A stretch of DNA of 64,000 nucleotides, taken from Rhizophagus irregularis (lineage: Eukaryota; Glomeromycota; Glomeromycetes; Glomerales; Glomeraceae). Below the pieces are notes generated by a model. The model saw only the letters and a program-made list of their open reading frames with translations, ran no database searches and had not been told where the DNA came from. Shown here piece by piece: positions 1-64,000 of this stretch; the stretch's first letter is position 1, and every line of letters starts with the position of its first letter. The position numbers and the translations under genes were made by a program. The DNA is taken from assembly GCF_026210795.1 (NCBI RefSeq), contig NC_089443.1, positions 1,984,001 to 2,048,000 on the forward strand, in the 5' to 3' direction.

Positions 1-105
1 TGTCTATTATTCATTCATAAGATAATCCAACACAAAATTTGGTACTGACAGGTATGTAACTCAAATCATGTATGATTCCAATAGAGTTTGTAAAACATTA
101 CTTAC

Positions 106-221
106 CGCATGTACGGGAGCAAAAGGAAGATTGGGTATTTTTTATCAGGTCGTATATTCTGTATTATTTTATTTAATAATCCATTGGGATGTACATCATA
201 ATCCCACATATTTCTAATCGA
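106..221 (-). CDS. Internal exon of an unidentified gene leaving the left edge
   Basis: On the minus strand a pyrimidine-rich acceptor ending TTCAG (222-224) is followed by an open stretch, and a consensus donor GTAAGT begins at 105. The 116-nt exon reads without a stop and encodes a segment containing MWDYDVHPNGLL and RPDKKYPIFLLLPYM. The next exon would lie below position 60, so start and stop are outside or near the edge. I do not recognise the family. The outer end of the large inverted repeat falls inside this exon: the right arm (ending 17609) keeps the acceptor and about the first 22 nt, then diverges. The exon therefore probably belongs to a gene that was only clipped by the duplication. 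Exon structure is directly visible; function is unknown. Confidence 0.4.
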
Positions 222-419
222 CTGAACAATAAGATTTATTCAAAATCTTGAGACGTCAGTATTAAACATTTAATTAATAAACATTTAACTATAATAGAAA
301 AACTTACGTTTAAAATTTATACCAACAAACAAAAGTTTTGAAATTTAAAAAGGGTTGATTTAATAAAATTTCGCTTGCTGATCACCTGATACTTTAAAAT
401 TATGATATAATTTCGTATC

Positions 420-600
420 CCTAAAAATTTCTTTAAAATATACTACTAAAAAATATACTTAAGCTAAGTATATTTAAGTGTATTTAATTATTTTTAAAAT
501 TGCAATTTTAAGTATAATTTAAGTATATTTTAAAAATTTTAATTATATTTTAAGTCCTATTTTAAAGTATATTAAATACATTTTAAGTATATTTTTTTCA
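420..600. repeat. AT-rich degenerate repeat tract
   Basis: Repeated variants of TTTAAGTATATTT fill the stretch with no open frame of note. A matching tract in the right arm (about 17240-17400) shows it was duplicated with the arm. Confidence 0.5.
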
Positions 601-688
601 TAGGGCGTTCACTCATGCCTCATCTGTATTAAGGGAACACCGTTTTGGCCAGCATTAAGATTGGAATTACTTAATATAGAAATTCTCG

Positions 689-955
689 GTGCCGATCATT
701 TATAATTCTGCCCAAATTTGCGGAATTTTTCGGCGTGTCACTGGAGTCGAACTGTCGAAGTATGCATTATTCCGATATAAAGGACCTTTCAGCATTCTAG
801 TCACCGGAAAGAGTGGTACTGGTAAGGCCAATTTACTTGCAAATCTTGTTCTTGGAAATAAGAGCGAGCATACATACAAGTGGAATCTAGCACCTTATAG
901 AGTACGCAGAAAATTTTCCACCAAGTTATTTTGTGTTTCTTTCGCGAATTTTTGA
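689..955 (+). pseudogene. P-loop NTPase fragment
   Basis: The 88-residue open frame contains a Walker A-like segment (ILVTGKSGTGKANLL) followed by a short helix-like stretch, after which coding character ends. There is no Walker B motif or remaining ATPase core, and it has no ATG-led upstream domain. In an intact P-loop protein the last GK is normally followed by S or T; here it is followed by A, so nucleotide binding is doubtful. It is most likely a relic of a larger ATPase, possibly from a mobile element; the specific family cannot be fixed. The matching place in the right arm (around 17178) has lost the Walker A half by deletion. Confidence 0.4.
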
Positions 956-1785
956 TTTCAAAGTAGTTACGACTTCAATAGACAAGATGGAATCTACTTG
1001 AATATAAAATAAGTAGTAAGTACGTAAAAATTGATGCCAACTAACGTGTTATTCGACGTACTATTCGTCCGATAGTATATTATCTCTATGGAAAGTCTGG
1101 TCAAATAAGCAAGTCAAATTCCGGACAATACTTTTCATAGGGTAATGATTCAATATTTATAAAAAAAAAAGAGATAGTAGTGGATTGTTTCTTCTTATAT
1201 CTTTGTGGTGAAACAGCAAGAGTTACAGATTAACTGAGATACTTTATCATCACTAATCATGCTATTACAATTTACAAACAAATCTCTCTTTTAAGCGTTG
1301 TTTATTTGTTTTCTTCAGAGAAGACATTGAAGATATTACTTTATAAGTATTTTTTTTTTTCTAAAAAAGTTATATATACTTTTCATATAATCTAAAGAAA
1401 TCATGAGATTGATATTCATCCAAAGAAACAATTCATGCCCAATCTAAATTAAAAGTTCATTTCATAATCACGAGTTTCCGTTATCATAAATAAAAATGGC
1501 ATTACGTGAATGCCTTATAAATCTTGGAAACTATTGATAAAAGATACATGCATATATTCTTTTTAAATATACAGATTTCATCTAATAGACAAAATAAAAT
1601 CATATTGTAATAGTTCATTTAATGAAAATTTTCCTTTAAATATTATAAAGTATTAATAAACTTTTTTAGATTTATTATACAAATACGGAATCTAATTCTA
1701 AGTTATTAACACTCTATAAAAAAATTTTTGATTTTTTTCTTTTCAAAAAAAAAAAATAAATAATAACAATTTTTAAATAAATTGA
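956..1785. other. Intergenic, 3' flank of left MFS gene
   Basis: No gene is seen. The sequence is AT-rich with poly-T/poly-A runs and matches 16181-17040 in inverse orientation, so it is simply the duplicated 3' flank. Confidence 0.6.
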
Positions 1786-3723
1786 TTACTCATCAATCCT
1801 AGAATTGATCTTTTCTCTCCAATATTTTCCTTTGTAACTAACAACAAATAAACAAACCACACCAATAAAAGAAACGCAAATCATGATGGTATAAATCAAA
1901 CCAATACCAACAGCTTCTTCAAAAGGTACAGATATAAAAGTAAATAATGTGGCTGCGAACGATCTCGTAAGGTTATTAATTGCAACTGCTGATGCACTTC
2001 TACCTGGAAAAGCATCGACTAAATATGTTGAAACTGAATTAAACACTGTTATAAAACTAAATGCTCCTATTAAATAAGAGTTATAATTTTTTAATCGAAT
2101 TAATTAAAAAAAAATTAAAAGTTAGAGAAACATTGATTTTGTACGTACCAGTGAACATAGCGATAATTGGTAAGGCTATATGTAATCTAGCTTCAAGAAA
2201 CCACCCATAACATACATAAGAAACCGAAATAAAAAAACAACCAATCCAAACACTATGAAGTCTCATTTCAGGATATCCAACACCATTGTTTCTTTTTTTA
2301 GCTTCCATAAGAACATAATCTGACCATTTTCCTCCTATGATACTTCCAATCATATATCCAGTAGCCGGAGCCAAAAAAATTAATCCAACTGTTGATGCTG
2401 AAACATGATATATATCTGCGAAACTTAGCTCAGCTAATGTATTTTGTATATAAATTACTGCACACGTAATACTTATGTATACTATTACAAGTGACATATT
2501 AGGATATTTTAATAAACGTAATGGTGATGTAGGATCAAATCTTTTACGGTGTCGTGAATTTGAAGTTGTATTATTAGGGTTTGGTAAATTTGTAGGAGGT
2601 GCAAATGTTTCAGGAAGTGCAAAGAAAATTAATATTAATATTAAACCTCCAATAACCGCAAGAATCCATAAAATCCATCTCCATCCTAAATAATCTGTTA
2701 CATATCCCCCGATCACTGGTCCTATAACTGTTCCAACCAAAGGTCCAAGATAAAAAATTCCATACGCTTGTCCTCGTTCTAAAAATATAATTAATATATA
2801 TTATTTGTATTTTATACATTTAATTCTTACAATATAATATTAACCTACCAAATGAATGAAAAATATCACCTATTGTTCCGGCACCAATGCTGCAATCATA
2901 AAAATATAGGTAAAGATAAATTTGTTAATATAAATGTCGTAATGAAAGAAACATACCTCAGAACTGCAGAAGCACCACAAGCTTGAACTAATCGCATCGC
3001 TAACAATAACCAAATGCTATTTGATAAACCACATATTGCAGTTCCTATAATATATATTATAAAGGAAGCCAAGTAAACATTACGTCTCGTATAAAACACA
3101 TCAGAATAAGCTGCCCATCCTAGTGGCTGTGCCATAATAATACAAATTTAAAAAGTTAAAAAAAGACTTTTATAATTTATCTAATAATATATTTATACTT
3201 ACTGCCACGCCCATGAAGAAAACATTAACGCCAACTGTATGTAATTATCAAAAATAAATTAATAAAAACACTTCTAAATATGATAATTTTTGAATTCATT
3301 CATTGATATCTTACTTATTCCATTAGCCAGCACTCTGCTAGTTTTTAAATCGTTTTCAATATTGGTAATTGACGGATAAAATATTCTAAATATAAAAAAG
3401 TTGAATATATTTATTTATTTTAAATCCCATTCGTAAAATAAATATTTCACGTACGTGCTTGAAAGTGGTGCAACCATTCCAGCTAAAGAAATAATAAATA
3501 AAATAAAATTTTTCTTTTTTCTCGGCCAATATTTTGGGTCATTCGGATCTTCTATCGTTTCTTTTGGTATTTCAGAGTTAACCGATAATTGGTCGGCAAG
3601 TTTTTTATCACCTTTTTCTATATTATTACTATTATGTAAGGTTAATTCAATATCATTCGTATTTGATTCGTCGTTGTTGGTGGATATAGACGATCTAATA
3701 CTTGTATTATTCTGTTTTTCCAT
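1786..3723 (-). CDS. MFS transporter, DHA1/QDR-like (left copy)
   Basis: This is a seven-exon gene: 3455-3723, 3315-3385, 3203-3234, 2957-3126, 2849-2889, 2149-2778 and 1786-2066. All introns are GT-AG and the joined frame is 1494 nt (497 aa) with no stop. The N-terminal 65 residues are hydrophilic and Ser/Asn/Glu-rich (cytosolic tail). Hydrophobic segments follow, with the loop-2/3 signature PLGWAAYSDVFYTRRNVYL (a variant of the MFS GxxSDrxGRR motif) and the motif-C-like LGPLVGTVIGPVIGGY. This arrangement matches fungal drug:H+ antiporters of the DHA1 type (AQR1/QDR/DTR1 relatives), normally 12-helix plasma-membrane exporters. The substrate cannot be read from sequence. It is a near-identical paralogue of the gene at 14231-16180. 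The start is the ATG giving the shared N-terminus METQ/MEKQ. Confidence 0.85.
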
Positions 3724-4251
3724 TTTTTAAAATTTTAAATTGACACACCCTCCTTATAAATACTTTTCTTACCAACGTTCATTCATTTGAGTCCGGAACT
3801 TGCCGAATACAACTCATTTTCGTAGCACGACATTTAAGTAATTATTTTTTTGTCGATTTGAACATAAAAGGTTAAAAGAAAAGAAAAGTTCAATTAAGCT
3901 AGTACTATTGAAGCTAGTTTTAAACTTTTTTGCCTTAAGGTTCATCCGAGAATATAATGAAGAATAGCTTTTTTTACAAGGTTTAACCATTGTTTTCACT
4001 ATTGATTTAATTGGTTATTAAAAAAAAAAAAATTTTTTTAAATATTCATAAATTTTACTTCATCATGGAATTCTATCCAGCGTTGTTGGCATTAAAAAAA
4101 ATATGCAAAATTGAAAGCTATATTAGGAATTGTGCAACATTAAATTACTGAATTTGGGGATGTTCTAACTTCGGACAAAATTGTTTTTTTTGAAAAAAAA
4201 AAATTTCCCCACATATATACAACCTATTCAAACATATATTTGGTGCATTTA

Positions 4252-4437
4252 AGCCTGCTCTGCAAGTTTACTTAGAGTATAAAATGACGTTATGAATGCC
4301 GTTTTTGACTTATTTGACTTTTCATTTTTATTAAAAATTTATTTATCCATTTGCCAAAATCCGTTTGCTCATATGTAAAGTCAAAAACAGTATTCAAAAT
4401 CTACCTTTTTTTCTTAAGTAAACTTGCAGAGCAGGCT
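4252..4437. mobile_element. 186-bp MITE inside left arm
   Basis: A 23-bp perfect terminal inverted repeat (4252-4274 and 4415-4437, beginning AGCCTGCTCTGCAAG) bounds an AT-rich core without coding capacity. The corresponding place in the right arm (around 13750-13765) lacks it, so it inserted after the duplication or was lost there. Confidence 0.7.
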
Positions 4438-4969
4438 AAAATACGCTTATTTTATGGTTTTAAGTTTATATCATAGATGACCCGCCGGCTTGATTTCAAA
4501 ATATAATCAGTTTCCTGGTTAAACACACCCAGATCGGCATTTCTATCTTTATTATGCAATTATGCATTGTATTTAATCAACTAAATAATTCACCGGTATG
4601 AGTATATAAAATAAAGTTGTTTTGTTTATTAAAATGTAAATATAATATTTTAAATATATAATTGGAGATATCCACCGTATACGAAGTTTTTAAAAAGTTG
4701 CTACGTATGTAACAAAATACTCCTTCAAAATTTGAAGGTATAAATTCTATTTACCAGCCAAAGGGGACTGTTGAACTATGATATTCTTGTGCTAGTAGTT
4801 GATCAATTTTTTTAATCAGCCACTTACGATATATATTGCTAGTATTGCTAAATGATAACAAAAGATGGTTGATGATGTAAAGAATTAATCATGTGATAGA
4901 TAATGTCACTTCGTAGTAGACGGTAACGGCCAAATGTTATAGTACCGGCCAATTTTCATGATTAAATTG

Positions 4970-5183
4970 TTTACAGCAAAATTCGAAATATAGTGGACAC
5001 TTGAAAATTTTTATTGTCGGGATTGTCGGGTACTCGGGTTACCCGGCTAGTCGGGTTATTAGAAAAGAAAATAAATTTTACTGTAATATAACATATTCTA
5101 ATAACCCGACTAGCCGAGCAACCCGAGTCAATCCCAACAATAAAATTTTCAAGTGTCCACTATATTTCGAATTTTGCTGTAAA
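4970..5183. mobile_element. 214-bp foldback (palindromic) element
   Basis: The sequence is an almost complete palindrome. Outer arms read TTTACAGCAAAATTCG and its complement at 5168-5183. The inner arms carry a GC-richer GGGTTACCCGGCTAGTCGG block and the loop is short and AT-rich. There is no coding capacity. It would form a strong hairpin as RNA or a cruciform as DNA. It is probably a non-autonomous foldback MITE. Confidence 0.7.
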
Positions 5184-5309
5184 ATAACTTGTTTATATTC
5201 AAGATTTTGATGTCCCATTGTTTGACTAATTCGGTTATTCATCTGATTGTGATGTAAATTAAATAAATTCGGAAAAAATCAAATACCAAATTTATCGTTC
5301 TTTGAAGAA

Positions 5310-6013
5310 ATGTCTTACGAAATTATACAAGAATTGTTAATGATTTATAAAAATTACTTGAAACTGGCGAGGAACATGATGTTGTTATCTATGCCGGTCA
5401 AAATAAAAATGTTGGCATAATACGATTAATACGCGCACATTACGTACTAGATCAAAATATTTTCGTGCAGAACTATCTAAAAAAAAAAATGATGAAGAGT
5501 CATCTAAAGAAATTGTTGAAAAAAAATGACGGAAAATTTATTTTAAGAATACCTAATGTTCCTCATCGTAAATTATTAATAATCTTAAGATATAGTATTT
5601 ATTGTGGGAATATTGACTTGGAGATATTATAAAGTCTCGACACATTAACACTTTTGAAAAATATAGAAATATTTAAAATTAAATCGTTAACTTCTTGCAT
5701 TAGAGAGCACTTGACTAAAAACCAATGTGAATTTTTACTACAAAATGAGAAATTACTTAAAACAGGAGAAGGGTATGATGTTATCATCTATACTGTTCAA
5801 AATGAAAACGTTACAGACACAACTGAACGTGCGCATTCGATTATCAAAAACCCTGAGATATTATTTAATTCTTATAAGTTTGTTAGTTTAAAATCACCTA
5901 TAATAGAATTACGTTTAAAACGAGATGGTCTATTATTGGATGAAATTGATATATGGAATAGCACAACATTCTATATTTCACAAGATGTTACTGATCGCAT
6001 CTCTAAATTTTAA
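5310..6013 (+). pseudogene. BTB-BACK domain protein, broken
   Basis: Read in shifting frames, 5310-5635 gives MSYEIIQEL, then LLETGEEHDVVIYAGQNKNV, RAHYVL, SKYFRAELSKK, DGKFILRIPNV and YCGNIDL. That is the usual order of a BTB/POZ domain as found in the large BTB families of these fungi. The BACK-like region follows from 5654 as one open frame, including CIREHLTKNQCEFLLQN and PEILFNSYKFVSLKSPIIEL. At least three frame disruptions and an in-frame stop separate the BTB pieces. The C-terminal domain usual in this family (TLDc or Kelch) is absent. BTB proteins normally act as substrate adaptors for Cullin-3 ubiquitin ligases; this copy cannot make a full protein. Family call rests on motif order, not a search. 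Confidence 0.7.
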
Positions 6014-6590
6014 CAATTTATTCTCTTTTGGAATAATATACACAAATAATAAATAATTTTACTTCTAACCTTAAAAAATTAATATTTTCATGAATTTCTA
6101 AATTGCTTGCTCATTTTTATTATAAGATGAAATCATTACTTTGCAAAATATTTGATATTTCGTATCTGAAAATTAAAATGAAAACTGAAAAATTCGTTTA
6201 TGTAATTAGGTCGATTAATTGGACTGTGGACTTCATCGGGAAATTTTTTAAAGGGATATATATCGATGAAAATGTCACTGATATATATCGGACTCGTCAA
6301 GATATACCGATGTGGATAATTAGGTTATATTGACAATAATTATCAGTATCATTAAATTACGATAATTATCTTATAGTTAAAAATTGTTAAATTATTTATT
6401 GTTAAAGTGTTATGTTACTTTATTGTTAAATAACGTTAAATTATTCATTTGTTGAATATCGTTAGATTAATTAGTTGTTTTATTCAATAATAATTAATAA
6501 ATACATTATTTAAATTAATTACTCTCCATTTCCAAAACTCCAGAATCCTACAAACTTAGACTATAAGAGAAAATAAACAATTCCTGATGA
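6014..6590. other. Intergenic; one weak open frame
   Basis: An open frame at 6103-6333 (+) includes RSINWTVDFIGKFFKG but has no recognisable domain and is followed by simple TTAAA-rich repeats. I see no supported gene here. Confidence 0.3.
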
Positions 6591-6647
6591 AATAAAAAAA
6601 AATTAGTTCAGGTTTCGTCTTCAATCTTCCGAATTCAAACACGAAGC

Positions 6648-7409
6648 CTACGAAAAAAAAATAAAAAAAACGTAAATAACGTTTTAAATAAAAAACGTAA
6701 GTTTCGCAATGAAAGTTATGAAACTTACTCGTCTCTAGTATCCGAACCCTAAAATCATGGAGCCTACAAAATAGAAGAATAAACGTTAATAAACATAACG
6801 TTTACATTAAAACAAAAACAAAAAAGAAACGGTAAATTTCGCAAAGAAACTTACCGTTTCTAATCTCAAGTGCCCCCTGATCGATCTGGGACCTACAAAA
6901 AAATTATAAAAAAAAGAAACGTAAGTACGTGTTTCATTTAAAAAACAAAAAAAAAAGGGAAGTTTCATAAATTTCGTAACTGAACTTACCTGTTTCAAAA
7001 CTCTAACGTTTATAATCGATACCTACAAAAAAAATAATAAACGAAACGTTAAAAACGTTTCTATTAATAAAAAAACCAAAATATAAAGTTTCGCAACTAA
7101 AAGTTGCGAAACTTACCGAAACTAAATGCGTTTATTAAAAAAAAATAATAAAAAAATATTCAAAGTTTCAGTTTGAAACGAAACTTACCATTTCGAAATT
7201 TCAAAATTTACCATTTGACCTACAAAAAGAGAGAAACGAATAATGTTTCTTATAAAAAAAATAAATAAAAAATAAAGTTTCGCAGCACTTACCATTCGAG
7301 ATTTATCACTTCAAAGTTCCCAACTTGAACTACAAAAAAAGAAAAGAAACGTTAGAATGTTTCTTATAAAAAAAAATAGAAAAGATTAAGTTTGCAACGT
7401 GAAACTTAC
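6648..7409 (-). repeat. Array of short intron-like units with micro-exons
   Basis: On the minus strand at least six units have a consensus 5' splice site (GTAAGT) and a T-rich TTTGTAG or similar 3' end. Predicted introns are 7330-7409 (80 nt), 7220-7292 (73), 7023-7116 (94), 6893-6989 (97), 6764-6854 (91) and 6648-6728 (81). Exons between them are 31-38 nt (7293-7329, 7189-7219, 6990-7022, 6855-6892, 6729-6763). A further degenerate unit sits at 7122-7188. Intron ends are alike: GTAAGTTTC near the 5' site is complemented by GCGAAACTTAC a few bases on, and GAAACGTT...AACGTTTC lies near the 3' end. Exons share little. Joined exons do not give a long open frame, so a protein product is not supported. 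Confidence 0.6.
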
Positions 7410-7974
7410 CGTTCAAAATTTACCGTTTCGACGTACACGTATCCCTTTCTTACAAAAAGAGATAAGAAATGTGCAGTAATTCGTACGATATTTTAGAATG
7501 GTAGGCCATAGATTAGGAGAATTTGCTCCTATTCGAAAAGTTGGCTGGAGTTCATTAATTTTTACTGATTAAATTGTAAAGAATTATACGAAGTACAAAA
7601 AAAAAGATAGAGGCGGTTTCTAGAGATAAATAATCATAAATCTAACTCTTAGACGTTATTTTGTTAAATAACTTACTAATCTTCGATTATTGGTTGGAAT
7701 AAAGTTTATACAGTCAAACCTATATGAAATTTTTAGTTATATCTTTTACTCCTATAATTATCATCTCCGTTTAAAAGTGCTATCATAGGTCTAGATCAAT
7801 ATATTATTAGTCATGATGTCAGATGTCACAGAGTCGCAACTGATATTGATAAATTGCGCAATACATCTCTGAGTTACTCATATTTTGAATAACTTTTATA
7901 ACTTTTTGTAATAGTTACGTAATTTTGCGTATACCCACTGATTATGTTTTTCTATAAATAAACCACATTTTGCG
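7410..7974. other. Intergenic stretch
   Basis: AT-rich sequence with no ORF, no obvious repeat and no RNA gene that I can support. Confidence 0.5.
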
Positions 7975-8410
7975 AGATATCTATCTCTATCGTTTTTTTT
8001 ATAATATCTCTCTCATTTTTTTTTATAATATCTCTCGCGTTTTTTAATATCTCTCTCGTATTTTCTTTTTATATATATCTCTTTTTTTTATAATATCTCA
8101 CTCGTTTTTTATAGTATCTCTCGCGTTTTTTAATATCTCTCTCGTATTTTCTTTTATATATATCTCTTTTTTTTATAATATCTCACTCGTTTTTTTATAA
8201 TATCTCTCGCGTTTTTTAATATCTCTCTTTTTTTTTATAACGAAGTTTTTTACAACGTTTTATAACGACGTTTTTTTTGTTTTTTTTTATATCTCTCGCG
8301 TTTTTTAATATCTCACGTATTTTTTTAATGACGTTTTTTACAACGTTTTATAATGACATTTTTTTATAACGTTGTTTTATAACGACGTTTTATATATATA
8401 TTTTTTTTAT
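7975..8410. repeat. Degenerate TATCTCTC(T/G)CG minisatellite
   Basis: About ten variants of TATCTCTCTCG / TATCTCTCGCG spaced by T-rich spacers (TTTTTTATAA), changing to ACGACGTTTTTTATAACG variants near 8240-8400. It shows strong strand bias (pyrimidine-rich). Confidence 0.65.
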
Positions 8411-8411
8411 A

Positions 8412-8625
8412 ACGAGGTATCTCTCTCGTACAAAAAGAGTTTGTTTTGCAGTTTTATTAGTAAAAACGCCCATTTCCTGACGATGTCTAGGTTTTACATC
8501 TGGTCGTCACGCGTAACGAGGTATCTCTCTCGTACAAAAGGAGTTTGTTTTGCAGTTTTATTAGCAAAAACGCCCATTATTTCTGGTGATGTCTAGGTTT
8601 TACATCTGGTCACCAGTATAATGAA
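8412..8625. repeat. Two tandem ~105-bp copies with a hairpin end
   Basis: Copies start with AACGAGGTATCTCTCTCG (8412 and 8516). Each ends with an ATGT-CTAGGTTTT-ACAT hairpin flanked by pairing arms. A third, truncated copy of the hairpin part is at about 8950-8990, between two direct copies of TTC(G/A)ATTCTAGTC. Confidence 0.7.
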
Positions 8626-9180
8626 GATGGTTGAACTTTCTAGACCATTGTATAATATGATATACATAATGTGACTGTAGACGACCTTGGTTTATTGGAA
8701 ACGTGATAAACCCATAGCATATGCCCCTGTCTCCCGGCTGGTCAGCCATAGCATCCCTCTGAGTTTGCCGATTGGTGTTTGAGGTCATAACTCTAGAGTT
8801 CTTCCATATTTTAAGGTGTTTCTCTTCTTTTTCTGTTTCTTTTCTTTCTCCTATGTGTTTAAAAGATTAAGCAAACAGAATTTTTTTAAAATCTTATCCT
8901 GGTGGAGAGCATGACTATGCTTTGACTAGTTCGATTCTAGTCTAAGATCTTGACGCCCATATTCCTGACAATGTCTAGGTTTTACATCTAGTTCAATTCT
9001 AGTCCAAGATCTTGACAATCGTATTTTAATTTTTTTTGGGGAAAATTTTTTTAGGGGATGAATATTATCAATTATCACTTTATCGAAATTTATCTCATGA
9101 TGATTAATTATGATAATTATCAATATCGTTAATTAACATGATAAATTCCAATGTATAACATTAAAATATAAATGTATAGA

Positions 9181-9318
9181 ATCCTCGTAAAATAATTTTA
9201 TCCGTAATTTCTATAAAAATTCCGTTAATTTCCTTGTTTTAAGAATATAAATTCCTTGAATATGATACATTTACGGAAATAACATGGAATAAAAAACAGA
9301 ATAAATTTTTATAAGGGA
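9181..9318. mobile_element. Degenerate MITE, related to 19132-19262
   Basis: The two sequences share an internal block (TTCCGT, AATGATACAT-type, TTTACGG/TTCACGG, AACATGGAA) and matching inverted ends (CCTCGTAAAATAATTTT against AAATTTTTATAAGGG). This copy is the more decayed of the two. Confidence 0.5.
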
Positions 9319-9319
9319 G

Positions 9320-9676
9320 ATGGTAAATTTAGCAATAAATCGACAGTCTTTTAAGTGCCCATACGGATATCATTGTTGTTATGACATCTACGGCGGCAGT
9401 TGTTGTCTTCGCTCCAACATATTAACGAAAGTTTGTATACTTACTTACCTTTACGCCAACGCCTGGACTATTTTCGTGCAGACATTAAAATTTTATTTCT
9501 TTTTATTTATTAGTCAAATAGTATATTTTTCTTTATTTTACGTTACATATTTACAATGTAGTATATATTATTTAATAAATTCGTTTGTTTATCTTATTAC
9601 TGACTTTTCTTATACGACTTGTAACTTAAATCAATTTTTTTTAATAAAGCGTCAGTTATATCTTTATATTATTTGA
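9320..9676 (+). CDS. Cys-rich ORF, hypothetical (fragment)
   Basis: The first 33 residues contain CPYGYHCCYDIYGGSCC, a spacing of paired cysteines reminiscent of granulin-like or small secreted disulfide-rich modules. After residue 45 the frame turns into Phe/Tyr/Leu-rich sequence typical of translated AT-rich DNA. The true coding part, if any, is probably a single short exon. There is no convincing signal peptide before the cysteine block. I do not recognise the gene. Confidence 0.2.
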   Translation: MVNLAINRQSFKCPYGYHCCYDIYGGSCCLRSNILTKVCILTYLYANAWTIFVQTLKFYFFLFISQIVYFSLFYVTYLQCSIYYLINSFVYLITDFSYTTCNLNQFFLIKRQLYLYII

Positions 9677-11487
9677 AAAAAAAAGAATAATTAAGTCATT
9701 TAATGTCTGTTTTGTTGTCGTTTTTTAAAATAAAGAAATTATGCTTAATTGCGATGATATGAACTACGAATTTATTTACATTTGAAATTTAATATTATTA
9801 TATTAAAAATTCATAATTTTTTTTTCGTAATTGTACTATTTCATATTAACTTTGAATTCATTAATTGGATTTTGCAATTTGTAACATCCTAATTTAGTAA
9901 TTTTGTTGAAATGATAATAATATGATCGTCAAAATAATGCATAAGGTAACATCCAAAAAAAAATCAAGGAAAAGAAAGTTAGTTACAATTTTCGCACTAA
10001 TTGTATATGTAATACAACTAAACTAGTAAAGTATTGTAAAAATAAAAAAATGATGTAATAGGAAATGATGGTCTAAAATTATCATGAAACACTTTATTAA
10101 AGAGCCTGATTTAACTCTATTTAAAAAATAAAACCAAAAATGATGCATATCTTGGAAAATAAATGTCTACAGCTACAAAATACCTAAAATGAATGTTCAG
10201 CATAAGGCTGACAAAAATTAAATTATATGAAGGTGACGATAGCGTCGCCGAATTGGATTCATATACTCCAAGGACGTAATTAATTTTAAGAAACGGACTA
10301 CTTTATATCATTGATATTGAGATCAAAATCCATACAAATCTATTCAAAGAGGATTACATTTTAAGAACTTCATACCATATATAAAGAACTTTTATTATCA
10401 TGGGACGAAAAATATATTATCGTTATATATTCATTTTTTTTACAAAGCGACAATTCTTTTACGTGGTAACTAATTAATAATAATGTTAAAAAATTACAGA
10501 TTTTATTTTTAATCGATAAACTTTTACAATTAAAACAATAAAAAAAAATGTGGCAACTCGATTTTCAGACGATACAAAATATAATTTTTAGTTTCATATT
10601 CTAAAATTCTGATTTCTGAAATTTTTATATTTACAAATCTATATCAGACTATATAGTTCTTTTTATTTATTTATTTATAAATTATAACTGAAAATAATTA
10701 ACTTGTATATACTATATAAAATGGACAATACTGATCAGATTTACTAAAAAAAGTTTGTTAAACAGATTAGTTTAATCAAAGCAAAATTCAATATGAGAAG
10801 TAAGACTCATAAGTATTTTATTTAACAATTTACAGACATGTATCGGGTTGCCAATTTTTTATACCTCTAGCTCCGTAATATTGTAAATCATAGCCATTGT
10901 TTTAAAAATAATTTTGTATTCTTGGTAGAAAAGAAAGCTTTCACGTGATTTCGGATAATAAATCTCATGTCGATCTTCCATTTTGATGCACGATATGTGG
11001 CATAATTTTTGTTTTTTTATTTGATTATTCAAGCCAAACAAAACAAAGTCTGTAAAGAGTGTCATGCTACTTGCCGAGATAATATAAAGGAAATAATAAG
11101 ATATACATATAAAAAATGTAATTTTTAATTTTTTATTGATGTAATGTAAATATTAATTAAGAATTATTAGAAGAATCACGTAACAAACCAAAAGGCATTT
11201 ATGGTTAAATATGTTTGTTAAATTTTAACTCATTGGAAAAAATGAATAATGATATAGTATATATATATATATATATATGTAGAACTATGCCGAGAACTTG
11301 GAAAGATTTTAATAAGAATACAAGGTATTAGGAATAGTGGTATTAAATTTTCAGAAACGTTTGACAATTGAGATGTATAGTATGAGTTTATTTGAAATTG
11401 TTATTTTGTTACAATGGTCGAAATACACCAAAAATCATTATCCGAAATCACGTGTAACCCGATGTGTGCGATCTTTATATATCAATT
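9677..11487. other. Gene-poor AT-rich stretch
   Basis: I see no supported gene. An 18-bp inverted repeat, CACGTGATTTCGGATAAT, occurs near 10943 and its complement near 11438. It may mark the ends of an eroded element. Confidence 0.4.
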
Positions 11488-11658
11488 TACAACTTTTGTA
11501 ATAGACCGGGCAGGGCGATCCCCTCAGGGATCGGGACATCGGGTTGTTACTTAGACTTGCGTAGCTTAGTATAACATTTGTAAAGAGATCGGCTCCTAAA
11601 TTTGTAATGCCCGTCACTGTCTTTATGTTAAAAATAAATAAAATACAACTTTTGTAAT
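11488..11658 (+). mobile_element. Retroposed short element with 15-bp target duplication
   Basis: The direct repeat TACAACTTTTGTAAT is at 11488-11502 and again at 11644-11658. The 141-bp insert between them begins in a GC-rich block (GACCGGGCAGGGCGATCCC), unlike the AT-rich surroundings, and ends in an A-rich tail (AAAAATAAATAAA). Variable-length TSD plus A-rich tail is the mark of target-primed reverse transcription. It is either a SINE or a 5'-truncated LINE 3' end; no tRNA-type A/B box pair with proper spacing was found. Confidence 0.75.
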
Positions 11659-11659
11659 T

Positions 11660-12235
11660 ATTACTATTATTTTCTATAATACTTTTATATCTACTTTAAT
11701 ATTAAGCACTTGGTATACAGATGAGGTCCGAAAATAAAATTTGCCGGATCATAACGATAGTTTGCATAACATTCAGTAAAAGCCACAAACAACCATACTA
11801 CTTTATTTATATACAAAGAGTGAAATGAAGAACACGAAAAAGAAAAAAGTCAATATATACTAACACATTGTTTCACCTTACCATATTTTTTTGCTTCATG
11901 TTTTGGAGGTAATTCTGGAAGATGTAAACAGCATAACTTATGAAAAGCGACTCATTATATATGTATTATATGTATATATCAAAATTTTTATCATTTTTTT
12001 ACAATGAACAACTTACTTACGAAGCGTACAAATATTAGACAGGAATATGAAAATGACGAGATAAAACCTTTTTTATTTTCACATATATTCCGGGTGTTTT
12101 AGCAGTCGATGTTGAGTCACGCATGGAAGACACATATGGTTTCTTCACTGATTTGATAATCTCAATCTTTTTTGGTTTATTCTTCTCAAAAGAGAGAGAT
12201 TTTTTTTTTTTAGTAATCGTACTTTTAATTGATCA
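11660..12235. other. Intergenic; possible eroded exon on minus strand
   Basis: On the minus strand about 12090-12200 reads EKNKPKKIEIIKSVKKPYVSS and continues to a stop, which could be a basic exon fragment. There is no matching start and the neighbouring exons cannot be placed. Confidence 0.2.
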
Positions 12236-12457
12236 TTGAGAACTACTTTCTTTTACTTGGCCTTTTCGCTTGCGGGCAACCCAGAGCTCGCATATTTAAG
12301 ATGGTTTTATGAAGTTTATGGCCATAAAAATAGTGATTCCTATGCTCTACGTTTAGTCTTACCAGCAGCTGATAACTTGTATTTGAGAATTGGTGCATAT
12401 AAGGCTCCACCGATGATCAATCGTAGTCGTTCTAAGGCTTTTGTAGTAGGGATATAG
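12236..12457 (+). CDS. Hypothetical ORF, possible gene fragment
   Basis: A 73-residue frame with a less biased composition than random AT-rich ORFs (NPELAYLRWFYEVYGHKN, then LRLVLPAADNLYLRIG). There is no domain that I can name and no intron partners. The sequence upstream is a poly-T tract. It may be an eroded exon. Confidence 0.2.
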   Translation: MRTTFFYLAFSLAGNPELAYLRWFYEVYGHKNSDSYALRLVLPAADNLYLRIGAYKAPPMINRSRSKAFVVGI

Positions 12458-12556
12458 ATTCTAGTCAATCCTGCGTAATACTGTCGTTTATTGAATGTCA
12501 ATTTTAGTTCATAAGGAATTTTCTTTTAATTTGAACAGAGGACTCTTTTAATGATC

Positions 12557-13190
12557 TGGCTTACAATATTTATTACTATTTCACTACCCACTTGCCGGGC
12601 CACTTCAGTTATGAAAATCAAAATATATATTTATATAAAAGAATTTACCATAATATATAAAAGATTTCAAAAAAAATTTCAATAACCAAATTACAAAAAA
12701 TTACGTCATTACTGTAAATCAAAAACTATTTACTCTTATTTATAGGTATTATATCGTTATATGTTTAATATATAACAAAACGTGAAATTCTATGATATTT
12801 ACTAAACTAAATTAAGAAAATTATTAAGAACAATTTAAGTACAATATATTATGAAGCTGAAATAAATTTTTTAAAAAATAAAATTGATGTTATTTTATTA
12901 TATATAAATATCATAGTATTTCACATTTTGTTATATACTATTAAACATATAATGATATAATACCTAAAATTTTAAACATTTCTGCTTTTCAAAAATGTTT
13001 AAATAAGAGAGTAAATAGTTTTTGATTTACATATTACAGTAATGAAATTTTTGTAATTTGGTTATTGAAATTTTTTTTTTTAAGTACAAATCAATTTTTT
13101 ATTTTATATATTATGGTAAATTCTTTTATATAAATATGTTTTGATTTTCATAACTGAAGTGGGTAGTGAAATAGTAATAAATACTGTAAG
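12557..13190. mobile_element. 634-bp foldback element
   Basis: The two halves are reverse complements. Ends read CTTACA(A)TATTTATTAC at the left and its complement ending CTGTAAG at 13190. Inner arms match through GGTATTATATCGTTATATG at 12747 and its complement near 12962. The left arm has a short extra GC block (CTTGCCGGGCC). No clear target duplication is seen. It is non-coding. Confidence 0.75.
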
Positions 13191-13203
13191 TGTTGATGGT
13201 AAC

Positions 13204-13365
13204 TGATTGAAGATGATTACGAGTTAATTAAGGACTACTACCTTGTCCATTATCAAGAGGACATTCTTATAAATATTATTATTGACCGGAGGGAGGAGAC
13301 GCGTAATGGTCGGCGGTTAACCTTCAATGAGATACAAGATATCAGAGATGACAATGAGTGTCAGT
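13204..13365 (+). CDS. Hypothetical exon-like fragment
   Basis: The open frame encodes an acidic, charged stretch (EDDYELIKDYYLVHYQED, then RREETRNGRRLTFNEIQD) ending at a stop near 13365. Composition is protein-like, but there is no start codon and no recognised family. It lies directly beside the foldback element, so it may be the truncated edge of an older gene. Confidence 0.25.
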
Positions 13366-14230
13366 AAAATTTACCTGCTGTCGGTAAAGGGTACTTGTCG
13401 GTAAAATGATTGTCGATAATGTGATATGGTCCCATATTTATTTGTTAGTAACGCTTATTTTTAATAACATAAAAAAAAATAAAAAAAAATACAATAGATA
13501 TAACTATATGTTATTCTATCTACTAATAACCCGTCTAAGATGGAAGTAAGTATCAATACTTATTAGATCTAAACTAAATATCTAAATATAAAGTTTTTAT
13601 AACATAAAATATCTATGATTGTCCGTGAAGCGTTTGTCGCCCTGATTTTCAATAATTTATTATATATAAGAAATCTTTTCAAAGCAATTCCTAAATGTTA
13701 AAACTGATTTTGAAATCAGGCCGGCTGGTCATCTATGATATAGAAAAGTAAACTTTAATTACGATAATATCCAAATTCGGTAATTTAATGTTGCACAATT
13801 CCTAATATAGAAGCTTACTCGTTATTTTTTATATTTTTTTAATGCCAACGCTGGATAGAATTCCATGATGAAAGAATATTTAAAATTTTTTTAACCAATT
13901 AAATCAATAATGAAAACAATGGCTAAACCTTGTAGAAAAAGCTATTCTTCATTATTTTCCGAAAATTTAGCCTTACTTTCAAAAAGTTTAAAACTAGCTT
14001 CATTAGTACTGGCTTAATTTGGAACTTTTCTTTCCTTTAACCTTTTATGTTCAAATCGACAATGAAATGTCGTGCTACGAAAATGAGTTGTATTTGATCG
14101 GCAAGTTCCGAACTCAAATGACGGAACGTTTATATAAGAATTTACTAGCTTTATCTTACTAATGAAAATTGAAATATTTGGTAAGAAAAAGTATTTATAA
14201 GGAGGGCTGTCAATTTAAAAATTTTAAAAA

Positions 14231-16180
14231 ATGGAAACACAGGATAATACAAATATTAGATCGTCTATATCCACCAATAACGACGAATCAAATACGAATG
14301 ATAATGAATTAACCTTACGTAATAGTAATAATATAGAAAAAGATGATAAAAAACTTGCCGACCAATTATCGGTTAACTCTGAAATACCAAAAGAAACGAT
14401 AGAAGATCCGAATGACCCAAAATTTTGGCCGAGAAAAAAGAAAAATTGTATTTTATTTATTATTTCTTTAGCTGGAATGATTGAATCACTTTCAAGCACG
14501 TACGTGAAATATTTATTTTATGAACGGGTTTTAAAATAAATAAATATATTTAACTTTTTTTTATATTTAGAATATTTTATCCGTCAATTACCAATATTGA
14601 AAACGATTTAAAAACTAGCGGAGTGCTGGCTAATGGAATAAGTAAGATATATCTATGAATGAATTCAAAAATCATATTTAGAGGTGTTTTTATTAATTTA
14701 TTTTTGTTAATTACATACAGTTGGCGTTTATATTCTCTTCATGGGCGTGGCAGTAAGTATAAATATATTATTAGATAAATTATAAAAGTCTTTTTTTAAC
14801 TTTTTTAAATTTGTATTATTGTGGCATAGCCACTAGGATGGGCAGCTTATTCTGATACGTTTTATACGAGACGTAATGTTTACTTGGCTTCCTTTATAAT
14901 ATATATTATAGGAACTGTAATATGTGGTTTATCAAATAGCATTTGGTTATTGTTAGCGATGCGATTAGTTCAATCTTGTGGTGCTTCTGCAGTTCTGAGG
15001 TATGTTTCTTTCATTACGACATTTATATTAATAAATTTATCCTTACCTATATTTTTATGATTGCAGCATTGGTGCCGGAACAATAAGTGATATTTTTCAT
15101 TCATTTGGTAGGTTAATATTATATTGTAAGAATTAAATGTATAAAATACAAATAATATAAATAATATATATTAATTATATTTTAGAACGAGGACAAGCGT
15201 ATGGAATTTTTTATCTTGGACCTTTGGTTGGACCAGTTATAGGGCCAGTGATCGGGGGATATGTAACGGATTATTTAGGATGGAGATGGATTTTATGGAT
15301 TCTTACGGTTATTGGAGGTTTAATATTAATATTAATTTTCTTTGCACTTCCTGAAACATTTGCACCTCCAACAAATCTACCGAACCCTAATAATACAACT
15401 TCAAATTCACGACACCGTAAAAGATTTGATCCTACATCACCATTACGTTTATTAAAATATCCTAATATGTCACTTGTAATAGTATACATAAGTATTACGT
15501 ATGCAGTACTTTATATACAAAATACATTATCCGGGACAAGTTTCGCAAATATATATCACGTTTCAACATCAACAGTTGGATTAATTTTTTTGGCTCCGGG
15601 TACTGGATATTTGATTGGAAGTGTCATAGGAGGAAAATGGTCAGATTATGTTCTTATTGAAGCTAAAAAGAGAAACAATGGTGTTGGATATCCTGAAATG
15701 AGACTTCATAGTGTTTGGATTGGTTGTTTTTTTATTTCGGTTTCTTACATATGTTATGGGTGGTTTCTTGAAGCTAGATTACATATAGCTTTACCAATTA
15801 TCGCTATGTTCACTGGTACGTACAAAATCAATGTTTCTATTCTAACTTTTAATTTTTTTTAATTAATTTGATTAAAAAATTATAACTCTTATTTGATAGG
15901 AGCATTTAGTTTTGTAACAGTGTTTAATTCAATTTCAACATATTTGGTCGATGCTTTTCCAGGTAGAAGTGCATCAGCAATTGCAATTAATAACCTTACG
16001 AGATCGCTCGCAGCCACATTATTTACTTTTATATCTGTACCTTTTGAAGAAGCTGTTGGTATCGGTTCGATTTATACCATCATGATTTGCGTTTCTTTTA
16101 TTGGTGTGGTTTGTTTATTTGTTGTTAGTTACAAAGGAAAATATTGGAGAGAAAAGTTCAATTCCAGGATTGATGAGTAA
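14231..16180 (+). CDS. MFS transporter, DHA1/QDR-like (right copy)
   Basis: Exons are 14231-14499, 14571-14641, 14721-14752, 14830-14999, 15067-15107, 15186-15815 and 15900-16180. They have the same lengths and intron phases as the left copy (1494 nt joined, 497 aa), with no stop. Key segments are PLGWAAYSDTFYTRRNVYL and LGPLVGPVIGPVIGGY, then membrane helices to the C-terminal SYKGKYWREKFNSRIDE. At exon 4 the acceptor is CATAG where the left copy has CACAG; both work. Exon 6 differs from the left copy at roughly 15 residues, clustered in the segment after KYPNMSLVIVYISIT. Selection evidently kept the frame in both. Expected role is proton-driven export of a small molecule at the plasma membrane; the substrate is unknown. 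Confidence 0.85.
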
Positions 16181-17038
16181 TCAATTTATTTAAAAATTGT
16201 TTTTATTTATTATTATTTTTTTTTTTTTGTGAAAAGAAAAAAATCAAATATTTTTTTATAAAGTGTTAATACTTTTAGAATTAGATTCCGTATTTGTATA
16301 ATAAATCAAAAATTATAATAAAAAAGTTTATTAATACTTTATAATACATATTTAAACATTAAATGAACCATTACAATATGATGTTATTTTGTCTCTTAGA
16401 TGAAATACTGTATATTTAAAAAGAATATATGTATCTTTTATCAATAGTTTCCAAGTAAACTAATTAATCATCCTGTTAGATTTACGTAATACCATTTTAA
16501 TGAATGAGAATTATCAATTTTATGATAATGGAAACTCGTGATGAAATGAACTTTTACTTTAGTTTGGACTTTGGACATGAATTGTTTCTTTGGATGAATA
16601 TCAATCTCATGATTCTTTAGATTATATGAAAAGTTTATATAAAGAAATACTTTTTTAGAAAAAAAAAATACTTATAAAGCAATATCCTTAAATACCTTCA
16701 ATGCTTCTCTAAAGAAAACGCTTAAAAAAGAAATTTGTTTGTAATAGTATTAGTAATGATACAGTATCTCAGTTAACCTGTAGCTCTTGCTGTTTCACCA
16801 CAAAGATATAAAAAGAAACAATCCACTATCTCTTTTTTTTTCATAAATATTGAATCATTAACCTATGAAAAGTATTGTCCAGAATTTGACTTGCCTATTT
16901 GATCAGACTTTCCATAGAGATAATATACTATCGGACGAATAGTACGTTGAATAACATGTTAATTGGCATCAATTTTTACGTACTTACTACTTATTTTATA
17001 TTTAAGTAGATTCCATTGAAGTCGTAACTACTTTGAAA

Positions 17039-17178
17039 TCAAAAATTCGCGAAAGAAACACAAAAGAACTTGGTGGAAAATTTTCTGCGTACTCTATAAG
17101 GTGCTAGATTCCTCTTGTATGTATGCTCGCTCTTATTTCCAAGAACAAGATTTGCAAGTAAATTGGGCTTACCAGTAC
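17039..17178 (-). pseudogene. P-loop fragment remnant (right arm)
   Basis: Matches the 3' half of the 689-955 fragment in inverse orientation. The Walker A coding half is deleted: sequence jumps from the GTACTGGTAAG equivalent straight to the GGTGTTCCCTTAATAC region. Confidence 0.6.
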
Positions 17179-17619
17179 AAGCGGTGTTCCCTTAATACAG
17201 ATGGGAGGCATAAGCAATTATTAAGCCAAAGTTTGAGTGAACGCCCATACTTTAATGTACTTTAAAATAGACTTAAAATATAATTACAATTTTTTAAAAT
17301 ATACTTAAAATTGCAATTTTAAAATTTTTTGCGTATTTTAAGTATATTGTAAATTTTAAATATATTTTTTAGTATATTTTAAAGAAATTTTTAGGGATAC
17401 GAAATTATATCATAATTTTATTGGTGATCAGCAAGCGAAAATTTTATTAAATCAACCCTTTTTAAATTTCAAAACTTTTGTTTGTTGGTATAAATTTTAA
17501 ATGTAAGGTTTCTATTATAGTCAGATGTTTATTAATTAAATGTTTAATACTGACGTCTCAAGATTTTGAATAAATCTTATTATTCAGTCGATTAGAAATA
17601 TGTGGGATTTTCCAATATT

Positions 17620-17880
17620 GAAATTAGTAGCATTAATTCCTTTTGGTTACCGCAGTATTTTACTATATCCATTATGCTATTTATTATTAGTAGCATTAAT
17701 TCCTATTGGCCACTACAGTATTCTAATGAACGAACTATAACTCAGTTATTGGATGGACCGATATCTCTATTCCCCATCCAATAACTATTTATTATTAGTA
17801 GCATTAATCACTATTGGTCACCGCAATATTCCTAATGAAACTATACTACTATACATCAGTGGGACGGTCTTCGACCAATA
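17620..17880. repeat. Three-copy direct repeat
   Basis: The block ATTAGTAGCATTAATTCC-(T/C)ATTGG recurs at about 17623, 17685 and 17793, each followed by a (C/T)CGCA(G/A)TATT-like segment. It is non-coding and begins directly outside the inverted-repeat end. Confidence 0.6.
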
Positions 17881-18217
17881 TCTCTATTCCCTTATTGTCG
17901 GTGAAATAACCCTGTTGGTGAAACGTTTTAAAAGTGGTCAAAGATTCAGTTATGATTTTGAGATATTTGTAGAATTGTAGGATAAAGGACTATTAATTTT
18001 TTGTGATGAAATAAAGAAGGGAATAAAAAAATTCAAATATATGTATGTATATTAAAATCTAAATTTCATGTCTAGTACTATATCTATTTCACCAATACAT
18101 TCACTGCCATACAGTTTATGAGTTAACAGGAAGGGCTGCAATTTTGGTCGTTCCACAAATTTATCGGTCATAAATATTCAGCCACTGAGTCATTGACATA
18201 AACACAAAGTAAGAAAA

Positions 18218-18433
18218 GGTTTTTTTCCAAATTCAACTGATCAAATTATTCTACAAGAATTTTCTAAAAATTTAACTTTTAATAAAGAGATAAAAGTTAA
18301 AAGATTATATAATCGTGGATTGGATGCCATAGTACGAACTAAAGAGGAACGAATTGTACTAAAAGAATTATGGGAGCTTTGTAATGATAATATAAGAAAA
18401 TATATCTGGTTACGACGATGCGAACCCTCATAA
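18218..18433 (+). CDS. Hypothetical C-terminal exon
   Basis: A 71-codon frame ends in a stop at 18431-18433. It encodes charged, well-mixed sequence (FSKNLTFNKEIKVKRLYN, then RTKEERIVLKELWELCND and YIWLRRCEPS) that looks like real protein rather than translated AT-rich DNA. There is no ATG start; upstream sequence could hold an acceptor. I do not recognise a family. It is probably the last exon of a decayed gene. Confidence 0.3.
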   Translation, partial: GFFPNSTDQIILQEFSKNLTFNKEIKVKRLYNRGLDAIVRTKEERIVLKELWELCNDNIRKYIWLRRCEPS

Positions 18434-19131
18434 TTATTTAATTTAATTTTTGTAAAGCGATAAATTATTCCATTTAAAGAAGTTGTGAGTGAACTTTCTT
18501 TTTGTACTTAAAAAAAATATATTAATTATCGAATTACTTATTACGTTAATTGATTATCACCTCATTATACTGTATATCCAAAAAATGAAAAATAGGTGAA
18601 ACAAGCCATATTCCGAAGATCAATCATTTAAACAATTTGTTGCCTTTCCTTAAAAGTTGAATAATTTGAATAATTGCAATGATTAATTTGCCTTTATAAT
18701 TTAATGTATTATTATTTTTTTAATTTTAATTTTATTTTAGGCGAACATAAAGTTTTTTAAAAATAATTAATTGTTTATTTGTGGAGGATGATATCATTTA
18801 CGAATATAGCAAATATAGTATTTCATTTGACTGTCAATAAATCTTATAAAAAAGACTTAAGCATTATCTGTTGTTGTATTATTAATTTGGTAAAATTCCA
18901 TTAATCCATTTCCATCTCTAAATGAAAGTATTAAAAGACTAATATAGTTAGATAGTTATATTGATCCGTAATACAAATTAGATTTGTTGAAAGGCCAATC
19001 ATCTTGTGACAATGTGACATGTGATCGATCAAAGTTTAGAAATATAGATCAATCTGCATGACTCAATTGACTCATACTTATTATATTTTTTCTTTACCGA
19101 AAGACAGATTTTTGTTATAGAATGCGACATA
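18434..19131. other. Intergenic stretch
   Basis: AT-rich; no supported ORF, RNA gene or structured repeat. Confidence 0.5.
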
Positions 19132-19262
19132 CGCCCTATAAAAAATTTTTATCCGAATATTTCCATTATTTCTCCGTGTCTTCCGTAAAAATTCCGTGAA
19201 AATGATACATTCACGGAAAAAACATGGAAAGATAAAACACGGATCAGATTTTTTACAGGGAC
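19132..19262. mobile_element. 131-bp MITE
   Basis: Ends GCCCTATAAAAAATTTTTATCCG and the inverse CGGATCAGATTTTTTACAGGG are imperfect terminal inverted repeats. The interior carries TTCCGTGAAAATGATACATT and ACGGAAAAAACATGGAAA. A decayed relative is at 9181-9318. Confidence 0.6.
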
Positions 19263-20056
19263 GGGGGCAAGATATACATTTATTCTTTTGTAATAAATAA
19301 ATACAATAAAATTTCTTAAAAGAAAATTCTTTAAAAGAAATAACGATAAATTTAGAATTATTTGATTTGTAATTTACATGGTTTTTTTCCTTTAGAATAT
19401 AAATTTACAAACAAATAACTTCTTTTTTAGCGACTAGTCTTAAAATTATTAAAAGAAAATAAACAAATATACAATAGATTTTTTTTAAAAAAACAAATAT
19501 ATTAAATAGAAAGTAAATATGTAGATAATAAATCCATTATTCAGGACCCAGAATTATATATATAGGGGTCAGGTGATGAAAAAAATTTTTACTATGAGCT
19601 GTACGCATTTTTTCAGGGCCGGAATTATTATAATGTCAGTCTGTTACTATAATAGAAAATAAATTCTGACTGGCATTATCAAAATTATCTAAAAAAGGAA
19701 TGATTTTCATGATTTTTTTTTAGTTCAAAATACGCAAACTCAACCCTGTTCCTTTTCTGGGTCCCTCGTTTTTTTTATTAAATTAATCTTACGTTACATA
19801 GCTATTTTCTTAAAACGCTTTATGTCAGTATTTTTTTTCCTTATTTGAGAAAATAATTCAGTGGGATGTAAAATTATTTCTTTTAGCCTTTAGCAGCAGG
19901 TCATAAAATTATGACATCTATTTGATTACTTAATCCTTAATATTTAAAACAAAAAAAAAGGGTTATACGTAATGTAAAAAATTCAGTTATTTTAAATTAC
20001 TCATAGTTATTCGGCATGAAAGGAAAACCGAATCTGTACTAACAAAAAGTAATTGT

Positions 20057-20373
20057 ATCACATCTAACCGCAGGATGTATCGTTAAAAAATGAAAATTGG
20101 AAAATCAATATTGTATAAAAAAAACGGTCAAGGAAGCATACGCCAAAAATTTTTAAATTACTGATAAATAATAATAAAACTCCGTGATGGTCCAAATTAG
20201 CTAGTTGGATAATTATCACATCTAACCACAGGGTGTATCGTTACAAAATGAAAATTGGAAAATCAATATTGTATAAAAAAAACGGTCAAGGAAGCATACG
20301 CCAAAAATTTTTAAATTACTGATAAATAATAATAAAACTCCGGGATGGTCCCAAATTAGCTAGTTGGATAATC
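20057..20373. repeat. 158-bp tandem duplication with tRNA-like A box
   Basis: Two copies (20057-20214, 20215-20373) differ at only a few positions, and a third partial copy starts at about 20374. Each junction reads TTAGCTAGTTGGATAAT, which closely fits the Pol III A-box (TRGCNNAGTNGG), preceded by an acceptor-like GTCCCAAA. No good B box follows at the proper distance. A further A-box-like TTGGCTAGTGCCCG lies near 20437. It is likely a tRNA-derived SINE fragment expanded in tandem. Confidence 0.55.
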
Positions 20374-20672
20374 ATTAAATCTAACCACGAGAAAAATTCT
20401 CAATCATGTGTGACACTACATTCGTCCCAAATTGGCTAGTGCCCGCTGGCCGACTCAAATCAAGTGAGACACTAAATTATATACAAAAAAGAACTCGTTG
20501 CAAATATAAATAAGGATTGTTCCTCACAATCTCACGTCAAAAAAAAAAAATCTCATTAAAAAATTAAATAATTAGATTTTTGACATCCGACATTTAATCT
20601 CACTAGATACTCTGATTTTTTTTTCAGCCTTTAAAGCCTCTTCAAACATTTGGTTAAATATATCTACAAAAA

Positions 20673-20858
20673 ATGCTGTTAAGTGATCTCAGAAATCAAC
20701 AACGAATTCAACGTCAAAGACGTAGAATTATTACTAGGATGTACAGAAGACGCGCAATGATCAATAACACAGATACATTACGTCGAATTGCACAATTACC
20801 TTTACAAATTACGAATGATCCATTTACAAATCAAATGTTTAATGGATCCCCTTTCTAA
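20673..20858 (+). CDS. Small Arg-rich protein, hypothetical
   Basis: An ATG-led 61-codon frame encodes a strongly basic N-terminal half (RIQRQRRRIITRMYRRR) followed by an ordinary, non-repetitive tail (LRRIAQLPLQITNDPF). It follows a candidate acceptor (TTTTTTTTCAG at about 20615-20625) by 50 nt, so the ATG may lie in the second exon of a transcript. The basic block could act as a nuclear-localisation or nucleic-acid-binding patch. It is not recognised; transcription is not shown. Confidence 0.3.
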   Translation: MLLSDLRNQQRIQRQRRRIITRMYRRRAMINNTDTLRRIAQLPLQITNDPFTNQMFNGSPF

Positions 20859-21089
20859 TTAAATAAATGCACTATTGAAGAATAAGTAAGTATGGTTCTT
20901 TTACTTGTACGTTTTGTGTATTTTACAGTAATACGGTTGCGTTTAATCATTTTTAATATTATATGTTAATTTTGTGTAGAGTTTGAATTTTAAGTAAATT
21001 GGAAATTTCGTCTAGATCATATGATAAAATATTTTTTATATTATATTACCTCCTTTTTATACAATCCCAAAGTTTCTTTTTATTTATTT

Positions 21090-22549
21090 AAGTAAACAAT
21101 ATCTAGAAATTTTCTGTAAGCATTTTTAGTAGCAACTTACTATAAGCAAGTAAATATGACAAGTACCCTCTTCAATACTAAATTACATTTTCTAAAAACA
21201 AATCCCTTAAGCTTCTTTAATTAGTAAAAATTTAAATACTATGCATACATATAAAGAAAAACCAAAGTATATCAAATAAAATTACGAACTTTACTGAAAC
21301 GGTTCATAATTTTGTGCCTTCAACTTTTTTTATCTTATATTTCTCGCTCTCAATATATATTTATATATATACATGTAAGAATAAAAATAACAATAATAAC
21401 AATAAAATAAAATACTTTCTTTTCTTTTACGAGAAACTTATTATTCTTCACTAAAAAGTAGTTTTTTGTCATTTATAGCATACATATATAATCCATATCA
21501 TAATCTATTCTCTTTTTTTCGTTTTACAATCTGTTAAAAAATAAAAAATCTTCACAATGTAGTATCCCCGGACACCAATTATACAATTATACTGGAGAAC
21601 AAAGATACTCACCTGCTCCAGTCTCTCATTCATCTCCACTACCAAAGTCTGAAATCTGGTCGACTGTAAAAGGTAACGAACCCTACTATTCAAGGAAATT
21701 TACACAAATTCCATGTTCGAAGCCAAATATTATAATTAATAATAAACTATATAAAGAATTGCCACTCATTGTTAATTTTAACAATAATAAAAAAGATTCC
21801 GTAAAATCTTTATTTAATCAGAAATTGAATTACTATATTCAGGATATTTTGCATAAAATTGCCGGAATTAGCCTAATTCTACCAGAATTAAAATTTTTTA
21901 ACCACACATTTGTACGGTATAAATTATTCTCTTTCTATTTAGTACTGTATATACAACTGTACGAGTATCCTCAATACAGTATTTGTTCTAGTACTGTCAT
22001 ATTTTATTTTATTTTTTTCAAATAAATGATTAAATGTTGTGATATTTATAATTTCAGACCACTAATATGTAAAGGTTTTTTATGCTGTATAAAGGTTTAC
22101 ATTAGATAAATTATATTTTAAGGATCAGATTTCATTTTCTGACCGTTTATTATTTGGGTTCCAAAAAATATTTAGAGCCTAATGTCAGTCAATTTCTAAA
22201 ATGGAAAAATTTTTGTTGGCATTATATAAAGAGGAAGATTATCATTCGTTCTTGATCCTTTTAAATTTAATGTTCTATTGTAGCAATCTTGATTTTCTTC
22301 TCTTTTGTTATAATCAATTGTACACAAAATTATGAACCATCCGTAAAGCTCATAATTTTATTAGATATACTTTGGTTTTTCTTTATATGCATAGTATTTA
22401 AATTTTTACTAATTAAAGAATTTATAGGCTTTATTTTAGAAAGTAAAATTTGGCATTTTGACACTTAAAGAGTACATGTCATATTTACTAGTTAAATTTT
22501 TGTTACTAAAAATACTATTATCACAGAAAATTTCTAGATATTGACTTAG
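21090..22549. mobile_element. 1.46-kb transposon with ~220-bp terminal inverted repeats
   Basis: 21090-21318 is the reverse complement of 22325-22549 with moderate divergence. Shared blocks include ATATCTAGAAATTTTCTGT and CATATAAAGAAAAACCAAAG. Between the arms lies an exon-like open frame (next entry). No clear target duplication is visible, and I cannot assign the superfamily. Confidence 0.65.
21540..22025 (+). CDS. Exon-like ORF inside the long-TIR element
   Basis: The frame is open for 161 codons without ATG. The first part is Pro/Ser-rich and protein-like (YSPAPVSHSSPLPKSEIWS, then KGNEPYYSRKFTQIPCSKP), followed by KKDSVKSLFNQKLNYYIQD. The last 35 residues look like translated AT-rich DNA. 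A candidate acceptor is the TAG at 21560-21562. It could be a captured host exon or a remnant of the element's own gene. The family is unknown and no transposase motif is seen. Confidence 0.3.
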   Translation, partial: NKKSSQCSIPGHQLYNYTGEQRYSPAPVSHSSPLPKSEIWSTVKGNEPYYSRKFTQIPCSKPNIIINNKLYKELPLIVNFNNNKKDSVKSLFNQKLNYYIQDILHKIAGISLILPELKFFNHTFVRYKLFSFYLVLYIQLYEYPQYSICSSTVIFYFIFFK

Positions 22550-22909
22550 AGTGTCCAGGATTTCATGATAGTGATGGTGTGATATGGTTTGGTGCGATTT
22601 TAATTCTGGCCGGATTTAGCGTAATTTCGACTGGAATTAAAATCATCAATTCAACTTAATTTGGGCCGAATGATCATTAATTTACTGCGGATAGTGTGAA
22701 AAATTGAATTTTTTAAAAAAAATGGTATAAACGGAATTTATGTTTTCGTCGGTTTAACTACAAGGAGTAATATTTTTGAATTTACGTAATACGAAATTGT
22801 TCTAACCAATCAGTGCTTCGTATTTTCAGAATTTTTGTTTATACTTAGGTCATTGTAAACTTTTATAGATAATCATTTAAGTCTATCTTGTAACTACAGT
22901 ATTACAAAT

Positions 22910-23290
22910 CTTCATTTTACTTACCACTCATAAGTATCCTATAACCTTACTTCAATGCAATCTTCCTTCATTATCCCTAATCCCTTTGCCTTTATTCTAC
23001 AATAATCTTTCCTAAATCTTTCTCTCTTACGCTAATTCCTTCCCTTAATTTCCTTCTTTTACCTAACCTTTATCTCCTTTCATATTACCTAATCCTCTTA
23101 CCTTACCTAACCCCTTAAGCTAATTCTTCTAATTCTTCACCTCGCTAATACTTGATCCTTTACCCTAACAATTGCTTCCTTTATCCTAATTTCTTCCCAC
23201 CCTAAATCTCATGATGATTGTGGTTTTGGTGATGGTGTGTGGTGTGATGTGGTGATAGTGATGGTATGTATGGAGATGATGGTGGTGGTG
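22910..23290. repeat. Strand-asymmetric tract: pyrimidine-rich then GT-rich
   Basis: 22910-23205 is almost purine-poor, with scattered CCTAA/CCCTAA words (ACCTAACC, ATCCCTAATCCC, ACCCTAAC). At about 23210 the bias flips to GGTGATGGTGTGTGGTG-type sequence. It has no coding capacity. It is possibly a decayed telomere-like array. Confidence 0.55.
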
Positions 23291-23989
23291 AGATGGAGTT
23301 CTATGCGCGGGTTGTAACATGCTTTTAGTGAGCTCATGAGTACCAGCTTTTTTCTGCAGTCATGTACATAATTTTACGAGTAGAGCATGCGTGCACTTCT
23401 TAGAAAATCCCCTATGATAGGACCGTAATACTATACTATATAATGAGAAAAAATAGATTCAATTCTTTGTCATATACATGTGTTGTTTACATACTGTAAT
23501 TTATAATTATATCATGAGATTTACTGCACGTATTAACATTATAAAAATTAATTATGGTTTACTTAATTTTTATAATGTCGTAATATTGCCTTTTTGCGTT
23601 AATAATTTGTAAAGTTTGACTATATTAATATTAAATGTATACTTTTAAACATGATAAGCGATTTGCTGGCTAACGTGATAATACAGGTAATATGGTGCCG
23701 CATTTCCATATTAGGAATTTTTATAATTCTGATAATTTTATCAGATGATGATATTAGCTTGTCAGTTTCACAAGGTTAAGTCGGGACTGATGCTATCATA
23801 GTAAATCAACTAAATCATGTTATTTAAATGCAACTTAATGCAGGGAAAAAAAAAAAATTAAGAAATCAGGCTATAACCGAACCAGTTTTTTCATTGTATT
23901 TTTGGAAGCACATGGACGATCATAATCACATTATTTATGGGTTTATAAAATTTAGTTAATCGTTTTATTTTATCATGTGATATTTTACA

Positions 23990-24150
23990 AATTAATTCTA
24001 AAATTAATACTTTTTTTTTTTTTTAAAATATTACAAAAAAAAAATTCTAAAAATAAAACAAATAAAAATAAATTAATACTTTTTTTTTTTTTTTTAAAAT
24101 ATTACAAAAAAAAAATTCTAAAAGTAAAACAAATAAAAATAAATATTACA
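23990..24150. repeat. ~70-bp tandem repeat, two copies and a bit
   Basis: Unit AAATTAATAC-T(14)-AAAATATTAC-A(9)-TTCTAAAA(A/G)TAAAACAAATAAAAAT; copies at 23994 and 24066, and a short third start near 24139. Confidence 0.7.
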
Positions 24151-24422
24151 AAAAAAAGAAAAAAAACAAAAAGACTTTGTATTAATGTCCGATTAAAGAT
24201 GTGAAATGCATTTTTTTTTTCTCTTTCATGATGATTTTTAAAATATAAACAAATGTGGTATAAATTGCCAAGAAGCCAAGAATGAATTATGTAAGATTTA
24301 GATTATCGTACGTAATACGTCATATTATCATGCGTCTTCTTTCAACATCCTTAAATACTATCTATTTTTGAAAGAATAGTTATTATAAAGTTTTTAAAAT
24401 ACAATATATAAATAAATAATTG

Positions 24423-25410
24423 TTACATCTTTTTGAAAGTTACCTTTGCATATTCTTCAATATTGAATACAAATGGAGTTTCTCCGAAATTTACTTCAAT
24501 GCATTCACTTCTAGTACGCAAACCAATCATAGGGTAATAATCACTTAAGGTGATCTCATTAAATGCCTCTCCTGATTTTTTTATAAAAAAAAATTTTTTG
24601 GTTATAACGTTATTGAAATATGATAAATTGATAACATAATGATATTACCTAAACATATACCATTCTTAGTGTAAAATGCAGTTTTATTGAAAAAATTTAT
24701 TCCACAACCAATTGTGTCCCAAGTTGTGAAAGGTGGACCATAATTATGTCCCTTACTTGAAGATGATCGAAATTTCTTTCCATCATCACCATGGTATCCA
24801 AAAGTATTTGGTTCCCATCCTAAATAGACGAGAAAGAAAGAAACGTTTCTTTGTTTTGAAAATTTCTTTTCTTATTTTTTTTAAAAAAAAGTTTACCAAA
24901 GTAAAGATTTTTTTTTTGTTATTTACCAGGTAATTTCCAAAGAAATGCACTATGAACTCCAAATCCGATACCAATATAGCTGGAAAAAAAAAATGAAATT
25001 AGGAATTTCGAAATTTTATATCAAAAAAAAAAAGAAAAAAAGTCGTTGTATAACGTTTAAAATATTTTACCCAGATTCTCCAGCATCTACTATACTGACT
25101 TCAAAATAATATAATCCAACTTCACTTGGTATCGAATGGTTAGCTCGAATAGATGCAGCATCGGCGTCATTTTGACCAGGTCCTGAAATTTTATGTATAA
25201 AAGAAATTTTATTTTTTTTTTAGATCGATTGAAAACAAAAAAAAACATAAAAAAAAAATTATAATTTATACCTATATATAAAACTTTTAATTCTTTATCT
25301 CCAATAACTTGTAAATTATCGTTTGAATCAGATGTATTCCACCTTGTAGGTAAATCGATTGGATTTTTATTAAATGGAAAATCTTTTAAATACGAAGGTA
25401 AAAAAGGCAT
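24423..25410 (-). CDS. SPRY-domain protein
   Basis: A five-exon gene: 25272-25410, 25071-25182, 24927-24979, 24649-24819 and 24423-24571. All introns are GT-AG and the joined frame is 624 nt (207 aa). After a short N-terminal region (MPFLPSYLKDFPFNKNP), the product carries the SPRY core. The core runs through RANHSIPSEVGLYYFEVSI, YIGIGFGVHSAFLWKLPG, GWEPNTFGYHGDDGKKF, GPPFTTWDTIGCGINF, AFYTKNGICLGEAF and LRTRSECIEVNFGETPFVF. This order is typical of RanBPM/SSH4-type SPRY domains, beta-sandwich protein-binding modules. No LisH, CTLH or membrane segment is present, so it is a SPRY-only protein, of the sort expanded in these fungi. It is divergently spaced from its neighbours with its own promoter. 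Confidence 0.85.
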
Positions 25411-26622
25411 TATTTAAATAATTGATATTCAAATAATTCAAATAATTGATTATTTAAGACGGGTCCCTTTTGTTTTTTTTTTTTAAAAAAAAAGAATGGT
25501 TGTATTTGAAATTTAAAATGGCATTATGAGAGGTATTTATAGAAAAATCGATTAAAATTGCGTCAAAAATTAAAATGAAAAGTTTTTTTTTTACTGCGAT
25601 AAAAGAAATGATTACCTTTTTTAGCATAAGGTTATTCCCTGATCATATGTCATTTATAAACAGGGGCTATGCAAGATTACAAATTTGATACGGGTTTTAC
25701 TTCATTGCGTTTTACTTATAAAGGTTTATTGATTTTCTTAACAAACATTTGACTTAATCAAGTAAGAATTTTTTTAAATAATAATATTATTATTTAAACA
25801 ATTAATTTCTTATTTTATCAAACACAATTACGACTAAAATGTAAATGAAATAAATATTTCCTTAAAATAAATTGTTTATATTATATAAAATTACATATAT
25901 TATATATTATTTATTTTCTTAATATTGTTTTCCTTTAATGTTTTAAATGAAACATTTTGTTTTGCAATTTACCTAAAAAAAGGTTTAAATTTTGATTGGT
26001 TAAAAATTTAAAAAAAAAGTCCGTTTATTATAATATACAGTTAAAATTAATTATACTAACCCCCTTTTTTCGGAAGGAATTTTTTCATTATGCGTAGCAA
26101 TTGTTTTTTTCTTAAATTAAAATATGCTAAATTAAGTAAATGATTGACGGGAAAATTTTCTATGAAAAATATGAAAAAGTTAATAAAGCTTTCAGAATTC
26201 TGTCATGGGGTATGATTTCTCCTTTTATGGATAATAGATCAAAGTGTTAATAAATGATGAAATCTTGGCAACTACCATTTTGTTAAATAGGAAAGAATCG
26301 GAAATAAAATTGGAACAGGAGACCGCAGCTACTACATTAAGGAAGGTCTTTTCATTTATTGCATTTGGACAATGATGACGCTCATGACTCATCGAGTTCA
26401 TGATGTTCATGAGTCATGACACTCATGGCGCAAAACAAAACGATCAAAAATAGAACTCAATTAATTGTTCGATAAATTTCGATAAATTTCGATAAATTTC
26501 GATAATTTTCGAAAAATTTTCGATTAAATAAATTTATTTTATTTATAAAAATATATATATAATTTATATAATAATAATAATAATAATAATAAAATATCTT
26601 TCTTGTAATACTCTTTTTTTTC
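25411..26622. other. Intergenic between SPRY and VIT/vWA genes
   Basis: Holds the SPRY gene promoter side (T-rich tract at 25470-25490) and the 3' flank of the VIT gene. Near 26370-26430 a short palindromic run of CATGAC/GTCATG words (TCATGACTCATCGAGTTCATG) occurs. A GATAAATTTC tetramer repeat at 26468-26505 and an (AAT)n microsatellite at 26565-26592 follow. Confidence 0.6.
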
Positions 26623-29600
26623 TTAATCGAACCAATTATTTATCAATTTTCTTGCTTTCCCTAATAATTCATTATATTTCTCATCCAAATCTAAATCTTC
26701 TCCTTCTTTAATTTTTATCATCTTTTTTAAAGATCTTTCTGATTTATTATAAAACATTATACTCTCTTCTTTAAATTCTTTCCATAAAATAATTTCAAAA
26801 TAAGCCAAAGAAATAGCAATTAATAAACATTCTTTTTCTATCTCCTCATTATTATTATCAACTTTATCATCATTATCATCATCATCATCATTTAATTTGA
26901 TCTGATTTTTATCTTTACCAAAAAATTCATAAAATTTGATCTCATCTAAAATTTTTCCATCAAAAGAAAATAATTTTAAAAAATTAAATAATGTTTCAAC
27001 ATGAACGATTATAGGATTAATCATCCCTTCATGTGATTCAAAAATATTTTCTCTAAAATGTTTATCAAATTCTTCAGGACTTAATTCTTCCAATTCTAAT
27101 CTTGTTCTTCCTAATGATCTCATATTATTTAAAATTGATTCATCAATAAATCTTACTACTGGTCTAACAAATAATCCTCCAAATACAGGAAATTGCTCAA
27201 ATTTTCTAACAATTTTATATACTACTGATCCATACATAACTAATCCATTACCTAAATAATAAATTGGATGTTTGTGCTTTATACCTAATGTTAAGGTTTC
27301 ATATGAATATCTATCTATTACTTCATCTATCCCATTTTTTATAAATGTTACCGGATTTGTAAGTAAGTTTGATGTGAAATATGTGAAATTTCCTGTATAT
27401 CTTGATAATATACAATTGGAATTTATGCTTAAATTACATAATTCTGATGATACCGTTGATGGTGTATATGAAGGTGAAAAAATTCTTTTCGTAAAATCTT
27501 TAAAATATGCGAATGAATTATTATTTGGCTTATAATTGTGATAAATTGAAATTGGCGTGTTATTAATATCTGATGGTGTCTTTGAAGAGAAGATTTCACT
27601 CCATTTATTAATCGCCAAAAAACTGAAATCGATGGAAAAAAAAGGAAATCAGGTAAGACTTTTTTTTAAAAAAATTTTTTTTTTTTCAAGTTATAAAAAA
27701 ATATCGACTCACCTAGTGTAAGTAGAAATTAAATTATACGTTTTACCTAACGATATAATTTTATCCTTGACTTTTGAATCTGAATCAACAGACTTTCCTT
27801 TAAAATTATTTAAATTGTTTTCTTCAAAATCGATAAATTTTTTCGCAGCCAAAGTATGAATAATTTTCCCTTTAATAACATGCGAATCTAACGGTACATT
27901 AAATTGAACTAAACCTTGTTGAGATTGAGCTTTTATATGTAAAGTTTTGGAAGGTTTAATTCCTTTAGTTAAAAGAGCGTACACTATGGCATTGTGTTTG
28001 TTATAAATTAAAGGAATTGCTGAAGGAGCTTGTAAGATTTTAGGTCGTTGATTATTATTATCGTGAGAAAGGTTGGGAGCTAAATAAGTTGATTCATCAA
28101 GTTGACTGCGTACTTTATCAGATTCTTCAATTTTATCTTCGTTATCATCATCATCATCATCATCATCGTCATCGACGTCATCATCATCTTCATCATCGTC
28201 GTCGTCATCAACATCATAACCGTTATAACCTTCTTCATTATCTAATACAATGATTTCCTTTTCATCACTATAATCCAACAATTCAGTATCACCAACATCT
28301 TCTATCCAATTAATTTCATAATTACTTAATGGAATTTCTAAAGAATTTTTTATGATTGATATTAATTTTTTTTCAAACTTATCATTAAAATTAGTAAAAG
28401 TTGAATAACCTCTTCCTAATTTTGTTAATAAATCAAAATAATTATAAATATCATTATTACTATTTTCATCACCAACAAATAAAGTGAAAAAATTAAAATT
28501 TTCATTAGCGATTTTTTGATTATGAAATAATTCCTTGATTTGTTCATATTGTTTAGTAATTGAATATGAATTCGTTAAATAAAATATTTTTGTAGAATTA
28601 TTTGTTAACGCGTTGAATATTGATTCAAGTGTAGAATATAAATTAAATTCATTAAAAATATTTTGTTGAGATATATTTTGAACGAATTCAAGAGCTGTGG
28701 TAAATGTTGATTGTGAATATTTCTGACTTTTTTCGGGGAAAAGAGATGAGTTTTGTGAGATTACATTGAAAAGGGAATCTTCTGGAAGTGAATAAAGGGC
28801 TAATTCTAACGCTTTTAGAATATGACTTAATGTCTGTGAATCTAATGAGCTATTAATTTAGTAAAATATATAATTAAGTTAAATACATAATTAAGTAAAA
28901 TTTATAGTTAAATTTAACAAATTACAAAAGTTTTACTTACACGTCAACGATGAAAATAAATTCTGATTGGCCAATATAAGGTAAACATTGTGGTACCAAG
29001 GTGAGCATAGCACAATTCGTACCAGTCTTTGGATTATATTCAACAAATGCTCTGTAAAAAAAATTGACGGACGTGAACTTATATCTCATAAACAAAATTT
29101 TAAAACCATATATGTGCTTTACCTTGGTTTATCTAATCCTTGACTTGAAAACACGAGCACGAAATCCTTTTCCAAATAACTAATTTTTTCATTTAATTTA
29201 ACTTTAGTCAATTTAGCATCACCAACGTTTAATGCTGATTTAGTAGAATGAGTAGGAGATTCAACACTAGTTATAACTTCAGTCATTCTACAAGTCACAG
29301 ATATTTCTATCTTACAATTTTCCGAATCAAATTCACTTAAATGATTATTTTCAAAATCAACTTCAGAATTTTTTTCTAAAGAATAATAATTATATTTTTG
29401 TGCAATTGCAGTTGGAAGAATGAACCGAATTCCTTCAGATTCAGTATTTTGTCGAAGTTCGGAAACATAAGTTAATTTAATTTCTATAGTTTGACCGGAA
29501 GATATTGTACCGATAAAACATTGAAAAACATCAGGCAGTTGGTCATCGATTGTAAGAGCAACATTTCCTTCCTTTAAATTATAATTAATTAATTACATAA

Positions 29601-30167
29601 AAAAAAATCGAAATTTAAAAAATAAATAATTAAATACTTTAATAGCTTCTTCATATTCTTTAGTTGCCTGGTCAACTTCTTTAACAATTCCTTTAATTTT
29701 TCGTTCGTCATCAATTTTTGCTTCAAAGTTACAAATGGTTGAAGAATTAAGAATTGGAAATTTATAGACCGCTTGAATTTGGTTAGATTCGATATATTTA
29801 TAGGTCTGATGAATCGTTACTGCGGATTTTATAATTAAGAAAAAACGTGTTAAATTTTGATTTGGGATATTATCAAAGTTTACATAAAAGTAAATAATTT
29901 ACCTTCGGAAATCATATCAATAACTTTTATTAAATACGCAAATGGAAATAAATTATTTAAAAATTTTTTATTTTTTCAAAAAAAAAAAAAAAAAAATTAT
30001 ATATATAAAATTGAATCATTATCATATCGATTTTTAAATTTTTTTTAAAAAAAAATAATTTTTTTCTTCAAACCGTTTGCTAAGACTTTAACATTCTGTA
30101 AAATAATCGGTTTATACTGTTGAATATATTGTTGTTCGGAAATCGAAAATAATCCATATAATTGCAT
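26623..30167 (-). CDS. VIT and vWA domain protein
   Basis: Seven exons: 30074-30167, 29903-29923 (a 21-nt micro-exon), 29638-29819, 29123-29571, 28941-29051, 27713-28849 and 26623-27622. They join to 2994 nt (997 aa) without a stop. Residues about 25-150 form a VIT domain (VTIHQTYKYIESNQIQAVY, then GIVKEVDQATKEYEEAIK). The vWA domain starts near residue 270 (SEFIFIVDV); its MIDAS motif reads DVSLD instead of DxSxS. An Asp-rich run lies near residue 500. The stretch LGKTYNLISTYTSFLAIN is the conserved segment that follows vWA in this family (compare inter-alpha-trypsin heavy chain and vWA5-type proteins). There is no signal peptide, so it is presumably cytosolic. Exact biological role in fungi is unknown. 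Confidence 0.85.
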
Positions 30168-32824
30168 TATTTATATCTGAGTTTTACACTTTAAAAAAGA
30201 TATTTTTTTGGTTTTTTTTTAAATCAAGAAAAAAAAATCAAGATTTTTTAATATATTTTATATTTCTAAATAAAAATTTTTTTTTTTTTTAAAAAAAAAA
30301 ATTAAGGAAAAAATTCGTTGTTTGCGGGGTTTTATTATTAAAGTTAATCGGAAAAAATAATTATTTATATTTATGGAATTGTGGGAGTATAATATTAGAG
30401 AGGTCTATGGATAGTTTGTTTATCTAAGCGATGCGTGATCTCTGCTTTTAATTGAAATTAGAAAGAATTGTTGTACTAAATAATCATGTAATAGGGGATT
30501 TAGTTAAATTAAAGAGTCAGGCGGGTGCAAAACTTATGAAAATCTTGAAGGAATAAGTATAACAAGCTTAGTTAGACTATCTGCTGCGGAAGGATTGACA
30601 AATTGTTTGTCTAACATGTGTCATCAGTGTTTATCAGAATTGTATATAAAATCCCCTATTTTTTTTTTCGATATTTTTTTTCGAGATTTTTTTTTTTGTT
30701 GTTTGGAATCCAATGGAGAGTTTTAGAATTTAAGGGTTAAATGTTGTTGAATGAAGGGATTTTTAAAATTTAATAAGTTGTCTAATCTCTAATATGGTTA
30801 GTTTAATATATCTATGGTTGGTATTAAAACGGTTAAAATAATAATTTTTCTTTTTACGTTAAATCTCGCCAATTTTTTATAGAACAATATTAATTTTCGA
30901 TTATTATTTATTTCATTATTGCAGATTTTTCCCGAGTGAACTAGTGAACTATAACGACAAAGAATTGATGCGTCGAATCAACATCGAACTTAAATCTTTT
31001 ATTTTTCTTATTTTTTATATTTTGAATTATTTTTTGGTGGGTCATTGTGTCACCCTTTTTATTATTTTGGATGAATACCATATTTAAGTTCAGAATCCCA
31101 ACCTCCAACTTTATTGATGTATAACATTATTTCTGATATTAAACCTTCTTTGTATATTTTATTGAAGTTCTTTCATACATAATTCGCATGATTTTTTGCC
31201 TCGGCAATTCACAACATAGAATTTTTTTCAATGTGTATATATTTGTATTTATATTAAATCTTGTATATTAGTATATAATTTATTTGTTTTTTTGTATATA
31301 TTTCGCTTATATATTTTTATATTTTTATACATTATCTTTTAAATTTTTTGGCGCGGTGGATCTATAATTTTATACATTACTCTATCCCATTTATCCCAGT
31401 TTGGAATTAAACCTTTCCATTAATTATTTATTTATATTTTATTTTATTAATTCTAATATTATTTATTATTTTTGGACGATTTGTCAAACACATTCCTCTC
31501 TTCATGACCTTGAATTATATTTCAAACAAATGGATCAAAATGAACGAACCGATAATGGTTTCGAACCAACTACTATAACCTTTGACTCCCAAGACTATCA
31601 TACCACTTCATGGATGGAGTCATTAACGACTTAATGCGCTCAAATTCACAAATTTTGAATATTATTTCTCAAAATCTCATTCTTAATTAAAAACATTTTT
31701 CAACATATATTATATTTTTTATACTTATTGAAATCTCTTACAATAATAACAATAATAATAATTATAATCATAATTAAAATATAAAACAATAAAGGTAAGC
31801 ATTCTTATTTTTTTTTTCTATCGATCGACTAAATGGCGTTCATTTACTATTATGTTATTGATTATTCATCGTTATTTTTTTTTCTTAGGTTCATGGGAGA
31901 TATGGGAGATACATAAAAATCCGTTTATTGATATTTTTTATTTTTCATACAATTATTAAAAAGAATTCTTAAACTTGTTATTTATAGAACTTTGGGTGGG
32001 TTTAGGTATCCGGTTGTTAATTTTTATATTTTATACCACTATATTTCTACATTCTAATATACCTTCCCACCCTTTAATTAGATTATATATATATATAAGA
32101 AAATAATTATTTTAAAAATTTTTTTTTATAATTTCAATATCATCTTTTAAAACTTTTCCCGATTTTACATATATTTTTTATTATTTCTAATCTTCTAATC
32201 TAAAAAATACACGCGACAAATTCAAAATAATAATTTAATTATTTAATCCTTTTATTATCTTTCAAATGATTATAAATATATTTTTAACTTATTATAATTT
32301 TTATCGAAGATTTCTTTCTATTCTTATATTTACTTATATTTTGATTTATTTTTATATTTTCTTCTTCTTTTTGGGATATTTGGAAATTATTTATTTCACG
32401 TTTCAAACACATTTTATAATCGGGAATATCGGGAAGTTTTTTTTATATTATTACTTAGTTACTTAAATCCACCGCGTCGAAAAGATTTATCCCTTACTCT
32501 AATTAAATTTCTTTATACATTAATATTTTAATTTTGAATACCCTTTTACTGTTTAACCAATTATTAATGAGCAACTTATATTCAATATTTAAAGGAATAA
32601 TCTAATTATATTAGATTTTTAGATAGGAAAGATTTTTTTTACTGAATAGATTTTTTTTTAACCTTTTTTTTTTTACGAAAACAAAAGGAAAAAAAGAAAA
32701 ATTTGGATGGAGTAAATGATATGATTTTGGAAAAAGGACAATGTTTTAAAAGAATTTTTTTTATGGGTGGAGATGGATTGATATATTCAATTTTAACGAA
32801 AAAATTTATTGTATATATATAGTA
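30168..32824. other. Long intergenic stretch, low complexity
   Basis: Starts with the VIT gene promoter region (poly-T runs to 30300). An open frame at 31401-31634 (+), whose last 35 residues are protein-like (MDQNERTDNGFEPTTITF), is not supported by a start context or domain. CGCGGTGGAT at 31352-31361 and its complement at 32467-32476 could be ends of an eroded element. Otherwise AT-rich with no visible gene. Confidence 0.4.
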
Positions 32825-33033
32825 GGATTTTGTTTTTTATCGCCATAGCGAAATATCGCCACACCCCAAAATATCACATGATAAACAATTTCACGTGATT
32901 GATATATTTACATGTTCGAACAATTATTATTTATTAGCATAGCGAAAAAAAATAATATATTATTATACACATTATTACAGCAAATAGTACATTAATTATA
33001 CATTATAATAATATTAATGAATTAGTCATCTAT

Positions 33034-35698
33034 TCATTGTTCTTTGCAATTCTTTTGATAATGCCCAACTTTCCCACATTTTTTACATCGACGTTGTGTT
33101 TTTGTTTTAGAACTAGATATTTCACATGATGACTTAAACCTTTTCGTACCCAATGGTCTCCCTTTTCCACGCCGTTTCTTTGGATTCTGTAACAATGGTA
33201 TTGATGGATCGAAATTCTCCTTGTCACTTGTGTCATCATATTGATAAAATTCTTCAGAGTCCGTTTCATCATCATCATTTTTATCATCCGCAAATTCTTG
33301 TAGTAAACTGATAAGCTGTTCCGATTTAGAAGTTGTTTGTAAAGCCTTATTTAAGGCTTTCTTATATACACCATGTAATTTACCATAAACAATTCTTTGT
33401 TCAAGAACTGTTAATCTTTCCTCACAATAATCATTATTGTTTTGATCAAATAAACATAAACTTGATACAAATTCGTCGGTATTATATTCAATCTGTTGAT
33501 TGTCTTGTAAAAACTTATCAGCAGTTATAAATGATTCTTGTACAGCATTTCTGTCTTCATTATACCATCGCGTTGGAATAAATCTAATATGAAAAACTGC
33601 TTCTTTTGTAGTTAACATCACTTGAAAATAATGTCTGCATATAATACCACTCTGTACAATTGAAAGACAAGAACAAATATATCCCCAATTTTGTAATAAT
33701 AAAATGTAATGCTTGATCTTTGACGAATTACCAACACTGACAGCCCAAATTTCTTTAACATTATTTAGACCAACATAACTTATTATTTGTTTTAAAGTAG
33801 CCTGTGGAAGATCAATTTCTGATGCTTCATCAGAATTTTTAGTTAATAATTCTTCTTCCATTACTTCACAATTTCGTTCAACCAGCATTGCTACATAATA
33901 TAGTGATTGGTTCATCTCATCACGATGCATTTTTAACATTGTAGGAGTAAGATAATGTTGAAGAATTTGATCGATTTTAGAAAATAAAAAGTTTGAATTT
34001 TTCTGATGTCGTATGGTAGGAATCGATAAACGCCAGAAATTATATTCATTTTCCTTGTCTTGCAAATCAAGTAGTCTTTGAATTTCAGCTACAAGATCGC
34101 ATAATGGTATGTTGGAATTGTGCAATAATCGTTTTAAACAGCCATTTACAGATTCAACTCTAGAACTGGCTATCATTCCTCCTGTAAACTTGAATTTAGT
34201 ATAACAATGAGCCCAATACATTTTTGTTTTATAAATAAATTCCAGATATGTTTTAGCATTAGGATAATTTTGTAAAAGGTTGTTGAACCATTGCTCAAAA
34301 ACATTTTCCACAATACAATTTCTACAACTATAGAATGCTGTTAGGAATGCTTGATAATCATTGCCTAGCAATTTTCTGAGATTTTTATGTAAATTTTGTG
34401 TAATATGGTATGCACAGTGAATAGGATAACTTGATGGAAGGGTTTGTCGAATAGCTGCATCAACAGCTGGATCAGAATCAGTTATTATAACAATTGGCTG
34501 CATACCAGTTGATTTCGTTAATTGGGTAAACATCCAAACATGAGATTCGAAACTTTCATCTAGTAGAAGAGCTTGCGCAAGTAAAACATTACGTCTATCA
34601 TTATTAAAACCAACAACTAATGATAAGGCCATGCCGTATCTGTTTGTCTTATGAGTAATATCATTTATGACACAATCAGAATAACGTACCCAATTTTCTA
34701 CTTGAACTGGAGTCATCCAGAATAAATATGTTAATGTATTATCATCGTCCCATCCCCGAACCACAACCCATCGAGAATCTTTTTCTTTTTCATTATCAAG
34801 CCAATTAGAAATTTGAGCAGCATCATTTGACAAAGATTTGCTATTTGGGCGAAACTTTTTAATAGTAGCATAAAGATCCTTCGAAAATATAGGGTGTGAA
34901 GGAAATTTCCCTTCAAGAAACTTTCGTTGAGATGTAGCACCAAACTTGCAGTGAATGGTCATAAACTTAATGTCTTCAATCATTTCCATAGTAAATTTCT
35001 TTGATTCCTCAAATTCAATAATTGACCTATTTAATGGATGATTATGATCTTCATTGATTTTATTTATAGACACCAGACCTTCGGGATTTTTGTTTTTTGG
35101 ACATGAAACATTAATGGAAAAGGGACAATTTAATTTCTTTGTAGCAGTATTTCTTGATGAATTTGATTCATAAGTACGTCCATGAGAGCAGATAAATGTT
35201 CTTCGACGAATAACACCATCATCACGAGTGACACGATCTTTTATTTATTAAATGAAAGCCTTGTTGTTTTGCCCATTCATTTAAAAACATTTCACATTCA
35301 TCCCACGAAGTAAATTTCTTTCCTGAAAACAAAGCTGAATCACTATTTTCATTAAGCAATAGTAATCTATCAATACCTATTATATAATCGCAAAATAAAC
35401 AATAAAAATTTTAGTAAATATGACGAAATCTTAACACTAAACTGTAACCCTCTCTAACCCAAACCCTAACCCTAACTAATCCTAACCCTAACCCTAACCA
35501 GACCAACCAGACCCTAACCCTAATCCTAACCAGACCCTAACCCTAACCCTAACCCTAATCCTAACTCTAATACTAACATGAATTCAAAACAACATATTTC
35601 ATAGCAAAGATACCTGCAGCTGCTAATAAGTTTGATGATTCATCAGTATCGCCAGTACTGTCAGTAGCGTCAGTATAAGCTCGTTCATTTACATTCAT
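33034..35698 (-). pseudogene. MULE transposase (FAR1 / DDE / SWIM / zinc knuckle), one frameshift
   Basis: Exon 1 is 35614-35698 (starts MNVNERAYTD) and exon 2 is 33034-35376. The exon 2 N-terminus is FAR1-like (FTSWDECEMFLNEWAKQQG, then RRRTFICSHGRTYESNS). Next come the DDE transposase core (VINDITHKTNRYGMALSLV; IVIITDSDPAVDAAI; HCAYHITQN), a SWIM-type finger (CSCLSIVQSGIICRHYF) and an AT-hook-like KKRRGKGRPLGTKR. The end is a CCHC zinc knuckle (CKKCGKVGHYQKNC). At 35239-35242, a run of four T (AAAA on the coding strand), the FAR1 region and the rest are in different frames. One extra base here breaks the product, unless it is a sequencing error or the 679-aa downstream frame alone is used. 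Otherwise the core is open and appears recently active. Confidence 0.85.
35446..35576. repeat. Interstitial telomere-type repeats (CCCTAA)n
   Basis: About 18 perfect or near-perfect CCCTAA units, interspersed with TAACCAGACC and CTAATCC variants. They lie inside the transposase intron (35377-35613), where the sense strand reads TTAGGG. Confidence 0.9.
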
Positions 35699-36814
35699 AT
35701 TAGAAGTGGTGTTGTTGTAATTAAGGTAGTAGGTTATGGGTAAAAATATCAGTGTTTTTATAAGGAATAGTTAGATAAAAAGAGTAAAAATGAATGAAAT
35801 AACTTTATAAATACTTGTGTCGGTTAAAATGCTAAAGGAGGGAAAAAAAGCTTCGTGAGAAGGATAAAAAAGTTTCGTGGGAAGTATAAAAAAAGTTTAA
35901 GGATAAAAAGAAAGCGTGGGAAGAGATTTGATAATCATTACTTCATATCACGTGACATATCACATGACAAATGGATACTAGCGATGAATCGCATACGCGA
36001 TAAATGATAATTTTCTATATAGTATATTATTCATCTTATTAATTTTTCGTAATAATGTATTTAAAAAATTTGCTAATGTAACGTACTTATTATTAATATT
36101 ATATTATTAAATCGAATTCTATTTTAAGTAACTTCGTGAATTATGAATCTTTGATTTTAATAAAAGGTATTAATTAAAATGTATCCTTATATATATTCTA
36201 TATAACAATAAGATAGATGACACGACTTGACGACTTGTTAACAGCTCAAAAATCAAATATGTTAAATATCGCCTTTATTTCAATTGACTTTGGTAATAAA
36301 GAAAAAGATATTTAACATATCGATGAGCAGTTTAGATTTTAAAAGTCAAACTGATTTCGGATTAAATATAAATTAATGCATGTAATTCAAAGTTCAAATA
36401 AACGCACTACGTATATACTGTATACAGTATACATGATATATTCATTATTTTTAAAAATCTAGTGAAAGGCCATTTGTCAAACAAAGAACATAATTGTGAA
36501 ATCAATTTCATTCTAAAGAAACCTTTCCACTGAAACGTAAACCAATATCAATCATTAAGCTTGGAAAAAATTGTTGATGGATTTAGATCAATAATCTCTC
36601 GCTAAAATATGGAAGGTTAAAAGAGATTTGTATTTCGTACTCAAATTATTGATTTAACAATCAATGAAAAAAAAGTCACTATTATACTCACTAGTTAAAA
36701 TAAACTGTAATTATATTTGTTTAATGTAGATCCATAATTTAAATACATCTAACTTTATTAATTGTAGCTAAAAATATTATAAATGCAATACAAATGTTTA
36801 AATTAAAAGAATTT

Positions 36815-39145
36815 TTAACATGAATTAAATTTGTAAGTTTTCAATCTATTTTGAGCTTTTTGATGTCCTTGTTTTGCAGATTTTTCAAACCAGTAAATTG
36901 CTTTATTTATATCTTTCTCAATTCCACCCCCCATTTCATACATAAGAGCAAGGTTATTTTGAGCATCCATATCTCCTAAATCTGCTGCTTTTTGATATAA
37001 TTCAAACGCTTTTTGTTTATTAACACTAGTTCCAATTCCAATATCATAACAATATCCTAATCCACTTATTCCTTCCTTACATCCTCCTTCAGCTGAATGT
37101 TTTGATAATTTAAAAGCTTTGTTATGATCTTTATCAACCCCTTCTCCATTTATATACATTATAGAAAGATTTTTTTGAGCCACGTTATTTCCTAAATTTG
37201 CTGCTTTTTCATATAAATAAGCAGCTTTTTCTAAGTCTTTTTTAACCCATACGCCAAAATAATAAAAACAACCAATTTTAAATATTCCCTCCGCAAAATC
37301 CTTATTAGCTGATTTTTCAAAATATTCAAAAGCTAGCTTTTCATTTTTTCCAGTCCCATGACCAAATTGATAACATAATCCAACAAAATATTGTGCCAAT
37401 ATATGGTCTTGCTTTGATGCTTTGATAAATAAATTAAATGCTTGAATATTATTTTCAGTAATTTCAATTCCATAATAATTAAAGTATCCAAGTAAGAAAA
37501 TAGAATCCAAATTATTTTGATTATCTATCAACCAATTATAAATTTCTTGCGATTTTATATCACGACTATCAAAATAATTTAAAATATATCCACATGCATT
37601 TTTCCCTTCATTAATTAATTTAAAGATAAATTCTACTATTTCATAAATTATTTTACTTAAATTCTTTTCAGATAAAATATTTTCATTAATTATTTGTTCA
37701 TTTGCTGATAAAGATATTATTTCTTTTGTATTCATTTTATCAAAATTTTGAATAATTTGAGACAAATCTCCATGGTATGAATTACTAACACTTGAAGAAG
37801 TATTAACATTAGTTGAATTAATATCTTGCTCGTCTGATAATTGAAGATCTGATTTAATTTGGCGATTTTCTGTTATCATGCTTGTTTTTGCAATCATTGC
37901 TTTTAATCTTTCTACCACCTGGTCAATAGTTGGACGATTATCTGGTTCACCATCCCAACAATCTAAAAAAAAAGAATATATAATTTAAGAAATAAATTAT
38001 AGTAATATATTGAATAATATTTAAATATTAATTACCAGTATAAAGTTTTATATAATTTTCAGGTGCATCAGGAATAGGATCTTCTCTAAGACCTTCTTTA
38101 ATTTCTATAGCCAAATCAAGATCATATTCGTCATTAGAAAAGGGAGGTTGTCCGCTAGATATCTCCCATAACAGTACTCCAACACTGTAAACATCGCTTT
38201 TTTCGTTAAATGAGGATAATTGTGTTGAATTTTTATTATTTCTTCGTTTACCGAATCTTTTTGGATCAACGTAAGGAATTATTCCGAATAATTTTGATTG
38301 TTTGGACGATGATCCAATTCTTTTTGACAACCCGAAATCGGCTACCTTTATTGTGTTTCTATGAACCAATATATTACCTGAATGCTATAAATATATATTA
38401 AATTTATAATTATAAAAATAAAAATTTAATTTAATTAAATTAACATAATTACCAAATCACGATGAATGATCCCTTCATTATGTAAACACGACACGCCACA
38501 AGCTAACTGGTACGCCAAGTTATATTTATCATCCCAGGTGAGATTATCAAAGTTTTTCTTTAAATAATCTTTAAGAGTACCAGAATCGGCATATTCCATG
38601 ACTAATAAATATTTTATTAATAAATCATCTTGATTGTCTAACGAGTTAAAAAGAAATAATTAAAATTAATTTTATTACATTTTTTGAATAAGTCAAATAA
38701 CATAATTTTGAATATTATCTATCATTGGATTATTTTTATTATACCTGACTCAAATTTTGTAACTCCATAGAAATTAATAATATTATCATGAAATTGTATT
38801 TCTCTTTGAAGTTTAAGCTATATTATAAATATGAATTTAATTAGTATATAATACGATCATTATTAATGTAAAGCTACTATTATTATATTTTTTAATTACC
38901 TCATGTACAATTTCTTTTACAGTGACGTTGTTAAGATCAAAAAAAGATTTCAACGCTATAAATTGATCCGAATTTTTCCAATTTGCACGATAAACTTTTC
39001 CGAATGCTCCAGAACCAATTACTTGAGTATTATTAAAATGCTTGTATTCATAACTTTTAAAATATCCTTTAACAATAGCTTCTTCAATCCAAGTAACCCA
39101 CTCATCTGTATTTTCAGTATCCTGCATTTCGATATTATTAGACAT
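36815..39145 (-). CDS. TKL-type protein kinase with Sel1 repeats (copy 1)
   Basis: Exons 38900-39145, 38745-38817, 38453-38637, 38036-38384 and 36815-37962 join to 2001 nt (666 aa), with all introns GT-AG. The kinase domain runs from about residue 42 to 300. It has a glycine loop [13 protein letters not shown] (44-56), VAIK lysine in FIALKSF (Lys66), catalytic HRDL at 165-168 with N172 in HSGN, and DFG at 184-186. [15 protein letters not shown] and [12 protein letters not shown] are typical of tyrosine-kinase-like kinases. A Ser/Asn-rich linker (about 305-435) follows. Six Sel1-like repeats of about 36 aa (about 439-655) come last, e.g. [30 protein letters not shown]. All catalytic residues are present. 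It is a likely cytosolic signalling kinase with the Sel1 solenoid as scaffold; partners are unknown. Confidence 0.88.
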
Positions 39146-40437
39146 TGTGGAAGTATGAACGATAACAAAGACTACTTGTCGTACGAAAAAAAATGAAATC
39201 CCAGTTATATGAATTCTGGGTAATACACGACAGAAAAGGAATTAATTTTGGTAAGTGCGAGATCAAAAAATGTAAGATCGACATTTTATGATAGTAATAT
39301 TCGCTGAACGTTCTGCAAAGGAAATGAAAATTTATTAAACATATTATCTATTTCAACTTGCTTTGTTGCTTGATTCACTAAAGACTGGGTGATGAAATTA
39401 ATTACCACACTTATTTACTTGATCATCTGACAATATTCAAAATATTTTCGATGCGAATAGAAATGAAAGTTGAATTTTCTCAATCAGATTCGAATATAAA
39501 TAATGTTATATGCTAACAATCGGGTCAAATTTTTTAAAAAATATTTTTACGGGTGGTGATAGGTTAATATATTCAATTTTAACGAAAAAATTTAATGTAT
39601 ATATAGTATATTATTCATCTTATTAATTTTTCGTAATAATGTATTTAAGAAATTGTTAATGTATTATTATTAATTAAATCCAATTCTATTTAAAGTAATT
39701 ATGAATCTTTGATTTAATAAAAGGTATTAATTAAAATGTATCTTTAATTCCTTATATATGATTCTATATAACGACAAACGCAATAAGATAGATGGCACGA
39801 CTTGACGACTTGTTAACAGCTCAAAAATCAAATATGCTGAAATATCGCTTTTATTTCAATAAACTTTGGTAATAATAAAGAAAAAGATATTTAACATATC
39901 GATGATGCAGTTTAGATTTTAAAAGTCAAACTGTGATTTCAGATTAAATATAAATAATGCATGTAATTCAAAGTTCAAATAAACGCACTACGTATATACT
40001 GTATACATATACAGTATACACGGTATATTCATTATTTTTAAAAATCTAGTGAAAGGTCATTTGTCAAAGAACATAATTGTGAAATCAATTTCATTCTAAA
40101 AAAACCTTTTCAGTGAAACGTAAACTAATATCAATTATTAAGCTTGGAAAAAATTGTTGATGGATTTAGATCAATAATCTCTCACTAAAATGTGGAAGGT
40201 TAATCGTTGAATTGGACCGGAAAGTATAAATAAAAGAGATTAGTATTTCGTACTCAAATTATTGATTTAACAATCAGTGAAAAAAAAGTCACTATTATAC
40301 TAGTTAAAATAAAACTGTAATTATATTTGTCTAATGTAAATCCATAATTTAATACATCTAACTTTATTAATTAAAATTAAAAATATTATAAATGCAATAC
40401 AAATGTATAAATTAAAAGAATTTTTATCTTACATGAA

Positions 40438-42762
40438 TTACTTTTTTAAGTTTTTCAAACTATTTTGAGCTTTTTGTAATCCTTGTTTTGCAGATTTTTC
40501 AAACCAGTAAATTGCTTTATTTATATCTTTCCACATTCCATTCCCCATTTCATACTTATCACCAAGGATATTTTGAGCAATCGTATCTCCTAAATCTGCT
40601 GCTTTTTGATATAATTCAAACGCTTTTTGTTTATTAACACTAGTTCCAATCCCAAAACTATAACAATATCCTAATAATCTTATTCCACCGATAAATTCTC
40701 CTTCGGCTGATTGTTTTGATAATTCAAATGCCTTGTTATCATCTTTATCAACACCATATCCATTCATATACATTATAGCAAGGTTATATTGAGCTAAAAT
40801 ATTTCCTAAATTTGCTGCTTTTTCATATAAAGAGAAAGCTTTCTTTAAGTCTTTTTTAATCCCCATGCCTCTTTCGTAAAAATAACCAAGATAATTTATT
40901 CCTGACGGATAATTCTTATTAGCTACTTTTTCAAAAAATTTAAAAGCTATCTTTTCATTTTTTTCGGTTCCATATCCAAATTCGTAACATAATCCAACAT
41001 AAACCTGAGCCAATGTATGATCTTGCTCTGATGCTTTAATAAATAGATTAAACGCTTGAATTATATTATCACTAATTTCAATTCCATAATAATTAAAATA
41101 TCCAAGTAAGAAATTAGAATCCAAATTATTTTGATTATCTATCAACCAATTATAAATTTCTTGCGATGTTATATTACGACTATCGAAATGATCAAAAATA
41201 TATTCGTATGGATTTTTTCCTACATTAACCAATTTAAAGATAAATTCTACTATTTCATTAATTATTTTACTAAAATTCTTTTCAAATAAAATACTTTCAT
41301 TAATTATTTGTTCATTTGTTGATAAAGATATTATTTCATTTGTATTCATTTTATCAAAGTTTTGAATAATTCGAGACAAATCTCCATGGTATGAATTACT
41401 GACACTTGAAGAAGTATTAACATTAGTTGGATTAATATCTCGCTCGTCTGATAATTGAAGATCTGATTTAATTTGATGATTTTCTGTTATCACGCTTGTT
41501 TTTGTAACCATTGCTTTTAATCTTTCTGCCACTTGATCTATAGTTGGGCGATTATCTGGCTCGCCATCCCAACAATCTAAAAAAAAAAAGAATATATAAT
41601 TTGAGAAATAAATAAATTATAATATATTGAATAATATTTAAATATTAATTACCAGTATAAAGTTTTATATAATTTTCAGGTGTATCAGGAATAGGATCTT
41701 CTCTAAGACCTTCTTTAATATCTATAGCCAAATCAAGGTCAGATTCTTCATTAGAAAAGGGAGGTTGTCCGCTAGATATCTCCCATAACAGTACTCCAAC
41801 ACTGTAAACATCGCTTTTTTCGTTAAATGAGAGCAATTGTGTTGAATTTTTATTATTTTTTCGTTTACCGAATCTTTTTGGATCAACGTAAGGAATTATT
41901 CCGAATAATTTTGATTGTCTGGATGATGATCCAATTCTTTTTGACAACCCGAAATCGGCTACCTTTATTGTGTTTCTATGAACCAATATATTATTTGAAT
42001 GCTATTATAATTAATATATTTAAAATTAATAAAAAATATAAATATAAAAATAAAAATTATACATTTTAATCAAATTAAAATAAATACCAAATCACGATGT
42101 ACTATATCTTCATTATGTAAGCATGACACAGCACAGGCTAACTGGTAGGCTAAGTTATATTTATTATTCCAGGTAAGATTATTGAAATTTTTCTTCAAAT
42201 ACTCTCTAAGAGTACCAGAATCGGCATATTCCATAACTAATAAATATCTTTTTAATAAAATATCTTGATTGTCTAACGAGTTAAAAAGAAATAATTAAAA
42301 AATTAATTTTGTTACATTTTTTAATAAATCAAATAACATATTTTTAAATATTATTCTATAATGGATAGTTTTATTATACCTGATTCAAATTTTGCAATTC
42401 CATAATACTTAATAATATTATCATGAAATTGTATTTCTCTTTGAAGTTTAAGCTATATTATAAATATGAATTTAATTAGTATATAATACGATCATTATTA
42501 ATGTAAAGCTACTATTATTATATTTCTTAATTACCTCATGTACGATTTCTTTTACAGTAAAGTTGTTAAGATTAAAAAAAGATTTTAAAGCTATACATTG
42601 TTCCGACTTTTTCCAATTTGCACGATAAACTTTTCCAAATGCGCCGGAACCAATTTCTTGAATATTACTAAAATGTCTGTATTCATAACATTTAAAATAT
42701 TCTTTAACAATGGCTTCTTCAATCCAATTAGTCCATTCATTTGTATTTTCAGTATTCTGCAT
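40438..42762 (-). CDS. TKL-type protein kinase with Sel1 repeats (copy 2)
   Basis: Exons 42535-42762, 42380-42452, 42088-42272, 41653-42001 and 40438-41576 join to 1974 nt (657 aa). Relative to copy 1, the ancestral start codon six codons upstream is mutated (ATG to ACG at about 42778-42780), so the start is the next Met (MQNTENTNEW). Motifs are [29 protein letters not shown] and [11 protein letters not shown], all catalytic residues kept. Sel1 repeats include [30 protein letters not shown] and a diverged ILGDKYEMGNGMWKD. The C-terminus ends QNSLKNLKK. It probably encodes an active kinase; the shortened N-terminus lies outside the kinase core. Confidence 0.85.
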
Positions 42763-43987
42763 TTCGATATTATTAGACGTAGTGGAGTATGAACGACAAA
42801 AAGATTATTTGTCATACGGCAAAAATTAAATCCCAGTTATATGAATTCTGGGTAACACACGACAGAAAAGGAATTACTAATTTGTAACATTGCAAGTGCG
42901 TGATCAAAAATGTAAGATCGACATTATATGATACTAGTAATATTCGCTGAACGTTCTACAAAGGAAATGATGAAAGTAAAAAATTTATTTTAAAAACAAA
43001 TTATCTATTTCAACTTGCTTTGTTGATTGATTCACTAAAGACTGAGTGATGAAATTAATTACCACACTTGTTTACTTGATCATCTGACAATATTCAAAAT
43101 ATTCTCGAAATAGATATGAAAGTTGAATTTTCTCAATCAGATTCAAACGTTATATAAATAATATTATATGCTAACGATCGGAACAAATTTTAAAAAAAAA
43201 TTTTTTAGCGGATGGAGATAGGTTAATGTATTTAATTTTAGCGAAAAAAATTTATTGTATATATAGTATATTATTAATCTTATTCTATTTTAAGTAATTT
43301 ACGTGAATTATGAATCTTTGATTTAATAAAAGGTATGTATCCTTATATTTATTCTTTATAACAATAGACGCAATAAGATAGATGCATGACTTGACGACTT
43401 GTTAACAGCTCAAAAATCAAATATATTGAAATATCTCCTTTATTTCAATAAACTTTGGTAATTAAGAAAAAGATATTTAATATATCGATGATGCAGCTTA
43501 GATTTTAAAAGTTAAACGGTGATTTCCAGATTAAATATAAATTAATGCATGTAATTTAAAGTTCAAAAAAACGCACTACATATATACTGTATACAGTATA
43601 CACGGTATATTCATTATTTTTAAAAATCTAGTGAAAGGTCATTTGTCAAGAACATAATTGTGGAATCAATTTCAACCTTTCCACTGAAACGTAAACCAAT
43701 ATCAATTATTAAGCTTGGAAAAATTGTTGATGGATAGATTTAAATCAATAATCTCTCATTAAAATGTGGAAGGTTAATCGTTAAATTGGACCGGAAAGTA
43801 TAAATAAAAGAGGTTAATATTTCGTACTCAAATTATTGATTTAACAATCAATGAAAAAAAAGTCACTATTATAGTTAAGATAAACTGTAATTACATCTCT
43901 TAAATGTAAATCCATAATTTAAATACATCTAACTTTATTAATGCAATACAAATTTTATAAATTAAAAGAATTTTTATCTTACATGAA

Positions 43988-46307
<2,320 letters not shown>

Positions 46308-46670
46308 AGTGGAGTATGAACAAAACAAAGATTATTTGTCGTACGGAAAAAATGAAAGTCATTTATATGAATTCTAGTAACACATGACAGAAAAGGAATT
46401 AATTTTGTAACATTGGCAACATCGAGATCAAAAAATATAAGATCGACATTATATGATAGTAATATTTGCTGAACGTTCTACAAAGGAAACGATGAAAGTA
46501 AAAAATTTATTAAACAAATTATCTATTTCAACTTGCTTTGTTGCTTGATTCACTAAAGACTGGGTGAATGAAATTACTCTTATTTACTTGATCATCTGAC
46601 AATATTCAAAATATTCTCGAATAGAAATGAAAGTTGAATTTCTCAATCAGATTCGAATGTTATATATTTG
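46308..46670. promoter_or_regulatory. Upstream region of copy 3 (shared among copies)
   Basis: Sequence just upstream of each start is conserved in all copies: a GAATTCT(G)GGTAA(T/C)AC word, GACAGAAAAGGAATTA, and the ATTTGCTGAACGTTCT-type block, then ATTCACTAAAGACTGGGTGA further up. These are candidate promoter elements by conservation only. Confidence 0.4.
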
Positions 46671-47165
46671 CAACAGGGTGGGACATCCTTTATATCACCT
46701 TGCCGATCATATAGTAATTTGGTATCGGTTCGGGCGAAGCCACAGAAGTTCGGGCGAAACTTGAAACTTTTATGGGTTATAGATTAACAGCTTTAAAATT
46801 AATAGCCGAAATAACACAGTGAAATTTTAGGTAACACAAAAGTTATGGGCGAAATAATATTTGCAATTATATTGGTATAATTTATATAATAAATAGAGGT
46901 TTTAAATATAATTTCTCAATCAATTTGTGTAAATATTTATGAACTTACTATCAAAATGTTCGTCTTGATGAGATGAATTTAACAAGCTATAAAACATTAA
47001 AATTTGATCAAATTACTCAATTTAAAAATTCAGCCCATTTTCTAGTTAATTTTTGGATTTGAAAACATTTAATTTTCGGGCTTTTGTATGAATTTGATAA
47101 TGCATAGCAGAATTTGCAAAAAATAATCCATAGTTATGTGATAATATCGATAATACGCCCTGTTG
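46671..47165. mobile_element. 495-bp non-autonomous element in a kinase-unit promoter
   Basis: Ends CAACAGGGTG and the inverse CGCCCTGTTG. The empty state is visible upstream of copies 1 and 2 (ATAATGTTATATGCTAAC near 39500), with TTATAT present on both sides of the insert. Inside are GTTCGGGCGAA repeats near 46725-46760. No ORF. Confidence 0.6.
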
Positions 47166-48608
47166 TTATATGCTAACGATTTTAATTTAAATTATTTTCG
47201 TCTCGATGATTTTATTTTTTGCATACTTTTTTTGTTACGAACGTATTTTATTACCAACTGAAATATATTTAAAAATTGGGATCAGTTGATGAATGTTTAA
47301 CAAATTAAGGCAAAAATTTCGTAATGCAATAAATTAATTATATGGTGATAAACGAATATAAAACATTTTAAACTTGGTAAGTGTTAAATCATAGTTTTTT
47401 AAATTCCTGTATTTTTTATTTGGCCCAATAATGGTAAATAAAAAAAATCATTTTAAAATTTTTTTAATAGAAACACCAACACAATGAATGTCAAGGTTTC
47501 TTTTATTTATTTATTACTTTTGATATACAGTATTTATATATATTTTTTTGAAATAATTTTCATTATAATCGGGAATTATTATTATTATTTAGTTATTTAC
47601 ACCACCCTTAATCTAATTATACGTTAGTAGTATTTAATTTTGAATACCCTTTAATATTTAACTGTATCCGATATTTCAATGAATGATATTTTATATGTAT
47701 TTATACTATGGGAAGATTTTTAATAGAGATTTTTACTTACTTTTTTTACTAAAACAAAAAAAAAAAGAAAAATTTTTGGACGGAGTAAATGATATGATTT
47801 TGGAAAAATACCGGTAGAGATGGATTAATATATTTAATTTTAACGAAAAAATTATTGTATATACAGTATAGTATATTATTCATCTTATTGATCTTTCGTA
47901 ATAATGTATTTAAAATTTTTAATGTTTATACTTATTATTAAATCGAATTCTATTGATTTTATTAAGTGATTTACGCGAATTAAGATGATCTAATAAAAGG
48001 TATTACTAATTAAAATGTGTCAATTTACAGTATACTATGTAAAAATGAACGCAATAAACGCTTACATAGTAGTTACACTGATACATGTTTGAAAAATAAG
48101 CCGTAAAAGCGGCAAAAATTTTGATTTTTTTTATGGTATTATTATTTTACTTGCCGTTAATGTTAACTTTATGAGTCGTTATAGCGCGACTTGACGACTT
48201 GTCAACTGCTTAAAAATCGAAAATGTTGAAATACCGCCTTTATTTTGACAAACTATGAGATAATAAAGATAAAATAAGATATTTAACATATCAAAAATGC
48301 AGATTAGAATTTAAAAGTCAAAAGATGATTTCAAGATTAAATATAACATGCAATTCATGATATAATTTAAAAAATTAATGATTTATATAAGGTTATTACA
48401 AAACTTTAAAAACGCACAACATACAGTATACTCTGATACATTATACACAGTATATTCATTTTTTAAAAAATCTAGTGAAAGATCATTTGTCAAAATGTAA
48501 TTACGAAATCTATTTCATACTAAAGAAGCATTTCCGCTGAAACATAAACTTTAATATCAATTATGAAGCCTTAAAAAAATTGTTGATGGATCTTAATAAT
48601 ATAGTATA
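47166..48608. other. Orphan kinase-unit flank
   Basis: From about 47800 the sequence repeats the array's 3' flank (GTATATTATTCATCTTATTG, GACTTGACGACTTGTCAAC, AAAGATCATTTGTCAAAA) but no kinase exons precede or follow it. It marks a deleted unit. The rest is AT-rich with no gene. Confidence 0.55.
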
Positions 48609-48818
48609 TCAAATGCAACAGTGGAGAGAATTTTTTCGCACCAAAATTTAATTAAAACAAAGCTTCGAAATAAGCTTTGCACAGAAAATTTGAATAAATA
48701 TTTAATGATTTTAATCAATGTTCCTGATATAGAAGATCTTGACTTTGAAAAAGCATACGATAATTGGATTAATTTAAAAGCAAGGCGGATGCAAAATGTA
48801 GTAAATTCTCAAGAGTGA
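48609..48818 (+). pseudogene. hAT-type transposase C-terminal fragment
   Basis: The frame runs SNATVERIFSHQNLIKTKLRN, then LNKYLMILINVPDIEDLDFEKAYDNWIN to a stop. The pattern (S-x-x-VERIFS, the K-x-R-N, and the LM-I hydrophobic helix) matches the hAT dimerisation region near the C-terminus of these transposases. Everything upstream is missing: the sequence switches abruptly from kinase-unit 3' flank at about 48605. It is a truncated relic inserted in the array. Confidence 0.65.
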
Positions 48819-49318
48819 AATTAATTTTTATTAATGAATTCGTAAATAAACATTTTTAGCGTAAATTTTTATATTTTAGTAATAAATAGAATTTTTTTGA
48901 GCTTTTGCTTTTATATATAAAGAGCAGATAAAATATTTTTTTGCGCATATCCTTTTAAATTTGAATAAGCGGTAAATGCACTGGCCGTCATCTGAATCAC
49001 GTATTGGACCAATAATGTAGCTCGAACGCACAACATATTTTTCCGACGTATAAAATATTTATTTAACGATATGTCTATTTTAAAATTTATAATATAATAA
49101 ATATAATAATATAAAATATTCAAAAAAAATATATTAGACCATAATATAAACCATCATGTGTATCATGTGTACCATGTGATAAATTATTAATGACTGCCGC
49201 GGTCCAATTAAGAACTACAAATCTTTTTTTCTAACGAAACTTCCCCTTTCCGTCTTTTCTCTTTTACCCACTGTAAAAAAAAAAAAAATGAATAGTATCC
49301 ACTTGGCCATCTAAAAAA
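48819..49318. other. Intergenic stretch
   Basis: AT-rich; no supported gene. A short less AT-rich segment at 48955-49040 shows no RNA-gene signature that I can support. Confidence 0.4.
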
Positions 49319-49616
49319 GTACGTAATGATTAGTTTATTTCTTTTCGTATTCATTACTAACTTTTGCCTTTTGTTTTTATAGGGTTCAACTTCTTAATCA
49401 TTTAATGAAAGTTTCATTCTTTTCTTTTTTCAAACGCGTGGAATTTGGTAAGAATTCAGATAATTTTTTTAATACATTCTTTTAATGAAATGTTAGAAAC
49501 GTTTCATTCATTTTTTTTGAGCAGGCCCGGATTCCGGAGAGTGGATTTCTGGTAGGAATTCTCTTTGGGGCATTTTTTTTTACAAAATGGGACCAATGTT
49601 TCATTTTACCTTTTAG
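49319..49616 (+). repeat. Second cluster of short intron-like units (plus strand)
   Basis: Predicted introns are 49319-49382 (GTACGTAATG to TTTTATAG), 49448-49524 (GTAAGAATTC to TTTGAGCAG) and 49552-49616 (GTAGGAATTC to CCTTTTAG). They separate a 65-nt and a 27-nt exon (49383-49447, 49525-49551). The middle intron contains an inverted pair AATGAAATG ... CGTTTCATT near its 3' side. A further TTTTTCAG|GTGGGACTTCTG acceptor-like site lies near 49783. A coding product is not evident. Confidence 0.45.
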
Positions 49617-51010
49617 TTAGATCATGTTGATGCTACTTTGGATCTTTGGAAGCATAGGACTTCGTAGAAGAATCCGAAGAATTAGTTTTTTCATTAATTT
49701 TTCGAAGTACCAGCCCCCAATTTTTGGATGTTAAGAGTAGTAAATTTCAAAGATATCAAAATAAAAAAAAAATGGTCTTTTTCAGGTGGGACTTCTGAAA
49801 AATGAAAATCCTATATATAAATGAATCCTCAAATTTTCACATTTTTACATACGTATAATTTTAAGAGCAATTAATAGGTATGGAATATTTAGAATATTTG
49901 GAGAGAACGTAATTAATTTATGTGTATTATCTTAAAGGATATACAATATATGATATTGCTTCGATACTTAATTACATATTTACTAAATTTAACAACGTAT
50001 TAAAAAATTTTAACAATATATTTATTAAATTTTATTACTAAATTTTATCGAGATGGTTAAAAAATTGTAAACGACTTTGATAATAAATTCGTGACGATTT
50101 ATTGAAAAATTAATCTGCAAGCGTCTTAATGTGCAGTAACTGCATGTACGTTTCAGCAAGGTAGTTTTGTCAAATAGTTTACTCCTATGGCCCTACCCAA
50201 TTTAGCATCGATTTACCGATCTAAATTTAACTTTCCCTTTTTAATAATTAACTTACAGGGTGATTTGATAGTTAAATAAGTTATGTTTATTAGAACGGAT
50301 TCGATTTAAAACTCTTCGTCCTCATCTTAATAATTTATACTTTACGTGCTTTTTTTTATAAACGTAATATAGTATTTAATAATAAAAACACAAATATTGC
50401 GCTATTTTCTAAAAAAAATCTATTATACCATTATACCATTACTTATTATCAATATTAGATATTATTAAATCGAATTCTATTTTAAGTAATTTATGTAAAT
50501 TATGAATCTTTGATCTAATAAAGGATGTACTAAGAATAAACGCAACAAACACCTAAAAAAAATAAGTCGTAAAAAGCATCAAAAATTTTGAATACATATC
50601 TTTTATTTATTTCATTTGCCGTTAACGTAAGTTAACTTTATGAATCGTTATATATTCATTCTAATGTCCGGTATTTTATGTTGACAAAAAAAAACGTTGT
50701 CTATTGGCAATGAAAAAGATACAATGGAAAGATAGATGGCACGAATTGACAATTATTAGCAGCTTCAAAGATCGAATATGTTAAAGGTTGAAATATCGCC
50801 TTTATTTTAACAAACTTTGGTAATAAAAATAAAATAAGATATTTAACATATCAATCATGATGCAGATTAGATTTTATGATTTTAGATTAAAAATTAATGC
50901 ATGTAATTCATTGGCATAAAAGATATAATTTAAACAAGTAATGATTTATATAAGGTTATTACAAAGTTCAAAAAAAACGCACAGCATATACTTATACAGT
51001 ATACACGGTA
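49617..51010. other. Intergenic, includes array 3'-flank copy from ~50450
   Basis: From about 50450 the sequence again matches the kinase-unit 3' flank (AAATCGAATTCTATTTTAAG, GGCACGAATTGAC) and leads into pseudogene copy 4. The earlier part shows nothing that I can name. Confidence 0.5.
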
Positions 51011-51197
51011 CAACGTGAAATTCGATATAACGTTCCATTAGTAAAATTTATCAAAAATCCGTTATATCAAGAATTCCGTTATATTGAGGGCAAATTAATT
51101 ATACGTTATGATAATCCGTTCCAGACCTCAATTCCGATATATCAAGATTTTACTTATGATCTGTTATATTGAGGTTCCGGTATATCGAATTTCTGTG
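51011..51197. mobile_element. 187-bp TA-targeting MITE (Tc1/mariner-pogo type)
   Basis: TA precedes (51009-51010) and follows (51198-51199) the element. Its ends CAACGTGAAATTCGATATAA and CACAGAAATTCGATATACCG (reverse) are inverted repeats. The interior repeats CCGTTATAT(C/T)(A/G)AG. The same flank in copies 2 and 3 reads CACGGTATATTCATT with no insert. TA duplication and GATATA-rich ends fit a pogo/Tigger-like derivative. Confidence 0.8.
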
Positions 51198-51604
51198 TAT
51201 ATCCATTTTTCTAAATATCTAATGAAAGGTCATTGTCAAAAATGTAATTGCAGAATCTATTACATTCTAAAGAAACTTTTCACCGAAACATAAAATTCAA
51301 TATCAATCATGAAGCTTGGAAAAAATTGTTGATGGGTCTAAATCAATAATATTTCACTAAAATGTAAAAGGTTAATCGCTGAAATTGGTCCGGAACTCCG
51401 GATATGAATAGTATTTCATACTCAAATTATTATTGATTTATAAACAATCAATGAAAAAAATAACAAGCCACTATCATTTTCTTTATAGTTAAAATAAAAA
51501 ACTATAATTAATATTTGTTTAACGTAAATCCATAGCATTTAACTTTATTAATTGTAACTAAAAATATTATACAAATGTATAAATTGAAATAAATAATTCT
51601 ATCT

Positions 51605-53844
51605 TACATGAATAAGTTTTTCAATCTATTTGTCCCTTGTTTTGCAGATTGTTCAAACCAATAAATTGCTTTATTTATATCTTTCTCAATTCCATCCCTA
51701 TTTTATACATAAGAGCATGATTATTTTGAGCATGCATATCTCCTAAATCTGCTGCTTTTTGATATAATTCAAACGCTTTTTGTTTATTAACACTAGTTCC
51801 AATTCCATTACTATAACAATATCCTAATCCGTTTATTCCCTCCTTACATTCTCCTTCAGCTGACTGTTCTGATAATTTAAAAGATTTATTATAATCTCTA
51901 TCAACCCCTTCTCCATTTCTATACATTAAAGCAAGATTATGTTGAGCTGACCTATTTCCTAACTCGGCTGCTTTTTCATATAAATGAGCAGCTTTTTCTA
52001 AGTCTTTTTTAACCCATATGCCTACGTCATAAAAATAACCAATTTTAAATATTCCCATTGAAGACTCCTTGTTAGCTAATTTTTCATAATATTCAAAAGC
52101 TAGCTTTTCATTTTTTACAGTTCCATAACCAAATTGACAGCATAATCCAACAAAATGATGGCACATATATGACCTTGTTTTGATGCTTTAATAAATAAAT
52201 TAAATGCTTGATTAAGATCTTTACTAGTTTCAATTCCACAATAATTAAATATCCAAGTAAGAAAATAGAATCCAAATTATTTTGATTATCTATCAACCAA
52301 TTATAAATTTCTTGCGATTTTATATCACGACTATCAAAATAATCAAAAATATATTCGTATGAATCTTTTCCCACATTAACCAATTTAAAGATAAATTCTA
52401 CTATTTCATTAATTATTTTACTTAAATTCTTTTCAGATAAAATACTTTCATTAATTATTTGTTCATTTGCTGATATTTCTTTTGTATTCATTTTATCAAA
52501 ATTTTGAATAATTTGAGACAATTCCCTATGGTATGAATTACTGACACTTGAAGAAGTATTAACATTAGTTGAATTAATATCTTGCTCATCTGATAATTGA
52601 AGATCTGATTTAACTTGATGATTTTCTGTTATCACGCTTGTTTTTGCTACTACCTGGTCAATAGTTGGACGATTATCAGGCTCTCCATCCCAACAACCTA
52701 AAACAAAGAATATATAATTTAAGAAATAAATTACAATGTATTGAATAAAATTTAATATAATTACCAGTATAAAGTTTTATATAATTTTCAGGTGTATCAG
52801 GAATAGGATATTCTCTAATACCTTGCAAAATTTTCATAATCAAACAAAAATCATATTCTTCACTAGTAGAAAAGGGAGGTTGTCCGCTAGATATCTCCCA
52901 TAACAGTACTCCAACACTGTAAACATCGCTTTTTTCGTTAAATGAGGATAATTGTGTTAAATTTTTATTATTTTTTTGTTTATTAAAATTTTTTGGATCA
53001 ACGTAAGGAATTATTCCGAATAATTTTGATTGTTTGGACGATGATCCAATTCTTTCTGACAAACCGAAATCGGCTACCTTTATTGTGTTTCTATGAACCA
53101 ATATATTATTTGAATGCTATTATAATTAATATATTTAAGATTAATAAAAAAATATAAAAATGAAAATTTACATTTTAATAAAATTAATTAAATTAAAATA
53201 AATACCAAATCACGGTGTACGATCCCTTCAACATGTAAGCACGACAAGCTAATTGGTACACCATGTTGTATTTATTGTCCCAGGTAAAATTATTGAAATT
53301 TTTTTTTAAATAATCTCTAAGAGTACCGGAATCTGCATATTCCATAACTAATAGATATCTTTTTAATGAATCTTGGTTGTCTAACGACTAACGAGTTAAA
53401 AAGAAATAATTAAAAAAATTAATTTTATTACATTTTGAATAGTCAAATAACATATTTTTAAATATTATTATCATTGGATAGTTTTATTAATATAATATAT
53501 ACCTGACTCAAACTTTGCAATTCCGTAAAACTTAATAATATTATCATGAAATGGTATGTATTTTTGAAGGTTAAGCTATATAATGAATATAAATTTAATG
53601 AGTATATATTATAATTGCTAGTATCGAAGTGAATCTAAATTACCTCATGTACAATTTCTTTTACAGGGACAGATTTTAACGCTATATATTGTTCCGAATC
53701 TTTCCAATTTGCACGATGAACTTTTCCGAATGACCCAGAACCAATTTCTTGAATATTACTAAGATGTTTGCGTTCATAAAATTTAAAATATTCTTTAACA
53801 ATAGCTTCCTCAATCCAACTAACCCATTCATTTATATTTTGCAT
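51605..53844 (-). pseudogene. TKL kinase-Sel1 gene, decayed (copy 4)
   Basis: Recognisable exons: 53644-53844 (GSGSFGKVHRANW, YIALKS), 53503-53575, 53206-53380, 52765-53116 (VADFGLSERIG) and 51605-52697. Defects: exon 3 has a 7-bp deletion before the HRDL motif (LACGVSCLH becomes LAC-RAYM), which shifts frame. Exon 5 lost one base at about 52250 (LLGYFNYYG becomes LLGYLIIVE) and another near 51705 (MGDGIEKD becomes IGMELRKI). The linker is also shortened. Exon 1 is short after KS, missing about seven residues. No full-length kinase can be made. Upstream sequence is not a normal promoter but the exon-5 remnant of another unit. Confidence 0.85.
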
Positions 53845-53849
53845 TTCGT

Positions 53850-54120
53850 GATTTTCCTTTATACTAATAGTTTTGTAGTCGTTATTGCTTTTAAACTTTT
53901 TACTACCTGCCCTATAAAAAAAGTTTGTGCTAAATTTGTGCCAAATGGGTTAATCATACGATATTTGTTTAGAATTTGTTCGAATTTATATTATTTTTTA
54001 GTACAAATTTCGAATAAATGTTGTATGATTAGCCCGTTTGGCACAAATTTAGCACAAACCTTTTATAGGGCTTGGCCTATGGTTGGTCGATTACTTGGTT
54101 CATTATCCCAACAATCTAAA
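53850..54120 (-). pseudogene. Exon-5 remnant of another kinase-Sel1 unit, split by a MITE
   Basis: On the minus strand 54075-54120 reads TTTTAG then DCWDNEPSNRPTIGQ, the start of exon 5. After the MITE (53909-54071) the frame resumes as VVKSLKAITTTKLLV and hits a stop. The piece then abuts the start of copy 4, with no intergenic spacer. A deletion or unequal exchange has thus fused the tail of one unit's kinase exon to the first exon of the next. Confidence 0.7.
53909..54071. mobile_element. 163-bp palindromic MITE in kinase exon 5
   Basis: Ends GCCCTATAAAAAAAGTTTGTG and the inverse CACAAACCTTTTATAGGGC. Arms continue through ATTTGTGCCAAA. No ORF. The terminal CCCTATAAAA is shared with the 19132-19262 element, suggesting related families. 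Flanks CTG/CTT may be a degraded 3-bp target duplication. Confidence 0.75.
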
Positions 54121-54179
54121 AAGTACATATCTACATATCCGCCGATCTGCGGAATTAACAAAATTCGTCTAAATTAAGG

Positions 54180-54984
54180 AATTTGACAACAATTTAATAA
54201 AATTAGGTTAATTAAGTTTCGCAAAAATGATCCCACTTGTGCTACATGATCATATAAGAAATTACTTCAACAAAAAAAGTAGCGTTGAAAAATTTTTTTC
54301 TTACGTAAACTCCCTATTAAATTCCCCATCAACTTTTCAACTAGTTTTTACATCAAGTTAGTTAAGAATTTTTGCAAGTATATTAGTAATTATTTTACAT
54401 TAGATACAACTTGGAGCTGTTTTTTTATTTTTATTTTTATAAAAAACTCGATGATTTATAATACACGAGCAAAATTGGATTATAAAATTTTGCTTTTAAA
54501 TAGTTTTATCAATTTATTTATTATAAATAGAACCATCATTATTTGTTTCGATTATAAATTTTATAATCATGAATGTCCAAATGGAAGAACCAATATAAAA
54601 AACTCAAGAAAGTGTAATATATTAATATCATATAAATATTTTTTTAACCCCTGATAAAAGTTCATTTGTAATTGCGGAGTCTTATTTTATTATTCTGAAA
54701 AAATGCAACATAAACTTTAATGTCAATTATGAAGATTGAAAAAATATTTACGTAAAATGGTAATCATTTAATTGGACCGTTGATAACGAATAATAAGAGG
54801 TTAATTTATAAATTGATTCGTGTTCAAATTATTGATTTATAAAACAATCAAAAGAAAAAATTATAGTTAAAATAAATAAATAATAGTTATTGGCCGAACT
54901 GCGATGTAATTATATATATTTTTAATTAAATACGTAAAATACAGTATTATAAAATACGACACAAATATATAAATAAAAAAATTC
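54180..54984. other. Intergenic, 3' flank of copy 5
   Basis: An open frame at 54451-54654 (+) is AT-driven and not supported. From about 54660 a shortened version of the array's 3' flank is recognisable. Confidence 0.4.
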
Positions 54985-57282
54985 TTAATTTACGTGAATT
55001 ATTTTTTTTAACTTTTCCAACCTATTTTGAGCATCTTGATATCCTTGTTTGGCAGATTGTTCATACCAGTAAATTGCTTTATTTATATCTTTCTCAATTC
55101 CATCCCCTATTTCATACATATCACCAAGATTATGTTGAGCATACATATCTCCTAAATCTGCTGCTTTTTGATATAATTCAAACGCTTTTTGTTTATTAAT
55201 ATTAGTCCCAATTCCGTAACTATAACAATATCCCAATACCCTTATTCCACTCAAACATTCTCCCTCAGCTGATTGTTTAGATAAATTAAATGCCTTGTAA
55301 TCATCTTTATCAATACCGATTTCATTTATATACATAATGGCAAGATTACTTTGAGCCACATTATGTCCTAAATTTGCTGCTTTTTCATATAAATGAGCAG
55401 CTCTTTTTAAATTTTTTTTAACTCCTATACCTTGTTCATAAAAAAAACTAATTTTAAATATTCCTAACGCAATCTCTTTATTAACTAATTTATCATAATA
55501 TTCAATAGCTAGCTTTTCATTTTTTACAGTCCCATAGCCAAATTCATAACATCCTCCAACGTAATATTGTGCTAATATATGACTTTGCTTTGATGCTTTG
55601 ATAAACAAATCAAATGCTCGATCAAAATTTTTACTAGCTTCAATTCCTACATAATTAAAATATCCAAGTAAGAAAATAGAATCCAAATCATTTTGATTAT
55701 TTAACAACCAGCTATAAATTTCAAATGAATTTATATTATGATCATTAAAACAATCAAAAATATAATCATATGCTGATTTTCCTCTATTGTTTAATTTAAA
55801 AATAAATTCTACTATTTCATTAATTATTAAATTCATTTCAGAAGAATTAATTATATTAAACATTTCACTTGTTGATACTGTAGGCGCTATTTCTTTTATA
55901 TTCATTTTATCAAAATTTTGAATAATTTGAGATAATTCTCCATGGTATGAATCATTGATACTTGAAGAAGTATTAACATTAGTTGGATTAATATCTTGCT
56001 CGTCTGATAATTGAAGATCTGATTTAATATGATAATTTTCTGTTATTATAGTTGTTTTTGTAATCATCATTGATTTTAATCTTTCTATCACCTGGTTTAT
56101 AGTTGGACGATTATTTGACTCACCATCCCAACAATCTAAAAAAGAAGAATATATAATTTAAGAAATATATTACAATGTATTGAAAAAAAAGTTTAAATAT
56201 TATTTACCAGTATAAAGTTTTATATATTTATCAGGTGTATCAGGAATAGGATCTTCTCTAAGACCTTGCATAGCCAAATCAAGATCATATTCTTTAGTAG
56301 AAAAAGGAGATTGTCCGCTAGATATCTCCCATAAAAGTACTCCAACACTGTAAACATCGCTCTTTTCATTAAATGAGAAAATTTGGGTTAAATTTTTATT
56401 GTCTTCTCGTTTACCAAATCTTGTTGGATCAATGTAAGGAATTATTCCAAATAATTTTGATTGTTTGGATAATGAATCAATTCCCTTTGATAACACCTTT
56501 ATTGTGTTTCTATGAACCAATATATTATCAGAATGCTATTAAAATGTATATATTTAAAATTAATTATATAATAAATATAATTTACGTTTAATTAAATTAA
56601 AATAATTACCAAATCACGATGTATGATACCTCCATTATGTAAACATGACACGCCACAAGCTAACTGGTACGCCAAGTTGTATTTATTATCCCAGGTAAGA
56701 TTATTGAAGTTTTTCTTCAAATAATCTTTAAGAGTACCAGAATCAGCATACTCCATAACTATTGAATATTTTTTTAATAGATCATCTTGATTGTTTAAAT
56801 AAAAGAAATAATTAATTATTTTATTACTTTTTTTTGCAAAAGTCAAATAACATATTATTTATCATTGGATAGTCTTATTATATACCTGACTCAAATTTTG
56901 TAACCCCATAGAACTTAATAATATTATCATGAAATTGTATTTTACTTTGAAGCTTAAGCTATATATATATATCAATATAAATTTAATGAGTATATACTAC
57001 AGTTATTGAAGTAATAAAGTTATTGTATTTCTTAATTACCTCATGTACGATTTCTTTTACAGTGACGTCATTAAGATTAAAAAAAGATTTCAAAGCTATA
57101 TATTGTTCAGAATTTTTCCAATTTGCACGATAAACTTCTCCGAATGTACCGGAACCAATTTCTTGAATATTACTAAAATTGTATTCATAACATTTAAAAT
57201 ATTCTTTATCAATAGCTTCCTCAATCAAATCAATCCATTCATTTTTATTTAAAGTGTCTTGCATTTCGATATTATTAGACAT
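54985..57282 (-). CDS. Kinase-Sel1 protein lacking DFG, predicted pseudokinase (copy 5)
   Basis: Exons 57040-57282, 56886-56958, 56610-56785, 56208-56535 and 54985-56135 give 1971 nt (656 aa) without a stop. The glycine loop (GSGTFGEVYRANW), VAIK lysine (YIALKSF) and HRDL are kept. The magnesium-binding DFG is gone: where other copies read [14 protein letters not shown] this one reads TIKVLSKGIDS, an in-frame 12-bp loss. The normal exon-3 acceptor is also mutated (CGTTAG to TTTAA), but an AG three codons in (before ATGATC) keeps the frame, dropping three residues. Both changes preserve the reading frame, suggesting the protein is still made but is catalytically dead. The Sel1 repeats (e.g. 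[30 protein letters not shown]) are intact. Confidence 0.8.
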
Positions 57283-57400
57283 TGTGGAAGTATGAACGAC
57301 AGCAAAGATTATTTGTCGTACGGAAAAAAATGAAATCCTATTTATATGAATTCTGGTAACACATGACAGAAAAGGAATTTTGTAACATTGCCGATTATAA

Positions 57401-59298
57401 TTTAATTGCGAGTTCGGAACAAATATATTATATAATTTATCGCAATAATTTATTCTTTACATACTAAAGCATAACCAAATTCATACGCTATTTATTTAAA
57501 AAGAAATCTATTATATCATTAACCAAACCTATCGATCTTTTTATTATTATGATCGACGGATTAAATATATGCTGATAAAAGAATATAAATTAAGTATAAC
57601 CAATATCTGATTTAAAAAATATTTTTATATTTTCTCTAGATCCACTATTTATTATTTACGTCGGCGGTCAAATATTACACAAGTATTCGCTTTTATTATA
57701 AGACAAAGCCAATTGCGCCACATTATGAATCTTGTGGAGTTGTGGTTCTGCATCTGCGTTAATAATGAATTAAGAATTTTTTGTTCGTGAATTTGTTTAT
57801 AAGATTATTTTTCTCCTTTTTTTCAAGTGTGGGTCCATATTGGAAATTTCTTTTACAATAACGTATTTTAAAACTATTTCATTATTATGTTTTTTTTTCA
57901 TATTACTAACAATGAAGGTGAAGTAAAGGAGACGTACAAGAATATTTTTTGCTACGTTTTTTTACATTGCGCATAATTGAAGAGCAGAGCCACTTTAAAT
58001 TAATAATGTGAAAATGAGAGATTTGATGTCAATAATTACCATCATCTGTAAAATTGTAAGTCATTAACGAGGGCAAAAGTAAAGGAGGAGTATGTAAAGA
58101 GTACTAGTTTTTCCACGTTTTTATACACTGTGTCATGCTAAAATTAGAAAATGGGTGACTTGAGTAACTTGAATCAACAACCGATTAAAATGTATATTAG
58201 AACTAGCTGTAGCCTGTTGCGACAGTTGCGTTGCAACAGGATTAAATGAGTTCAAATCAATATAAAATTTTTGTTTTATATTTAGATAAATTAGGTCTTA
58301 TAATATTAACATGTTTTTTTTTTATTTTAAGTAAAAAAATAAAAAATAATAAAAAAAAAATCATATAAAGCATATTTATTCAATAAAAAATATTTTATTT
58401 TGATTATACCGCCAATCCAAACCTAAAAGGTGAAAGAACGAAAAAAGAAAAAAGTAGAAAAAACAAATTAGTAAAATAATAAGAAAAAAAATAATAAAAT
58501 TATAAAATCATGCTTACTATAGGACTGAGTTGTTATCTACAAATTATTAATGTAAGTTGTTAATATTATTAGTAAAATTAATCATGTGGAGAGCAAGTTA
58601 ATGTAATAAATGAGTACCTCGGTTGAGTTTAGTGAAATCTATTGCTACTATGGATTTTAGAAAATAATAATTAATTATTGTACATTAAAGATCTGATCAC
58701 CGATCTTAAGCGGCTAAGCCTAAAGACGAAATAACTAATAACGATAATATACTTATACATAAAAAAATATGAAAAATTACATGAAAATATATTTAGTATA
58801 GATTATTATAAAGAGAAAAAAACTAGGATAAAAATATTAAAAATTAAAATCTCGGTTTTAACAAGCTAAAAAAATAATATTAAAAAAAAAAGATAAAAGT
58901 GATCGAAAAAAAATATTATTAAAAAAAGATCAGGTCTTAAAAAAGACGATTATTAAATAACAATTGATCCGGTTTGAAAAAAAGATCTAGTCTAAAAAAA
59001 GAAGTCTTAAAATCAAACGTTCGGATAACTACCTGCTGCAGTCGATCGCATCATCCTGAATGGCCGAAAATGAAACAATGATTAGTAAAACAAATTAAGC
59101 TTTTTTTCGTCAATTAGCAAAAAAAAAAAAATATCCGATTAAAATTTCAGCCAATCAAATTATTCAAACCATAATAATTATGGAATAGATCAGGCGCAGT
59201 CGAATCACGCTTCGCGCAATTCAAAATTATTTATACAGGTTAATCTAAACGTTACTGTTACACACCTATTTCTTTAATTATATACAATGTTTAAACGG
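57401..59298. other. Gene-poor stretch
   Basis: No supported gene. A short perfect-armed hairpin CCTGTTGC ... GCAACAGG is at 58212-58240. 58850-59030 is purine-rich with repeated GATC(A/T)AGTCT words. Possibly the remains of old retroelements. Confidence 0.4.
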
Positions 59299-59561
59299 TT
59301 TTGGTACGAAATCTCGTGAACGAGACCGACAACAAAATCAACAAAATCTCGACAATCCGAAATATTTACAAGTCGACAAGTTGATTATCCCGACAATTTT
59401 AGAACAAAATTATAAAATTTATCACATTTAAACTAAATATTACATATTGCAACTTACAAAATTGTCGATATAATGACTTGTCAGAATTTTGGATTGTCGA
59501 GACTCGAGATTTTGTTGTCGATCTTGTGTAGTGACTGTCGAGATTTTGATCGGATACCATT
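59299..59561. mobile_element. Foldback element with CGACAA-rich arms
   Basis: The left part (GAGACCGACAACAAAATC, AAAATCTCGACAATCCGAA, ACAAGTCGACAAG) is the reverse complement of the right part (GATTTTGTTGTCGATCTTG, TTTTGGATTGTCGAGACTC, GACTTGTCAG), with small indels. The core is AT-rich, no ORF. Confidence 0.6.
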
Positions 59562-60238
59562 TATACTATATACTATATATATATTAAATAACATAATTTT
59601 AGTCACATTTTATTTAATCAACTAATTTATTGGAGCCAAATTTTATGGTTATCCAAAAAAAAAGATAAAACTGGTAGAAGTACCAAGTATACTTGATTTA
59701 AAATATTTTACATATTTCTCGTTAAATTTATAATTATTAAATATTACAGAATATTTTATCTACGTGTCAAAATGTTTGACCAAAAGAGATTATAATAGAA
59801 TTAATAATCCTAAAATAGGTGGAATATAGATTATATAGATAATTGGTCCAATTATCTATCTACTGAAATTTTCCCCCATTCGTCTTGTCCATCTAATTCC
59901 ATTGTCATCATGAGCATTTCATATTATAGATATTATAATTTAAATTTTTATTAAAATGTTTTACACAAAACGTAGTGGAAACAGTGGCAACAAGTTTCGT
60001 TTTAAAAACATGATTGTACTATATTTCTCATATTTCTCATTAAATTTATATATTTATTATAAAGCCTTTATCACCCAATTTTATTTTTACATCGGTTAAA
60101 ATTGTTGCAAAGCATTTGTCTTTTAACTTAATATTCTTGGAGTTACTACTAATTTGTTACGTCCCAAGCTTCAGATCTGTATTTACGTCACGTTTATCAA
60201 TTCCCAAAGCTCCTATAATATTACTAGAAGGAAGGTTC

Positions 60239-60487
60239 CTACAAAGAAAAAACCCAAAGAAATTTAACGTTAGTAATGTTTACTAACGTTAAAAGAAGTA
60301 ACCTCACCTTCCATTTGCGTTCTAAAGTGTCTAGGGGACTCTTACAAAAAAATAAAAATAAAAATAAAGGAACGTTAATAATGGTTTAATGTTTATTAAC
60401 ATTCCTAAACAAAAAAAAAAATTTTAGTTCTTACAATTCTAAAGTCCAGTTCCAAGAAGCTGAAGTCTAGGTCCAGAAAGACATTCC
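60239..60487 (-). repeat. Third cluster of short intron-like units (minus strand)
   Basis: On the minus strand: intron 60239-60307 (GTGAGGTTAC to CTTTGTAG, 69 nt), preceded by a 33-nt exon (60308-60340) and intron 60341-60434 (GTAAGAACT to TTTTTGTAAG), and preceded by a 52-nt exon (60435-60486) with acceptor CTTTAG at 60487. Introns contain AACGTTAGTAA ... TTACTAACGTT-type hairpins, as in the 6648-7409 array. A coding product is not evident. Confidence 0.5.
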
Positions 60488-60559
60488 TAAAGAAAAGGAA
60501 CGTCAGTAACGTTCCAAAACAAAAAAAAAACTGAAAGAAAAAAAGAAACCTTCGTTTAT

Positions 60560-61787
60560 TTTAAAGGAAATGACTTTCTGATCCGAGCGCTAAGAATAAT
60601 TCGACAATTATTAAATTTAGACAAAACTATTTTTTAATTATTTTTAAAAAAACGTTTGGCTCGATAATTAGTGGTAATCAAATTATCCGGCTAAAACACT
60701 TTTTTTTAATAAAAAAAATAAAAAATCTAAAAAAAATCTTTTTAAATAACCAATTTTTATTAGTTTCGGCTATTAAATCATCCGGCCGTAACGATTGAAT
60801 TTTTAATTTTTTTTTCCAGATCCATCAGATATCACAATCCATTCATCGGATTTATCAGAATATCGCACTTCTAGTCTAGTTTACTTTATAAAAGATATTA
60901 TTAAAATAATTTTACTTCATTAAAAAATAAAACCAAATATTCATATAAATTCGACTAAATGATGTATGAACAGAAATATTCATATGAAATATGAAGTCGC
61001 TAGTAAAAAAATCTTGCGATAGTCTTGATGAAAATGAAAATTAATTAACAATTTAATTATTTTATTGCGATAGTAATCAGATAACTTTCAGAACTGTTAG
61101 CGTTTCATTACTTTTGATAGTATTTTTGGATTTTGACGTGTTTATTATTCTAATTTAAGAACAACTTAATTTTTTGCTGGAATCCCGTGCCAATTTTTTT
61201 GCAACGTTATCAAAAGTATTTAAAGTATTTGGTTAATTTGTTGATCGCCACCGCAAATATCGCGTGATTCGTCTATTTGGTGATTTTTTTTTTAACGCCA
61301 GAAATTTCAACTCTTACGAAGCGTGCTAACTGGTGGACGCAAAAAAAAAGGTTTGATCTTCATCCATTTAATATTAAAGATTTCCCGCGAAACGTTGCAA
61401 ATTTATTCGTCATATTTAAAAATATTTTAAATATTTACCATTCTAAACCCTTTCAAGATAAGGAAAAGATCTTTATCTAAGATTTTTTAAAAATAAGACA
61501 AATCATTTATTTATAAAAGCTAGTTAAAAAAAAAAAGGTCAAATTTTCCAAAAAAAACCACTGATTATTTGTTTACGTTTGAATACGATATAAATTTTTT
61601 TTTTCTTGTTAATAATATAAAATATTAATACAAATTATATAAAGATAATTAATCAAATAAAAATATACATATATTATAGACTTATATAAAAATTAATATT
61701 GGATATATACAGCATAGGGTCATAGACATTTACATAAACTCTATTAAAAACATAACTACGTAAAATTATTATAATAAATCTTATCTT
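60560..61787. other. Intergenic stretch
   Basis: An open frame at 61277-61480 (+) includes KRANWWTQKKRFDLHPFN and could be a gene scrap, but nothing supports it. The rest is AT-rich with no structured feature. Confidence 0.35.
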
Positions 61788-62298
61788 AATTAATTCGTGA
61801 TCCGCAAATAAAGTAGAGAGTCCTATATCAAAAATCGGGGTAATTATATAATAGCGTAGAATCTGACGTCATAGCAAACCAAAGTACTAATTGTTAAAAT
61901 ATAATATAAAAACTAAGTTTATTGCCATCAAATTATGTTATTTGGCTTACTTTTTATTGAAAGTCCGGTAAATTTTTTGAGCACTATAAATGACTTACTT
62001 ATAGGCTTAAAGGTAAAAAATGCCTTATTTTTAACGTTGCGAATAATGGATTTTTACTTTTAGGCTCATAGGAAAGTTATTTCTAATTATTGAAAATTTT
62101 ACCGGACTTCTAGTAAGAAGTTAGCCAAATGGTATAATTTTATGCTAATGGTTTTAGTTTTTACATCATATTTAAAAAATTCGTACTTTAATTTGCCGCG
62201 TCTTCAGATTCCGCGCTATTATATATTACCATATATAACTTAACCCCGGTTTTTAATAATTAGATTCTCTACTTTTTACGCGGATCACGAATTAATTT
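61788..62298. mobile_element. 511-bp foldback element
   Basis: Ends AATTAATTCGTGATCCGC and the inverse GCGGATCACGAATTAATT. The arms pair across most of their length (GGCTTACTTTTTATTGAAAG / CTTCTAGTAAGAAGTTAGCC; AGTCCGGTAAATTTT / AAAATTTTACCGGACTT), meeting near 62040. No ORF. It lies immediately 3' of kinase-Sel1 copy 6. Confidence 0.75.
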
Positions 62299-62300
62299 TT

Positions 62301-64000
62301 ACTAAAAATATTACAAATGCGATCAATTAAATTATATGAATTACTTTTTAAGTTTTTCAATCTATTCTGAGCTTCTTGATCTCCTGATTGTTCATACCAG
62401 TAAATTGCTTTATTTATATCTTTCTCAATTCCATCCCCTATTTCATACATATCACCAAGATTATTTTGAGCAACCATATCTCCTAAATCTGCTTCCAATT
62501 CCGCAACTATAACAATATCCTAATGCTCTTATTCCATCGATAAATTCTTCTTCAGCTGATTGTTTAGATAATTCAAATGCCTTGATATCATCTTTATCAG
62601 CACCATATCCATTCATATACATTATAGCAAGGTTATATTGAGCTAAACTATTTCCTAAATTTGCTGCTTTTTCATATAAATAGGGATGGGGACGGTTCCA
62701 TCGGTTCGGTTCCGGTTCTATAGAACGGCGGAACCGGTTCCGAGCAGAACCGTTCCGAAAAGTCGGTTCCGATCGGTTCGGTTCTATGGAACGGTCCGTT
62801 TCTGAGTAGAACCGTTCGAAAAGTCGGTTCCAAGCGGTTCGACTCTACGGAACGGTCCAAGAAGTTAACTAAATGCTACCCGGAAAAAAGGTTATCCGGT
62901 AAGATACATATGAACTGAACGGAACCGAACTGCTCGAGTCGAACGGTTCCGTTCTAGGAACCGAACCGGGTTCTCGGTTCTGACTCCGTTCTCGGTTCCG
63001 AACCGTGCTCGAACCGCTCAGCAGTGGAACTTTTGCATCCCTACATATAAGGAGACAGCTTTCTTTAAGTCTTTTTCAATCCCCATACCTCTTTCGTAAA
63101 AATAACCAAGATAAATTATTCCTGACGGATAATTCTTATTAGCTACTTTTTCATAAAATTCAAAAGCTAACTTTTCATTTTCTTCGGTTCCATAACCAAA
63201 TTCGTAACATAATCCAACATAAAACTGAGCCAATGTATGATCTTGCTCTGATGCTTTAATAAATAGATCGAACGCTTGAATTAGATTTCCACTAGTTTCA
63301 ATTCCTACGTAATTAAAATATCCAAGTAAGAAAATTGAATCCAAATCATCTTGATTATTTAACAACCAATTATAAATTTCTTGCGATTTTACACTATGAC
63401 CATTATTAATATAATCAATAATATAATCGGTTACTTCTTTTCCTAAATTAACTAATTTAAAAATATATTCTACTATTTTTTTAATTACTATCTTTAAATT
63501 CTCTTTTGATGAAATGCTTTCATTACTAATTAATTGTTTATTTGTTGTTATAGGGATGAATTTATCTTCTTTCGTATTCGTTTTATTAAATTTTTGAATA
63601 AAATGAGACATTTCTCCATCGTATGAATTCAGGCAATTCTTATTAGCTACTTTTTCAAAAAATTCAGACGATAACTTTTCATTTTTTTCGGTTCCATAAC
63701 CAAATTCGTAACATATTCCAACATAAAATTGAGCCAATGTATGATCTTGCTCTGATGCTTTAATAAATAGATCAAACGCTTGAATTAGATTTTCACAAGT
63801 TTCAGAAAATTGAATCCAAATCATCTTGATTAATTAACAACCATTTATAAATTTCTTGCGATTTTATATTATGACTATTACTATTGAAATAATCAATGAT
63901 ATATTTGTGTGAATCATTTCCTTCATTAAATAATTTAAAGATATGTTCCACTATTTCATTAATTATTATTTTTAAATTCTTTTCGGATGAAATACTTTCT
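62301..64000 (-). pseudogene. Kinase-Sel1 gene remnant (copy 6), partial at window edge
   Basis: Only the linker and Sel1 part is in the window. From the right edge, reading leftward: a linker ([27 protein letters not shown]) ends at a deletion of about 29 bp after DSIF, shifting frame. A second copy of linker plus first Sel1 repeats follows (63044-63660). The gene is then interrupted by a hAT-type MITE (62681-63043) and continues (LAIMYMNGYGADKDD, LGYCYSCGIGS). A second deletion near 62490 fuses that repeat to the last one (ADLGDMVAQNNLGDMYEIG). Multiple breaks make it a pseudogene. The kinase domain would lie beyond 64000. Confidence 0.8.
62681..63043. mobile_element. 363-bp hAT-type MITE with 8-bp TSD
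   Basis: Inserted in a Sel1 codon block. Ends TAGGGATG and CATCCCTA are inverted repeats, and the flanks CATATAAA (62673-62680) and CATATAAG (63044-63051) form an 8-bp duplication with one change. The uninterrupted sequence is seen in copy 2 (TTTTTCATATAAAGAGAAAG, near 40828). The interior is unusually GC-rich and made of GGTTC(C/G)G / GGAACCG words. TAGGG-type ends plus an 8-bp TSD indicate the hAT superfamily. Confidence 0.85.

What the first reader, a model, noticed from the sequence alone, without database searches (positions are those of the whole stretch)
6648..7409. Introner-like array: six intron-like units whose introns are more alike than their micro-exons
Seen: minus-strand units of 73-97 nt with GTAAGT and TTTGTAG ends, separated by 31-38-nt exons. 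In most units GTAAGTTTC pairs with a nearby GAAACTTAC or close variant, so the 5' splice site sits in a hairpin. A second hairpin, GAAACGTT/AACGTTTC, lies near the 3' end. Exons show no shared sequence. Known: introner-like elements of fungi and algae are near-identical introns with stable hairpins that spread as mobile units. Inference: introns multiplied here, or a gene with repeated micro-exons decayed. Such a dense cluster of nearly bare introns would be unusual.
Basis: partly seen in the sequence, partly recalled or inferred. Interest (0 to 1): 0.75.

Follow-up and report, generated by a model that had tools for sequence, protein, structure and literature searches.

The report
Transposon-borne array of hairpin introns
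The feature is a decayed copy of a dispersed DNA repeat made largely of short, hairpin-folded introns separated by tiny non-coding exons; related arrays in the same fungal genome are the cargo of cut-and-paste transposons, an arrangement I know of nowhere else.

Summary
In detail: on the minus strand, 6648-7409 has six complete GTAAGT...TAG introns (73-97 nt), a truncated seventh, and 31-38-nt exons. The genome (146.7 Mb, 32 contigs, probably Rhizophagus irregularis) holds 1,298 matches to the strict 5'-splice-site hairpin against 10 in the reversed control, and 504 branch-point hairpins against 0. Stem changes are compensated: matched arm pairs 68 and 79, a mixed pair 0. Exon lengths ignore the frame and spliced products are mostly not open, so the arrays look non-coding.
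The evidence is against introners. Seven complete relatives are 3.7-5.4-kb DNA transposons with inverted ends (CACAGGTCGAA or CATCAGCAAG); 3- or 2-bp target duplications flank six of the seven. The CACAGG type shares both ends with an array-less 8.3-kb element holding transposase-like frames. One insertion has an empty site, 100% identical over 296 nt.
The window copy belongs to a dispersed family without recognised termini. Splicing is inferred, not shown. My functional reading, that splicing removes most of the element from RNA, is a hypothesis.

The parts
7330..7409 (-). intron 1 (80 nt), GTAAGTTTC...TTTTGTAG, bulged donor hairpin, branch-point hairpin
   Evidence: (64.4 bits)
7293..7329 (-). 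micro-exon 37 nt
7220..7292 (-). intron 2 (73 nt), weak donor hairpin
   Evidence: (42.2 bits)
7189..7219 (-). micro-exon 31 nt
7122..7188 (-). truncated unit: donor present, branch-point hairpin and normal acceptor missing
   Evidence: read (28.4 bits)
7023..7116 (-). intron (94 nt) with perfect donor hairpin and branch-point hairpin
   Evidence: 76.2 bits; MFE -25.2, z -5.8
6990..7022 (-). micro-exon 33 nt
6893..6989 (-). intron (97 nt), weak hairpins
   Evidence: (43.3 bits)
6855..6892 (-). micro-exon 38 nt
6764..6854 (-). intron (91 nt), donor hairpin and branch-point-side hairpin
   Evidence: (34.1 bits)
6729..6763 (-). micro-exon 35 nt
6648..6728 (-). intron (81 nt), donor hairpin and short branch-point-side hairpin
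   Evidence: (54.2 bits)
6232..9144 (-). dispersed repeat that holds the array (edges approximate, no TIR recognised); AT-rich tandem repeats at 7977-8611
   Evidence: homology to L054 (90% over 6232-7201, 84% over 7744-8963), L055, L056, L057, L058; tandem repeats
60220..60560 (-). second, weaker intron-like array with branch-point-type hairpins
49440..49620 (+). possible third short array or relic
   Evidence: (36.1 and 20.0 bits)

Best explanation
The window array is a decayed member of a large class of non-coding intron arrays, many of them carried by transposons. A unit is a GT-AG intron of about 87 nt with two hairpins: one folds the 5' splice site in from position +3 (AAGTTTCGnnn...nnnCGAAACTT), the other presents the CTAAC branch-point motif (GAAACGTT-nCT-AACGTTTC), followed by a T-rich tract and TAG. 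Units are joined by micro-exons of about 35 nt without a preserved frame. The seven complete array elements that I delimited are DNA transposons of two terminal types: CACAGGTCGAA (3-bp TSD; ends shared with an array-less element that has transposase-like frames, so probably CACTA/CMC and perhaps Plavaka-like) and CATCAGCAAG (2-bp TSD). Shown: the hairpins and their covariation, TIRs, TSDs, shared ends, one empty site, no clear coding signal. Inferred: that the introns are spliced; that unit number changes by tandem duplication and loss; that whole elements, not single introns, are what moves; that the window copy had the same history. Proposed function (least certain, perhaps 0.3): the array turns most of its own length into removable introns, so that RNA made from the element, or through it when it lies in a transcribed region, is cut down to a short non-coding remnant; the local hairpins keep each near-identical splice site inside its own intron and so limit mis-joining along the array.
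For: Both hairpins exceed reversed-pattern controls genome-wide (1,298 against 10; 504 against 0). Covariation: stems GCAAC/GTTGC 68 and GAAGC/GCTTC 79, mixed GCAAC/GCTTC 0; 87 distinct inner arms form 3.97 contiguous pairs on average against 1.80 (sd 0.16, maximum 2.32) when right arms are swapped 1,000 times. Strand-specific splice signals: after the branch-point hairpin the first AG is a pyrimidine-preceded TAG in 147 of 173 sense and 0 of 58 antisense cases; the donor-hairpin core is preceded by GTA or GTG in 158 of 181 sense cases, and by GTA in 12 of 183 antisense cases. GC 23% in introns, 41% in micro-exons. Exon lengths modulo 3 are 54/76/79 of 209. Transposon anatomy: matching 3-bp flanks in 5 of 6 CACAGG elements (L049 included; L051 fails) and 2-bp flanks in 2 of 2 CATCAG elements; both ends shared by 5 of 5 CACAGG array elements and the array-less L049; empty site identical over 296 nt. 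Window copy: five dispersed relatives, 76-92% over the array part.
Against: No RNA evidence: transcription and splicing are not shown. Two spliced-exon queries found only exon-by-exon matches, no junction-spanning copy. Between recent copies, rates at splice sites, stems, spacers and exons do not differ consistently: donors and acceptors unchanged in two of six comparisons (L047/L048, L005/L028) but changed at 2-10% in the other four. Stop trinucleotides in exons are rarer than in base shuffles (0.046 against 0.066, sd 0.002), which could hint at coding, but they are rarer still on the antisense strand (0.034). No TIRs were found for the window copy. Only 8 of 52 CATCAG 3' termini have one of two marker stems on the expected side, 4 on a wrong side or strand (the marker list is partial). 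The Transposase_21 match of L049 is below Pfam's cut-off. Leftover 35-nt exons would not restore a host frame, which weakens the 'hides in genes' version.
Confidence: 0.72

Rival explanations
1. Introner-like elements: single introns that copy themselves into many genes.
For: Many similar hairpin introns genome-wide; introners with TIRs and TSDs are known (PMC9860276, passages); L038 may hold a solitary hairpin intron.
Against: 10 of 14 apparent singletons have two or more model hits on one strand. In the seven complete elements, TIRs bound the whole array. Of five loci read none is a clear insertion in a coding gene.
Confidence: 0.08
2. A decayed or living protein-coding micro-exon family, such as SP7-like effectors or schistosome-type micro-exon genes (the latter recalled).
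For: Splice signals in order, higher GC in exons, fewer stop trinucleotides than in base shuffles, and SP7-like genes of this fungus have repeats and a conserved intron (PMC11333574, passages).
Against: Exon lengths modulo 3 are 54/76/79. L045 and L046 exons differ by -2, 0, -1, 0, -1, -1, +2, -1, -1, 0 nt. In 20 spliced runs the longest open stretch exceeds the 95th percentile of base shuffles in 2 (L003, L027) and reaches that of exon-order shuffles in 2 (L003 equal, L027 above). Stops are rarer still on the antisense strand.
Confidence: 0.06
3. A DNA-level structure: the GAAAC/GTTTC inverted motifs are transposase-binding or replication hairpins, and the intron look is incidental.
For: CACTA-type elements are known for subterminal repeats (recalled); the motifs are short inverted repeats in tandem.
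Against: Splice signals are strand-specific and correctly ordered; L049 has the same ends and subterminal repeats without the array, so the array seems not to be needed for mobility.
Confidence: 0.08
4. The arrays are non-coding RNA loci whose slow, masked introns feed RNA interference (stalled-spliceosome signalling, as reported in Cryptococcus; recalled).
For: Donor site and branch point both lie in hairpins; R. irregularis has 40 AGO-like genes (PMC11075540, passage).
Against: No small-RNA data here; a transposon would not be expected to keep such a signal unless the host benefits (inference).
Confidence: 0.06

Closest known systems
CACTA/CMC/EnSpm DNA transposons, including Plavaka, of Rhizophagus irregularis (PMC11075540)
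   Same: TIR elements with short TSDs; array elements share both ends with L049, whose frames include a weak Transposase_21 (tnp2) match. A different, stronger Transposase_21 frame lies beside the L045 insertion and belongs to another element.
   Different: The interior is an array of structured introns with micro-exons. The word 'intron' has 0 occurrences in the main text of PMC11075540. The Plavaka label for these elements is my inference.
Introners / introner-like elements (PMC9860276)
   Same: Intron sequences amplified by DNA transposition; TIRs and TSDs in many families.
   Different: An introner is one intron per insertion in a gene; here one insertion carries many introns and the TIRs bound the array.
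SP7-like effector genes of AM fungi (PMC11333574)
   Same: Same fungus group; repeats and introns in one gene.
   Different: SP7 genes encode secreted repeat proteins; these arrays show no clear reading frame.
snoRNA host genes and other non-coding genes whose introns are better conserved than exons (recalled)
   Same: Introns more conserved than exons.
   Different: No Rfam match in six array loci or the window at gathering threshold; the conserved parts are the splicing signals themselves.

Membership tests
Non-autonomous CACTA/CMC DNA transposon (complete relatives) | terminal inverted repeats | tested here: met
   CACAGGTCGAA ends in L045, L046, L050, L051, L052; CATCAGCAAG ends in L048, L053
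Non-autonomous CACTA/CMC DNA transposon (complete relatives) | 2-3-bp target-site duplication | tested here: met
   4 of 5 CACAGG array elements (L051 fails) plus L049, and 2 of 2 CATCAG elements; empty site with one AG for L053
Non-autonomous CACTA/CMC DNA transposon (complete relatives) | ends shared with a transposase-bearing element | tested here: met
   CACAGG type: 5 of 5 array elements match L049 over the first 441-573 and last 488-794 nt at 82-92%; L049's Transposase_21 match is weak (E 0.00065, 19.4 bits, cut-off 28.6)
Non-autonomous CACTA/CMC DNA transposon (complete relatives) | CATCAG type: transposase partner | tested here: inconclusive
   L048 and L053 have no match to L049; no partner was sought further
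Non-autonomous CACTA/CMC DNA transposon (window copy) | TIR and TSD around the window array | tested here: not met
   no CACAGGTCGAA beyond chance in the window, no CATCAGCAAGTTTTAAAC there, no CA-starting TIR pair with TSD between 2500-6640 and 7410-11500, edges without TIR
Spliceosomal (U2-type) introns | GT-AG ends, branch point, pyrimidine tract in order on one strand | tested here: met
Spliceosomal (U2-type) introns | removal from RNA | not testable with these tools
   no RNA reads available; search for spliced copies in the genome negative
Introner / introner-like elements | single introns inserted at new positions in unrelated host genes | tested here: inconclusive
   10 of 14 apparent singletons are arrays; of five read, none is a clear gene insertion and L038 is a possible solitary intron; not a whole-genome test
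Coding micro-exon gene family | frame preservation across exons | tested here: not met
SP7-like effectors | signal peptide followed by hydrophilic repeats | not tested
   no long open frame to test

The most novel reading that the evidence does not exclude
A kind of mobile element not described before: DNA transposons whose cargo is a dense array of self-folded spliceosomal introns, in which the splicing machinery serves the transposon itself (to erase its own body from RNA, or to make intron products), and whose selected parts are the splice-site and branch-point hairpins, not a protein.
Probability: 0.35. Interest if true: 0.92.

Novelty: new variant of a known kind. Interest (0 to 1): 0.74.

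Why it matters
How introns multiply and how transposons live with splicing are open questions. Here transposons carry up to 24 intron-model hits per element (L048), with compensated hairpins over the donor site and a hairpin at the branch point, in a setting that looks non-coding. If the units are spliced, this is a natural test bed with more than a thousand copies for how local RNA structure controls recognition of tiny exons, and a route by which intron arrays could be delivered into genes. It may also explain part of the unclassified repeats of an arbuscular mycorrhizal fungus, and gene finders may call such arrays as genes (inference).

Tried and rejected
Rfam gave no match at gathering threshold in six array loci or in the window. 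Searches for intron-free copies with joined exons of L045 (exons 5-10 of 10) and L053 (9 exons) gave only exon-by-exon matches. A test of constraint by site class between recent paralogues was inconsistent. A search for TIRs around the window copy failed. A long inverted pairing between the C-rich leader and a purine-rich segment is present in L050 (182 nt, 73%), short in L052 (41 nt) and not found in L051 and L045, so it is not general. The single intron called in L049 has no hairpins of this type. The hairpin in L036 lies in what looks like an ordinary gene region without the rest of the unit.

Selection effects: most loci were fetched because they match GTAAGTTTC...GAAACTT or the branch-point hairpin; 54 of 58 are on contigs 1-4, because listings stop after about 100 places. 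The GT test is favoured by this selection; the acceptor test is not. Loci include paralogous copies, so counts are not independent. My intron caller requires GT, AG and a branch-point-like motif and misses or misplaces units, so some listed exons are fused or shifted (for example the 43-nt exon of L048 against 38 nt in L047); gaps over 60 nt were left out of the modulo-3 count (209 of 286 kept). In one search, 185 of 333 introns had the constant arms, and 87 distinct pairs of sufficient length were used. Palindromic matches count on both strands, and N{1,3} makes one search count some ends more than once. In one search, five ordinary-gene introns were caught by pattern, one of them (166 nt) starting too far upstream; the pattern for the transporter genes caught none. 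In one search the hairpin list for the CACAGG ends was a hand-picked part.

Papers: PMC11333574, PMC3886924, PMC9860276 and PMC11075540 were seen as passages; all others only as search listings. That I found no description of such arrays rests on the ten searches. The organism name is inferred; the labels Sel1, kinase and MFS, the lore on CACTA subterminal repeats, the Cryptococcus mechanism, schistosome micro-exon genes and snoRNA host genes are recalled.

On re-checking, I raised the introner rival from 0.07 to 0.08 and set its membership row to inconclusive because of L038, and lowered the RNA-interference rival from 0.07 to 0.06.

Full report
What was checked. They are there: six complete introns of 73-97 nt, each starting GTAAGT and ending TTGTAG or TCGTAG, exons of 31-38 nt, and a seventh donor at 7188 in a truncated unit. 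The density is far beyond chance (5 strict units against a mean of 0.00 and a maximum of 1 in 500 dinucleotide shuffles), and introns are more alike than exons (0.72 against 0.59; shuffles 0.62 and 0.55).

Setting. The window is G000:C15:1984001-2048000 of a 146.7-Mb genome in 32 contigs, about 26% GC. With this size, chromosome number and gene content it is probably the arbuscular mycorrhizal fungus Rhizophagus irregularis; the organism is an inference.

A genome-wide class. The donor hairpin pattern GTAAGTTTC...GAAACTT occurs 1,298 times against 10 for the reversed pattern. The branch-point hairpin GAAACGTT...CTAACGTTTC occurs 504 times against 0. I fetched 58 loci. Units mostly sit in strand-consistent arrays: up to 24 model hits on the sense strand of one element (L048), 23 in L053 and 17 in L050. 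A few weak model hits fall on the opposite strand over the hairpins. The 56-intron alignment A1 and its consensus show two hairpins: the donor folded from position +3, and a hairpin whose 3' side holds the branch-point motif CTAAC, followed by a T-rich tract and TAG.

The hairpins covary. Genome-wide, the inner stem GCAAC pairs with GTTGC 68 times and GAAGC with GCTTC 79 times, while the mixed combination GCAAC with GCTTC occurs 0 times. Among 87 distinct inner arms from my loci, real partners form 3.97 contiguous pairs on average; swapping partners 1,000 times gives 1.80, at most 2.32. Shared descent contributes to this, but the several stem types argue for maintained pairing. As a control, four plausible introns of kinase-like genes in this window have first-46-nt energies of 0.0, -0.6, -1.3 and -1.7 kcal/mol (a fifth pattern match, -3.8, starts too far upstream), against a median of -10.5 for 80 sampled array introns.

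They look like introns, on one strand. After the branch-point hairpin the first AG is a pyrimidine-preceded TAG in 147 of 173 sense cases and in 0 of 58 antisense cases. The donor-hairpin core is preceded by GTA or GTG in 158 of 181 sense cases; on the antisense strand GTA precedes 12 of 183. The donor part of this test is favoured by how loci were chosen; the acceptor part is not. GC is 23% in introns and 41% in micro-exons.

They look non-coding. Of 209 micro-exons up to 60 nt, lengths modulo 3 are 54, 76 and 79. L045 and L046 differ by -2, 0, -1, 0, -1, -1, +2, -1, -1 and 0 nt in ten aligned exons; L047 and L048 differ in three of ten (by -1, +2 and +5, the last probably a misplaced donor). 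Of 20 spliced runs, L003 and L027 exceed the 95th percentile of base shuffles; L003 equals and L027 exceeds that of exon-order shuffles. Against this, stop trinucleotides are rarer in exons than in base shuffles (0.046 against 0.066), but the antisense strand has fewer still (0.034).

Array elements are DNA transposons. Comparing two 90%-identical copies showed sharp edges. L045 (4,205 bp), L046 (4,264), L050 (5,429), L051 (4,711) and L052 (4,370) begin and end with CACAGGTCGAA in inverted orientation; flanking 3-bp repeats match in four of these five (GAT, TTA, TAT, TAT; not L051) and in L049 (TAT). L049 (8,303 bp) has the same ends but no model hit, and transposase-like frames with a weak Transposase_21 match, below Pfam's cut-off. 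Each of the five array elements matches L049 over the first 441-573 nt and the last 488-794 nt at 82-92%, with no listed match in the interior. So the array, with a C-rich leader before it, lies where L049 has its transposase-like region. A second type, L048 (4,192 bp) and L053 (3,719 bp), has CATCAGCAAG ends and 2-bp repeats (TA, AG) and no match to L049. L053 lies inside a DDE_1 transposase-like frame. The empty site, modelled by joining its flanks with one AG, is present elsewhere with 100% identity over 296 nt, and at 96% in another place. This is the strongest evidence for precise and recent mobility of an array-bearing element.

How general. CATCAGCAAGTTTTAAAC ends occur 52 times against 0 in the control. 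With two stem types as markers (147 hits in 84 clusters), 8 of 52 ends have a marker on the expected side and strand within 4.5 kb, about 0.002 being expected per end, and 4 have one on a wrong side or strand. On contigs 1 and 2, 4 of 8 CACAGGTCGAACAG ends and 5 of 7 CACAGGTCGAAGG ends have an array on the expected side in a partial, hand-picked list. I have not shown that all arrays are in transposons.

The window copy. It belongs to a dispersed family with five relatives examined (L054-L058), 76-92% identical over the array part, homologous from about 6232 to 9144; 7202-7358 has no counterpart in L054, L055 and L056, so unit number varies. No TIRs were recognised. It may be an old member of a third type, or an array that lost its ends.

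Mechanism. Shown: structure, covariation, transposon anatomy, an empty site. Inferred: splicing. Proposed: the introns remove most of the element from any RNA that crosses it, and local hairpins keep near-identical splice sites paired within their own intron. The donor hairpin could equally slow U1 recognition, which would favour the RNA-interference rival. RNA data and a minigene test can decide.

Against. Site classes do not evolve consistently differently between recent copies; no intron-free copies were found with two queries; no RNA was available; a possible solitary hairpin intron exists in L038. Literature: R. irregularis Plavaka and CMC elements are described without the word intron in the main text (PMC11075540), introners are described as elements inserted in genes (PMC9860276, abstract start and passages), and ten searches found no description of such arrays.

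Noticed in passing
window 60220-60560 (-): Another short array with branch-point-type hairpins (GGAACGTTACTGACGTTCC and others) but weak donor hairpins; similar units without donor hairpins are seen in L041 and L044.
   Followed up: partly
window 49300-49700 (+): Possible relic of a further array (model hits 36.1 and 20.0 bits).
   Followed up: no
window 35445-35570: Interstitial telomere-like repeat (CTAACC units) in the middle of the window.
   Followed up: no
window 36815-57456 (-): Tandem family of kinase-like genes with Sel1-type repeat exons, five copies of the repeat exon in the frame list (labels recalled).
   Followed up: no
window 33034-35244 (-): Long open MULE transposase frame (PF10551, E 1.8e-17) with weaker FAR1-like and zinc-knuckle matches.
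   Followed up: partly
L030 (C2:410600-413600): Array with 19 called introns; 11 of the 12 printed have GTGAGT donors, exons 73% and introns 80% alike; the same or nearly the same pair of hairpins recurs near C1:2505333 and C1:4878306.
   Followed up: partly
L047 1807-2771 and L048 7629-8584: A separate repeat of about 960 bp with ACAGTCAACTC...GAGTTGACTGT ends, probably another TIR element.
   Followed up: no
L050 element, array-sense positions 1644-1847 and 3381-3563: C-rich tract before the array and a purine-rich segment in it that can pair over 182 nt (73%); not general.
   Followed up: partly
L038 (C1:6250000-6251500): Possible solitary intron with a perfect donor hairpin and no array around it; the host sequence was not identified.
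   Followed up: partly
window 62734-63011: GC-rich 61-nt and 18-nt tandem repeats (CCGGTTCCG...), unusual in this AT-rich genome.
   Followed up: no
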